Shown here: one piece after another, positions 1 through 64,000 of the stretch | Layout of the letters: each line of letters starts with the position of its first letter | How positions within the stretch are numbered: the first letter of the stretch is position 1 | From: Deroplatys truncata | Taxonomy: Eukaryota; Arthropoda; Insecta; Mantodea; Mantidae | Reading direction: 5' to 3' | NCBI GenBank assembly: GCA_030765065.1 | Contig: CM060977.1 | Location: 95,435,795-95,499,794 of the forward strand | Length of the DNA: 64,000 nucleotides | Notes under the pieces: model-generated | The model's input: the letters and a program-made list of their open reading frames with translations, nothing else | Databases searched by the model: none | What the model was told of the DNA's origin: nothing | Made by a program: the position numbers and the translations under genes

Positions 1-441
1 AGGTGGAGAGGCTAATCATGAACATCGATTAGGTGACATTGTGTGGTGTACTGACGGATCAGAAACAAAAGATGGAACAGGAGCTGGTATATATGGAATG
101 TAGCCCAAGCTGGAGAAGTGGTGTCCCTTGGGAGCTTTGACCACGGTATTCCAGGCAGAATTATATGTCATTAGGGATTTGTGGAGGAGAGTGAGGACAG
201 GTGCTATAGGAAATGTCGTAGTCTGGATATACTCAGACAGTCAGGCGGCATTGCGGATATTAACAGCAACGTTCCACGAGATCAAATATCGTTACGAAAT
301 GTCAAGAAACTTTAGAAAGGCTAGGGCTAGCATTGGTCCCTGGCCACTCTGGGGTAACTGGAAATGAAAATGCAGACCCCATTTATAGGACCAAAATTGG
401 TCCTGGGTATTGCCAAATTAATGGTAAGGACAAATATAAAG
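1..441 (+). pseudogene. LINE RNase H domain fragment (5' part)
   Basis: Remnant of the ribonuclease H domain that some non-LTR retrotransposons (I-clade-like) carry after reverse transcriptase; it would remove RNA from the RNA:DNA hybrid. Four catalytic-region motifs can be read in order: CTDGSETKDGTGAG near 45-90, TTVFQAELY near 140-170, IYSDSQAAL near 230-255 and VPGHSGVTGNENAD near 335-375. They lie in different frames, with a stop near 101, so the gene is dead. Reading continues as PFIGPKLVLGIAK up to about 440, where a DNA transposon begins. The same domain resumes at 2553, so this is one gene split by an insertion. The window start truncates it. Confidence 0.75.
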
Positions 442-549
442 TGTCTTTCAACAAGAGTGTCCTATATTTAACATGCGATAGCTGCCTCTGTTATTAAGTT
501 ACAGCAGTCATTTTTATCACGTGGTTACAGTTGTTATTGACAAATAGCT

Positions 550-2469
550 ATGAAACCTTACAGCATTCATCAACGCCTAGAGATTGTGAAAATTTATTAT
601 CAAAGTGGATCATCTGTTCGCCAAACCTTCCGTGTATTGCGTGAAGTTTACCGTGTGCATAATCGTCTCCCTGCGAGAGAACGATTCGTCGCTTGATCGT
701 TAAATTTGAAAGAGGTGGTTCTACCAGCGATCAGAAAACGCCTTACGTAATCGACGTAAGCGCTCCAACGAAAACATAGGCGCCGTTCGTGAGAATGTAC
801 GCGAGAACGGAAACAAATCAATTGCTCTTTGAGCGCAAGAATTGGGGCTTTCGACGACCACAACTTGGAGAATTCTGCATCTGGACTTGCGGTTTCACGC
901 TGAAAAAATAATGTTAACTCTAGAACTAAAGCCCAACGACCATACTTGCGCCGTGTATTCGTTGACTGGGCTATGGAGCAATTGGAATCTAACCTGGATT
1001 TTTGTCCAAAAATCATCTTCATCGACGTAGCCCACCTTTGGATGGATAGTTGTATTACCGCTATTGGAGCAATCACAATCCAATGCAGATTCAAGAACGA
1101 CCGCTTCATCCCCAAAAGGCTACAGCGTTGTGTGGAGTTTGGTATGGTGGAACCATTGGTCCATATTTTTTCCAAGATGAAGATGGAGAAGCTCTAACTG
1201 TCAATGGAGAAGATACCGGGCTCTTATAAGGGACTATTTTTGGCCTCAATTGGATGGTATAGATCTCAGAAACATCTGGTTCCAGCAATATGGTGCCACA
1301 TGTCATACTGCTCTCGAAACTATCGATGTTTTGAAGGAGAAGTTTAGAGGTTTCATCATTTCCCGTGGTGGTGACGTTAACTGGCCCCCGAGGTCAGGTG
1401 ATTTAACGCCGTTGGGGTTATGTTAAATCTTAAGTTTATGTCAACAAGCCAGAAACAGTAAATGATCTTATGAATAACATACGCGTGTTATTCGTGAAGT
1501 TGGACCAAATTTTGAGGCAGTATTTTTAACACTTAAATAATTACAGTCTAATTATATAATATGTAAATTCAATAACAGCCCGCCTTGAAGTAATATGTAT
1601 ATGTAGTAATTTGTAAAATGTATGTAACAGTCATTGCATATGCTTATATTATTGTATCCATGTGTAATAATGTTATTTGTGATTCTTGGAAGCAATTATG
1701 TAATTTTAGTGACAGTCTAATAATGGCCAATCAACAACCAGAAAAAACTTTAGTTGAATGCAAGTATTCTATTGGAGTGGGATTAACTAATCAGAGACTT
1801 GAAATACAGAAATTTACAAGCTTAGACGGTTGAAATCTATTCAGTTGCCTGCAAACAGTGATTGTAACCGGATGCTTTTGCGTCCTCGAGAGATTTAATA
1901 CCTATTCGTGTGAGACGAAAATTAAGTTTACGTGTTAAAAAGTGTAATTAATTAATAAAAAGAATCTCACAGCTCTCTATGTCAGTGAAGTGCTATTTAA
2001 TTTGTGTCAAGGATTAATAAAAAGGAGTAATTTAAAACTTAAAGTCTGTGTAAGCCTACATTCTTGTCGCATCACGCCCTGCCAAGACATTCATGTCTCT
2101 AACAATAATACTGACGCAGCCGAGGCAAACATAAATATATAATATTTAAAGAAACAGTTTAATTAAAAAGTTAATGTTTTTTAAACTTGGGGCAAAGGCC
2201 ACCTAAAAGTACATTTGGGGCGAAGGCTACTGGAAACTGTTTACTATACGTGCTGTTGTAACTACTACAAGTTCGGTTACCCAACAATTGAAATATAATC
2301 CAACTCCTTCAATACAATCTGAATTGTCATACGTAGCAGCAAACAACGTAAAGACAATATCAATTTCTTCAATTTTCGCTCCTCTGTCGTTGCAAAAGGA
2401 CTCAACCGTATACGCGAAACCCAACGAGTTCGCGGCGGTCACATAACTAATGTGCTCTTCCACAGGTAA
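550..2469 (+). pseudogene. transposase pseudogene (DDE, Tc1/mariner superfamily), split by solo LTR
   Basis: The start is MKPYSIHQRLEIVKIYYQSG, a helix-turn-helix N-terminus of the type used by transposases to bind their own ends. Later pieces include RRLIVKFERGGSTSDQKTP (near 680-740), FVDWAMEQLESN, KIIFIDVAHLWMD (first acidic residue, near 1010-1045), YGGTIGPYFFQDEDGEALTV, WFQQYGATCHTA (near 1279-1312) and WPPRSGDLTPL (near 1382-1412). The second catalytic Asp, normally in QQDGA, is Tyr. Several frameshifts and stops are present. The C-terminus is cut after EVGPNF at 1512 and resumes in the same frame at 2367, ending RGGHITNVLFHR and TAA at 2467-2469, so the LTR insertion explains the gap exactly. 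Confidence 0.8.
1513..2362 (+). repeat. solo LTR, family C, with primer-site-like array at its 3' end
   Basis: 850-bp LTR beginning TGAGGCAG and ending CA, flanked by the direct repeat ATTT (1509-1512 and 2363-2366). Three other copies share its start, CCAAT boxes (e.g. GGCCAATCAACAACC near 1724), AATAAA signals near 1955 and 2015, and a GCAGCCGAGGCAAAC motif near 2118. The last ~175 bases (2187-2362) are units of the type ACTTGGGGCAAAGGCCAC, TTTGGGGCGAAGGCTACT and GTTCGGTTACCCAAC. These correspond one by one to the array in the copy at 7473-8449. No internal retrotransposon sequence remains. Confidence 0.85.
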
Positions 2470-2552
2470 TGACATTATTTATGTTCCAAAATAAAAAATA
2501 AATAAACCTATATATTTAAAGAACGTGTTTTATTTAAGTTCTTGTTGAAAGA

Positions 2553-2775
2553 CTGGATTCAAGTACGGCATATAGAATACTGGAAACACATCCAGGAACA
2601 ACGACATGGAAAGTTAATGATGCAACAGCCATCTCTTGGGAGTACTGCAGCCCTTAAGTTAAATAGGAAGCAGGTGAGACTCATGGTGGTGTTGATGACT
2701 GATCCTGGGATTTTTAAAAAGCAGACAATGGGACTTTCAGAAGACCTAAAATGCCGAATGTGTGATGTAAAGTAT
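2553..2775 (+). pseudogene. LINE RNase H C-terminal region (3' part of the gene at 1-441)
   Basis: Reads KDWIQVRHIEYWKHIQEQRH, then LKLNRKQVRLMVVLMT and finally CRMCDVKY. This is the segment following RNase H in I-clade-like elements, ending at the first CxxC of a terminal CCHC-type motif. It continues the RNase H fragment that stops at 440, on the same strand and in the right order. It is cut off at about 2775 by a second family C LTR, so the His and last Cys of the zinc motif are missing. Confidence 0.7.
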
Positions 2776-3400
2776 TAGGCAGTATTTTGATGCCTAAATG
2801 ATACTAATTATGTTTTATTATTATTAAATTCAATAACAGCCCACCTTGAAAACAGTATGTATATAATTATTATTTAAATTGTATGTAAAGTCATTGTAAA
2901 TACTTATTTTTTATTGTCAACGTATTTATTAATGTTATGTAAATGTTTATATACTCTAGTAGTGCAAAACGTGTGAGAATAATATGTTTTAGGATGTTAA
3001 TAATGAGGTAATAATGTAATTCTTGTGACAATAATGTGTCTGGAGTTTTAAAAGTACTGGTCAAGAAAATATCGGTAATAACGTAATTTCGCTTACAGTT
3101 TGGAATTAGCCAATCAAAAAGTAAAGAAACGTTTTGGTTTGAATACCTAAATTCTATTGGACTAGAATTAGCCAATAAGAGACTGGCATTACCGAAGCTA
3201 TAGGATTTTTACCGTTGAATTTAGTCAGTCGCGGGCAGGATGTTATAGAGAGCAGAGAGCAGACATAAAAGTCGCGGGTAAGATGTAGAGTACGGATGGT
3301 AAAAATTGTGTTCTCCGCTAAAATATATAAAGTGCTCACAGTTTTTCTTTTATAAAGTGTTGTGCTTATAAATGCGAAAGTATAAAGAGAAATAAAAATC
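2775..3400 (+). repeat. LTR family C, diverged partial copy
   Basis: Begins TAGGCAGTATTTTGATGCC, matching the TGAGGCAGTATTTTTAAC start of the copy at 1513, and shares TTCAATAACAGCCCACCTTG (2828-2847) with it. It carries AATTAGCCAATC and TTAGCCAATAAGAG CCAAT boxes. It is lost at about 3400, where family A begins, so only the U3 part and some R sequence remain. Small reading frames here are not conserved between copies. Confidence 0.7.
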
Positions 3401-3403
3401 TTA

Positions 3404-4069
3404 TGTGTTACACTCACATGACGTTCTCTACTCTTGTACAAACTATTTTTACAAACGCTTATTCTCCATCTACTTCAAGTTAATCGAGATAAACGTTTGC
3501 AGATTCCATCTTATTGCTAATTTTCTTGTAGATGTAAGGGGAATATATATTTACAAGGCCAATATAGAAATACAGTAGCCTTTAAGCACATACATATCTC
3601 TTAATAGCTGGTTGCTAGGTGCAGCACCATTGTCTTTGCCACAGAATAATACTCTTTGCATGTCCAAGACAAAAAAATGAATAACGAATTCCCATTTGAG
3701 AAAATAAGAATTGAAAAATTTAAGGGAATAACAAGCAATATCTCGAAAATGGTTCGCTCAACAAAAAGAATGCATATGACATAAATTGTGTATTTTAACG
3801 CGATCTACATTTTTTGTTTAGTAAAATTTTGTGGTTTACCAGTTGTGCAAAAGTCGTTCACAATAAAGAATACTTTTGGAGACATTCCCAGAAAATTCGA
3901 GATATACGTTTTATTTGTCATGAAAATATCTTAAAATATGATATTTTAATGAAAATCGTTAGTCTTTTGAGAAAATTAAAATTTTCGAAAAATGTTCCAT
4001 GTAAAACGTAATCTGGGGTGGGAGAATTTTCTTGAAAACCTTCGTGTCGCACCTCTGGAAGATACTGAA
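3404..4069 (+). repeat. dispersed repeat family A, 5' part (split copy)
   Basis: Starts with the family head TGTTACACTCACATGACG and continues through TTATTCTCCATCTACTTC, CTTTGCATGTCCAAGAC and CCCAGAAAATTCGAGATAT to GGAAGATACTGAA. The copy resumes at 5151 after an insertion flanked by ATACTGAA on both sides. No protein is encoded; frames differ from copy to copy. Confidence 0.75.
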
Positions 4070-5150
4070 ACGGCAACTCTAGGCCGAGCCCGACAAATGT
4101 AATTATACATAATTTGATTTATTAATTTTTATTGATGTTAAATCATACTATGTACGTATCTTTTTCTTTTACTGCTTGTATAGTTTAAGAAGGGTGATTT
4201 AACGATATGTCTGTATTTAGGTTACTAATATTAGAGGAGTTATAAATTGTTTAATGTAAATAATTTAAGCGCTATGTTAAAATACTGTCCACGACGAAAT
4301 GTCTTAGCTGCAGGAATAGTGTCTTCAAAGGCAGAAAGTCTAGTTTTACGATGTCTCTCTGGTCGCAGGGGCATTGTTCATACAGCGAGGGTGTAGAGTT
4401 CCTTTATACGATAATTCGCCGTGACCAAGTGAGAGAGACAACTAGCTTAACGGTAAATTTAGGAAAAGCCGCGATTTACGTTAAATTTGGACCAATGAGA
4501 TCCCTGTAAGTTTATATGAAATAGTGAGACGCGTTGAGTGGCGCTAAAAATGGATCAATAGGAAAGGAAGCAGCCCCAGAAGCCTGAGACTATAAATGGA
4601 TCTGTTAGGAACTAATTCGTGGTCATTTGTGGGTCATTTGCCATTTGGTCAGGGAACACTTTGCTAAACTACAGGCAGGGAGACATGCTGCAGGATGTTT
4701 GAGAGATATCGCGCCAAAAGTGAATGAAGACAGTTTTCGAAACACACATAAGAATGGCTACGCGTAAAGAGATATAATAAGCTTATGTAAACTTCGCGTC
4801 ATATCCGCGCCGTGTTTCAACAGCGGTGGACAGTGTTTTAACGGCGGCAATATCAGTGTTGTGTACTACGAGAAGTAGCTAAATAAAAGAAACTGCAGTG
4901 TCGTCTTTTTGTAACCAAAGCACGTCTATTTCTCCTTTTACCACCGCCCGAGATCTACGCTTCCTTTACCAAGGATAAGTCCATGCTCCCATATAGTTTA
5001 AAGAAAATTACTGAAGCTAGCCGAGGATATAAAAATACAGAGAACCAGCACACTGCGAACATATGGAGCCAACATGCAGGATGCAGCAGGTAAGCCGCGA
5101 GCAACGGGCATTAAAAATACCCAAACTTCGGACAGGAGGTGACTGCCGCA
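4070..5150. mobile_element. non-autonomous DNA transposon with 8-bp target duplication (unclassified)
   Basis: A 1081-bp insertion in a family A copy, bounded by the direct repeat ATACTGAA (4062-4069 and 5151-5158). Its ends are weakly inverted: CGGCAACTCTAGG at 4071 against the reverse complement of the right end, CGGCAGTCACCTCC. An 8-bp duplication is usual for hAT and several other cut-and-paste superfamilies. I see no transposase. AATAAAAGAAACTGC near 4882 and TATAAATGG near 4591 look like expression signals but are unsupported. Confidence 0.6.
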
Positions 5151-5396
5151 ATACTGAACCTAAATACCAAGTTTGGTGTTTATCCGACTGTTCGTTTCTG
5201 AGTTATGCTGTTCACAGACAGCCACACACACAGACAGACACACACAGACACACAGACACACACACGGACATGTTTCCAAAAATACTTTTTTGGATTCAGG
5301 GGGTCTCAAAACATGTATTTCCGGTGAAATCTCGGTATTGAATTTTTGGGTGGAATGCAATACTTCCCCTAATTACTATACGTAGTAGAGAAAGTA
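5151..5396 (+). repeat. dispersed repeat family A, 3' part (split copy)
   Basis: Continues the copy from 4069: AAATACCAAGTTTGG, TTTCTGAGTTATGCTGTTC, a CACAGA/CACACA simple-sequence run (about 5220-5270), GGTGAAATCTCGGTATTG and TTTGGGTGGAATGCAATAC. It ends with the family tail GTAGTAGAGAAAGTA. The small frames over the CA run are artefacts of simple sequence. Confidence 0.8.
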
Positions 5397-5772
5397 AAAA
5401 GAAGTGAAATTAAAAAGTAAATTCTGTGACGTATTTTAATTCTTGTCTTATCACAACATTAAAAGAACTTGTGTTTCTATAGTGCGACTGAAAGCAGCCG
5501 AGGCAAATAACTTTAATTATATTACGTAAAACAAGCATCATATTCATTATAAAGTTTGGCGTCCCAAGCATCAAACTACATCAAAGTGTATCTTCATTAC
5601 GTAACCTAAATACATTTTCAAAGTGACGCAAATACGCGGGGATGCTCACATCTAATATCCAGCATCCAGCTAAATAATTTTTTCAAAGTTGGAAACAAAT
5701 ACAACGAGGCTGAAATACATTCTTCAAATTGGCGTCCCTCAACGTGGAGCTAAATAATTACATAACAACACA
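5397..5772 (+). repeat. LTR family C, 3' half with primer-site-like array
   Basis: Contains the U5 marker GCAGCCGAGGCAAAT (near 5498) and then four tandem units: AAGTTTGGCGTCCCAAGC (near 5560), CAAAGTGACGCAAATACGCG (near 5620), CAAAGTTGGAAACAAATAC (near 5686) and CAAATTGGCGTCCCTCAACG (near 5726). The 5' half is missing; the copy abuts the tail of a family A repeat. See the family C solo LTRs for complete versions. Confidence 0.7.
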
Positions 5773-5984
5773 CTTTTTCAAATATACGTTAATTTGTATT
5801 TACGTAACCACAATATTAACTTCAAGTAGGAAACGGCCTCGCGCTTTAACATTTCAGTGTAAAGCACTGGAAGTGAATAGATACAATCAATTTGAAACTT
5901 TTGATCCAAATGAGATAGTATTTAATAAAAACCTAATCGATGGACTCCTGAGAGTTATTAGAGCTTAGGGAGGTGATGATTGGA
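5773..5984. other. unrecognised segment between LTR and LINE remnants
   Basis: About 210 bases with one open frame (to TAG at 5966) whose product, including FETFDPNEIVFNKNLI, I do not recognise. It may be leftover retrotransposon internal sequence downstream of the LTR fragment. No start, promoter or conserved motif supports a gene. Confidence 0.3.
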
Positions 5985-6808
5985 AAAACAGGGAGAAAAC
6001 TATACAATAAACAGGTTTCAGTGCGGGCTGGTAGGGGTACGTCCCTTCTGTTCCGCCGCTGCCAAATCGGCGATTTTATCACCCAGAAGTTTTACCTGTG
6101 TTGTTCACTCTTCAGATTTGTGTATTATTTTACGTCGCCGCATCCTCTCGCTTTGGAGCGATGAGTGGACGGCCCTCCGGGGGAAGAAGCTGCGGGAGGT
6201 TAAACTTCTTCCGTTAGTCTGGGTTACCTCTTCTCGTTCTTCTCGTCGGAAGAGGTACTTTAAACTCGTTTACGAATCGGACATTGCGTTTTTAGTCATA
6301 GATACCTACTCAGTGGTGATCCCGCACCACTCTGTGTTCAGTGTGATTCGTCCTTAACGGTGCGTCACATTTTAACAGAGTGTCAAGTTTTAGCTCCGTT
6401 GCGCGTTCGTGTGGGCCTGCCTGTTGCCAATATCAACGTTTTGGCAGACGACGCGCGTGCTGTAGAATTGCTTTTACGTTTTATAGGTGACAGTGGTTTT
6501 AATCGGTGCATTTGATGCCCTGAGCGTCTTTTAGGTTTGAGATTTTCTATTGTTTTACTGGGGCTCTTCTCCCCGGCGAACATATGACGCTCATGTCCCT
6601 CGTATTTTACAGTTCTTGACACGTTTTACTCTTTTATTGAGCATGTTTTTAGTCTGTTGGTTTTTAGAATTTGGTGTTTTGCTTTTTAGTTTTTTGACAG
6701 CGGGTTTGTGTACCGTGTTTTAGTTTTTGTGTTTTAAATTTTATACATTGTAAGGGCGCTGATGATCCTAGATGTTTAGCGCCCTTAAACCCCATCACAT
6801 CATCATCC
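5985..6808 (+). pseudogene. LINE 3' end: C-terminal region and 3' UTR
   Basis: Frame-broken C-terminus of an I/Jockey-like non-LTR element. It reads WTALRGKKLREVKLLPLVW (near 6160-6220), SSRSSRRKRY, then in another frame DPAPLCVQCDSSLTVRHILT (near 6317-6376) followed by EC, the terminal CxxC-H-C motif that follows RNase H or RT in these elements. The ORF runs to a stop after GDSGFNRCI (TGA near 6512). The 3' UTR ends with a GTTTAGCGCCCTTAAACCCC motif and a short ATC-type tail (about 6793-6808) in place of poly(A). The 5' end is truncated. Confidence 0.7.
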
Positions 6809-7387
6809 CTTCTGTTCACCTACCTGTCAAATATGTAATGTAATCTATTGCAAGTTCTTGTAGAGAAAGTAAAACAAATGGAAGGGTTAGGCACAATGAA
6901 AGTTGTAAACGTGTAATGAAAGTTTATCTCGATTAAAAAGAAATGGTATGTCAGTAGAGAATGTCATGTGAATGCAAAGTATGAGTTGTGCTTTAATTTG
7001 ATGTGTGTTATATTTTCCAGATGCGATATTAGAAAGTGCCTTCCTAGTTCTCTCGAAACAGCGTTTGCTTTCAAATAAGACCCAACACATTATGATAATT
7101 ACCCTGAGAACAACAGCCAGTAAGTTTCACTTCTTGTTAATGCATATTGTTTCTGTTCAGTGTATCGTCTTCCAACTGCAACTTGATTTGGTAACAGACA
7201 TGGTGAAGCAAAAAGAAGTGAATCAAGCTCAGCAGACTCTAGAGATGAAACAAAGAAGCATGCTACCAGCTGAATCATTTGCAAAAGACGTGAGGCGAAT
7301 AACAAGCAAACATAAATGCATAACATCTATCAAGCGTTGACGACAGCAGGCAATCCACTGATTGTCAGTGGGTGATTACAATAAGAA
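6809..7387. other. no gene seen; family A fragment on minus strand
   Basis: Bases about 6850-6985 resemble the head of family A read on the minus strand (GTTTATCTCGATTAA, GAGAATGTCATGTGAATGC). The rest, to 7387, has a frame of about 110 codons that matches nothing I recognise and has no supporting signals. Confidence 0.4.
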
Positions 7388-7472
7388 ATTAAAAAAATCT
7401 GATGTTACATTCACATGGCTTACTCTACCCCTCTATCGTTTATCAAATTGATAAGAACTGGACGTTATACGT
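7388..7472 (+). repeat. dispersed repeat family A, head (split by solo LTR)
   Basis: AAATCTGATGTTACATTCAC, then AAGAACTGGACGTTATACGT up to 7472. Family A copies read AAGAACTGGACGCTATATG followed by TTGGCCTTAAAATTCC. The second half of that phrase starts at 8454, so a solo LTR sits exactly in the middle. Confidence 0.75.
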
Positions 7473-8449
7473 TGAGAAAGGTATTGTCTTTACGCCACGT
7501 ATGGACGCCAATTTGAGAAAGGAGTATTTTAGAAATTGTATCGTATTTCAACTGTTGGGGACCCTAACTTCTAGTAGTTGCAACTGCAAGTATAGTAAAC
7601 AGTTTCCTGTAGCCTTTGCCACAAATGTACTTTCAGGTGGCCTTTGCCCCAAATTTAAAAAAAAAATTAACTTTGTAATTTGACTGTTTCTTTAAGTATT
7701 AAATATTTATGTTTGCCTCGGCAGTCTGTCAGTATTTGTTAGAGACACGTTTCTCTTAGCAGGGTTTTCGTACGACTAAGAATGTAGGCTTACACAGATT
7801 ATAATTTTACTTCACTCCTTTTATTAATACTTGATACAATTTAAATATCACTTCACTGATATAGAAAGCTGTGAGATTGTTTTTATTAATTAATTACACT
7901 TTTTAACACGTAAACCATTTTTCGCTTCACACGAATACGTATTAAATCTCTCGAGGACGCAAAAGCAACGCATCCAGTTATGAGCACTGTCTGCAGGCAA
8001 CTGAATTAATTTCAACCGTCTAAACTTGTAAATTTCTGTATTTCAAGTCTCCGATTGGCTATTCCTAATCCAATAGAATACTTTCATTTTACTTAAGCTT
8101 TTTCTGGTTGTTGATTGGCTATTTAATAAACTGTCACTAAAATTACATTACTGTTACTCCAATAATCACAAGTAGTACTGTTAAACTTTCTTACTTATTA
8201 TTGACTCAAGGTTACTTCATTGTTACCACATTGTTAGCAACTTTTAACTTATTTCTCACAGCTCCTACATTATTAAATTACGTAATATATTCACATAACA
8301 TTATTAAACATGTTTACAATAAGATAAATGACTGTTACATACATTTTACAAATTATTACATACACACATTGCTTCAAGGTGGGCTGTTATTGAATTTACA
8401 TATTATATAATTTCACTGAAATCATTTAAGTCTTAAAAACACGGCCTCA
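7473..8449 (-). repeat. solo LTR, family C, minus strand, TSD ACGT
   Basis: 977-bp LTR with TG...CA ends on the minus strand: start TGAGGCCGTGTTTTTAAG at 8449, end ACCTTTCTCA at 7473. ACGT flanks it at 7469-7472 and 8450-8453. U3 has CCAAT boxes (GTTGATTGGCTATTT and CCGATTGGCTATTCC on the plus strand near 8050-8125). Its last ~190 bases (7473-7660 on the plus strand) hold the primer-site-like array, including minus-strand AAATTGGCGTCCATACGTGG near 7515-7496 and ATTTGGGGCAAAGGCCAC near 7650. The LTR splits a family A repeat. Confidence 0.85.
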
Positions 8450-8453
8450 ACGT

Positions 8454-8615
8454 TGGCCTTAAATTTCCATGCTCTTTCCATGCAATCTGCGTGAAAAAAC
8501 TCAAAATGTACAGGACTTAATAACAATGACAGAATTCGAAGCATTAATAATGGATATCTCAGAAAGAGTTTATGGCACAAGAATTTGAAATATTTTTGTT
8601 TTACTTCTTCTACTG
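8454..8615 (+). repeat. dispersed repeat family A, continuation after solo LTR
   Basis: TGGCCTTAAATTTCCATGC, AAAATGTACAGGACTTAA and GGATATCTCAGAAAGAG match the interior of family A (compare 61055-61200). It ends near 8615 where an inverted copy starts. Confidence 0.7.
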
Positions 8616-9220
8616 CGTGGGGGAAGCATTCTATTGCGGCCGAAAATTCAATATCTAGATTTCGCCGGAAATATATATTTTCAGACTTCCTGAATCCAAG
8701 AAAACACTTTTAGAAAAAGATCAGCGTGTTTGACTGTGGACCCCATAACTCAAAAACGGAAAGCCGGTTAAATACTAAACTTGGTTTGTATTTACATTCA
8801 GTACCTTCCAAATGTGCGACATGAAGACTAAAAAGAATATCCTCCACCCCAGACTACACCTTACGTGGAAGATGTTTTGAAATTTTATATTTTTTAAAAA
8901 ATGGCTAACGATTTTGATTAAAATACCATTTAATAAGGATACTTACATGACAAATAAAATGTAAATCCTGAATTTTCTGGGAATAGCTTGTGTAGTCCAC
9001 TTCACTTGGAAGAAAGTTTGTGTAAGCTTGTATAATTGTCAAACGTTGCTTCTCGCGACTGCATTGAAATAATGGAAGTTTAAGGCCAGCATATAGCGTC
9101 CAGTTTTTAAACATTTGATTATCGCTGTTCTCTTTGCAACTATGTATAATGATATGTGTAATATAGTAATTTATGCAAAAGTTTAATTGGATTAAAACGT
9201 AGTAGATAAAAACATAAGAT

Positions 9221-9254
<34 letters not shown>

Positions 9255-9260
9255 TTAGAG
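8616..9260 (-). repeat. dispersed repeat family A, minus strand, with TAA microsatellite
   Basis: Minus-strand copy: tail motif AAATTCAATATCTAGATTTC (plus strand), CTCAAAAACGGAAAGCC, AAATACTAAACTTGG, CCACCCCAGACTAC and TAAGGCCAGCATATAGCGTC. It lies head-to-tail inverted against the copy ending at 8615. A (TAA)n tract occupies 9222-9253 at its end. Confidence 0.75.
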
Positions 9261-9623
9261 GGTATAAAAGTCATATGAGAATGTTACCTAATGATTTTTA
9301 AACAGATCTACGTATTTTATGTAGGACGTAACCGTCTATCTCTTAAGGTTTAGCAGCTATACAGCATTATACAGGCTATTCCCAGAGAATTCAATATGCA
9401 CATTTTATTGTGATGTAAATATGTTTAATGTACTATGACACAGCGGCTATGGCACTAGGTTAACGGGGAGATCGGCGCCATAGAGGCGAAGTAAACGACA
9501 AGTGCCGTTCGCCAGCATAAACACCAGGCATGCTATAGGCTGATAACCCTCTCGAACATTCTTATTCCCCTCCTCGAACATGTGTGGAAATAGCTCTAAT
9601 GCTTTATGGAAGATTCCACTGCC
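9261..9623. other. no gene seen
   Basis: Mixed AT-rich sequence. A frame of 94 codons on the minus strand (9447-9731) runs into the end of the next transposon and is not recognisable. Confidence 0.4.
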
Positions 9624-10375
9624 TATACAGGGTGAATCATCTGAAACTTGCACCGCAAATATTTCGGAAATAGAAAGTGCTATTGATGTGCAGTTTTTAC
9701 AGCATTGATTAGTAGTCAGGGGCTCGAACATTTAGCCTATAAAAAGATTTTAATAATACCGAGAAAGTGTAATTTCTGAGCAAACATACAATTTTTAAAT
9801 GGAACAATGTCCAGTTACAACAACAGAATAATGTTGCGGTAAATTGGAATGTCAATGGTCTTTGTTACAGGATTCTACTGCAAGTGGTTTACGAGAAATC
9901 GTAATTTGAAAAGTTTCCACCCCGACAATTGTTTGTCCCATTCAACCTGCTTAGTTGTTAAGTACCATGTTGTTATGTATGTTTGCATTGTATTTTCTGT
10001 ACATTGATTGCAATGCGACTTTCTGGTCAGTTAGTTTGTAACAGTTCAATCAGTACGTCGTGAGTGGAAGATGGGGTTTACTAATGCAGAAAAAGCCGAC
10101 ATGCTCATGGTGTATGGAGAGTGTAGGAAGAATGCAGTTCGCTCCTGCACAGTGTATGTGGAAACGTATCCAATAGACGTCAACCATCTCGGCAATTATT
10201 TATCAACCTCTTCAACCAATTACGTGAAATTGGTACTGTAACATCTAGAAAACGTAACAGAAACGAACGAGTGACTGGAGAAGAGGCAGAAATTAATATT
10301 TTGGCTGCCGTTGCAGTAGATCCGCAAATTAGTTCCCGCACAATCGCACGTGGAAGTGGCATAAGTCAGGCAAGT
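9624..10375 (+). mobile_element. 5' part of a transposon related to the element at 42641-44230
   Basis: Starts TATACAGGGTGAATCATC, close to the terminal TATACAGGATGAGTTTG of the element at 42641. A ~440-bp leader precedes the transposase start at 10071. The element is interrupted at 10375 by an LTR retrotransposon, continues at 14990 and is truncated near 15206, so its right end is absent. Confidence 0.65.
10071..10375 (+). pseudogene. transposase N-terminal half (DDE superfamily), interrupted
   Basis: The start codon at 10071 gives MGFTNAEKADMLMVYGECRK, the typical N-terminus of a widespread insect IS630/Tc1/mariner-type transposase with an N-terminal helix-turn-helix. One frameshift near 10162 leads to NRRQPSRQLFINLFNQLREI and later RVTGEEAEINILAAVAVD and TIARGSGISQAS, ending at the codon AGT (10373-10375). 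The next base is the first of an LTR. The frame resumes in phase at 14990, so the gene had only the one frameshift here when the LTR element landed. Confidence 0.8.
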
Positions 10376-11357
10376 TGATGCAGTAATTTGTATCACACAT
10401 TACTTAAATGTAAATAATAATTGTAATATGAATATGCATTTTATGTGAAATTTGAGATGTTTATTGATTGTAATTATTGTTGGGAAGTAAGTTTATAATG
10501 CCTTACTGAAACTGACAATAATAGCGCGCAATAATGCAGCGAGGGGGTGAGCTGTTTATCATTATTGGAAACGAGGAAGTTACGTAATGTTGGCGCGTTT
10601 TTTCTTGAGAATCTTCTGGAACGTTTCCCTAGAGCATATGTATTCATAATTTTCATTGGATATAAAAATAGACGCTAATGTTGGCGCGTTTTATTAGCCA
10701 ATTGCAGTTCAGTTATAATCTTTAGGCATATCGGTGTGTAGGAGTATAAATAGGGTAGGTTAGAGGTAAAGTCCGTCAGTTCATCAAAAGTCTTTATACA
10801 CTACACGTCGTCTTCAGTCCGTCAGTTCGTCAGAAATATTTGTATGATACACGTCGCCTTCAGTCAAGCAGAAATATTACACGTCGGATATCGATTCGCA
10901 AGTAACGCGTACAAGAGTTATGAAAATTCTCAAGTATGGTAAAGTTAATTATACAAAAGGTTGAAGTACGTGGATTAAAAGTGATTAGTAAGAAGTTGTT
11001 ATAACTGTTTCAGTTTGGCGAGTGTTAACATCAATGTATAAATGTGATAGTTAACGTGTTCGACAATAAAAGTGTAAAGCAAATTTCTTCATCAGTGTTC
11101 TTTTTGGATAAAAGATTCCTTCCGTTTACACAACCTGTATTAAGAGAAGTGCTTGACCCAAAAGATCAGAGCTAGCTGGAGGACAGTAAACCAAAATTGA
11201 ATAAAATAACAGTCGCATTCTTTCAAACAAACATTAATACTACCGCAAATTGCTAACACCAGATGGAGCTACAACCTAACAAAGAATCACGTCACAAGAT
11301 GGCTTCAACGCGTGAAGTAAACACAAATACACAAACATTATAAGTAATACCACCACA
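10376..11357 (+). repeat. 5' LTR of the retrotransposon
   Basis: 982 bp, TGATGCAGTAATTTG... to ...AATACCACCACA. Promoter-like GGAGTATAAATAGGGTAGG sits near 10741-10759, with AATAAAAGTG near 11065 as a possible polyadenylation signal. The repeated phrase AAGTCCGTCAGTTC/CAGTCCGTCAGTTCG lies near 10770-10835. Close to the 3' end, CCGCAAATTGCTAACACC (11242-11259) is a degenerate copy of the primer site that lies just outside the LTR. Confidence 0.85.
10741..10760 (+). promoter_or_regulatory. TATA-like box in LTR
   Basis: TATAAATAGGG within the 5' LTR; the same sequence recurs in the 3' LTR near 14304-14314. Its position, upstream of the conserved GTCCGTCAG repeats and of AATAAA, fits a U3 promoter. 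This is inference from sequence only. Confidence 0.5.
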
Positions 11358-11360
11358 AAT

Positions 11361-11378
11361 TGGCGCCCAGAACGTGGT
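11361..11378 (+). promoter_or_regulatory. primer binding site-like sequence
   Basis: TGGCGCCCAGAACGTGGT starts three bases after the CA end of the 5' LTR, the place and type of sequence where a tRNA primes minus-strand DNA synthesis. TGGCGCCC is also the start of the primer sites of many retroelements. Degenerate copies of this box are found inside the LTRs of this window. Confidence 0.6.
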
Positions 11379-11726
11379 GCATAGTGACCAGGAAAGGAGT
11401 GAAATAACCAGGAAGGAGAGAAGGAATCAGGACGTGGAGTGAATAGAGCAGTGAACTGAACTACAAGACGCAGATTCCAGAAACAACTATAGGAACGACA
11501 GACTACGCGGATGATTGGACATCGTAATTCCGAGATTAAAAGGCAACAGGGGAATCCAAATACGGAACACCAAAACGACGTAGATTCATCATGATACGAC
11601 GCAGAAGCGACATACAAACCTAGGAGAAAGGGGCAGGAAGCTGGACATCAAAGTAACAGCAACAGACAGCATCACAAAGGTCAGAGTATCGTAATTTTTT
11701 TTAGAAAACAAAATTGTAACATTTAA

Positions 11727-12827
11727 ATGTACCTTAGGAGCGGTAGGATAAAGAAAACAATGGCTACTAATAATATTGAAGAAACAATGATGGAAGGGGA
11801 TAGTGTAACAGTTAGCTGTAATTCAATACAGGTTACAGAAAATAGCTCAAACAATGTAGGATTTGAGGGAGAAAATGTTAGTGCAGAAAGTCAGAATAGA
11901 ATAGCAGGAAATGTTAATTTTGATACTAGTATAATTATGGAAATGTTGAGAAATTTTGGTAAAAAATTAGATCAGAGTATGGAAAGGAATGAGAAATTAG
12001 AAAAGAAAATAGATCAAAACAGGGAAGATATGCAAAAGAATAATGAGAAATTAGAACAAAAACTAACTCAGAATATGGAAAAGAATAATGAGAAATTGAG
12101 GGAAGATATTGGTAAGAGTATTACAGATCAATTTAGGGAAGAAATTGGTAAGAGTAATGAGAAATTAGAAAAGAAAATAGATCAAAACAGGGAAGATATG
12201 CAAAAGAGTCATAGGGAATTAAGGGAAGATATTGGTGAAAGCTTAGAACAAAACAGGGAAGAAATTGAAAAGAAATTCATGGAGCTAGATAGTAGTATGA
12301 TGAGAATGAGAAATGAAAAACAGGAAATGATAGCAAATGAAATAGGTGAAGTTTCAAAGAAAATGTTAGACATGAGCAGGGAAATATCTAACCAAAAAAG
12401 TGAGGTTAATAATAAAATAGAGCATGTTGATGTAAAATGTACAGAGTTAGGTAGCCGAATGAGTAGCGTTTCAAGTGAGTTAAGAGAGATGATGGAGGCT
12501 ACAAATGCAGATTTAATTCAGGTGCAAGTTAATTTCAGAGGGGAAATATCTGATATTCAGAAGGAGTCAGAAACACAGAGAAATAAATTGTCTGAAGAAG
12601 TTAAAGTTTTGTCTATAGATTTGAATCAAAAGCTAACTTCTGAAATTAACAAACACCAAGCTGTTCAAAATGAGAATAATAAAAAATTGGAACAGACAAT
12701 AGAAAATCTGCAAGGTACTGTAAATAGGTTAGAATTCAATTCAAGGGCAAATATATGTGATGTGAATGTATCAGATGTACAAAATAATGATAGAGGTAGT
12801 TCCTCAGGTATGACAAATAATGAGTGA
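11727..12827 (+). CDS. gag-like coiled-coil protein of LTR element
   Basis: 366-residue intact frame starting MYLRSGRIKKTM. Residues about 65-330 are a long heptad-rich, Glu/Lys/Asn/Gln-rich coiled coil (NEKLEKKIDQNREDMQK and variants). No zinc knuckle or capsid major-homology motif is evident in this frame. A 56-codon internal repeat is visible: the phrase starting GAGAAATTAGAAAAG occurs at 11991 and again at 12159. Its product would be structural, probably an N-terminal extension of Gag. It overlaps the next frame by 8 bases (ATGAGTGA). It is the only long undamaged element gene in the window, which agrees with the low LTR divergence. Confidence 0.7.
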   Translation: MYLRSGRIKKTMATNNIEETMMEGDSVTVSCNSIQVTENSSNNVGFEGENVSAESQNRIAGNVNFDTSIIMEMLRNFGKKLDQSMERNEKLEKKIDQNREDMQKNNEKLEQKLTQNMEKNNEKLREDIGKSITDQFREEIGKSNEKLEKKIDQNREDMQKSHRELREDIGESLEQNREEIEKKFMELDSSMMRMRNEKQEMIANEIGEVSKKMLDMSREISNQKSEVNNKIEHVDVKCTELGSRMSSVSSELREMMEATNADLIQVQVNFRGEISDIQKESETQRNKLSEEVKVLSIDLNQKLTSEINKHQAVQNENNKKLEQTIENLQGTVNRLEFNSRANICDVNVSDVQNNDRGSSSGMTNNE

Positions 12828-13206
12828 TGCGGCAGCTTCATCTATAGCTAATGCTGAAACTCAGAGTGCACAAGTTACACTAGAGAATTTCAATATGGGA
12901 GTAGGGAATTTGCAAAATTACAATCATATCTTAAGTGATTTTCCACTTCCAAAATTTAATGAAAACTCCAGTCCAGTACAGTTTATGACAGACTTGTCAG
13001 AGTATTCTCAGATTAAAGAGATAGAAGAATTAAAAATGACAGTTGTTAAAAGATGTGTAGTTCAGGAAACTTTAGATTGTGTTCAAATGTTATCAGGGGA
13101 CGAAATTTCATATGAATACAAGAGGTTTTTTATGAACAAAAATTTGAAGGTTAGGATACGGCTACGAGTAATGTTTAGCCACACACAATTTAATCCAGGA
13201 GGGTAA
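12820..13206 (+). CDS. gag capsid-like fragment, truncated
   Basis: 128-residue frame beginning MSDAAASSIANAETQ, shifted relative to the upstream frame and starting inside its stop region (ATGAGTGA). Residues about 45-70, LSDFPLPKFNENSSPVQFMT, resemble the start of the capsid-like domain of Gypsy-type Gag proteins. Near residue 107 (YKRFFMNKN) similarity to such a domain stops, and the end (FSHTQFNPGG) looks like unrelated sequence fused by a deletion. I infer that an internal deletion removed the rest of gag and all of pol. Whether the frame is translated by frameshifting or reinitiation is unknown. Confidence 0.55.
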   Translation: MSDAAASSIANAETQSAQVTLENFNMGVGNLQNYNHILSDFPLPKFNENSSPVQFMTDLSEYSQIKEIEELKMTVVKRCVVQETLDCVQMLSGDEISYEYKRFFMNKNLKVRIRLRVMFSHTQFNPGG

Positions 13207-13930
13207 ATAGCAATGAGATGTAAAGTAAATGCTGGATAGTTAAAGATGAAATGCAGAGCAATGTATTGGAACGTAAGAGGGTTAACTAAATATATATGTC
13301 ATGAGAAAACAGAAATAAATTCAGAAAAAAAAATAAATAAATATTTAAAAGAAAAAAAATAACCTTTTTTAGTAACTGTAACAGTATTTGTAATTAAGAA
13401 TGTAAAGATTGAAAATTAATATGATATTAAAGTAAAAGTACGTAAATATAATTTCAAGACTATTGTGAATATAAAGTACAAAACAACAAAAATGGGTAAA
13501 AATAATTAAAACAAATACTTATTAGCAAACAGAAAATGTGAAACAGTACTTAGATTTAAGAGATGTAAATATATTTGTGTAGAGGGTGAATATTTTAGTA
13601 AATATGTGTAGTAATTACAAAAATTCTTAAATGCACAAATTGTTGTCAACAATATAAGAGAGTAAACCAATTTTGTAACAGTACTAAATAATTCAGAGTA
13701 CAGTATTTGCTATAAAAAAATTGTAATGTTAGATTAATGTCTAAACACATTAGACCAGAGCCAGTAAGTAGTGGCAAGATAAAGACAAAAAATATGTCAT
13801 GTGCTAAATACGTGTGAAGTGTTAAGTGAAAGTGATAGCGTGTGTTCCAAGTTTTAGGAGACTAAAAACCCAATTATAAAATTTCCAAACAAGTTGTAAA
13901 TATTTATAACTATGTTTCTAGTGGGGCATA
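13207..13930 (+). other. noncoding internal region of the LTR element
   Basis: AT-rich, with stops in all frames. It ends in AGTGGGGCATA directly before the 3' LTR; this purine-rich stretch is a plausible polypurine tract. No coding motif was seen. Confidence 0.55.
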
Positions 13931-14985
13931 TGATGCAGTAATTTGTATCACAAATTACTTAAATGTAAATAATGATTGTAATATGAATATGCATTTTTAT
14001 GTGACATTGATTTGAGATGTTTATTGATTGTAATCATTGTTGGGAAGTAAGTTTATACTGCCTTACTGAAACTGACAATAATAGCGCGCAATAATGCAGC
14101 GAGGGGGTGAGCTGTTTATCATTATTGGAAACGAGGAAGTTACGTAATGTTGGCGCGTTTTTTCTTGAGAATCTTCTGGAACGTTTCCCTAGAGCATATG
14201 TATTCATAATTTTCATTGGATATAAAAATAGACGCTAATGTTGGCGCGTTTTATTAGCCAATTGCAGTTCAGTTATAATCTTTAGGCATATCGGTGTGTA
14301 GGAGTATAAATAGGGTAGGTTAGAGGTAAAGTCCGTCAGTTCATCAAAAGTCTTTATACACTACACGTCGTCTTCAGTCCGTCAGTTCGTCAAAAATATT
14401 TGTATGATACACGTCGCCTTCAGTCAAGCAGAAATATTACACGTCGGATATCGATTCGCAAGTAACGCGTACAAGAGTTATGAAAATTCTCAAGTATGGT
14501 AAAGTTAATTATACAAAAGGTTGAAGTACGTGGATTAAAAGTGATTAGTAAGAAGTTGTTATAACAGTTTCAGTTTGGCGAGTGTTAACATCAATGTATA
14601 AATGTGATAGTTAACGTGTTCGACAATAAAAGTGTAAGGCAAATTTCTTCATCAGTGTTCTTTTTGGATAAAAGATTCCTTCCGTTTACACAACCTGTAT
14701 TAAGAGAAGTGCTTGACCCAAAAGATCAGAGCTAGCCGGAGGACAGTAAACCAAAATTGAATAAAATAACAGTCGCATTCTTTCAAACAAACATTAATAC
14801 TACCGCAAATTGTTAACACCAGATGGAGCTACAAACCTAACAAAGAATCACGTCACAAGATGGCTTCAACGCGTGAAGTAAACACAAATACACAAACATT
14901 ATAATAAATACACTCGCAAATTGGCTACCACAACGTGGGGCTACAATAATGTTAAATAAATAACATTAATAATACTACCACTTCA
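13931..14985 (+). repeat. 3' LTR of the retrotransposon, with an extra terminal unit
   Basis: 1055 bp. Matches the 5' LTR closely until ACAAACATTATA (to 14903). It then has ~73 bp more than the 5' LTR, containing CAAATTGGCTACCACAACGT (14918-14937) followed by GGGGCTAC, an additional primer-site-like unit, before ending TACCACTTCA. The target duplication AAGT begins immediately after, so this unit belongs to the LTR. Confidence 0.85.
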
Positions 14986-14989
14986 AAGT

Positions 14990-15206
14990 GTACTCCATCA
15001 AGAGCTGTATGGAAACGACATAGAGAATCGTGTTAACTTTTGTACATGGGTAATTAAGACATGATACTCCAGATTCAGCATATATCTTGTTTAGTGATGA
15101 GGTAACATTTACTAATCATGCCCAGGTAAACCGCAGAAACATACTCTATTGGGCTGTGGACAATCCCCGTTAGCTTAGTCAAGTGGAACGTCAGCGTCCA
15201 TGGATT
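14990..15206 (+). pseudogene. transposase fragment after LTR element (continues 10071-10375)
   Basis: Continues in phase from 10375 as VLHQELYGNDIENRVNFCTW. After a frameshift near 15055 it reads AYILFSDEVTFTNHAQVN and NILYWAVDNPR. FSDE carries the first catalytic Asp of the DDE triad. A TAG follows, then QVERQRPW at about 15180-15206, where a family A repeat takes over. The second and third catalytic residues and the right end of the transposon are missing. Confidence 0.8.
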
Positions 15207-15776
15207 AAAAAGAAACATATCTAATGCTTTGTGTTTACATGACTTTCTCTAATTACTTTTCTACAAACTATTCTCAGTAAACATTATTATTCATACTGCT
15301 TCTTATTAATTCAGATAAAATATCATATAAATTTTAGAAATTTCGTTGTGCCTTACAGTGGGCAAAGTGATAGTCGGTATTTTATAGAGTCTCTTTTTGC
15401 AATGACTGAAATTTCCTGCTTCTTTCATGACCTCGAGAGAAAAAAGAAACATCCCATTTCAGATACGTATAAGTATTTGGATATTTGAACTAATAAAACG
15501 GAATATCTCGGAAATGGTTTATTACACATTGAATTATTCGACATAAAGTATGTGCTTTCACAGTATCAGCATTTTATATGCATACTAAGATGCATTTATA
15601 TATTCTTTTATTGTCGCTTCAACTTTAAAATCATATTGCTAATACTTTAGAATACAGAACATGATTACAATAAAAATACCATATTTTAAACAGTAACAGT
15701 ACATGCAACATTAAATTCTCTAGATTGTGTGTTACACATTCATATACAGTTTTGTCGCTTTCATAAAGTTTAAACT
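15207..15776. repeat. family A head fragment, then LINE 3' flank
   Basis: 15220-15560 matches the family A head on the plus strand (GTGTTTACATGACTTTCTC, AATATCTCGGAAATGG). Bases 15560-15776 are AT-rich, show no gene and are probably the 3' untranslated end of the minus-strand LINE that follows. Confidence 0.6.
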
Positions 15777-18700
15777 TTAAGCATAAAGTGCTGAGTTTAG
15801 GACGTCTGGTAGGCTGTTGGGGATGTCACATCTTTCTCTGTGTTGTACATAATGCCGGCAGGCTATAACGAGATGATGAACTGTGAGGTTGAATCTGCAG
15901 AGGTCGCACATAGGAGGAAGATCACGGTAGAGGAGATGTTTGTGCATTATAGAAGTATGTCCAATTCGTAGTCGAGTTACTACAACTTGGTTTTTGCGGT
16001 TGAAATGATAGTGTTGAAGTTTGGACTCGGAAATGTAGGCATCGTGTAACTTGCTTCTAGATGTGGTTTCCATGCTTGTCTCCATTGATTATGGCAAGTC
16101 TTTTTTGTGAAATTTCTGAAGTCCGTGTGTGGCATCTTGATGTCCTGAGGGGGATGTTGGGTACCTTGTTTGGCTGCCTGATCAGCTGATTCATTTCCCA
16201 GAATTCCGACATGAGACGGCGTCCAGGGGAATGATACTGATTTACACGAGATTAGTATTTGTTTGTACAGTTTCTGAAGCTTTTTAACTATATTTGGAGG
16301 GTTGAAGTTTTTTCAAAGGGATGTTAAAGCACTCAACGAGTCGGAGAATATTATGTAATTATGTTGGTTATCTTTTTTAAGTATGTTCCAATGAGAGCTA
16401 AATTGCAAACAATTCACAAGAATAGACCGAAATATAGTTGCGAAGACTATATTGTATGGTGTAATCAGGGAATACCATTGCACATCCATTATGACCATCC
16501 AGTCATCATCCATCAGTGAAGAAATGAGTGTGTATTGAATACAGTGTACAGAATTCGTTAAACAGACGTTTGTAAGAAACACTTTGGCAGAACATCTGTT
16601 GAACATATTCCTTGTTTAGCCAGTGATGTATCAATAAAGCGACATGTGAGTCTCCATAGTATGTAATCTGAATATATGAAACAAGGGAACATATTAGGCA
16701 GAGTAATGTTAAATTCCTTGAGGTACGCCGAGAGACGAGTTAAAAAATCTGATGGTTGTGCTACTTCTGTGGCTTTTCGATGTTAATGGAAAATATGCAA
16801 GAATGGATTAGAGATGATAGTCTCGTTGCTGTACGTGTTGCCTGTGATCGACTTGAGATTTTCCTTCTAATTTACAGCGGAGATACGTTAGCTTCAATTT
16901 GTAGGCTCTCTATGGTACTGGTGTAAAAGGCTCCTAAAGCAATTCCTAATGCCGAAAACTGGATTGAATCTAGCATTTAAGAGGTATTGTACTTGCTGAA
17001 TTATAAAATATACATCAGTAGTCCAGTTTAGGACGTATGGTAGATTAGTAAGTGCGTAGTAACATATTTAAGTAGGCTCCCCATGATCTTGCAGGTAACA
17101 CTTTCAGTATATTCAGTCGTTGGCCACAGTCAGTTCAGAGGTGTTTAAGATGAGGAATCCAGGTGGGCTTCCGGTCGAAGAGTAAACCAAGGATGCGAAC
17201 TATATTGGTTGTAGACATTAGAAGTTTATCGATGTTAAGCTTCGGATTCGGTGAGCGTTTGCTAGCCTTGAAGAAGATTGTGAGATGGTTCCAGTTAAAG
17301 GGTTGTTCTAAGCAGTTATTAAGTAATTTATGTGTTATTTCAATTGTCTTACCTTTGCAAAGTAAGGTAAGATCATCAGGAAATACTAGACCTTTGACTG
17401 GTGATTTTATGGTGGAAAATACGTTGTTGATGGCAACAAAGAATAACGTTACACTAAGTATTGAACCCTGGGGGATTCCATTTTCCAGGGAATAGCACTT
17501 GGAGAAACACACGTTGGCTCTGGCATTAAAGCGCCTGTTTTGAAGGAAGTTGGGTTTAAAAGCTAACATCCTTCCTCCTATTTGGCAGTCCCGTAATGCT
17601 CAGAGGATGTGAAATAGCCACACTGTTTTGTAGGCTTTGTTTATATCAGGATTAACTACAATTAGGTGTTGATTGTTGGTGAAGACATTGCGGATTTCAG
17701 ATTCTAGAATAACAAGGTTGTGGAGAGTTGAATTGCCTTGTCGGAAATCACTTTAAGCTTTGTTAAACAAATTATTACTCTCTAGATATCATCGGATGTG
17801 TTTATCGATGATTTTTTCTTGAAGTTTGCAGATGGTAGAAATTAAGTAAATGGGACGAAAGTGCTGGGGATATTTGTTGGGTTTTGGGTTTGGGTACAGT
17901 GATTGATATATGCCGCTGATCTGGGAAACATTTATTGATCCACAGATGATTTTATATGTGTAGAAGATAGGTTAAGCCACTTTTTGGCATTTGCTTGATG
18001 AATTCATAGCGGATATTGTCCAATCCAGGGCTCTTGCTGTTGCAATGTTTAAGTGCTGCTTGAAGTTCTGCCAAAGTAAAGATGTTGAAAACTTGGTCAG
18101 TATCAATGAATAACGACGTGTCCAAATTTTTTAAGTCACGTGTCGGTTGGTTAAATACTGAGCACAATCTGGAGTCTCTAGATATTTTGGTGAAGGTGAA
18201 AGCGAGGGTCAACTGAGTATCAGTTATAGGAGTTTTGCAGTCAGCCGAATTTAGATGTGATATAGAAATTGTCGACAAGTACTACTGATAGGATGTATTT
18301 TGTGCAACATCTCTGTCTGAGAAACCGTGTTAGTAAGAGATGGTATGTATGTGAGCCATGATTCTTTCTTACTTCTTTTAATTTCTATACGAGCAAATGC
18401 GCGAAGGCGTTGGAATTCCAGTTTAGTTTCCATATTAGGGTGTTGTTTATATCGATGGTAGGCTCTGTGTTTTTGTTTAATAATTCTTTGATAGCGTTGA
18501 TTCCACCGTGGAACTGGTCGCGGTCGAAAGGATGAGTGACTGATGGGAATGCATAACTTGGCGATGTTGGTGATTGCATCAAAAATGCTGTGACTGTTGA
18601 GTAGGTATTTGTTTGGGAGAATTCATTAGGTTGAAGTAGTTTCTCCAATGAACCTTGAACTAGATCCCTGAATTGAGACCATTGTGCTTTGCACAGCTTT

Positions 18701-19505
18701 CAGTGTGGGTCTCGTGCAATCTGAGGAGGAGTATACTCAGAATTAATAATAATTGGAAAATGGTCACTTACCATAGGATGTGCCTGCCAGTGTAGTAGAG
18801 GAGCAACATCAGCGGTATATTACTGAAAGTATTATGAACTACGTCAAAGTGAGTTGGGGATGATGAATTTAAATTTACCAAATAGAATGAGTTGATAAGT
18901 GATTCGATAAGTATTATGAACTACGTCAAAGTGAGTTGGGGATGATGAATTTAAATTTACCAAATAGAATGAGTTAATAAGAGATTCGATAAGTTTACCT
19001 CGTTGATTAGAAGTTCGACAACCCTAGAGCATATTATGGCTGTTGAAATCGCCAAGTAAAATGAATGCTTTGGGTGACTGTTGAATAAGGTTAGCGAGGG
19101 TGGGAAGGTCAATGTCTATGTTGGGTATGTATAGATTGCAGATAGGTATTTCTGAGATCAGATACATGGAAATCACTATAGCTTCATATGGGGTAATCAA
19201 AGCTATTTCTTTTAGTGGTATAGTTTACCTGACAAAGATTGAAGCTCCGCCACTAGCATGGTTAGGGTCCACGTGTGTACGACTATAGTCTACATAATTT
19301 CCTATGAAGGCAGTTGTATTGTTGCGAAAATTGGTTTCTTGAAGGCAAATAACATGAGGAGAATGAGTTCTCAACAGAAGTTGTAAATATTCGATCTGGT
19401 TTCGATAACCGTTTATGTTCCACTGAAGTATTGTTGAAATAGGTTCCAATGCGGATATGCAAACAATCGCCAGTTGTGTGAGGTTTATGGAGAAACAATA
19501 GTTAG
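15777..19505 (-). pseudogene. LINE ORF2 pseudogene: endonuclease, reverse transcriptase, RNase H
   Basis: Nearly full-length non-LTR retrotransposon polyprotein on the minus strand, in broken frames. In order: APE-type endonuclease with LQWNINGYRN and HVICLQETNF (about 19440-19310), ILLGDFNSHNM (near 19060) and VSDHFPII (near 18760); reverse transcriptase with NSKSPGLDNIRYEFIK (near 18030-17985), NGIPQGSILS (near 17470) and FPDDLTLLCKGK (near 17380, where the usual Y/FADD has become FPDD); RNase H with FFTDGW (near 16520), SCELFAI and IIFSDSLSALTSL (near 16350-16313), then GILGNESADQAAKQ (near 16200); and a terminal CDLCRFNLTVHHLVIAC (near 15900). This order is typical of I-clade elements. 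Many stops and frameshifts make it inactive. Its 5' end abuts a mariner fragment at about 19505. Confidence 0.85.
18837..18980. repeat. 72-bp tandem duplication inside the LINE endonuclease region
   Basis: AAGTATTATGAACTACGTCA starts at 18837 and again at 18909, 72 bases apart, and the two copies are almost identical. The length is a multiple of three, so the frame (minus strand) would be kept, adding 24 codons between the GDFN and SDH motifs of the endonuclease. Confidence 0.85.
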
Positions 19506-19765
19506 CAACAATGCCCGGCCACACACAGCCAAACAAACTCAAGATCTGATCGCATCATTTGGTTGGGAATAATTCAACCACGCAGCCTATAGTCCGGATT
19601 TGAAACCAAGCGATTTTTATCTGAAGAAATTTATCGGCAGAATACACTTTAACGACGATATGTGAAACAAAAAGTGCAGGCGTCGTAATTCTTTGAAGAA
19701 GGCATACAAAAACTGGTTTCCCGACACGTTATTAAGGCACCAGTGTCTTAATAACGGCAATGACT
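19500..19765 (+). pseudogene. mariner transposase fragment
   Basis: Plus-strand remnant reading NNARPHTAKQTQDLIASFGW, then AYSPDLKPSDFYL. These are the regions around the second and third catalytic Asp of a mariner DD34D transposase. Frameshifts follow and the product ends near 19765. The N-terminal half is not seen upstream, where the minus-strand LINE begins; the LINE probably inserted here with loss of the rest. Confidence 0.75.
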
Positions 19766-19970
19766 ATGTGAGGAGGAGTGTAACGTAATGAATGATAATA
19801 ACGCATTTCGAAAGTAATATTATGTTGTTTTTTAAAAAAATTATTGTACTTACTTTAAAAATACTCCAAATAGTACAGTTCTTTAGAGCAACCGGACGTA
19901 ATCTGTGGTTCTGTCGTTTAAATCCCGACTATAGCATTGAATCTGCCTTTCTACCTTTCCAATCTAGTCC

Positions 19971-21288
19971 TACGAGGGCAAATCAAAAAGTCTTTGCCCT
20001 TATTTTTTCTGGTAACATAAGATACATAACGACAACTAACTATCTAGATATTCCTTGTACCTTTCACTATTTTTTCACATATTCCCCGTGCCGGTTCAGG
20101 CATTTGTCCCATCGTAGCACTAATTTTGCGATGCCGCTGCGGTAGAAGTCGGCCGTCTGACTACGGAACCACTGTCACACTGTTATCTTGACTTTGTTGT
20201 CGCAAGTAAATTTCGGTCCTGCCAGGAACTTCTTCAGCGGACTGAAAATATGGAAATCGCTAGAGGCAAGATCCGGGATGTATGGTGGATGCTCTATAAA
20301 CTCCCAGCGAAAGTTTCTTAACTTGCCGACGGTCTTGTTTGCCACATGTGGTCTCGCATTGTCCTGTAGGATGCTCACGCTGTCAACATCGAGAATCCCG
20401 CAGCACTTCTTTCTGATCGCAGCCCGCAGAAGTGACAGTGTGGAACTATATCTGTCGGCATTGATGGTGGCAACTCGCGGCATGAAATCCAGTACGAGCG
20501 GTCCGCGGCTATCCCAGAATATCGTTAACAACACTTTGTGAACCATGGCGCAGTACGGAATTTATTTTTCACAGGAGACTGCGGATGTTTCCACACCATA
20601 CTCTGCTGTTTTGATTCTGGCGTATAATGCAGTACGCATTTTTCATCGTCAGTAACAATGTCATCTAGGAAATTGTCACCCTCCTCGGCATATCGTTGCA
20701 GATGATTCAAAGAAGCAATCATTTGCTTGCCTTTCATCACGTCATCCAACTGCTTAGGAACCCATCGTATGAAATCTTCCTGTACCCTTAGCACACGTGA
20801 ATGAATTCGAAAGCACTCCCAAAAGAAATGTCGAGCTCCTGAGCAAAGTCTTTGATGCGCACGCGCTGCTCTGCTTTCACCATCGTATCCACGCGAACAA
20901 TATTATCATGTCACCTGTACGCGGTTTCCCCGCAACGCTCATTGTCATGCAGATTTGCACGGGCATTTTCGAACTCAAAACAACACCATCTCACACTTCT
21001 CAAAGCAAGACAACTTTCCCCATATCATGGCTGCATTTCCCTGTGAATCTCGATGGGCGTTCGTCCCTTACTCCATAGAAAACGGATCACACTTCGTTGC
21101 TCGTAAGCCGTGGACGTGTTAAGCGCAACTGCCATTTTGAATGCACTGACAGCAGCGCTACCGCTGGAAACTGTATGAGGACTGACTCATGAAAAGTCCA
21201 CTACTTCGAATTTATACGTTGGTTTTTTTTTACATTCGTAATTTGGTCGAAAAAATAGGGGCAGGGACTTTTTGATTTGCCCTTGTAC
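19971..21288 (-). mobile_element. mariner element with both terminal inverted repeats
   Basis: The left end reads TACGAGGGCAAATCAAAAAG and the right end, on the opposite strand, TACAAGGGCAAATCAAAAAG; TA is the expected mariner target duplication. The element, about 1.32 kb, has the standard mariner length and one transposase pseudogene on the minus strand. Confidence 0.9.
20175..21135 (-). pseudogene. mariner transposase pseudogene (DD34D type)
   Basis: The probable start at 21135 gives MAVALNTSTAYEQRSVIRFL, the N-terminal helix-turn-helix part, followed by frameshifts. RWVPKQLDDVMKGKQMIA (near 20755), DDIVTDDEKCVLHYTPESKQ (first Asp, near 20660), ILQDNARPHVANKT (second Asp, near 20370-20330) and HPPYIPDLASSDFHIF (third Asp, near 20290-20245) follow in order. 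YSP has become YIP, and at least one frameshift separates the two long frames near 20540. Similar to the SETMAR-like group of insect mariners. Confidence 0.85.
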
Positions 21289-22431
21289 ATACAGCGCGTG
21301 TGAAGGAATAAATAATTAACTTCACAAATCTTTTTCTTGATTAACAGGAATCGCATAGCAAAATAATCCTTTGTAGTGATTTTTTGTAGAAGAGTGATTT
21401 CAGAAAGCCATCTGCTTACAACACATCAGGTTTTTTTTCTAACATTCGTGATTTTAAGCACAACGGTAAAGGTATCTTATTTGTTATGACACATGGAATT
21501 ACTGACTGTTTCTGATTTAAAGCTTCTGAGCTGAAATTTATTACATGTTGGAGAAAAGATAAATAATGGGATTTAAATTCTCGCATTTTTTTCAGAAGGT
21601 AATAATATTCTGATTCTGTCTATAGTTTCATAATTAATTTAACTTGAAGGCTTATCTTCTCTTGGTGAATCCATCTAATTAAAACTGTTGAGGCTGTAAT
21701 ATTAAATTATTGCGCATACGTTACGCGACAAAATTATCCTATCATGGAGTGTAAATTTTTTCCGCTAATTTTTTACTAGCTTCAAGCATATTTGAAAGAA
21801 AACCTTCGGCTGTTAAATGAGATTGGTTCTCCGTACAATAATAAGCTCTTTTTGCAGACAAATTTGTGTTTTTAATAGAACCTTAAACCTGTTCCACCGC
21901 AATGATATTGTTTCCGTTTCACGTATAAGCTTTCCAATTTAATCTGTATGCAAATGTGGCAGAACATAAAAACGAAAAAAGTGCTGTAAGGGATGCCAAA
22001 TTGGATCATATGCTGCGCTGAATTCTGAGAGAAAAGCACTCTATGTTGGCAAACCAGCTAGAGTCTAAATATCTTTATATTACAAACCTTGAATATGTTA
22101 GTTATTTTTTCAGTTAGTGACAACAATAAACTGAAAATGATGGTTAATGGCGCTCTAGCATAATATAATGTCAACGTAAATGTTATAACACCACTGAAAT
22201 ATAAAATTTATGCTGAGGCGTAAATGCGCCTGTTAGAACAATAATAATCAATGATCGACGTGAATTTAAATTACGAGTTGATGTTTTCCTCTCAGGTCTT
22301 GATTCGTAGAAGCGCTAAACCAGATCATGTTTTTACGCTCAACTGTAGGGTATTCGATTGCGTCAATCATGAATTTTGTTTGCTAAATTGAAAAATTATA
22401 TTTTTGAGTTGGTTTAGTTCATTCGTGAAGA
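21289..22431. other. no gene seen
   Basis: About 1.1 kb of AT-rich unique-looking DNA with no open frame of note, no terminal repeats and no match to the repeat families found elsewhere in the window. Confidence 0.5.
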
Positions 22432-23240
22432 ATCTGATACGTTGCACTCACATGATTTTCTCTCCTCGTGTACAAACTATTTTTTCAAGCGCTTATTCTC
22501 CATCTACTTCATGTTAATTGAGATAAACATTTTCAGAAACTACCTTATTGCTAATTTTCTTGTAGGTGCAAGAGGAATATTTTAGGCTTTAAGCGATAGC
22601 CAAATCTTTTAAGAGCTGCTTGCTATGTGGAGCATTTCATTCCCTGGGCTTCTCCAGGATAAAAAAGAGATAAAAAGGAATTCCCAAATAAGAAACAGTA
22701 TAAGCGTTGGAAAATTCAAACAAATAACAAAGAATATCTCGGAAATGTATAGTGCGTTTAAGGCAGACTTGCATTATTTGTGTAGTAAAAGCACCATCTC
22801 TTACTGTTTACCAGTTATGCGAAAATTATTAAGAATTAAGTGGACTTTTGGGGACATTCCCAGAAAATTTAACATGGGATATACATTTCATTTTCCTTGA
22901 AAATAGCTTAAACATATATTTTAATCAAAATCATTAGAGCTATTTTTGATAAAATAAAAGTTTTACCATAATGTTCAATTAATGGGTAGTTTGGACTGGA
23001 GGATTTTCTTGAAAATCGTCACGGCACATCCTTGGAAGATACTAAACTGAAATACCAAGTTTGGTATTTATCCGAATTTTCATTTTTGAGCTATGTACAC
23101 ACACGAACATGTTTACAAACATTCTTTGTTTGGATTCAGAGGGGCCTCGAAGCATGTATCTCCGATGAAATCTCGATATTGAATCTTTGGTTGGAATAAA
23201 ATACTTCCCCTACTTACTATATGTAGTGGAGAAAGTAAAA
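22432..23240 (+). repeat. dispersed repeat family A, near-complete copy
   Basis: The best single view of the family. Head GTTGCACTCACATGATTTTC, then TTATTCTCCATCTACTTC, TGCTAATTTTCTTGTAGG, ATTCCCAAATAAGAAAC, CCCAGAAAATTTAACATG, AAATACCAAGTTTGG, CATGTATCTCCGATGAAATC and tail TGTAGTGGAGAAAGTAAAAG. About 810 bp. The ends carry an inverted TTTCTC..C / G..GAGAAA motif. No protein is conserved among copies. Confidence 0.8.
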
Positions 23241-24514
23241 GTCCAGTCCAGTTCATACGCCCACGGACAACATGTCAACTATTTTAAGCCAATAGATAAT
23301 TCGCCGACAGTCATTTCGTCCAGAAACATTTTATGCATAAGACATTTCACCAAATGGCTTTCGCCAATGAATAATTTCCTCCATACAACATTTATACAAA
23401 TGAGCTTTTGTCCACTAAACTTCAACTTCAAGTTTCAAAATTAGAGATAACATTTGCACTCATATAACAAAAGTAGGACTCGAAGATATTTGAGTTACGA
23501 GCAGTGCGAAGTTTGTAAAACATCTACTATATTAAATTTTGATGTTTAAAGCGAAGTTACTTTCATGTCTACAAGGAACTACACGCATGAGAGCGATGGA
23601 ACCGCCTTAGTAGTGAAAGAGGCCCTTCGACGGCTCAAGAACACCCGAATGAATCACCCACTTCTGTGTACAGGGCAGTAACATCAACAATTTCAAGTCA
23701 GTACAAATGTATAGGCCAGATAGGAATACGTAATGAGGAGTGTAAACAGACATCAGAATATTAACCGCCTTCCTGTTCAATGTTCCATGGCAAACGTTCA
23801 AGTATACATAACTATGATGTTACTCCCCAAAACGAGAGACTCCTTGTCTATAATCCAAACAAACGACCCAGACAGATTCCTCATATTTAGTTATACACAT
23901 CTCTGGGGTTACTGGAACGAAGTCCGCAGTATTCGGAGATAACAGTTGCAGGAATATTTACGCAGTTTTACACACACCTCATGGTGTGGTGCAAGGGTGT
24001 GTGTTTTCTTTGGTATAGACATGAAACAGCAAAAAACAATGTTTTCGAAAAACTTAAAAGGCATGCAGAGAGAATGAATAGGCAACTCCAAACGTAATAT
24101 TTCTGAGTTACTTGGAGTTAGTAGCCATGAATGCAGCAAGAACTGCTTTCCCCGGCGTGCACATCCAAAGTGGCCTCTTGCATTTTACCCAAGCTGTTTA
24201 CACTGCCTGCTCAAGGTCCATATAGCTAGAACCATCAGGTGCGGGACTCCATCAGGCTGCTTCTTGCACTCCCTTTTATGCCTTTCCCAGATTTGCAACA
24301 GGTGTTCATAATGGTGCAAGACTTGTCGGGATATATTAAGATGACTTACATCACTGAATAACCTGACAGACGACGTTCAACCCCGATATCCACCTCCATC
24401 TGGAATGTATATAGGACTAAGACTAAAATAGGACTAGGAGCGAAGGGGGAATTAGAACCTCGACCCACGAAGAACTTTATGCCTAAGTCACTGATGGGTT
24501 GCCCCTGGAAGAGA
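23241..24514. other. no recognisable gene
   Basis: 1.3 kb with several short frames (up to about 85 codons), none with a familiar motif. A small palindrome-like CACACACCTCATGGTGTGG lies near 23970-23990. The frame across 23187-23444 begins in a family A tail and is not credible as a gene. Confidence 0.45.
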
Positions 24515-24768
24515 GAAAATTAAATTAAGTTGACTTTTTATTTACAGACAATATTTAACTGCTGCGGTCCGTAGCGTCCCATTCTATATTGGGCGTGAAA
24601 TACCGGTAATTTTATTCAGAGGCCTCTTTATCACCCTTGAGGTTCTTTTACGTGCCATAAATCTACGACACGGGATCACCAGCTTTACTTCCCTTCCGAA
24701 GGAAGCCATGCTAAGAATTTTATGCCCAAAAAATTACATCGCCCTCCGCAGCGTTTGAACCCGCCCCG
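24515..24768 (-). repeat. SINE-like repeat S2, minus strand
   Basis: About 250 bp that closely matches 63166-63433: shared AGCGTCCCATTC, ATATTGGGCGTGAAA, TTGAGGTTCTTTTAC, TTACTTCCCTTCCGAAGGAA and CATCGCCCTCCGC. On the minus strand the region near 24757 reads GGGTTCAAACGCTGCGG, a B-box-like start, and the opposite end is A/T-rich. No coding potential. Confidence 0.65.
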
Positions 24769-24769
24769 G

Positions 24770-25176
24770 GAGGGAGAGGTGAGAGTATTCAGAAGGCGGT
24801 TGGGCCAGGATGTACGACAGGTCAGAGGGAAGGGTCCCTATCATTTTCCGGACTGAAACTCCCCGTGTGGCAGCTAGTACAACCGGTATACCTACCCCTG
24901 TAGGTACATCCCACTGGAGATCCGGGAATTGGAGGTTTATACTGTCATATAGCGTCGACACTTATAACCCAGAAGCAGTCAAGCAGATGAAATGTGAAGA
25001 GAAATGAGAATGGAGGTGAAATCGAGGGACAGGAAATTCGGAGATGTAATGAACCTTACCAGCATTCGCTTAGCGACCTGGGTAAAACCCCATATGAACC
25101 TCTGGGTCAGGAAGCTCGGCCACGGTAATCCAACCCATGACCTCGTGAATGCGGGCCAAAGACGTTGCCGCCCGAG
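24770..25176 (-). repeat. tRNA-derived SINE, family S1, minus strand
   Basis: The minus-strand head near 25175 reads TAGCTCGGGCGGCAAC (A-box-like), and GGGTTGGATTACC (B-box-like) lies near 25125. The body contains GAGAATGGAGGTGAAAT, GGACAGGAAATTCGG, CAGCATTCGCTTAGCGA and a pyrimidine/purine-rich 3' part starting GGGAGGGAGAGGTGAG at 24770. The copy at 50838-51334 has the same order of motifs. Confidence 0.7.
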
Positions 25177-25836
25177 CTATAACCAAGTTGTGAACGGTTC
25201 GCAAAGAACCAACAGTGAGGCAGAGGGCTGGCATTCACACTTTCAGAAAATAATACTGATGCATCGTGTGTCCCTTTACATATTTATGAACACATACAGA
25301 AGTACCAACACGACAACGAAATGGTGTTAAGAGAGGGAGAAAGAAATGAGTGAGTCCCGATGAAAAAAAATTATATTTTGAATCAGGAAGTGATTGAAAA
25401 GAAATCCAGAAAATATGAGGAGTACAAAGAGGATAACATATTTACGGGCGATCACTTAAAACTTGAGTTGTATTCCGATACAGAAGAAGAAGAGGAGGAG
25501 TGGTTAATAATATATATAGACTAATTTATTGCTTTTAGGACATAAGTGACATTGTGGACGTGTTATTAAATAGAGGAAAAATGCGTGAGTAAATAGTTAA
25601 ATATCGGATGGATAAAATTTCTGCGTAGACGAAATGTGGTATGGACGTGTTTGCTTAATGGGAGAAATTTCTCTGGATGAAACGTCTGCGAATCTCAGAT
25701 TAAACACAAAACTGTTTAACATTTATGATTCTAATAGTGTTGATTGATATTGATGCTTCTGAGAGTTCCATTCTTAACCCTGTGTTGTTTCATCTGTTTG
25801 TGAATAACGTATCTGGTCAACTGAAATATTTAAATA
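25177..25836. other. no gene seen
   Basis: Intergenic sequence of about 660 bases. A short AGAAGAAGAGGAGGAG run lies near 25485. No motif recognised. Confidence 0.45.
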
Positions 25837-26460
25837 TACAGGCTGGACCATTTAAGTTGAGACTGTAAGATATCTCCAAAACTAACCATTGTAGAATAAA
25901 ATGTCTTTAAAAAGGTTGCTTGATATTATGGGGGAAAAGTAAATTTCATTAGACGTGCTTGGTGGACTTGTGATGGTCATTTTAGGTTCAATTCATTTTT
26001 TTTAAATGGGAAACTATATTTTGTATGTTGTTTTCTTATTAAAAATGATTGAAAGCATGCTGTTCATTTTCAGATGAGGAATAAGGAAACAAAATAAAAA
26101 ATGTTGGTTCCCAATTACGAAATTACTATAGAGAGATGGACCTACCATTTATTGCGCTCTTCGTACACAACCATTCAGAATTTTTGTTTTTATTTACATT
26201 GGTGTAAGAGCAATTGAAAGTGCTTTATACAAATGTTGTTTAATTTTTATGAGGAGTGGGAAAACAACATAAAAAGGTAGGTTCCCATTTTAAAACATTA
26301 CATTGACTCTAAAATGGCCATCGCAACATCCTTCATATAAAACACGACTAATGGCATTTACTTTCACCCATAATGTCCAGCAATCTTCATTAAAGGAATT
26401 TTATTCTATAACGCTTAGTTTTGGAGATATTGTAACGGCTCAACTTAAATGGTCCACCCA
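25837..26460. mobile_element. foldback MITE, family B (longer copy)
   Basis: Ends are inverted: TACAGGCTGGACCATTTAAG at 25837, and at the right AACTTAAATGGTCCACCCA. Similarity continues inward on both arms (GATATCTCCAAAACTAA / TTAGTTTTGGAGATATTG; GGGGGAAAAGTAAAT / ATTTACTTTCACCC). About 620 bp with a ~350-bp centre that has no coding capacity. A shorter copy lies at 39953-40253. Confidence 0.8.
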
Positions 26461-27820
26461 TATATATATATAATTTTTTTTAATCGGGCTTGGCCATTAT
26501 GTTTTGCTACTGCCGTCCGGTATATAGGTGGAGAATTTAACGGACCCACAGTCCAGATTTGCTTTTTTCTTCAATTTTGTGTAATTGTAACTCGGTCATG
26601 TGTATGAATATGAGACATCTGGAACACACGACCATTAAGTAATGTGGTTAGTTCTGCTGAGAGTTTTAAATTAATTTAAGTAATTTTAAATCATTTTACG
26701 TAATTGTGCTTGTGATATTCATATATTGGTAGCCTGGGAGATTATGGAAAACATGCTAAATGGGGTTGATTATTGAAATTATCAATGTTGCCAATGTTTA
26801 TGAAATTGTTATTTTATCCGGAATAATTAATTTTCATGTTTACAGAGTTTATTCAGGGCTACTTTGTGAATAGTTTATTTATTACCTCACGGGGATTTGT
26901 TGATCAGTTTATTCATAATAGGCTAGCGGGAGGTGAATTTTGTGAACACACAGTTTGTACACTTGTAATTAAAGGTCAAGTAAGGTAGTGTATCCCGTTT
27001 AGTTAATTTTTGCGTTGTCATGTCATGATTGTCAACTACCTTACTGATAAAACTCGCAACTTTATCAGTATCCAAAATTATAGCTTTGGTGAAGACTAAT
27101 AAACCCAGAACTTAAGATTTGATTTCTCTTTATGAGAAACGCTCAGGGATTGGCCGTTACTCTCTATCCTTGGTCCGTGATTTCACATGAAACTTTCATC
27201 TTTTTTGCATCTTCCCCTAGGGAATAGCTAATCAAGTAAGAGGCTGTCTAGGGTGGTGTATATTGAAAGTAGAGAATCCTGCAAGGAAAATTTGATTGGT
27301 TTTAATAAAATGGGATAGCTAGAGGGGAGATGAAGGATGACTTTATTAGGCGTATAGTTCTCATTCCAAGAGAAAACTTTAATCTTTCTAATAAATAATC
27401 TAAACTACATTACAGAGGGAGAGAACTAGAGAGCTTCTGGGCTTGCCTGGTTAACGGAGGAGCCCGGTATTACATCTTCACATTGACTCAGAAACTTTAA
27501 AGAAACGATGGACACAGAGTCCGGCTAAGTTCGTGACGAGGACCGCCCGAGACCGTAAAAAAGTCACTGTATATGCTGAAGCGCGAGCTGACCAAGAGAA
27601 GCTTACGTAAACATCGTCAGCATGAATTGCAAATTTCTCCACGTGATTAACTTGAGGTGATCATTTCCCCTAAAGATCGTGCGATCTAACCCCTTCTTAC
27701 ATAAGCATCCGAGAAATGACTCGAGAGAATTATAAAGCCAATTTCATGTATTTACTTAAACACGTTTTTCCTGAATATCTTGTACTTTATATAATTATAT
27801 GTCACGTATTGTAAAGTAAA

Positions 27821-27856
<36 letters not shown>

Positions 27857-28190
27857 GTATTGTAATATATTATGCAATATCACTTTCGTTGACATAAGAA
27901 TCCAAGTTAAGTGTTAGTATACCAAATACACTTGCCAGTGACACCAGAACGCCTTTGAACAGAAGCAAGTAGTCCTACGTAAAGCAATGATAATACAATA
28001 GAAATAAATTACCATTTCTGATGCAATTTACGTTGCCCATTGGGACAAAGTGGACAGCTATTCAGGAACACTGCGTGTGAACACAAATAAACACAATTTG
28101 AAAGCTTTACAGGACAAAAATTGTGCCAACTGAGCATTAAAGTGTAAAGATACCACGAAAAGGATATACGGAAAGCGGCTTAGTAATGTA
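26461..28190. other. no gene seen; hairpin and TTA microsatellite
   Basis: AT-rich DNA without long frames. Two local features: a perfect hairpin at 27043-27069 (ACTGATAAA, 9-base loop, TTTATCAGT) followed by AATAAA near 27098, and a (TTA)n tract at 27822-27856. It could be the relic of a noncoding element, but I see no ends. Confidence 0.5.
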
Positions 28191-28194
28191 GTGT

Positions 28195-28719
28195 TCTCAA
28201 AATGCAACACATATGGTATTTATCTTTTGGTTATAGGGGTCCGAAACATATCTCTGGTGAAATCTGGACTTTAAAACTTTCGTATAATACAACACTTCCT
28301 ATATGTAATCGGTGCTTGTTAGAGAAATTGGTACAGCATATTGTTTAGGGAAAGGAATGTGAATGGAACATATCTGAAGTTTTTTTCTCCTTTAACGTAC
28401 TGCATGACCAAATCAATAACACATTTAGCAGCTCGTTGTAAAAGACTCTGCACAGCATTACTACGACCTACCAGGCGTTTGAATGCAGTGATAACGTAAC
28501 CCACAAGTTTCATTGGTGTTTTACATATTCTCTCTTGTTTTGCCCAGGCACGCTACTTGCTATGGCTTTTATTGAGTATGATAACGCACATTTTAAAGGG
28601 CAAATGCACTTATAGCCGATTCGTTTCGCGGAAATGTCCACTATGCACTAATATCCGAAACAACCGCCATGGTAATGCTGAAGGATGAGAATACCTACAT
28701 CGGTGGTTAATAAATTGAT
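28195..28719. other. family A tail fragment, otherwise no gene
   Basis: 28195-28320 shows family A tail motifs (GGTCCGAAACATATCTCTGG, ACTTCCTATATGTAAT). The rest has a 64-codon minus frame with no recognised features. Confidence 0.5.
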
Positions 28720-28723
28720 ATTT

Positions 28724-28990
28724 TGTGGTAGTTGTAGCCCCACGTTGGGCGCCAATTTGCAGCAGTAGCAGCCCTACGTTTAAGCGCCAAACTTGAAGTA
28801 GAATATATTCTACGTAATTTGCCCCACGCTTTGGGCGCCAAACTTGAGAGTAGCTATTACTGCTTCCACATATGGTAGCCAAACTTTAAGTAGTTTAATT
28901 GTTGGGGTTTTTGCACCACGTATTCCGGGAGATATATTTCTTGGAGTGTTCGCCGCACGTACGGTACAAAGCTTCCGGTGGCCTTCGCTC
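28724..28990 (-). repeat. array of primer-site-like units inside the LTR end
   Basis: Read on the minus strand from 28990: ACGTTGGAGCGAAGGCCACC, AAGTTTGGCTACCATATGTG, AAGTTTGGCGCCCAAAGCGT, AAGTTTGGCGCTTAAACGTA and AAATTGGCGCCCAACGTGGG. Units are about 35-75 bp apart. Each has the pattern TTTGGCGCCCAA-n-CGTGGGGC with changes. The last unit is the least degraded and closest to the LTR end. Confidence 0.85.
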
Positions 28991-29781
28991 CAACGTTTAG
29001 AAATCACCTTTGTATTTTAATGTTTATTTAAATATTGTATATGTATGCCTCGGCAGCGTTAGTAGTAATTTGCAGAACACGTATCTCTTAGCAGGGGTAG
29101 TACGGCTAAAGAATGAAGGCTTACACAAATTAAAATGTTATTTAACTTTGTTTTATTAATCCTTCACACGATTAAATAACACATCACTGATATGTCCTAC
29201 TGTCGAGCTGTGAGATTATTGTTACTAGTACTTTTAACACGTAAACATTTTATTATTAACGCCTTAATGGAATTTTTTGTCTCACACTGAATATTTACCG
29301 AGCAAACTGCTCGGGAACGCTTCCTTCTAGCGTCTGCCGCTTGAATTTGCATATTTTTACTCTATTTCAAGTCTCTGATTGGCTAATCATGCTCTAATAG
29401 AATACTTTTATTTAACTTAAGCTTGTTCAAGTTGTTGATTGACTATTTATATACTGTTTTAAATATTACATTATTGTTCCAATAATTACTAGTAGCACTC
29501 TTAAACTTTCTAATTTATTGTTGTTTTAAAGTTACCTAATTATTATCTTTTTGTTAGCAACTTTCTCCTTCTATTCTCACAGTTTGTACGCTGTTAAATT
29601 ACATAATACATTCACATAACATTATTATACATGTAAATAATGCTATAAACATAATACAATGACTGTTACATACATTTTATATATTATTACATACACATAT
29701 CGCTTTAAGGCTGGCTGTTACCATATATTATATTATGCAATTAGACTGATATTTGTTTCAATTGATAAAACTACTGTCTCA
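28724..29781 (-). repeat. solo LTR, family C, minus strand, TSD ATTT
   Basis: 1058-bp solo LTR, TG...CA on the minus strand (TGAGACAGTAG at 29781 to CTACCACA at 28724), flanked by ATTT at 28720-28723 and 29782-29785. U3 contains CTGATTGGCTAATCATG; near 29299 CCGAGCAAACTGCTCGG forms a short perfect hairpin. The U5 marker GCTGCCGAGGCATAC lies near 29055. The last ~265 bases hold five tandem primer-site-like units. All are inside the target duplication. Confidence 0.9.
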
Positions 29782-29834
29782 ATTTTAGTTGTCAAGATTT
29801 TACTCGGTCGCTGTTAGCCTTTCCTCGCGTGCAA

Positions 29835-32800
29835 CGTTGCATTACACCACGCACAAAGCAGCCGCCTCTTTGGTTTGACGATTCCCTACAGTGTCAAACA
29901 CAGGACTCCTCTTTTCCCTTCGGTATTTCCCGGGAGTCGAACATACGGCTCTTCGCCTCTCTTCTAACTTCTGAATGTGTGTCGAACACAAGGCACCGCT
30001 TCTCTTTTCCGATCTATGAAGAGAGTGCCGAACACAGACCGTCTCCGCTCTCTTCTGATCTCTCACGGGTGCGTCCACCACAGATATGCGCTTCTTTCTT
30101 CCGATCTCAACGGATGTTCCAATCTCAACCGTGATCTTCGACACGAAGGTGTCGTAATAGAACGCCTCACCTCTCTTACGATCTCTCACGGGAGTGTCCA
30201 ACACGGATAAATTCTTCTTTCTTCTGATCACTCACGCAGGTGTCGAACATAGATATATTGTTCTTTCCTCTGATCTCTCACGCAGGTGTCGAACATAGAT
30301 ATACTCTTCTTGCTTCCAGAGCTCTCACGGGAGTGTCGAACACGGATACACTCTTCTGTCGTCTGATCTTTCAGGGAAGTGTCGCAAACAGATATACTCT
30401 TCTTTCCTCTGATCTCTCACGCAGGTGTCGAACATAGATATACTGTTCCTGCCCCTGATTTCTCACGCAGGTGTCGAACATAGATATACTGTTCCTGCCC
30501 CTGATCTCTCACGCAGGTGTCGAACATAGATATACTCTTCTTTCCTCTGATCTCCCATGCAGGTGTCGAACATATATATACCGTTCCATCCTCTGATCTC
30601 TGGCGCAGGTGTGGAATATAGATACACTCTTCTTTCCTCTGATCTCTCACGCAGGTGTCGAATATAGATATACTCTTCTTTCCTCTGATCTCTCACGCAG
30701 GTGTCGAACATATATATACGGTTCCTTCCTCTGATCTCTCACGCAGGTCTCGAACATAGATATACTCTTCTTTCTTCTAGAGCTCACTCGGGGTGTCGAA
30801 CACGGATACACTCTTCTTTCGTCTGATCCTTCACGGAAGTGTCGAACACGGATAAATTCTTCTTTCTTCTGATCTCTCACGGGAGTGACGACCACATATA
30901 CTCTGGTTTCTTCTCATCTATCAGGGGGTGTCGAACAGCGGTGTACCCTTCTTTCTTCCAATCGCTCACGGGTGTCGAACACAGGTATACACCTCTTTTG
31001 ATCTCTCACGGAGGTGTCGAACAGAGATATATCCTTCTTTCTTCCGATCTCTCACCGGAGTGTCGTAAACAGATATACCCTTCTTTCTTCTGATTTCTCA
31101 CGGGAGTGTCGAAAACAGATTTACCCTTCATTCTTCTGATTTCACACGGGAGTGTCGAAAACAGATATACCCTTCATTGTTCCGTTATCTCATGGGAGTG
31201 TCAAACGCAAGTATACTCTTTTTTCTTCCAAACTCTCACGGGATGTCCAACACAGGTATACCCTTCTTTCTTCAGATCTCTCACGGGATGTCAAACACAG
31301 ATATACTCTTCATTCTTTTGACCTCTCACGGGGTATCGAACACAGATATACTATTCTATCTTCCAATCTCTCATGGAAGTGTCGGACACAGACATACTCT
31401 TCTTTCTTTCTACCTCTCGGGAGTGTCGAGCACAGATATACTCTTCGTTCTTCTGATCTCTCACGGGAGTGTCGGGCACAGATATACCTTTCTTTCTTCT
31501 GACTCTCACGGGGTGTTGAAAACAGCTATACTCTTCTTTCTCCCGATCGCTCATGGGGTGTCGAACACAGTTACACTCTTCTTTCTTTCGATCTCTCACG
31601 GGAGTGTCGAACACAGATACACTCTTCTTTCTTCCAATCTCTCATGGGAGTGTCGAACACAGATACACTCTTCTTTCTTTCGATCTCTCATGGGTGTGTC
31701 GAACACAGATACACTCTTCTTTCTTCCGATCCCTCATGGGAGTGTCGAACACAGATACACTCTTCTTTCTTCCGATCTCTCATGGGTGTGTCGAACACAG
31801 ATACACTCTTCTTTCTTCCGATCTCTCATGGGAGTGTCGAACACAGATACACTCTTCTTTCTTACGATATCTCATGGGGGTGTCGAACACAGATATACAC
31901 TTCTTTCTTCTGATCTCTCACGGGACTGTCGAACACAGGTATATTCTTCCTTCTTCCGATCTCTCATGGGAGTGTCGAACACAGGTATACTCTTCATTCT
32001 TCCGATCTCTCATGGGAGTGTCGAACACAGGTATGCTCTTCTTTCTTCTCATCTCTCATGGGGGAGTCGAATACAGATATACTCTCCTTTCTTCTGATCT
32101 CTCACGGGCGTGTCGAAAACAGATATACTCTTCCTTCTTCCGACCTCTCGGGAGTTTCGAGCACAGATATACTGTTTTTTCTTTTCGGATCTCGCACGGG
32201 GTGTCGAATACAGCTATACTCTTCTTTCTTCCTATCTCACGTGAGTGTCGAACACAGATACACTCTTCTTTCTTCTGATCTTTGATAGCGGTTTCGAACA
32301 CAGGTATTCTTTTCTTTCCTCCGATCTCTCACAGGAGTGATGAAAACAGATACACTCTTCTTTCTTCTGATCTCTCATGGGGGTGTCGAACACAGGTGTA
32401 CTATTCTTTCTTGTGATCTCTCACGAGAGTGTCGAAAACAGATATACTCTTCTTTCTTCCGATCTCTTACGGGAGTGTGGAACAGAGACATTCCCTTCTC
32501 CGATCTCACATGGAAGTGTCGAACTAGAACGCCTTGTGTTTCTTCTGACCTCTCACAAGAGCGTCGAACAAAAAACTCATCTCTTTTACGATCTCTCACG
32601 CGAGATTGTTGAACATCTCCTCTCTCTTCATGTCTCTCATGGAAATGTCGAACACAGAGCTCCTCTTCTTTTTTCTGATCTCCCATGGGAGTTTCGAATA
32701 CAGGGTAACTCTCTTTTTTCAGATCTCTCACGGAACTGTCGAACACAGACCTCCTCTTCTATATTCTGAGCTCTCATGGGAGTGTCGAATACAGGGTTTC

Positions 32801-32945
32801 TCTCTCTCTTTTCAGATCTCTCATGGAAAGGTCGAACACAGATCTCCTCTTCTGTATTCTGAGCTCTCATGGGAGTGTTGAATACAGGGTTCCTCTCTCT
32901 TTTTTCAGATCTCTCACTGAACTGTCGAACACATGGCTGCATTTC
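29835..32945. repeat. minisatellite of 46-bp units (about 67 copies)
   Basis: Tandem units 46 bp long; for example the box GTGTCGAAC starts at 31742 and again at 31788. A typical unit combines CTCTTCTTTCTTCCGATCTC with TCATGGGAGTGTCGAACACA. Subtypes are grouped: CACGCAGGTGTCGAACATAG around 30230-30770, CTCATGGGAGTGTCGAACAC around 31600-32040, and a two-unit higher-order pattern at 32640-32940. The typical unit has no stop codon in any of the three forward frames, so frames of up to 306 codons arise, with a 46-residue repeat such as HGSVEHRYTLLSSDLS. The reverse strand has one TGA per unit. I regard the frames as by-products, not genes. Confidence 0.9.
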
Positions 32946-33188
32946 TTCCTTCTGATTTTAAAATTACACTCGACTTGTAGTCGCTCGTGATTTTTTCGGA
33001 ATAACACAATTTCCTGTCAGATTTTCCATAAAAATACCAAGTGCAACTTCAGTGTTAATAAAGTGCCTGGTTATTTCATTAAAAAACTATTGATGATACA
33101 TTTTAAATATGAATCAATTTAGAAAATATTCACCTTCCTTATCAAATAAACTTATTGGATAAAAGCAGATCAGTGAACTTGTAAGGTA
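32946..33188. other. no gene seen
   Basis: About 240 bases of AT-rich DNA between the minisatellite and the mariner element; nothing recognised. Confidence 0.5.
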
Positions 33189-34520
33189 TATAGACGAGGC
33201 GTGATGAAAAAATTTCCGGAATGGCTTCATAACAATGCTGACGCTGAGATTTCCTTAATTCTTACCCAGGCTGTACATGCACCGTTCCTTCCTGATAAAA
33301 ATGAGGGGTGAGGTGACTTCCTGTGACCATGCAGTGACAAGGTAGAGGCTCTGAAGTGAACAAGTATTTTGCATGTACTGCGATTTTTCCGCGTAGCAAA
33401 AATGTTAGATTACGAAGAACAAAGAACAAACATCAAATTTTGCTTTGAACTCGGTAAAAGTGCAACAGGAGCCTATGAAATGCTAAGAACAGCTTATGGG
33501 GAGGAAGGTGTTGGCAAACCTCAAGCATTTGAGTGGTTTTCGAAATTTAAAATTGGTGTGACATCAGTTAAAGATGCAGATCGTTCGGGGCGACCCTGTT
33601 CCAGCTAAACTGATGAAAATATCAATCAGGTGAGGGAAATTGTCTTAAATAATAGGCGGATAACAATAATATAACTTTCTGACTCATTAGGACTCTCCTT
33701 TGGAAGTGTTCAAAGCATTTTGAAAGACATTTGGACATGAGAAGAATTGCCGCCAAGTTCGTGCCCCACCTGCTTTCAAATGACCAAAAGGAAATCCGTG
33801 TGATTGCCTGCTCAGATCTTAAAGAACAACTACAAAATTGCCCACAGTTTATGGAGAAAATTATTACTGGTGATGAAACATGGATTTATGAGTACGATCC
33901 AGAAACGAAGCAACAATCTTCACAATGGAAGAGTCCTTCATCTCCACACCCGAAAAAAACCAGATAAGTTCGATCCAAATTGAAGTCAATGATGATTGTG
34001 TTTTTTGACATTAAAGGCATTGTACATAAGAAATTTGTACCACAGAGACAAACAGTGAATCAAGTGTTCTACAAACAAGTGCTGCAAAGATTAAGGGGGA
34101 ATGTGCGCCGCAAACGGCCGGAGAAATGGAGGAGTGTTGACATGTTCCTGCATCATGACAATGCCCCCGCGCACAAAGCAACAATTTTTGGATAAAAATA
34201 GGATGAATACTGTTTCCCATCCCGCCTATTCTCCAGATTTGGCACCAGCGGACTTATTTCTTTTCCCGCCACTTAAAATGCGGCTCCTAGGACACCATTT
34301 TGAGGACATTGATGTCATCCATCGCGAATCGCAGAAGACTCTGAACATGTTGAAAGAAGAGGACTTCCAGAGGTGCTTCAAGCAGTGGCAGAAGCGCTGG
34401 GACAAGTTTATCAACTCCCAAGGTGACTACTTCGAGGATTACAGTGCAAATTAGACAACACGAACTGTTGTGTAGTATTTATGAAGTCATTCCGGAAACT
34501 TTTTGATCACATCTCGTATA
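33189..34520 (+). mobile_element. mariner element with terminal inverted repeats
   Basis: The left end TATAGACGAGGCGTGATG continues into AAAAAATTTCCGGAATGGC; the right end on the other strand is TATACGAGATGTGATC followed by AAAAAGTTTCCGGAATGAC. TA target duplications are consistent. About 1.33 kb, the standard mariner size, with a transposase pseudogene on the plus strand. Confidence 0.9.
33402..34454 (+). pseudogene. mariner transposase pseudogene (DD34D)
   Basis: Starts MLDYEEQRTNIKFCFELGKS and reads GVGKPQAFEWFSKFKIG, the paired helix-turn-helix DNA-binding region. A TAA follows RSGRPCSS near 33606. Later: IITGDETWIYEYDPETKQQS (first Asp, near 33860-33920), FLHHDNAPAHKA (second Asp, near 34145-34180) and HPAYSPDLAPADLFLFP (third Asp, near 34217-34267), ending QGDYFEDYSAN. 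The three catalytic Asp are all present, but at least two stops and frameshifts near 33730 and 34190 prevent a full product. The SETMAR-like mariner group is the best fit. Confidence 0.9.
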
Positions 34521-36955
34521 TTTCAATCTGATACGTGAAAGAGTTTGTGAGATAACGAGTAATGAATTTTGTAGATTCAACATGTCGGGTTAAGACTTTT
34601 AATTTCCTCCTAGTCTGAAATAGTATATAATGCAACAAGACTATAATGCTGGTAACTAAGACGTGAGCATTGTTATGAATCGAGCGGTAGCGAGTTTCGT
34701 AATTTCCTATCATATTCAAGTTGCACACGACTGCTTTTGGTCAACCACAACATAATTTCAAAACTTTGAGCTTTTACAAAAATACCCTACCTTGTTACTT
34801 GCATGTAATTAAACACTCGCATGACCTGGCCATTTGCTGCGTTACAACAGATGGCAGTAGTATTGAGTTCATGCATTATTTATTGATTTTTTTGTAGTTA
34901 ACGTAAAGGTAAGACATGTTAATGCAAAGGAAACGAACTCGATTTATTATAGTATTACAATTACAATGAATGGAATTTATTTTACTTTAAATACACATAT
35001 GTTATTGTTTATCTGGGGAATCGATCCCAGTGGATTGTTCTTTGAAGGTGTTAAAAAGTATGGCATAGCTGCGTGCGCCGCCAGTATGATCATAATGAGT
35101 TACTGAGGTATTATAACAGTTCTGTTACATCACACACAATCACTGTATGTTAGGGCGATCCACCATATATTTTATTTCTAGTGAGAACCACAGAAAACTT
35201 CTCTCATATTGTCAGCATCATGCAGTAAAATAAATAAATAAAACCTGAATGCATAATCTGGCACCTAGGTCTCTATATCGGAACTTACATTCAAACTTAA
35301 AATTTATTTCTAAAAAAAAAACAATGTACAGCTCTTACATCATTAATTTTTTTCAAGTATAATTGCAACCTTCACAGAAATAAATAAATAAATAAAACTC
35401 ACTAAATAAAAAAGGAAGTAAAAGAACTAGAAAAGAAACTAAGAATCTAGGTGTAACTAAAGCAATAAGTACATAAAGTATTAAAATAAAATAAAGAAAT
35501 ATTCCTAATCATTAATGGAAATCCACTAACTAAAGCAACTGGTAACCAGTGAACTGTTTACAATGGTATCCAGCGCATTTTAACTATATGTAAGTATTGT
35601 AATAATTTTATCACCCTGTGTCTACAGAGCCTTCTTTTTATGCCAAGGCACAACCGCCTAATATGTTTATCACTCTGTGGCTACACTGCCTTCCTTTTAT
35701 ACCAAGGCCATAACCGTCTTATATGCGTATAGGCCGAAACGGCAGTGACCTCGGCATCATGCCACTGCGGAGAAGTGGCGCAGGACGTGTCAAGGGTACG
35801 TTTATCAGCTGTCAGTTGCCTCAGTCGTTGCTTAGTCTTCTTGTTGTGAAATGTTTCGGTAATACGTGTGTGTGTGTGTGTGTGTGATTTCCTTAAGAAT
35901 GCTATTCTGTTATTTGTCCACGAAAATGCCTGCCAACAAATTCACGCTTCAACAGCGTATTTTTATGTAGATACATACGTGAAAATTGGATCATGTAGAC
36001 AGGTGTGTAGACAATTTTAGCAGCAAGTTCCTGGTTATCGAGTTCCGGGTAGAGACAGTGAGATGTTTGGTCAATAAATTTAGAACAACGGGATCGCTAA
36101 ACGCTAAAAAATAAAGTTTATACGAACATTCCCCACAAATATACAACTTAAGGACAATATAAACGCAGAAATTATGAACATTACGTAAGAAGAACTTATG
36201 CGTGTGAATGATAATTTCATCCCACGATGTCAAGAATGTCTTTGCGCAGATGGACAACACATTCAACAACACTTTTAACAAGGTTAGTACTCTTTACAGG
36301 TATGTTACTAACACTCGTGAGTAAATAACGTGGGAGTTACGGAACAGAAAACTACGTAGTGTAGTAGACTGTGTGCGAAGGACGCATTCGCGCGATCCGC
36401 GGACTTGGTATAAAACGAAGGCACTGTATTTAATGAATATCTAGAATTTTATTTGTTATACTGAATAAATTCCTCAATCAATTAATCAACTATTTAATTA
36501 TTAATTATTTAGTTATATTTTCTGAATTAATTCACAATTTAAACTCCGTCGGCTTAAAATTAGTCAATAATTATACTATAGTTAGTAGTTTAGTCATGCA
36601 TTATTTTATTTAACAACTCATAAATTATTTAAATAAATTCTCTACATGTCAGTATATAAACTATTATTTACTTAACCACGTAAATATATTGCACTATCCA
36701 TTTCATTACTTATTTATAATAAACAATCTGTTCACTTAGCTTACTGTTTATCATGGTTTTTATTTGAATGTTTAGGTTTTTGTTCTAAATTTAAATTTTA
36801 CTTGGTTATTATTCTTAATGCTTAATTCATTGATCAATTATTTTTCTGGTTTAAGTTATTTATATAATAATATTTATTATATTACTGCATTTGTATATTT
36901 ATTTAGTTTACATATTCACAACTTACGTAATTCTAATTATTTCTATTTATCATAA
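34521..36955. other. no gene seen; 59-bp tandem duplication and GT tract
   Basis: 2.4 kb of AT-rich DNA. A two-copy tandem duplication of 59 bp lies at 35607-35724 (TTTATCACCCTGTGTCTAC at 35607, TTTATCACTCTGTGGCTAC at 35666). A GT dinucleotide run lies at about 35866-35888. Frames up to 96 codons (e.g. 35991-36281, minus) have no recognisable motifs. Confidence 0.5.
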
Positions 36956-37845
36956 TTAGGAAACGGGCTTTAATGACTTTGAATTATTTTAATTTAAGTC
37001 ATATTTCTTTCCTAAACTTTAGGATGAATTTTACAACAATTTATGGGCAAATCCAAGTATTGTAATGTAGAAAAACGTATTCTTATTCTACATATAAAGT
37101 CATATTTACGCCGTTTTTAATAATAGGTCATATTTCGGCAAAAGTTTGCCAAAAGTACCTATTTTTGTCGTATCTTCGGTTCGCTGACGTAAGACATGGT
37201 TGCGCGCGGTGAATCATAAGTTGCAAAGTGCTCTCCAGCGGAATCCTGTGTATTCTACAATGTGCAAAATTAGTGAAGTCTTTCTGGGAATGCCACAACA
37301 TTTAAAGGCAATGAACCAAAGCTGACTTGCAGTGACCTCACCGCCTTCAAATACACTCCTGTGGCGTCCTGTGATGTGGAGAGGAGCTTTTCCAGCTACA
37401 AACCTAGCCTCAGCGACAACCGCGGATCTTTGAAAATGTAAAATTTAAAAATGCACCATATGGTCCTGTGCAACTCTGCAGAAACAGACTGTTAGGAGTG
37501 TTAACTAATTTGGAATGCTTAAGCAAGCGGTGCAGTAGTAAAAACATGGCTTTATTGTATGGATAATTGCTATTGTTTTCACTTTACTTCGCTTTCTTCA
37601 GACACATGCAGACATCTAAAAAATAAGTGCTAGTTAGTTTCAAACACTGCAAAAAGTAAGCACTATACTCACAAATTACTGATGTGAATTTTTTATTACA
37701 TGGTACATAAAGATAAACAAGAGTGTTTTTAAATTGACCTATGTGATGTCATATTTTTTCTTATAAAGTCATATTTATATGAGTTTTAGGTCATAAATAT
37801 TTGCATATTTCGCTGCTTCTTAGGTCATTAAAATCCGGACCCTAA
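36956..37845 (+). mobile_element. hAT-type element, internally deleted
   Basis: Ends are inverted: TTAGGAAACGGGCTTTAATG at the left, TTAGGGTCCGGATTTTAATG on the minus strand at the right. TCATAA flanks it directly (36950-36955 and 37846-37851). Subterminal GTCATATTT motifs recur on both sides (near 37003, 37088, 37130, 37748 and 37769). The interior keeps only the end of a hAT transposase gene, so it is non-autonomous. Confidence 0.75.
37290..37490 (+). pseudogene. hAT transposase C-terminal (dimerisation) fragment
   Basis: Reads LTAFKYTPVASCDVERSFSS, then YKPSLSDNRGSLKM, a stop, and NLKMHHMVLCNSAE. The VERSFS-YK-LSDNR motif belongs to the C-terminal dimerisation domain of hAT transposases. 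An in-frame TAA near 37440 and the absence of the RNase H-like catalytic core show it is a relic carried by the surrounding short element. Confidence 0.8.
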
Positions 37846-39952
37846 TCATAAACTAAGCATTAAGCCTTCTTTCTTCTCTGTTTCCAATACTAATTTCACT
37901 CATTATAATCCTACACATTCATTATTCCAACATGCAGTAGAGCATAAGAAACTCTGCTTTTAAAGCTCTTTGAGTAATTTCTTCTTTTCCTTTTAAACAA
38001 TTACTTTTACACCATATTACTCCCCAAATAAAATATGCGAACACAAGCTTTAGAAATAGAAGCATTTAAATATTTCATTTCGTTTGTTCTTCTGTTTCAT
38101 TAAAGGAAACACTATAAGAACTGAAGCTGCGTGCTTTAGAAACACCCACGCTCAGCAACAATCACGCGCGCACACCCACAAACACACATACATGCATAAA
38201 ACATGTTGTTTTCTTCCAGTATGAAAACCGACTCTACCGGCACTTTACAGTATCTTTTGAGATTTCTCAAGGCAAGTTTTTCTGTTTATGTGTTATTCCG
38301 CCTTCTTGGAGAAAACTATTTTTGCATTTTAATGAAGTCATTTGGATCTATATAGCGGAGGGCTTTAATGAGAGGGACGTGTAATACCACGAAAAGAGAG
38401 AAAGAGCACAGCATGGCGTTGCATTTCTGTCTCATTCTCTTCTGCCTATCCTTTATCCTCCCTTTCTCCCATCCTCCTTTTCTCTAAGAATCTCATTTCC
38501 TGCCCTTGATTTGGGTGCGGTTTTGTTAACGTATTGTTGCGTTACAGGTTCAGGCAGAGGTTTTGTATAGTCTGGACTTTTCTGCAGTTAAAACGAAACA
38601 AACAAGCAAACGTGGAAGAAAAGCAATTATCGTTTTTCCGTAGACAGTCGGGAGACTTGTTTGACCTCTTACCTAGTGACATATTATTGCGTTTCTTTTG
38701 AAACAACTATTGCGCCAACAATTTAAATTCTAAATTATGTAATAAAAGTTAATTAAAAATACACCCTACATTTTTTTATACATTTTCTATTGAGTATACG
38801 AGGAGCTTTGGAAATGATTTGCAATTATGAGAAGATTAAATGGCAAAATGTGCCCAAAAATAACAATTTTTTTTGTATTTGTGTGCAATCCTATTAATTC
38901 AAATCTATATCTTCAGGTGATCCAAACAAGCCATCCTTTGCAATTTTGTTTCCCGCATCACTGCTGTTCAAGGGGGCAATGCAGGTACAAAGAGAAAGTC
39001 AGTGAGATAGTGCTGTTTCTGCAGGTGTTTACGTGGTAGTTCCGTACTGATAAGCGTCGCGTGGTCACCTGCATACAGTTAGAGCCAGGTAACGTTCACC
39101 AATAACGAACACACAGGTATGAGATCTGTACAGAGATGCACCAAAATGCAGCTGAGTTTCGAAAGCTATGTTTTGCATTTTCAGACGCAGCGTGTGTTTT
39201 CTACGCACTTTTTTTGGACGTACATAAACAATATTAAGAAATGATAGATCATTCTAGGTGGAACGTGGCCCTTAAAGGCCCTTACATCAATTCATGTAAT
39301 AAGGCAGTCATGGTTTACACATGCTTATTATGAAGAATGCACTAATTGAAAGTAGTTTAATTCTAATGCGCCTTTAAGGGTCCATAAATATAATAAAATA
39401 GAATATTGTTTAATCTTGTTAACCTTGCGGCACCAATTGGGGCCACATAGTTGTACTGATTGTAGATTAACTGTCATGGAACTAAATGCTTAACACGTGT
39501 GCTAAAGTTTGCTTTAAACGGTAATCCTGAATTCTTGTTAATGAGAAAATTGCGTATTAAATAACCGATAACACCCCCACCACACACACAACACACACAC
39601 ACACACACACACGCACACACAGGTAATCTCACATTCAAACACAAGACTCTGGGCATACCGTGAAATATTTTTGTTTAAAGACAACTTTCTGAAGTCCAGC
39701 CGAAAATCGAACCCGGAACACCAGATAAGGGTTTCTCTACCGAAAGAGCTCTGGGATCAATAATAACAGTTAAAGTATTCGTTTTCAAGCATTTCTCTTG
39801 CATTTAGCTGTCTCCTCTCTGTCGGTATGGAGTCCCCTATGCAGTTCTGCTTAGGCAAACCCTTTGGCATCTGGTCTATCAGGTATAAACTCTTCAACTA
39901 TAGACGGCTTGTGTGGGCCACCTGGTATTGTGTGTGTGTGTGTGTGTTTGTG
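37846..39952. other. no gene seen; CA and GT microsatellites
   Basis: 2.1 kb. A pyrimidine-rich stretch lies near 38420-38500 and an ACACAC tract at 39581-39622; a GT run at 39931-39950 abuts the next MITE. A 70-codon frame at 38827-39039 has no recognised features. Confidence 0.5.
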
Positions 39953-40253
39953 TAGGGTGGACCATTTAATTTGAGACTGTACAGCATATCCAAAACTAAG
40001 CGTTTTAGAAGGAAATGTCTTTAATAAATGTTGCTGGATATTACGGTGAAAAGTAAGTGCCATTAGTCTTGTTTTATTTGGAGGACGTTATGATGATCAT
40101 TTCAGGGACCTCATAAAGTCCTGCAAACAAAACACGATTAATCACATTTACTTTTCCCCATAATATCAAGCAACATTTATTAAAGACATTCCTTTCTACA
40201 GCGCTTAGTTTCGGAGATATTGTACAGTCTCAACTTAAATGGTCCACCCTGTA
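39953..40253. mobile_element. foldback MITE, family B (short copy)
   Basis: 301 bp, almost entirely two inverted arms: TAGGGTGGACCATTTAATTT at the left, TACAGGGTGGACCATTTAAG read from the right on the minus strand. The arms match for about 130 bases (ATGTCTTTAATAAATGTTGC in both). It has a very short centre and no coding capacity. It is flanked at the right by a family A tail piece (TTGGGTGGAATGCAAC). Confidence 0.85.
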
Positions 40254-40304
40254 CATAAAATCGAATTATTGGGTGGAATGCAACTCCTTATCTACTTAAT
40301 GTTA

Positions 40305-40870
40305 CCGAGCAAAATGGCTCAGGTGGCAACGTCTGTGACCCGCCTTCGGGAGGTCTCGGTTTGGATCTCCGGTGACTCCCACTTTGGCTCATAAGTTTTT
40401 CCCCGAGTCGAAAGGCGAATGCTGGGGTGGTTGGTCTTCCACCACAACTCTCCCTCCTCATATCTCCTATACTCTTCATTATTCCTTGTCATTTGTTTCA
40501 GGGTTGTAGTACTAGGCGATGATGTTCGTCTGTTGCGGCTGGACGGTGGCTGTGCGTTCTGTATAGGTTTTTTTCCTGGCACCGCTGCAGAGACTGCTCA
40601 ATTTGGTCTCTACCTCAAATGGGCTTCCCCCCGGGGTAATGCCCAAGGTTTCTCTGGACAGGGCCGAGCGACATCAGATGGGTTCAATCTAGAATCAATA
40701 GGGACCCCGTTTGTGCTTAAGCGTCATATGGATCTGATCGTCCCTGTGCTTATACCTGTCGCGACTGGCCTACGTGCGGTGCTCTGTTCCGGTTTCGGGT
40801 CCCCCTCTGTTCGCTTTTACCTTTACCCCTTACCTACAATATATACTGGCGTGCATAACATTGATCCATA
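40305..40870 (+). repeat. tRNA-derived SINE, family S1-like, plus strand
   Basis: The head ACCGAGCAAAATGGCTCAGG has an A-box (TGGCTCAGGTGGC), and TCTCGGTTTGGATCTCC near 40355 is a B-box; together they form a Pol III promoter as in a tRNA. CCGAGTCGAAAGGCGAATGC and TTTCAGGGTTGTAGTAC mark the body. A long GC-richer tail runs to about 40870. The two frames of about 85 and 150 codons across it are accidental. Confidence 0.7.
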
Positions 40871-42059
40871 ATGGAACGGAGCTATTTGTGCTGATGCTGA
40901 GAAATCTAGCCCCACTTCCTACCAGAGTGACCACCTCTGTTTTTCGAGCTAATTCCAGCCAGAATTGGTTAGGTAATTTACTTCCCTCAAAGTATGGTCG
41001 AACTACCTATCACAACATAAACATATTTTAATGCTACACTACCGTTTTCTTAATGCAAGTGTTCTTATTGCCGTTTAGTAGCGGCAAAAACTTAACCTTC
41101 GTCTCCATGCTGCTGATGAAAGCTCTCACACAGTAAATGTTGTAGTTGTCGTTCAGCTTAACCAGACATACAAATGAATCTTCGTTCGTTCCTCTAGAAG
41201 GCCGAATTATTTTTAACTGGTTAAGCCTTACCTTGTCTACCAATCGTAGCGAAACTCATTCATGGAGGCGGTATCGAACCACTTCTTCATTCCACATAGA
41301 TTATGACAATCTTTCGTTGGTTGGTTTGTAGGTCACTGTATTGTTTTTCAGGCCAGACACATAGAGAGCTGATACTAGCTGGGTGGAGTCAGAAGTCAAA
41401 GGTGCCAACAGAAGGAAATACACTATGGTGATCTAGGGGAATGGAGCACTTTTTATAAACGACTGTGCACGTGATGGAGAAAGTAAAAATAATTGCTGAT
41501 AAATTTAATCAAAATGTTATTTTTATAATAAGGAAATAATCTTAACTGCCTTAATACACAAACTTGCTGTATAAAGTAGATAAATGAACTTAGAAGTCAT
41601 CCATGTATATCCGTTCACATTTCAATCAGATATTGAAAACAGTATTTGAGATGATGTATGTGAATTTAGTAAATTTAATATTGGCAGGAGAGGGCTTTTA
41701 GTCTGACCTTGAACCCGCACATGAATTCTATCAAGTATACCATGTGACTGTAATGTTTGCACCTTGCATCTGCAAGGGCAATCACATTAAACCAAGGGAA
41801 AACAATGCACACATTTATGTGTTAATGAGGCGTTATTATTCTCCTTTGGAATTCACATGTCCACCAAGTTCACTTGCCTTCCAATGGTGTGGTGGCCTCG
41901 GATTTGATCCCACTCAAAACAACGCACCTGTGTAATATTTTCCAGTCTGGATATAAACACAAAAATACAAATGCGAACGCATTAGAAATGGATATGTTCT
42001 TGCTATTATTAGGTTATCTTACCTTCCTATCATCCTGAACGAAGGGGATTCAGCACCGG
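40871..42059. other. no gene seen
   Basis: 1.2 kb with only short unrecognised frames (60-70 codons). No terminal repeats were identified. Confidence 0.45.
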
Positions 42060-42540
42060 TTCAGAGGGATATTGCACCTACGCCCCACGAAGAGTCGTCC
42101 CTGGGTGGCAGGATGAGGCGAGAGGAGACACTCCGCTGACGGATCCAGGAACGACGGTACAGCAAAGACAGGGTCACTAAGTTTTGCATAAATGCACACA
42201 CCGGCAGATGAACAGGCACCCCACACAGAGGAAGTCTAACGTCTCTTAAGGGGATTCGCATACCCCGACAACGAGCCGAAGGACAAGGGATAGACAGTTC
42301 ACAGAGAGCATCCTTTCTCTGCCACGCTGTACGGAAACGTCATCGCCCACATTTCCGACCCAGAAGGAGATCAATAGGATGAAGGGTGAATGGAACGAAA
42401 TGGGAGGACAAGAAATTCGGGGATTAAAGCAAACCACTCCAGAATTTGCCAGACAGCCCGGATAAAACCCCGAAAAAACTATCGGTCACAGTGGGCGGTC
42501 ACGGAGGAGCCGCCCATCCTGCTTGGTTATTTTTAGATTC
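42060..42540 (-). repeat. SINE family S1-like copy, minus strand
   Basis: The right part shows the family signature in plus-strand reading: GGAACGAAATGGGAGGACAA, GAAATTCGGGGATTAAAGC, AGCCCGGATAAAACCCCG and CGGTCACAGTGGGCGGTCAC. These are the same phrases as at 44930-45020 and 51130-51240, in degenerate form. The tRNA-like head is truncated. Confidence 0.5.
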
Positions 42541-42769
42541 CCCATGCTTATTAGTTCAAACGGAATTTATTGCTGTAAAATGGGCGAATTGACTTTAATC
42601 CCACCTTAATACATTTCACAGCATCCTTAGTGTATTCATATATACAGGATGAGTTTGAAGTCCGCCTACTTCGGAGGGCGATTTCTCACTGGAAATGGAG
42701 CACAAAACTTCATACCGCCTTGTGTCCTGAATTACATAGTTTCCACGGTAGATGGCACTGAAGAACGAC

Positions 42770-44060
42770 ATCAAACAAAGAGCCTGGCATACATCACATG
42801 GCCTGAATCCCATCCATGTAACAATAGATGTTCAAAGTGGTCTCCGTGGTATGCAATGTACGCATTCACACGTCGCATCATGGATTGCGTCCTTTGTTCT
42901 AATGTTCTGGGCTGTATCCGAATATCATCACACGCTACGCGGACACGCTGTTGAGGGGTCTGAATATCAGGAACAGGCTCACCGTACACAAGGTTTTTCA
43001 GATGTCCCCACAAGTAAAACTCCAGGGGGTTTAAGCCCGGTGATCAAGTACGCCATGAAATAGGACTCCAAGCCCTATCCAATGTCTGGGGAAGATGTTG
43101 TTGAGGTGTCGGCGAACATTAAGTGGGCTGGCGCTCTATCGTGCTGCAGTCACATTGCCTGTCATATTGCCAAAGGCACATTTTGCAGCAATGGAGGCAG
43201 AGTGTTTTGCAGGAAGTCCAGATATGTTTCTCCGTTCAGGCGTTGTCGAAGAAGAATTGGTCCAATTAGACGATCGCCAATAATCCCTGCTCAAACATTG
43301 ATGTTGAACCGCTGCTGATGAGACACTTCAACCATTTCGTGAGGGTTTTCTGTAGCCCACAGATCACAGGTTAATGATATTCTGTAGCAAAGGTATTCTC
43401 TAACTGTTGCACAAACCAGCGACAGAATCTTTCCCGTGGAGGAAAATCCGCCGGTGATAGTCCCTGCTCAAACACTGAAGCTGAACCGCTGCTGATGAGA
43501 CATTTCAACCATTCCGTGAGGATTTTCTGTAGCCAACAAATGACAATTATGCACGTTAATGATGTCATCTCTTCCAAATGTCACTTCATTGGTGTAGAGA
43601 ATTAAAGGCAGAAATCCCTGGCTGTTGCACAAACCAGCGACAGAATCCTTCCCGCGGAGGACAATCCGCCGATGATAATCCCTGCACACGTTGTAAGTGA
43701 TAAGGATAATAGTGGTTGTCATGTAGGGTACAGATAACCGTCCTTTATATTACATCAAGTTGGCGGGTCCATTGCCTGGAGCCTGTATCAGGGTTATTCT
43801 CAATATCACGGAGAACATGTTCTTTCACATCTGGTGTACGCAGTGTCCGCGGCCGCCCTGAGCGTTCGCCTGTCTCAAAGAACCCATTCTCACACATACG
43901 CCGGAAAATGGCCCCAAACGTTGTGTGAAGGGGGTGTTACTGTCTGTCAGGGTACGTGGTTCGGTACATCCCTGCTGCCTTTCGATCGTTTCCACCTGCT
44001 TGGCCAAACACCAACACCACCTCGGCTTGTTCCTGGCTGAACACCGGACCAATGTGTCTC
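42770..44060 (-). pseudogene. transposase pseudogene (IS630/Tc1/mariner-type, DDE)
   Basis: Reads from 44060: LVFGQAGGNDRKAAGMYRTT (helix-turn-helix N-terminus, as in the gene at 10071), FETGERSGRPRTLRTPDVK, HVLRDIENNPDTGSRQ, LYTNEVTFGRDDIINVHNC (near 43590; the first catalytic Asp of the usual DE pair is Asn), ENPHGMVEMSHQQRF, LIGPILLRQRLNGETYLDFL (near 43240), LQHDRAPAH (second Asp, near 43140), SPGLNPLEFYLWGHLKN (near 43040-43000; the Asp of SPDL is Gly) and LVYGEPVPDIQTPQQRV. Stops, frameshifts and a duplication of the ENPHGMVE region disable it. Confidence 0.85.
43281..43690. repeat. tandem duplication within the transposase gene
   Basis: TCCCTGCTCAAACATTGATG at 43284 recurs as TCCCTGCTCAAACACTGAAG at 43461 (177 bases), and GTTGCACAAACCAGCGACAG near 43406 recurs near 43624. 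The second unit has about 40 extra bases (GACAATTATGCACGTTAATG). It repeats the coding part around ENPHGMVE. Confidence 0.85.
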
Positions 44061-44230
44061 CACGCTGCTTAAATCACAGTATATCAACATAGAAAACGCA
44101 CACTGAAAGTTATGAGAGAATATAGTCTGTTCTATTTACCGTTGAAACTATAAATCTCGGTACACAAGGTGATATAAACTTTTATGCTCCATTTCCAGTT
44201 TGTTAGTGGGCTTAAAGCTCATCCTGTATA

Positions 44231-44569
44231 ATGTATTGTGACGCAGCTGTAGACTATAGGGAGGTCGGCGTCTAACAATAGGAGGTAAACAGAGATAAGA
44301 AACGCGCTCGTTCGTCGTAAATTCGGTAGGTCTATTAGCAGATAACCAGAATCTTCTGTAAGTTTCTCTTCAGAACGTGTCAAGAAAGTTATAGAAGATT
44401 CCATTTGACATATAAGGAGCGTTCTCGCGAGAGGAACCAGCCAATTATTGAGGGAGTTAACGAGTACGATTCTGGTGCGACATTAATTGCGGTTCTACAA
44501 GTGGGTTTGTGACGTGCAGTGAGTGCCACAGCTGCAAGAGAGATTGAGGAAGTTAAAGGTACGGATGAA
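44231..44569. other. no gene seen
   Basis: Sequence between a transposon end and a SINE. Short minus-strand frames (to 116 codons, running into the SINE) lack any motif. Confidence 0.4.
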
Positions 44570-45078
44570 GGGAGGGTCCACGCAACCGACGCGGAGCACC
44601 GCAAGCAGGCCACAATGGTTCTTTTTGCTTCTACCGCGACCCCTGGGAAGGAGAGATAAAAGGAAAGACCCGAAGAGTGACCAGATCCGGATGACGTTTC
44701 CAAATCGGACACATTCAACGACGCCGGGCCCACCCACACGCCACCCGAACCTCCGGCGGTCCCTCCAGATTCCTAATAGTCCCTGCAATAATGCCAGGTA
44801 ATAAATTTCTACAGAGCGGCATATCCACCGACCAGCCGCAACACACCGAACACCGTAGTCTGGTCCTACAACCCTGAACGGAAGAAGGATCAAGTATGAT
44901 GATGCTACAGAAAATGAGGGGCAAGAAAGACGTGTTAGAAGTGAAGCACACTAATAATTGCCTCTCGACCCGGGGAAACCACGAAAACCCATTGGTCAGA
45001 GTGGGCCATCACCGGGGATCGAACCCGGAAACTCCAGAATGTGAGTCGCACCCATTACTGCGAAGATACGTTTTTCGA
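44570..45078 (-). repeat. SINE family S1-like copy, minus strand
   Basis: The minus-strand B-box GGGTTCGATCCCCGGTGAT lies near 45025-45007. The plus-strand phrases AAATGAGGGGCAAGAAAGAC, CGACCCGGGGAAACC and CATTGGTCAGAGTGGGC match the other copies. A GC-rich body extends to the left. Frames of 92-132 codons here are accidental. Confidence 0.6.
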
Positions 45079-45799
45079 AAGAGATCGAAGTATTCTTGTA
45101 TTCGACTCTCTAGCGAGTGAACCGTCCGGAAGAATTGGATACTCTTAGATATTACATTACGACGCTACGTCAAGAAGAACAGTGAAGTAAAGGGGAAGCT
45201 GAACTAGTTCATATTAGTGAAGTGACAGTGTAAACTAAGGAAGTCCTAGTGAAGTTGAGCTACATAAAAACAGTGAAGTGACATTGAGAACTTAGAAAAG
45301 TGACACGTTGTTGATCAAGGTCTACAAGGGTAGGAGCCAAAGCCCAGGGATAGCGCCATCCGAGTGGCTCTCCATCCGTGGGGGTTTCCCATGAGGGCAA
45401 TACCTTGAGTGTAAAAAGGTCCCCTCCGCTTGCGCGGAGATGGAAGTGGATACGCCACTTACGCGCGTCAACCCCGAAGGGCGACTACCGATAACCTCGG
45501 TGGGGCCGACAGCAATCTAGCATGCCGTCTACCGGCTCTCCAGGGCGGTACCGGAGGACATTGAGGCGTCTTCTCACAACCCCGGCTGCATAGAAAACCA
45601 TACAGTCGTAACCAATCTCCCACGGGTATCGGGAAACACTGCGCCGTCGAGACCAACCCAATCCGAAAGTACCCCAACCGGAGAGGCTCGAACGATTGGC
45701 CCGACGTACTTCTAGTAGCGTCAGAAATACCACGAGTGCTAGGGGTCGGAACTCCTCCCCTACGGGTTGATAACTGGTGGTCATAATATTAATAAAAAT
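45079..45799. repeat. GC-rich block, unclassified repeat
   Basis: 45180-45310 repeats the phrase AGTGAAGTGACA/AGTGAAGTGACATTGAG several times. 45320-45780 is clearly GC-richer than the surrounding DNA (GGTTTCCCATGAGGGC, GGTCCCCTCCGCTTGCGCGG, CTACGGGTTGATAACTGG). The composition contrast suggests a separate mobile origin, perhaps an element leader, but I recognise no coding motif in either strand. Confidence 0.4.
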
Positions 45800-46325
45800 C
45801 CTTTGACGCTTATAAGAAAAAGGACGGAAATATATGTTTTCAGGCTCCCTGAATAAAAAAACATTTATATAACTATCGTTATGTGTGTGTACCTATAGAC
45901 GCACAACTCAAAAACGAAAAGTTGGTAAATTACCAAGCTTGGTATTTCGGTTCTAAGTTTTCCGGGGCTGGGATAAGAATATTTTTAAGGAAATACTGCC
46001 ACACTTAACTATCCGTTACGTTTAATCTGATTTTCTAAAAAAATGTGTTTAACAATTTTAATTCAAATATTTACAATGTTTGCTTGACAAAAAACTGTAT
46101 ACCTATCTATAAATAGCTAGGAGTAGTTTGTAAAGTTGTCTTCATTCCGAAGGACTTTTATGTAGGGTAAATGTAAGAGATACATGGAAAAAGCACTTGC
46201 TGCACAAAGAATGCACATATTTTTAAAGCTTAATTTATTTCGATGAACTTTTGTGGCATTAGCCATTCGATAAATGCGTTGCTATTGGTTTGAATTTTCA
46301 ATAGATTTCGTTCTTTGAAGCACTG
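45800..46325 (-). repeat. dispersed repeat family A, minus strand, diverged
   Basis: Plus-strand reading CGGAAATATATGTTTTCAGG, ACTCAAAAACGAAAAGTTGG, TTACCAAGCTTGGTATTTCG and GGCATTAGCCATTCG match minus-strand family A copies such as 8616-9260. Both ends are degraded. Confidence 0.65.
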
Positions 46326-46329
46326 CACG

Positions 46330-46720
46330 CCAACAAGGACGGGGTCACTAACGTTTCCACAGGGATTCCAATCCTTACACCGGCACGAGCTGGCTTGCGC
46401 CATCTTCAATCTGGGGTTTTCCTAGCGTCGAGTAGCCTCCATAAAGTGTAAAAACTTGGCCATCTAAGCGCCAGGAAGAAAATCCACCATGCCGCAAACT
46501 CTCACAAATCGCTGTCGCGTGGTCCTGCAACCCTGAAACACATAACAATAAAACAGATGGGGACAGAAAATTATGGATAGAAAATTCGTGGTAGAAGGGA
46601 ACTACCCCCAGGTTTAGCCTACTGATCTGGGAAAACCAGTAAAATAAAACCAACGGCCCAACGGGATTCGAACCCCAGGCCTAACAAATTTGAGCCTTAC
46701 ACCTGCACTCTTCTCTCTTG
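46330..46720 (-). repeat. SINE family S1-like copy, minus strand
   Basis: A near-perfect B-box on the minus strand, GGGGTTCGAATCCCGTTGG, lies near 46675-46657. The body phrases CTGGGAAAACCAGTAAAA, GGACAGAAAATTATGG and GGTCCTGCAACCCTGAAAC (the last also at 44860-44878 as GGTCCTACAACCCTGAAC) identify the family. Confidence 0.65.
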
Positions 46721-48416
46721 CTGTCTACTTCCTATACTTTACACTAAGAAATAAATTTACGTAAGTATACCCAAAGAGGCAACACAGAATGGGATCAAGG
46801 CATCAACTTCCTTCTTGATCCCATGTGATTGTCCACATTTAACTATCTGAACAACATATGTGTTTACTTAATACAATTTTCATGACAAATGTAAGCAGAG
46901 AATGCGCAAATAATTACAATTATAGTGTAAACCATATCGTAGCAGTATCTCTATGTATTTTCAAAGTTCTGTTTCCTGCTAAAACTTTGAAAAGTGCACT
47001 CAAAACTGAAATCAGATATAATTCATATTTATTTATTACATAATCTAAACAAATATATAATTTCATCTTCCAAAATTTAATGTTCATGCAACGCAGAAGA
47101 CAATACATAATGCAACAGGACAGTGGGAAATCAAAAACGCAAATATATCACTATATCTCTCTCTTGGAATAAATGCACCACGAGATTAAAATTGAACTAG
47201 TAAAACACCATCGAACTACAACGTCCCTAAATTATGCTGAAATGAATTGCAAAAGATTAAAAATACTAGGAGTTAAAAAATCCAAAAATTCAATAAATTA
47301 ACAGAACAAAATGACAGACACTAAAGTTAACTTAAGATTCAACAATTGCATATTAAATGTGAAATTACAAACACCAAGTGTAGTATTTATCGGAATTTTA
47401 GTTTTTGAGTTATGGTAATCACAGACAAACACACACACATATGGTCCTTTTTCTGAAGATGCTGACACCTTTACCTAGTTACGTGGTAAATAAATTAATA
47501 ACCTTTCATAAGTATATCTTTTATACCGACTAATAAAGGTTAGAGGGTAGAGAAGGTTATGTAAACGTAACACATCGGATTTTTTCAGTTTTTCTGCCAT
47601 GTTTTGTTTCAGTTCTGTAATCGTTGGCTTTTGTTTCACGATGAATGAGAGGTCTGTGCAGTGACACCGCTAAGCGACCCCCTCCTCAATATAACTGTAA
47701 TGAATTCCCTATTTTGGCCACTGTTTTTCACTCATCTAGCAAAGGCACACAAAAGCATATCTGGCTACAATACCCTTTTCATCACATCCTTCCCCCTCTC
47801 CAGTTCCTCCAGCAAATCGCTGGAGCAGGGACAGATTTTCATTAATCATTCCAGAAATTCTGAGCTCTACAGACCTTTATTTATTTACATCTTTTTTTCG
47901 TGCGGTTAGGGCAACAGCTCTGTTCGTAGCACAAAAGACTGTGTGAATTCATTGTGTTGTTTTTAATTGTTCATGAACTTGAAATGGGAGTTAAAATTCC
48001 GTATGTATACGGAAGGGGGCGAAAAAAATGTAACCCTGAGGATCTTCGTGTTACATACAAAGTTAATGTTTTCAAATTATAAAACGTTTCCCACATTAAG
48101 TGTAGAATGAATTTTCTGTACGCTGAGAGTTATTTGTGTTGGGGCAAATTGCAGTTTTCTAAAGTGTATTTCAGGTTTTACGTTTTGCCTCGAGGTTTGA
48201 AATGGAGGACTAAACAGCGAAAAGTGCCAAAACATAGCAATTTTAGTTGTTTGTATAGTGTTATAATTGGAATTTTCTGTTACATTTTATGTGTATTATC
48301 TAAAATACTCATTATACTTACTGATTAAACTATTTTAATGTATTTTTTCAACTTTAATTTATTTTTGGTCCCTTTAACAGAATGGTTATTTTAACCTAGC
48401 ATCATAGAGAACCTGA
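46721..48416. other. no gene seen; family A fragments near 47375-47600
   Basis: 1.7 kb, AT-rich. 47375-47460 looks like a family A tail (TATTTATCGGAATTTTAG, TGAGTTATGGTAATCACAG) and 47480-47600 like an inverted head (AGAGGGTAGAGAAGGTTATG). The remaining short frames have no motifs. Confidence 0.5.
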
Positions 48417-48679
48417 TACGAGGGTTGATCAGAAACTAAGGTTACAAAGCCTGCAGTGAAACGTGTACATTTTATTACACGAAACCAACTGATAGTAAAT
48501 ACATTAGGTTATTTTCCGACAGAGTCTCCATATCGGCTTAGGCACTTGTGAGTTCGTGGGATGAGTTTGAATATTGCCTCCTGGTAAAAATTCCGTCCTT
48601 GCTTATTCAGACACGTCGCGAAGTGTTTCGTCTTCTCGTCTGAAGCGAATCGTCGGCCTCCTAGGTGCTCGTTCAAGTA

Positions 48680-49112
48680 GATAGACAGATAGATAAGGTA
48701 TCTTTTTTGGTTTCAAATTATTGAAGTTATTACACAAGTATTTAGTGCATGGGCCATTGACCGTACATGCATATTTAAGATACAAGTATGGTGACAAACA
48801 AACAACAGAAAAAAAAAGAAAACAAAAGGAACACGAAAAAGGAAAATAGAGACAAATTACCTTTGTGTAACTGAACAAATTTTGACCTAGTTTGATCTGG
48901 CTTCGCGCACTTTAGCCAAGAAATTGTCCATGTTTTGCAAGTTCCTCTGGTCAACCAGTAGCTCCCAAAATGCCAATCTCTTTCTTGGGGGACTTAAGAA
49001 TTTTTCTTTGAGTTAATTTTTCGTTGGTTCTTCCACTGTACACATTCCGCCAAAATATGTACCCAGTCCTCCTCCAAATCACAGAATGGGCAGATTCTCC
49101 TGGCAGAATCAT
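48680..49112 (-). pseudogene. LINE 3' end inserted in mariner
   Basis: The minus-strand reading from 49112 is RRICPFCDLEEDWVHILAEC, followed by VQWKNQRK: the CxxC-H-C terminal motif of a non-LTR retrotransposon, then a stop and about 250 bases of 3' UTR. It ends at 48680 in a short ATCTGTCT repeat, as expected for a LINE tail, in the middle of the mariner transposase gene. It is 5' truncated, the usual result of incomplete target-primed reverse transcription. Confidence 0.75.
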
Positions 49113-49301
49113 CCGCCATTTGGAAAAAGACGAAAGTCACTTGGAGCGAGGTATAGGGCTAGAGGGTGGTCGATGATGTCCCAACGAATCTGCTTTAACA
49201 GCGTGGTGGTCTTCTGGGCTGTATGAGTTCGCGCGTTGTCGTGAAAGAAAATGACGCCCTCGGTGAGAAGTCCTGGTCATTCCTTCGCGCAATCATGTGA
49301 A

Positions 49302-49683
49302 ATAACTAATAAATGAAAAACAATTTTAACCGGAAAGAAGCTCTCCGTGTGCATAAAGCCTGGACCTATCTTGGAGAAACTGATACATAGAAATAGCAGA
49401 CATAATAATACCTCGCCAAACCCACCCACTCCCAGAGACGCGAGCCAATCACTGCACAGGACCTCACAGTAAGCCCCGCCCACCCCCACTATATAAGAAA
49501 AAGTCTCCAGATTCAGACTCCGACCACCGCAGACACTGAATCACTTCACCCCGAAGATGCCAAGCGCTGTACTTGGCGAAACGTTGGTATCCACGATGCC
49601 TTCTAGACCACGGCCTACAAGCCCGGATAGTTGTAATTCATTTATTAGTTATGACGCCGGCCGTGAAAGCCTCAGTATGTACA
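49302..49683 (+). mobile_element. 382-bp insertion with 11-bp TSD, Penelope-like candidate
   Basis: The direct repeat AATCATGTGAA lies at 49291-49301 and 49684-49694. The left end ATAACTAATAAATGAA (49302-49317) is the exact reverse complement of TTCATTTATTAGTTAT at 49637-49652. A promoter-like CCCACTATATAAGAAAAAG lies near 49484-49502. Downstream, CCGAAGATGCCAAGCGC and CTTGGCGAAACGTTGG (49550-49587) form a stem of GCCAAG/CTTGGC followed by GAAAC. This arrangement is known from the terminal repeats of Penelope-like elements. No protein is encoded. Confidence 0.6.
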
Positions 49684-50599
49684 AATCATGTGAAGGTCTC
49701 ACACTATCGGTTACTGGTCACTGTGTGCCCTCTTTCCAAAAAACTCCATGAGTATGACACCCGCGCTGTCCCAAAGCAGTGTGGCGATCACCTTCCCGGC
49801 AGATGGCGTTACCTTAAACTTCTTTGTCTGTATAGAGTAGGGGTGTTTCCACCCCATTAACGACCACTTACTGTTGGGGTTGTAGTGGTAAATCCATATT
49901 TCGTCACTCGTGACACTGTGATAAAGAAAACTGCCCCCTTCCGTGGAAAGCCGTTGCATACTTGCTCCCATGCGCTTTTCCTTGTGCTGGTTGGGTAGAT
50001 TTCGTGAACCCATCGCGAGCAAACTTTTCGGTACTGCAGAATATCCTGAATAATGTGATGAACACTTCCGAACGACATTCCCAAGTATACCGTCATATGC
50101 CGTAACGTGATCCTGCTATTGTCCTGAATCAGCTCCTCCATACCAGCTGTGCTGTTGTGCTGGGTTGGCCACTGCGATCCTCGTCGGTGACATTTTCTCT
50201 ACCGACTGCAAACTTTCGACACTATTATGCGACATGCTGTCGAGATATAACAGCGTCTCCTTAATCCTGTACCAGCTGGCGGTGTATTTCAGCTGCGGTT
50301 ATATGTTTCGCCCACAGAAATCGAATAACAGAACGGATTTCTTCGCTAGTGCAGTTTTCAAAACATGTCGGCATTTGTGTTTACCTACAGCCAACGTTAT
50401 AGAATGGCGAGTGACTGAAAATCTGCACAGCTACTAACCGCATGTGTTAGAATTACCGTACACTACTAAATTCTCTATAACAGACGAAACTCCAGGAATA
50501 TTGGCCTTGTAACCTTAGTTTCTGATCATCCCTTGTAGTAATGGTAACAATTACTCTTTGCAATAGTTTAAAGAGTTTGCGCTTTCTGAAAAAAACATC

Positions 50600-51980
50600 A
50601 AAGTGTTTTCATTCTTTAGTGATTATTTAGTGCACTTGGTAGGTCACTGAAAATAGCCCGAAGTCTCCTTGGACATTGCAGCAGGATGTACTGCGCAGTA
50701 GGCGTTGTATAGCAGGTCTCACATTTTGGTGGTAGTTCTTTATTAAGGTTGAATGAGTGTGTCAGTTTGCAGTGACCAATTCTAAAGCGAGTAGGTGAGG
50801 AGGGGGACTTAGCTGCTCGACAAGATGTTTTGTACCTATGCTCTCGGGAGGGAGGGGTGAGGTGAAAGGAGTCAGATTGCAGCCAGACAGGAGACACGAC
50901 AAAGCAGAGGGCAGGGTCCCTAGCTATTACAGATTCAAGCTCCCCGATTGGCAACTGAATCAAGCGCCTCCCGTTCCCCCGTAGGCTTGCACATCCCACT
51001 GAGGGGCCCGGACTGCGAGACCACTCCAGGGGGCAAAGACTGGGCAGAATATCCTTTTCCCCTGCAACACCGAGACTCCTGCCAAAACTATCAAGCCTGA
51101 AACAACCAAGCTAATGAAAGGTGAAGTGAAATGAGAATGGAGGTGAAATGGAGGGACAAGAAATTCGGGGGATGTAAGGAACCTTCCCAGCATTCGCCTA
51201 GCAATCCGGAGAAACCCCTGAAAAATCTCACGTAAGAAAGTTCGGCCGCAGGAATGGAACCCTCGACCTCCGAATGCGGGCCACAAACATTCAGACATTA
51301 CCTCCTGAGCCATTCCGCTCGGTCTGAGGCGAGTAATTACAATTTGCTCTCGACGTTCAATTGTTGGGAAAGGTTCAAAGAAATTAATGGATTTAGCGCT
51401 GTAATATTAATTTACTGTAGGTTGTTGATCATACCTTCCTTTGTGTTTCAATAAGTATTCATTTGGTGTAGCTAATGCCATCATGGTGTGTTGAAGTTAT
51501 TGCATAGTCACTGATGGATTGTCGGGTGGCTTCCTTTGCAGCCTTATCAGGTTTTGCATTCCCTTCAATACCTGCATGAGCGGGGACCCAAATGAGGGTT
51601 ATTTTTCCCAGTGTGCTGAATGGTGGAATATAAGTAAAGTATATCACTTATTGAAAGCTACCTAGGGCTTCGATTCTGGCTAGCAAGAATTGTAATTGAT
51701 GAATCAATGTAAATTATATGATTTGTTTTATTTGCCTATTGAATGATGGACTGCAATGCTTCTTTAATTGCAAAAGCCTTACAGTAGAAAATGGAAAAGT
51801 ACTGCGGAAATGTATAGAGTATGATGTGAGTGGGATATATCACTGCACAGCCGCGTCCTTCGAGTGTTGCTGAGCCACCTGTGAAGATCCCTGTGACATC
51901 TCTGAGACCTGTTATTGTTATTCTGTGTCTTTATGGCAAACCCATTTCGGATCGGATTCTTAAACAAATAAAAATAAATG
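50600..51980 (-). pseudogene. LINE RNase H and C-terminal region, interrupted by SINE
   Basis: Minus-strand remnant of an I-clade-like element. From the right: FTGGSATLEGRGCA (near 51890; the catalytic Asp of TDGS is Gly), CKAFAIKEALQSIIQ (near 51770), HIIYIDSSITILASQ (near 51700), LIWVPAHAGIEGNAKPDKAA (near 51595-51535). After a SINE at 50838-51334 come PTRFRIGHCKLTHSFNL and PPKCETC with LLQC (near 50720-50660). Stops interrupt most segments. It resembles the LINE at 15777-19505 in domain order but is clearly a different copy. Confidence 0.75.
50838..51334 (-). repeat. tRNA-derived SINE, family S1, nested in LINE
   Basis: The minus-strand head from 51334, GACCGAGCGGAATGGCTCAG, has an A-box; GTCGAGGGTTCCATTCC near 51270 is the B-box. 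The body contains (plus strand) GAGAATGGAGGTGAAATGG, GGGACAAGAAATTCGG and CAGCATTCGCCTAGCAATCC; the 3' part begins GGGAGGGAGGGGTGAGGTG near 50848. It parallels the copy at 24770-25176 along its whole length. Confidence 0.75.
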
Positions 51981-52009
51981 CATTTTTAATATTGTACTGT
52001 ACGAATTTC

Positions 52010-52289
52010 CTATTGTGAAGTCTGAATTCGGCATCACTTCACAGAAAAATCCTTAATTCCTATACTCCTTGGAATAGAGAGGCAGGTTTTAGCTCACTTT
52101 TAGGTGAACGTTTTAAATATGGCAAAGTTTATATATCAAAGCAGTGTCATTTGTATACCTATAAATATATGAGCGTTTATTATAAATGTTTACTTCTACT
52201 TTAAAGGATTACGCCTCTCTTTGTAGGACTTGTACTGGACGACTTAAAAGCCAATGACTTGGGTCAGTAGCCTGTCGAAGAGCGAGCAA
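52010..52289. other. no gene seen
   Basis: About 280 bases between a LINE fragment and a SINE, without recognised content. Confidence 0.4.
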
Positions 52290-52548
52290 ACTCTGGATCA
52301 TAGAATATCCAGGATGGGTGATCAGCCCAGTGCCTGTTATGGCGATGAAGAGGAAGGAAATGAAATGCAGTCATGAAAGGGATGATCAGAAAACTAGTGG
52401 CTCAAATTATCCAACACAGCACTCGCCTAGCGACCGAGGAAAACCGCGAGAAAACCTTCGGTCAGATTTGTCATCCGAGGGATTTGAACCCGGAACCTAG
52501 TAATGGGGGCCACATATGTTACCGCCTTAGCCATCCCTCTCGGTTCGA
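52290..52548 (-). repeat. tRNA-derived SINE, minus strand
   Basis: The minus-strand head from about 52545, CCGAGAGGGATGGCTAAGG, has an A-box, and GTTCCGGGTTCAAATCCC (near 52497-52480) is a clean B-box. The body has (plus) CGACCGAGGAAAACCGCGAG and ACTCGCCTAGCGACCG; the left end contains CCAGTGCCTGTTATGGC. About 260 bp, shorter than the other S1 copies. Confidence 0.75.
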
Positions 52549-52734
52549 TTTATACTTCGAAAGATTTTTCTCTGAGTGATACTTTCTGGTATAAATGACT
52601 CGTTTTGTTAGAATCTATTAACGATAGCTAAATGAAATTTTGATATGCTATTAACGACACCTTAATTCTGTTACAGATCTACGTTCGTGTTAATAAGCAG
52701 ACTAGTTAAGTTACAAAAAATTAATTGCTGATAA

Positions 52735-52860
52735 ATTTTAATAAAATAAATCTGATGTATTACACTCACATGACTTTCTCTGACTCAACTAAAACTATTT
52801 TTACAAAGGTTTATTCTGCATCTACTTCATGTCAATCGAGATATAAATTTGCAGAAAGTA
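52735..52860 (+). repeat. dispersed repeat family A, head only
   Basis: CTGATGTATTACACTCACAT, then GACTTTCTCTGACTC and TTTATTCTGCATCTACTTC. It is directly followed by an inverted full copy. Confidence 0.75.
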
Positions 52861-53690
52861 AGTGCTATAGTAAGTAGGGGAAGTATTGCATTCCACCCAA
52901 AAATGCGATACCGAGATTTCACCGGAAATGTATATTTTGAGGTGCCCTGAATCCAAATAAAGCATTTTTTGGAAAAATGTCCGTATGTGTGTCTGTCTTT
53001 CAGGCTTTGAACAGTATAACTCAAAAACGAAAATTCGGATAAATACCAAACTTGGTCTTTGAGTATAGTATCTTCGAAGGATGCGACAAGAAGAATTTCA
53101 ACAAAATCTCCCACCCCAGACTATCTATTACATGGAATATTTTTCGAAAAATTTGATTCACTTAAAAATGGCTCTAACAATTTTGAATAAAGTATAAAAC
53201 ATTTAAGATATTTTCATGGCAAATTTAATATATATTTTGAATTTTCTGGGAATTTCCACAATAGTTCTCTTCGTTCTGAATGATTTTCGCATAACTGGTA
53301 AAATTTTACTAAAAAAAATGCAGATTTCCTTAAAACAGAATTTAGGTCATATACGTTTATTGTTGAGTGTATCATTTTCAAGATATTCTTTGTTTTGTTT
53401 GAATTTTCCAAAACCTATACTTTTTCTCAAACTGGAATTCGTTATTATTTTTTGTTATGCCCTGGACATACAAAGAGAATGAAATTCTCCACGTAGCAAC
53501 CAGCTCTTAAAATATTTGAATATCTCTTAAAGCCTACTATATTCCCCTTGCACCTACAAGAAAACTAGCAATAAGTTTCTGTAAACGTTTATCTCGATTA
53601 ACATGAAGTAGATGAAGAATAAGCGTTTGTAAAAATAATTTGTATAAGAGTAGAGAAAGTCATGTGAGTGCAACACATCAGATTTTTGTA
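52861..53690 (-). repeat. dispersed repeat family A, full copy, minus strand
   Basis: In plus-strand reading it runs from the inverted tail (ATAGTAAGTAGGGGAAGTAT, TGCATTCCACCCAAAAATGC) to the inverted head (GTAGAGAAAGTCATGTGAGT at about 53650, then GCAACACATCAGATTT). About 830 bp. The small frames on both strands are not shared with other copies. Confidence 0.8.
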
Positions 53691-54300
53691 AATTAAAAAT
53701 AAAAAGGCACTCCCGAGAAACAGAGAAAATCTCCAACTAGCATTTACATAGAGCGCTTTTTTTAAAATGTTTTGTTTTCTCAAAAATTTTTATAACTATT
53801 TAGATTAAAATGCCATACATTAAAGATATTCAAATAACAAATAAAATGTGAATTTGAATTTTTTGAGAATAGCCTAAAATCCCTCTTCATTCGGGAGGAA
53901 TTTTGTATAATCTTGTATAGCTGTTAGACGATAAGCGATAGACGAAAACATGCTACAGAAGAAATATATATCTTAAAATATGCATATTATTTCAAATAGC
54001 TTTTCTGTCCTTTCTTTTTGTTTTGTCAACCGGCATTTCCGAGATATCCGTTATTAATGGTTCGAATTGTACAATAATTGGTCATTCTCTTAAAGTCCTT
54101 TCAACATTCAGTTGTTTCTCGCAATATCATGGAAACAGTATGGAATTTTAAGACCAGCATACAGCTTCCAGTTCTTAAACATTTGGCTGTTGCTGTTCTC
54201 TTTGTATCTATAACCACGTGTGTAATGTAGGTACTTTCAGAAAGTATATCTAGATTAAAATAAAGTTGGTAGGAAAACAGAATAATTTGTATATCGATTA
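53691..54300 (-). repeat. dispersed repeat family A, second subtype, minus strand
   Basis: Shows the second subtype interior: TTTAAGACCAGCATACAGC, CTTCCAGTTCTTAAACATTTG and TCTCGCAATATCATGGAAAC. It lacks its tail half, starting directly after the preceding copy. Confidence 0.7.
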
Positions 54301-55094
54301 ATAAGCGATACAGGATACATTTGAATGTAACATTTTTTTTAAAATAAATTTAAATATAAGCATTATACCTACAATGATACAATATATATAAAATTAAAGA
54401 GGACATTACAATTTATAAAACAACAATGAAAACTAAAAATGTAATTTTCCCACAGTTTTCACATTTTGTCTACCCTGAATTGCGCTAGTTTCTGTTATTG
54501 CGAAGCTTCAGTCATTAAACACAAGATTATATAACGTTATATGCAATCATATTGTTTTGCCTAACATTTTTTTATTCAAAACAGTCGCTGTTAACTACTT
54601 TTAAAACACATTGTAGCTATTGAAATGAGGTCAGTGGAATAATTTTGTTCCACAGCATCGGCGAAACGCCCTACTGCTCCGAGATGGGGTATCATCGGAT
54701 ATTTTCTCAGAGGAGGAGAGGGTGCATGTGATGGAGAAAATCGAGGTCACCAGAAACTCCGTCCGGTGAGTACGGAAGATTATCTAATAAAATCCAATTT
54801 CGTAGATACTGATGAAATGTAGGCAAAGCGTGAAATTGAGAGACAATCCAATGAAGGTAACATTCTGAATCTCAGCCCTCAAAATGCTCCAACAGGCATC
54901 CGGCAAAGTTGAGGTTACCTCTGGGCATTACAATGAAAACAATGGAAACTTCCGAACTAGCTTACTTGCATACCAGCTTACTAACACAGACAACTAAAGA
55001 CATATCGAATTTTTACTGCCTCTGCTATTAACTTACAGTGAGTAGAAGTATTTTTATATTCCACCCAAAAACGACACCTGGATTTAATATCAAA
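54301..55094. other. no recognisable gene
   Basis: AT-rich to about 54640, then a GC-richer stretch (54650-54930: GAGGAGGAGAGGGTGCATG, CCGTCCGGTGAGTACG) that may be an old transposase or SINE relic but gave no convincing motif in any frame. Confidence 0.4.
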
Positions 55095-56354
55095 TACACA
55101 CTGCCGTTTGTAAAAATTGCAACTCCAAGAAGGAAACGCATGAATTCAATGAATTTAATATCACAGGTTAGGTACATGACAAATGATAAACTTTTCAAAT
55201 GTATACATGCATGACCTTTAAGCCCTAATATTCAGTATTTTGTGTGGCCTTCATGCGCTGCAATTGGAGCTGCTATACACCGTGGCATTGAATCAAAACG
55301 GTTTTGAATAAGTTCCTAAGGGATTTGCCTCCACGAAGTTTGTATTCGAGCCCACAAATCCGTGACACTGATTACTGGAGGACCATGACGCACCAGGTGC
55401 CGACCAACCATATCCCAGATCGATGGGCGTCATGTCAGGCGAACGTGCAGGCCAGGGAAGCAACGGTACCCGTCGCTTTTCGAAGAAGGCTTGTACATTC
55501 CTCGCAATATGTGGCCGGGCATTGTCCTGTTGAAATGTGGCCTGTGGAGATACATGAAGCAGGGGAAGTATCTCAGGCTCTACAACCACCGTTAGGTACC
55601 GGTTGCTGTTCAAAGTGCCCTCAATTCGTAGGAGGCAAGATCGGTTGTTGTAACCAATGGCGCCCCAAACCATCGCACCTGGTGTTTATCCGCTATGCCG
55701 CTCAACAATGCAGCCTTCCAGGTTGCGCTCACCACCGTACGCCGGACACGTATGTGGCCATCACTGTAGGACACGTTGAAGGTAGACATGGAGCGATTCA
55801 GGAACGAATCGTTCATATGAATGGCTACCAGGAAAGAATCGCATGAATCGTGTCAGACTTAGCATCAAAATTAATTTTAAGAATCGTGCATGAATCGTCG
55901 TTCAAAAAGAATTGCAAGAATCGTGCATGAATCATCGTTCAAAAAGAATCGTGATCAGGATATTCTCGATTCATTCTCGCTTGCGCTTTGTTTACTACTC
56001 ACCCTTAGCTTTGGCTGCCAAGCCGAGCCCGCACGAATGCTGCCGAGTGAGTACGATGATGAGCAGGGAATTTACCAAACATGGTGATGCTATATCGTAG
56101 TATACGAAAACAGAACAGCACCGTAATAAATATAAGAACATGCAATGATATAACTCAGCCAATTCTGATATATTAAAAGGTACCTTGAATATGCTGATAT
56201 AAAATATATATATATATATATATGTATATAACAAATTATTATTCTCTGCATACCGGGCTTTTAACTTTTCGCGTATTTATTAAAATTATAGAGCTTATTT
56301 GCGCACGCAACATTGGTAGTAGAGACGTATAATAATAATAAAAAATTGGACAAA

Positions 56355-56650
56355 AGTAAAATTCAGACAGCGGAAATGAGATTTTTACGAAGAACTTTAG
56401 AATGTACTAGATTAGACTTAATAGGTAATGAAACGATAAAATTAGAGGACTGAGTATTCACAAATTATATGATAAAATTCAAGAACACGAACCTAACCGT
56501 AAAGTGATATGAACTACATTACTGAAGAAAGAATACCACTATTAACTAATAAATACAAACCGTCAGGAAAAAGAGACATCGGATACCTCAGAAAAAGATG
56601 GGAATAAGTAAGGAATCGAAGACAGGTGGAATGCCTAATCATCGAAATGA
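56355..56650 (+). pseudogene. LINE RT C-terminal fragment
   Basis: Reads KIQTAEMRFLRRTLECTRLD, LIGNETIKLED, then in pieces NRQEKETSDTSEKDGNK. The first phrase is typical of the C-terminal end of endonuclease/reverse-transcriptase LINEs common in insect genomes (RTE-like or CR1-like; clade uncertain). Stops and frameshifts are present. It lies inside the element at 55814-57282. Confidence 0.6.
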
Positions 56651-56944
56651 AGAATATAATATTATTAATAATAATATCTTAATAATTACTTTGCATAATA
56701 GCTACCTTATGTTATCTTAAGTGGAATCACACAGGATGATTTTTATTGACAAATTCAGCAAAATCCAAGTGTATTACCCAAAATAACGCGGAAAGCGCTT
56801 TTACATACATTGTCTTCTTTTATGCCAAAGAAAAAAGATTACAGCCCCCATCGTAACAATCAAAGTCCTGACTGCGTATTTTGGCTGCAAACTACAAAGT
56901 ACAAACGGGGGCAATTCATATAAGAATCGTGAGTGAGAATAGCG

Positions 56945-57260
56945 GCAGGCAAGGGAATGATTCATGAACGAATCATACACTATGGCAGGCCAGCAGACAA
57001 GGGTACGATTCATGATTGAATCATGCAGTAGGTTAGACCAGTAGGCAAGGGGACGATTCATGAATGAATCGTGCACTAAGGCAGGCCAGCAGACAAGGGT
57101 AGGATTCATGATTGGATCATGCAGTAGGGTAGACCAGCAGACAAAGGGACAATTCATGAACGAATCGTGCACTAGGAGAGACTAGCGGACAGGTAGCAAG
57201 AGAACGATTCATGAATCGTGAACGAATCTTATGAATCAATTCATGAACCGTGAACGAATC
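56945..57260. repeat. 48-bp tandem repeats with GATTCATGAATGAATC palindrome
   Basis: Unit starts at 56959, 57007, 57055, 57103 and 57151 are exactly 48 bp apart; a sixth follows at 57206 after 55 bp. Each unit contains a palindrome-like GATTCATGAATGAATC and the phrase GGCAGGCCAGCAGACAAGG. Odd and even units alternate (GTGCACTAAGGCAGG against ATGCAGTAGGTTAGACC), so a 96-bp higher-order unit is suggested. Confidence 0.85.
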
Positions 57261-58039
57261 GCATGAATCGATTACTGTAAAAGAATCGTTTGGCCCAAAC
57301 CTAGTTGAAGCGGGACTCGTCCGAAAAGACCACATTTTTCTACTCAGTGACGTTCACGTGCCCATTGCAGTCGGAGGAGCTTGTGGTTTCTGTACAATGG
57401 AACCCGACGTAATGGCATGCATGCAGCCAGTCCTGCCTGCAGACGGCGACAAACCGTTGATGCGGACAAGTTCACACCTGTTGCAGTGCTCCAGTGTCGA
57501 GCCAACACTGTGGATGAAGCTGTACGGTCCGTTATGGCCATGCGACCAAGATGACGATCATCCCGTGCTGTGGTCATGTTCCGTGGTCCAGTACCCGCTC
57601 TTCGCTGCGTCCGACCGTCATCTATCCACTGCTTCCACACACGCGTCACTGTCGTAGCAGCATGCCCTGTACGAGCCGAGATGTCACGGTATGACAAACC
57701 CGCTTCCCGGAGACCGATCATTCTGCCCCGTTCGAACTCACTCATATGCCGATATGGCCCCCTTTGACGTCGACGAGGCATACTGGCACTCACTTTATTG
57801 TTTCCATCATTTTTGACAGCTCTGTACTCACTACACTGGGCGCAACACTGATCTTGTCGGACCGACACGAGTGGGCTCCGTTCGGCCTACGTGTATCCCT
57901 TCTCTCTGCAAACCTACTTACTTATTGCTTGCACACTCTTCTACACTTCCACCACGTTTGGAGTTATTCGGGAAATTCTTTCTTGGTGTTGCAATTTTCA
58001 CAATTGGCAGTGTATATATAGATATATATATACGTTTTG

Positions 58040-59035
58040 AGGTCCCTCAAACTCCAGAAAGCATTTTCACATTCTCTACCGCGTACTTAGTGTGCAGAAA
58101 AGATATTGAACTCCACCAAAAGATTGTATAGTGAGTTTTCACCGGAAATACATGTTTTAAGTCCCCTGAATATGAAAAAAATATCCATTAGAACACACTG
58201 ATGTACCATACATTACCTTCTCTACCCTCTTATTGTCTTCTTTATATTGGTAGTTTAGAAAGAATCTTACTAAAACTTATATTTCTATCGACGTAATTTT
58301 AATCCAAATAAACCTTTGCATAAATAGCAATATTACACATTTCGTAATGGATACAAAGGGAACATCAATATTCAAATTTTTAAGAACTGGAGCTATATGC
58401 TGGCCTTAAAATTTTATAATGTTTCCATGACATCGCCAGAAACAACTGAATGTTGGCAGAACTTTGAAAGAATGACCAAGTAATGAACAATAAAAGCAAT
58501 TAATAGAGGAAATCTCAGAAATGGCTTATACCACAAAAAAGTCATTTGATATACATTGTATGTTTTAAAGAAATCTGCGAGCTTTCTATAGTTCGTTTTC
58601 GTCTATCGCTTGACATTTACCAGTTATACAAAATTATACAAAATGAAGAGAACTTGATAGGTTATTCTCAAAAAATTCAAGATGTTCATCTTATTTTACA
58701 TATAAATGTCTTTTAATCAAAATTGTTACAGATATTTTTATAAAATAAAAAATATAGAAAAATGTTCTATGATAAGGCTAGTTTGAGGTGGGAAGATTGT
58801 GTCGAAAACTTTATTGTCGCACCTTTGGACGATGATGAACCTAAATATCAATTATAATGTTCATCTGACTTTTGTTTTTGAGTTATGCTCTTCACAGACA
58901 CACATACACGCACACAAACCTTTTCTAAAAATACTTTTATCGTATTCAGGTTGACTCAAAGCATGTATTTTCGGTGAAATCTCAGTATTGAAATTTTGGG
59001 CGGAATACAATACCTTCTCTACCTACCGTAATGCA
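58040..59035 (+). repeat. dispersed repeat family A, plus strand, preceded by inverted tail piece
   Basis: 58060-58165 is an inverted tail (AGTTTTCACCGGAAATAC, CATGTTTTAAGTCCCCTG). 58200-59035 is a full copy of the second subtype: TTCTCTACCCTCTTATTG, AAGAACTGGAGCTATATGC, CGCACCTTTGGACGATGATG and GGTGAAATCTCAGTATTG to AATACCTTCTCTACC. Confidence 0.75.
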
Positions 59036-59620
59036 TAGCTAACTAATAAACGACTCTAACGACTCTGATTAAAATACGATATATTAAAGCTATGTACATG
59101 GCAAATAAAATGTATATATTAAATTTTCTGGGAATAGTCTGTAATATCCTCTTCGTTCAGAATTTTGTATAATCTTGTGTAAGTGGTAAACGTTATGCGT
59201 TAGACAAATGCACTACACAAAGGATGTGAATCTCTTTAAAACACACAATTTATCTCAAATAAGTTTTTTTGCCGCATAAGCCATTTCTGAGATATCCGTT
59301 ATCGAAATTTGGAATTGTTCTATGATTTTCATTCTTTTTAAGTCCCATGGATTTTCAGTTGTTTCTCGCGATGTCATGGAAACAGTATGGAATTTTAAGG
59401 CAGCATATAGCGTCCAGTTCTTAAACATTTAACTATCGCTGTTCTCTTTGTATCTATAACGAAATGTGTAAGGTAGCTATTTCTGGAAATTTTTATTTGG
59501 ATTACAAAGTAGTACTTATAAAAACAAGCTTCAGTAACAATAATTTGTTATACTCGCCAATAAAGTATAGAAGATAGAGAAATATATGTGAATGTAACAC
59601 ATAGAATTTTTTTACCTACA
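59036..59620 (-). repeat. dispersed repeat family A, minus strand
   Basis: Inverted copy of the second subtype ending in the head AGATAGAGAAATATATGTG, then AATGTAACACATAGAATTT. It faces the plus-strand copy just before it, giving a long imperfect inverted pair. Confidence 0.75.
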
Positions 59621-60100
59621 CTACGTACATAATAAGCAGAGAAGCTAATGCATTTCACCCAGAAATTCGATATTTAACCGTATATACATGTTCTGATGAC
59701 CCTAAATGAAGAAACATTTTTAGAAAAGGATCTGTGTGTGTGTGTTTTTTTAAAGAATGTCAAAAACGGAAAAGTCATATAAATACCAAACTTCGTAATT
59801 GGGTTCAACATTTTCCAAAATTGCGACACAAGAATTTTAACAAAAAACTCCACCCCAAACTTCCCATATATGAAATTTATATTTTAGTTTTTATTTGTGT
59901 TCATTTTAAAACAGTAATTTTGGAAATACTAATATTATCACTTACCATTAAATGAAAAGTGCCAATGTCATGAAATTTCAAATTAATTAACACTTGTGTA
60001 GGAGGCATGCTTCCGTTTATAGTATTCTAACCTCTGGTATTTCCAATAATATAATGCTTATTACTCTTTTAGACATTCTGCATCGCTTTAAAAAATTCAT
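59621..60100 (-). repeat. family A tail fragment, minus strand, then unique DNA
   Basis: 59640-59900: GCATTTCACCCAGAAATTCG, ACCGTATATACATGTTCTG, AAATACCAAACTTCG and CTCCACCCCAAACTTCCC. A TGTGTGTGTG run near 59730 is part of the family's simple-sequence zone. From about 59900 to 60100 nothing is recognised. Confidence 0.65.
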
Positions 60101-60929
60101 TCTTTTTTTCAGATTTAAAATGTATTATGACATACGCCTGCTCTTACTTTAGGAATGACATTAAAAATGCCAAATGCAGCAAATTTGCATCAGCAGCTTG
60201 GTTTGCGGCAACCATTTTCCAACTTCTAACATTTTTTGAACACCTTAACTTAACACCGCATTTAACACATTATTAAAGCTAACACTGTTAAATGAAACAG
60301 AGTTTGCGTTAATTTCAGTGTTAAATACGTATGGTGTAGTGTAAAAATTTAACATCTTTTGGTGAATCCGTCGTTGCATCTCTTCAGGAAGGAAGGAATT
60401 ATTCTCCTTTATATCTTTTTTGAACTAAGGAAGCGTTTCACTAAAGTTATTGCCTATAAAATGTCAATCACATCGCATTGTTACCTGGAGTTCCAGTATT
60501 CTTGCTTCAAAGTGTCAAATTTCCTGAGCAGTTTTGTATATCCGCTCATTTTATCGTGTTATGCGATGTTGTTCCTTTAACTATTCTTCAAACGCGCGGT
60601 GTAAACATATATTTCACTTGGGAGGGAGAGAGCAAGAGAATTTTTATAATGTATTCCCTCATCGTCACGCTGGTTTACTCCCTAAAGAAGGAAAATGAGG
60701 TTTTTAAGTTTTAATTTCCGGCAGTTAAAGAAGGAGATGGAAATATTGAAGAAGATAGCAAGGAAGTCTACGCTTTGGCAGAGGGGACGGTCTATCGAAA
60801 AGCCATTAAATCTTGGAAGTACGTAAGTTTCGTCTTGGGGAAACCTAATCATTTCTTCATGTAGTAGTGTTGAGTATTTCTAACATTTCCCTCTCAGATT
60901 TCAACGCAATTATACACTCCTACCGAAAA
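60101..60929. other. no gene seen
   Basis: About 830 bases with two overlapping frames of 70-80 codons (60359-60714) that I do not recognise. TGTTAAATGAAACAGAG and TAACACTG/CAGTGTTA-like motifs lie near 60240-60335. No repeats matched. Confidence 0.45.
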
Positions 60930-61600
60930 AAGTATTGTGCATTACAACCACATGATCGTTTTTATCCTCTATCGTTTACTAGTGGGCATAAAATCAGTTT
61001 TAGTAAACCTTATTATACAAAGCTAACAGCGGCAGTCAAATGTTTAAGAACTGAACTCTATATGTTGGCCTTAAAATTCCATACTGTTTCCATGACATCG
61101 CGAGAAACAACTGAAAATGTGCAGGACTTAAAAAGAATGATATCTTGAACAATTTGAACTATCAGTAACTGATACCTCAGAAATATGACACAAAAAACCT
61201 TATTTGAAATAGATTGTATGCTTTAAAGAGACCAATTTTTTTCCGTAGTACTTTTACGTCCATCGTTTAACGTTTATCACTTATGCAAGCTTATATAAAT
61301 TTTCTTCCAAATAAAGAGGACTTCACACACCATTTCCAGAAAATTTAAGACATGCATTTTATTTGCCATGCAAACGAATTTAATATGTGGTATTTTAATC
61401 AAAATCGTTACAGCCTTTGTTGAAAAAATAAAAGATTTCGAGAACTTTTCTATGTAAAGGGTTCTTTAGGATGGGAGAATTATCTTCAAAATTTTGGTGT
61501 CACATCTTTGGAAGATAATGAACTTAAATACCAAGTTTAGTATTTCCTACTTCTCATTTTTGCTTTCGCTACCACGTACCTGGAAGAAGGTACTAGAAGG
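60930..61600 (+). repeat. dispersed repeat family A, plus strand
   Basis: A degraded head (GCATTACAACCACATGATCG) is followed by GTTGGCCTTAAAATTCC, GACATCGCGAGAAACAAC, TGATACCTCAGAAATATG, TTTCCAGAAAATTTAAGAC and AATACCAAGTTTAGTATTTC. It is lost near 61600 where an inverted copy begins. Confidence 0.75.
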
Positions 61601-62445
61601 TACTTCCAAACAAAAATTCATATCGAGATTTCTCCAGAAATACATGCCTTCAGAACCCTTGAATAAGAAGAAAGCGTTTTTACAAAAATGTCTCTGCGTG
61701 TGTGTGTGTGTGTGTGTGTGTGTGAACAGTGTGACACAATAACGAAAAGTCGGATAAATACCAAAAACATGGTATTTGGGTTTAGCACCTTCCAAGGATG
61801 CGACACGAAGACACTCAAGAAAATCCCCCTACCCCAAACCATTCGTTACATGGAAGATTTTTCGAAGTTTTAGATTTTGTAAAAAATGGCTCAAAATATT
61901 TTGATTAAAATATCATATATCAAAGATATTTATATGATAAATAAAATACATATCTGGAATTTTTTAGGGAATAGTATGTGAAGCCCACAACATTCTGAAG
62001 AAATTCTGTATAATCTTGTATTACTAGTAAATGTTAAACGATAGCCAAAAACGTATTGTAGATCTCTTTAAAATACAACATTTATTTGAAATCACTTGTT
62101 TTGTGGCATCAGCCATTGCCGAGATATCCGTAAATAATAGTTAAAATTTTCAATACTTTTGTCAATGTTTTCAAATCCTTTCGATATTGAGTTGTTTCTC
62201 GTATTTGCACGCAAGGTGTATGGAATTTTAAGATCAGTACATGGTGTCCGGTCCTTAAACATTTGACTATCGTTAACTCCCTTTATATTTATATCAAAAT
62301 GTAAGGTAGCTATTTCCGGAATGTTTGTCTCGATGAAAATTAGGAAGATACGAAAATAAAATTTCATAAGAATAACTTGTATACCCACCAATAAGCGTTA
62401 GAGGGTAGAGAAAGTCTTATGAGTATAATACATCAGATTTGTATA
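61601..62445 (-). repeat. dispersed repeat family A, minus strand, with GT tract
   Basis: Inverted copy from ATCGAGATTTCTCCAGAAAT through a (GT)n tract (61697-61723), AAATACCAAAAACATGG, CCCCAAACCATTCGTTAC and TTAAGATCAGTACATGG to the head GGGTAGAGAAAGTCTTATG. About 840 bp. Confidence 0.8.
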
Positions 62446-62484
62446 AAAATCAATGCTCTCTTGCTGTATACATTCAGTGTGCGC

Positions 62485-63165
62485 CTACAATTAAAAACAT
62501 TCTGATGTGTTGCATTCACGTGACTTTCTCTACCCTTGTAAAAACTGTTTATACAAACGCTTATTCTCCCTGTACGTCATGTTAATTGTGATAAACATTT
62601 GCAGAAACTATCTTATTGCTAATTTTCTTGTAGGTGCAAGGGGAATATGGTAGGTTTTAAGCGATAGTCAAATCTTTTAAGAGGTGGTTGCTATGTGGAG
62701 CATTCCATTCTCTTTGCATGGCCAGGGCATAAAAAAACAATAACGAATTCCCATTTGAGAAAAAGTATAGGTAGTGGAAAGTTCAAAAAATAACATGGAA
62801 TATCTCGGAAATGGTTCACTCGACAAAATAAAATAAATACTACATAAATTGTGTGTTTTAATGAAATATACATTTTTTGTGTAGTAAAAGCTTGTCTCTC
62901 TCTTAAGGTTACTAGTTTTGAGAGAGATATACGGATGATGAGGTCTTTTGGTGACATTCCCAAAAACTCAACATATGCATTTCATTTGCCATGAAAATAT
63001 CTTAAACGTATAACAATTTAATCAAAATCGTTACAGCCATTTTTGAGAGAATAAAACTTCTCAAAAACGTTCCATATAAGCTTAGTGTGGGTAAGGGGAT
63101 TTTCTTTAAAATCCTCGTGTCGTATAATTGGATGACACTAAACCCAAATACCAAGTTAGGTATTA
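62485..63165 (+). repeat. dispersed repeat family A, plus strand (split by S2 SINE)
   Basis: The head GATGTGTTGCATTCACGTG runs through TACCCTTGTAAAAACTG, TATTGCTAATTTTCTTGTAG, ACGAATTCCCATTTGAG and CCCAAAAACTCAACATATG to AAATACCAAGTTAGGTATT at 63164. It resumes at 63434 after a SINE-like insertion. Confidence 0.8.
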
Positions 63166-63433
63166 AATTAAATTGAGTTTTGTTTATGGACGCTCTTTAA
63201 CTACTGCGGTTTAGCGTCCCATTCCATATTGGGCGTGAAAGACGGGTAATTTTTCTCAGAGGCTTCTTTATTAGACTTGAGGTTCTTTTACATGCCGTAA
63301 ATCTTCGACACGGGGGGACCACCGGCTTTACTTCCCTTTCGAAGGAAGCTATACTGAGGATTTTTACGCCGAAAACTTCCATCGCCCTCCGCCGTGTTTG
63401 AACCCCCAACCTCGGGAAAGGGCTTTAAAGGGT
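63166..63433 (-). repeat. SINE-like repeat S2, minus strand, nested in family A
   Basis: 268-bp insertion between GTATT at 63160-63164 and GTATT at 63434-63438 in a family A copy. It matches 24515-24768: TTTAGCGTCCCATTCC, ATATTGGGCGTGAAAG, CATCGCCCTCCGCCG and TTTGAACCCCCAACC. The minus strand gives GGGGGTTCAAACACGGC, a B-box-like sequence, at the head; the left end is A/T-rich, as expected for a SINE tail. Confidence 0.75.
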
Positions 63434-63615
63434 GTATTTATCCCACATTTCGTGTGACATCTGTTCACAGACAGATAAATACACGGACATAATACCAAAA
63501 AGCCTTTATTTGGATTCATAGCAACTAAAAATGTATTTTTGGTGAAATCTCGGTATCGAATTTTTGGGTGGAATGCTATACTTCACGTTCTTACTATATG
63601 AAGTAGACAACGTAA
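63434..63615 (+). repeat. dispersed repeat family A, tail (continues 62485-63165)
   Basis: GTATTTATCCCACATTTCG, GTTCACAGACAGATAAATAC, TTTGGATTCATAGCAAC, GGTGAAATCTCGGTATCG and TTTTGGGTGGAATGC. It ends with TACTTCACGTTCTTACTATA at about 63600. Confidence 0.75.
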
Positions 63616-64000
63616 TAAATAAGCTCACTGTAAGTTCTGGCCATCATTTCCTGTCCGGTATATGGGTATATATGACGTCATTGCACCGCCCCATTCTTTT
63701 AAACTGACTCATTTTTGTGTATATGCGCAGTCAAATAATGTGGATACAAATACGCATTTAAGTATATACCGGACAAGGCAGCAGCAGCAGTGTGAGAATG
63801 TTTGTAACAGTGCAGCCTCAATACACAATACATCTTCAATAGCTTCTATCACAACGGTCAAACAAGAGGGACAAGTTGTCTTTCATTACAAAGGCAATTG
63901 TTTATCTCAATGGATACCATGAGGTGCTGTTATTTATCAGCAGCGCCGAAAAACTGGCACTGGGCGATATTGTACAAGTCTACATCCTTCTCCACGATAA
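63616..64000. other. no recognisable gene
   Basis: An 86-codon frame (63662-63922) includes a Gln-rich run from GCAGCAGCAGCAG near 63780, but shows no known domain. The window end truncates whatever follows. Confidence 0.4.

Follow-up and report, generated by a model that had tools for sequence, protein, structure and literature searches.

Ty3/gypsy elements (Metaviridae), with Ty3 as the model, resemble the elements described here in the order of the reverse transcriptase, RNase H and integrase domains, in TG...CA long terminal repeats (LTRs), in a short target-site duplication (TSD) and in priming by the 3' end of a tRNA. As stated in the available part of one source, the primer-binding site (PBS) of Ty3 is bipartite, with parts in the 5' and 3' untranslated regions approximately 4800 nt apart, and the tRNA sequence is not inherited in either Ty1 or Ty3 (PMC5371799). 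In contrast to Ty3, the present elements have whole PBS units arrayed to either side of an LTR edge that varies in position. Sireviruses (Ty1/copia), which have multiple identical polypurine tracts, are similar in that copies of a priming site are clustered at one LTR junction; in the accessible text of their description these copies are plus-strand primers located outside the LTR, and the upstream copies have no proper attachment site (PMC2829016). Here, on the other hand, the repeated sites are minus-strand primer sites, most of them have an LTR-end CA at a distance of 3 nt, and they are also found inside the LTR. In the mammalian endogenous retroviruses ETn, MusD and IAP, mismatched PBSs are abundant and non-random, and the available portion of that study argues for a balance of priming against silencing by tRNA fragments (PMC7472051). 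Common imperfect PBS alleles are shared with our elements, but in the same portion of that study the PBS lies 2-4 nt downstream of the LTR, with no arrays inside the LTR (PMC7472051). Tandem repeats inside LTRs occur in an insect element as well, but in the available part of its description these are repeats of the R region and not PBS units. Retroviral vectors with two primer-binding sites were reportedly studied by Voronin and Pathak in 2004, in a work whose title names dual initiation. Such laboratory vectors, as far as their accessible description goes, share with our elements more than one PBS per RNA, but they were built and are not natural. The available text of another report states that retroviral progeny can inherit the PBS from the tRNA (PMC4549124), and further related literature, likewise available in part, is found in PMC3601003, PMC11181671 and PMC4580426. 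A literature search in which many matches were irrelevant and subscription papers were mostly outside the scope gave no account of PBS units arrayed in tandem within LTRs; the preliminary description of this DNA had likewise known of no family with such a habit.

LTR retrotransposons whose edge falls at one or another primer cassette of a tandem array are real and widespread in the host genome. The core idea of the preliminary description, that an LTR end can take in its primer region, holds; its one-way version, with the newest unit always outermost, does not. These conclusions are based on a 64,000-nucleotide stretch of DNA (the window) and on searches of the 4.29-Gb host assembly. The window was scanned with the 18-mer TGGCGCCCAACGTGGGGC with gaps allowed (match +1, mismatch -1, gap -1.5), and the null was obtained from six shuffles of the whole window, searched on one strand and doubled. 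At a score of at least 8.5, 13 matches were observed compared to none in the shuffles, and at a score of at least 5.5, 67 were observed compared to 30. Five of the 13 were away from the sites named in the preliminary description, at scores of 8.5-9.0, so the shuffles underestimate the window background slightly; one of the 13 was an opposite-strand echo. A PBS-like unit stands alone within the window only from a score of approximately 10 upward. The full 18-mer and the gapped score were adopted because the count for TGGCGCCC with one mismatch allowed was weak (19 in the window compared to 11.5 expected, with 2 of 100 shuffles reaching 19). Genome-wide, the PBS pattern TGGCGCCCAAN{0,4}CGTGGGGC had at least 6221 matches and its reversed control none, and the exact PBS 18-mer was present in 5432 copies.

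A sequence pattern for tRNA-Lys(CTT) that ends in GCCCCACGTTGGGCG was matched 108 times in the genome compared to none for the reversed control. The 3' CCA of tRNAs is added post-transcriptionally, and GCCCCACGTTGGGCG followed by CCA is the complement of the PBS 18-mer. The exact complementarity of the 3' end in 108 tRNA-Lys(CTT) pattern matches identifies the unit as a primer-binding site for tRNA-Lys(CUU), and the proposal that the units derive from a primer site was right. Forward matches made up 107 of the 108, and all among the matches listed lay on one strand in G000:C9:191136748-191200294, many of them spaced approximately 144 bp apart. This cluster on C9 is probably a tandem gene array of tRNA-Lys, the primer tRNA of these elements. 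ARAGORN found no tRNA in the window.

Unit arrays had been described at five sites of the window. The observation is largely confirmed and extends beyond the window; it is sound at the main site, 28724-28990, where three clear units were found. They lie in a solo LTR (28724-29781, minus strand) with TG...CA ends and the 4-bp TSD ATTT (as read on the plus strand), which was the single candidate in the TSD scan; the LTR resembles the remaining solo LTRs in the window as well as sampled loci such as L013, L018 and L022. All units at this site are on the minus strand. The outermost, at 28737-28754 and 13 nt from the LTR edge, matches the tRNA-Lys(CUU) complement at 18/18 positions (score 18), and it is followed by TGGCGCTTAAACGTAGGGC at 28771-28789 (score 10.5) and by TGGCGCCCAAAGCGTGGGGC, which has a 2-nt insertion, at 28821-28840 (score 15). 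Two weak PBS-like units at 28862-28881 (score 7.0) and 28952-28969 (score 6.0) are within the chance range. At 7473, 5560, 11242 and 14918 a single clear unit was found, and at 2187-2362, where the earlier description fails, the gapped 18-mer scan gave no PBS-like unit with a score of at least 5.5. The solo LTR at 7473-8449 (minus strand, TSD ACGT) has TGGCGTCCATACGTGGCGT at 7492-7510 (minus strand, score 10.5) as its sole clear unit. The site 5560-5772 contains TGGCGTCCCTCAACGTGGAGC at 5730-5750 (plus strand, score 11.5) and one weak unit, and the TSD scan gave no TSD-bounded LTR there. A third solo LTR lies at 1513-2362 (plus strand, TSD ATTT), for which an end at 2371 fits too. The duplications reported earlier for the three solo LTRs (ATTT, ACGT and ATTT) and for the two-LTR element (AAGT) were all recovered by the scan. 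The window also contains a 46-bp minisatellite of approximately 60 copies at 30180-32933, approximately 400 bp from the solo LTR at 28724-29781, and a 48/96-bp higher-order tandem repeat at 56945-57191.

The two-LTR element of the window (10376-14985, plus strand, TSD AAGT) has a 5' LTR of 982 nt (10376-11357) with AAGT directly upstream, an LTR-adjacent primer unit, TGGCGCCCAGAACGTGGTGC, at 11361-11380 (score 13), 3 nt past the CA of the LTR, an ORF of 366 codons at 11727-12827, and a 3' LTR of 1055 nt (13931-14985), all on the plus strand. No second ORF of at least 150 codons was found between the LTRs, nor a pol ORF of such size, and the element is non-autonomous. Its 3' LTR contains an extra PBS unit that the 5' LTR lacks, TGGCTACCACAACGTGGGGC at 14922-14941 (plus strand, score 13). 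Deeper in both LTRs there is a 46-bp tandem repeat of 2.1 copies (10770-10865 and 14330-14425), reminiscent of the tandem R copies reported for Pao; the LTR of L014 also has a doubled stretch. Coding capacity was seen in the element at L010, in which an ORF at 3801-7163 contains RVT_1, RT_RNaseH, Integrase_H2C2 and rve in that order, the domain order of Ty3/gypsy. No forward ORF of at least 120 codons lies from pol to the 3' LTR in L010, the one element checked for env. An affinity of these elements with the Osvaldo/Ulysses clade is a possible lead.

Loci were sampled from contig C1. Twenty (L009-L028) came from the first 100 PBS matches and were biased to 13 places with at least two close matches, and L029-L038 and L039-L058 were the first 30, in order, of the 61 remaining C1 places, the other 31 being left out. 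At 15 of the 20 loci L039-L058, at least one further unit with a score of at least 8 was present within 960 bases. A sample of 21 two-LTR elements, 20 from these loci and the window element, was selected by the presence of a perfect PBS. Exact 4-bp TSDs, all with different 4-mers, were found in 17 of the 21, and not in the remaining four (L009, L015, L020 and L027). The TSDs flanked the LTR pairs at, or close to, their TG and CA ends, and in L026 18 nt past the aligned end. In the 5' copy of all 17, the CA of the LTR was followed by 3 nt (AAT or TAT) and then by a PBS unit; the scan imposed the CA at the LTR end and did not impose the 3-nt spacing. That the edges were misjudged and the duplications are chance matches might be supposed, since the scan left the edge position free and gave several candidates in some elements, but each of the 17 different 4-mers matched its own partner at or near the ends of the LTR pair and the spacing to the PBS unit was constant, and we regard this explanation as highly improbable. 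Among solo LTRs, the one at L018 has 19 units inside the TSD GACA (single candidate) and the one at L016 has five units inside the TSD GTAT (chosen among seven candidates as the one that coincides with the LTR's own start); both are related to the two LTR groups of the window. The array of L018 (7467-8300, minus strand) has its 19 units at steps of mostly 45 or 42 bp and is a PBS-derived minisatellite, close to a satellite. At L013, L022, L029, L032, L033, L037 and L038 the TSD scan gave none or candidates that were not accepted, and L019, with no LTR start, was outside the TSD test. Two other arrangements were seen: L023:985-7446 is a tandem element (LTR-internal-LTR-internal-LTR) with three LTRs and two internal regions that are 99.9% identical, and L065-L068 belong to another LTR family, where CAAAC precedes TGG and the 3' LTR apparently extends to the PBS itself.

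Within the 3' LTRs of the 17 elements, 25 PBS-like units (score of at least 8) were found in 13 elements, with 0-6 per element, and 14 further units of the same score were found in the leaders of 12 elements, one or two in each, beyond the adjacent unit. By comparison, chance PBS matches at a score of at least 7 amounted to approximately 0.07 per 10 kb in shuffles, and no PBS-like match with a score of at least 5 was found in the U3 ends of these LTRs (7650 bases). These elements depart from the textbook anatomy of a PBS outside the LTR only and a single fixed edge, with 25 units inside 3' LTRs and modules on either side of the edge. Both the position of the units inside the TSD-bounded LTR and the variation of their number between insertions had been predicted. 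The comparison of the 5' and 3' LTRs of each insertion, also foreseen in the preliminary description, gave equal unit numbers in 12 of the 13 unit-bearing elements, the exception being the window element; the other four elements had no unit in either LTR. L024 has six units per LTR, and its two LTRs differ at 4 of 1333 positions. Given the equal numbers in both LTRs, the unit arrays passed through reverse transcription. Ordinary tandem repeats formed by slippage or unequal crossing-over after insertion, with the primer site merely included, would account for the satellite-like array of L018 and for the one whole unit by which the LTRs of the window element differ. Such change would strike each LTR independently, against the same count in 12 of 13 elements (for example L024), and similar modules reappear at unrelated loci, so that post-insertion slippage appears doubtful as an explanation of the arrays.

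The units consist, in this order, of a PBS core of 18-20 nt, a spacer, and usually an LTR-end-like CA plus 3 nt. The 92 spacers were 18-114 nt long, so the unit size is wider than the 35-75 bp given earlier. CA plus 3 nt preceded 19 of the 25 embedded units and 13 of the 14 leader units (CA background 10.2%), and among the exact PBS copies genome-wide it preceded 4721 of 5432, compared to 104 with CA plus 2 nt. Most units would thus hold what an LTR end needs. In L017 and L031 one spacer module was part of the leader, and in L023 and L024 it was part of the LTR; a second was in the leader in L026 and in the LTR in L010, and a third in the leader in L011 and in the LTR in L031. Modules that are within the LTR in some copies and outside it in others indicate that the edge has shifted relative to them. 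In addition, L024 contains a duplicated two-unit block, and in L030 a near-identical spacer is repeated on both sides of the LTR edge. Spacers identical over approximately 50 nt (for example in L017, L023, L024 and L031) often diverge just in the final 6-15 nt, directly ahead of the LTR-like CA. This part is copied first once priming has occurred, and the pattern suggests template switching right after initiation.

The LTR edge is located at different members of the array. It could be supposed instead that the edge is fixed, and that a disabled PBS was captured once in the LTR of an ancestor and inherited by all, the leader copies being neutral leftovers. The uniformity of the common embedded form (CAAATTGGCNCCCANACGTGGGGC at 10166 places) is in agreement with a single old capture, but the 0-6 embedded units per 3' LTR, the location of one module inside the LTR in some elements and in the leader in others, and the perfect PBSs inside the LTRs of L010 and L024 and in the solo LTRs at window 28737-28754 and L016 are not. 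This explanation is already disfavoured by the embedded-unit counts and module positions, and we consider it unlikely.

The LTR-adjacent PBS was perfect in 14 of the 17 elements compared to 8.1 expected within elements if the perfect PBS could be any unit of an element (p 0.0006); these elements had been selected by their possession of a perfect PBS. Among eight pairs of embedded variants resembling the two LTRs of one element, the adjacent site was perfect in two. Three of these pairs had already been sampled (perfect in L030 and L036, imperfect in L024), and none of the five newly sampled, putative LTR pairs had a perfect adjacent site; TGGCACCCAGAACGTGGGGC was present in three and two forms of TGGCGCCATAACGTG.. 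in two, and in two of the five the edge was ambiguous, at CA plus AAC or directly at the PBS. The proposition that the adjacent PBS is always perfect is ruled out by these five pairs. The imperfect adjacent sites indicate that imperfect sites also define LTR edges, and rewriting from the tRNA is probably not general.

Perfect copies accounted for 2 of the 25 units inside LTRs and 6 of the 14 further out in leaders, from which it follows that the edge probably moves both inward and outward. The displacement of the edge relative to modules stands from the preliminary description; repeated movement in the outward direction only is not shown, perfect copies occurring on both sides. At rank 1 from the edge, 0 of 13 units were perfect (mean score 12.69), and at rank 2, 2 of 6 were perfect (mean score 13.75). 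An outward age gradient as a rule is contradicted by these rank data over the 17 elements; in the solo LTR at 28724-29781 the perfect unit is outermost, and the expectation that the newest unit lies at the edge is not supported in general.

In 35 mixed pairs of units, in which one PBS was perfect and the other was not, 28-30 of the first 30 spacer nucleotides matched, and the mean number of differences was 2.8 in the PBS and 1.09 in the spacer. In 25 control pairs, in which neither PBS was perfect, these means were 2.04 and 1.36, so PBS cores vary anyway; six pairs with both PBSs perfect had 0 and 1.17, respectively. These pairs share units and are not independent. In the four mixed pairs from the same locus (L016, L026, L030 and L032) the variant was upstream and the perfect PBS downstream, a duplication signature that is small and biased, as adjacent sites are mostly perfect in the sample. 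Both orders occur in L013, whose 18-nt spacers are below the cut-off of the pair analysis.

Among the embedded units a uniform variant, TGGCTCCCAWACGTGGGGC, was abundant. CA-N3-TGGCTCCCAAACGTGGGGC was present in 5568 exact copies genome-wide compared to 4721 for CA-N3 plus the perfect PBS, which is not a comparison of elements because each element contributes two LTR copies and solo LTRs retain theirs. At the places of CAAATTGGCNCCCANACGTGGGGC, the first N was T and the second was A or T in 32 of 32 strings among the matches listed, several of which are LTR pairs or local clusters; at one further place (C1:38554471) the first N was G. The insertion-free form of the variant was found at 4104 places, perfect copies included. 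In the 17 elements, 21 of the 23 non-perfect embedded units were without G5, and the same 21 carried one or two inserted bases, which the aligner sets after positions 4, 7, 8 or 9. Cores across different modules were 84% alike (56% when shuffled) and their spacers 66% (64% when shuffled), in pairs picked for a spacer identity under 75%. Neutral decay would predict less uniformity than the embedded variant shows, and the uniformity of the cores could reflect either selection or a common descent combined with exchange at the cores.

It may be considered whether selection maintains the embedded variants in a decoy or regulatory role towards tRNA 3' fragments, with the mismatch and insertion hindering cleavage or priming. 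The loss of G5 together with an insertion in 21 of 23 units and the alikeness of cores next to spacers at the shuffled level would agree with it, and mammalian tRNA 3' fragments target PBSs according to the available portion of the study cited above (PMC7472051). On the other hand, positions 1-9 of the PBS matched at 176 of 207 and positions 10-18 at 191 of 207; once G5 was excluded the halves were conserved to a similar degree, with 174 of 184 matches in the first and 191 of 207 in the second, the half pairing with the 5' end of the fragment being no better kept. G16 was kept in just 14 of the 23 units, and shared descent with exchange at PBS cores could yield equal uniformity. Because the seed-side conservation vanishes without G5, the decoy function is the less likely, and we hold it to be improbable. 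The same low probability is given to a broader proposal, that interchangeable primer-plus-LTR-end cassettes, with the edge chosen at each replication, would be switched on by gaining a perfect PBS at the edge, and that switched-off U5 copies with the fixed mismatch and insertion would act as decoys or regulators against silencing tRNA-Lys 3' fragments. A fit of the embedded variant to another tRNA was rejected, with no genome matches for GTTCRANNCCCACGTTTGGGAG. The predicted duplex with the tRNA was -41.8 kcal/mol for the perfect PBS, -32.2 for TGGCTCCCAAACGTGGGGC, -18.6 to -32.9 for other embedded forms and -28.6 to -36.0 for five adjacent imperfect forms, compared to a mean of -15.6 and a lowest value of -29.2 kcal/mol in 200 shuffles; that embedded variants cannot bind the tRNA is unsupported.

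We consider it likely that these elements carry a cassette array at the junction of the 5' LTR and the leader, that the edge is set by the unit that was primed, and that cassettes multiply and are shuffled by strand transfer. The array would surround this junction throughout a Ty3/gypsy-type group that includes short non-autonomous copies, each cassette comprising a tRNA-Lys PBS or a variant of it, followed by 18-114 nt of spacer and in most cases by an LTR-end-like CA plus 3 nt. In reverse transcription the U5 end of the LTR is set by the start of minus-strand synthesis, and the edge would for this reason reflect the primer site used. The primer tRNA could initiate DNA synthesis at one cassette or another, and the edge would be fixed 3 nt upstream of the PBS of the cassette used; with an outer cassette, the inner ones would enter U5 of both LTRs, and with an inner cassette, the outer ones would stay in the leader. 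Plus-strand strong-stop DNA, which ends in a PBS copy, may then anneal to another PBS copy of the minus strand, and such misannealing would duplicate, delete and exchange cassettes between elements, probably where the first transfer has been to the second packaged RNA. Plus-strand transfer of this kind fits four of four same-locus junctions, with L013 showing both orders. In elements that hold a perfect PBS, the perfect one may tend to be LTR-adjacent, as if it travelled with the U5 side or were rewritten from the tRNA; against this tendency, the adjacent site is imperfect in many elements.

An LTR is normally taken to have a fixed edge, and here thousands of PBS copies form arrays across it. 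In genomes of this kind, annotation that assumes one PBS right after the LTR may set edges wrongly. The arrays are a natural record of the primer site used at each insertion, from which it can be tested by sequence whether these Ty3/gypsy elements take their PBS from the tRNA and how plus-strand transfer at repeated PBSs reshapes LTRs.
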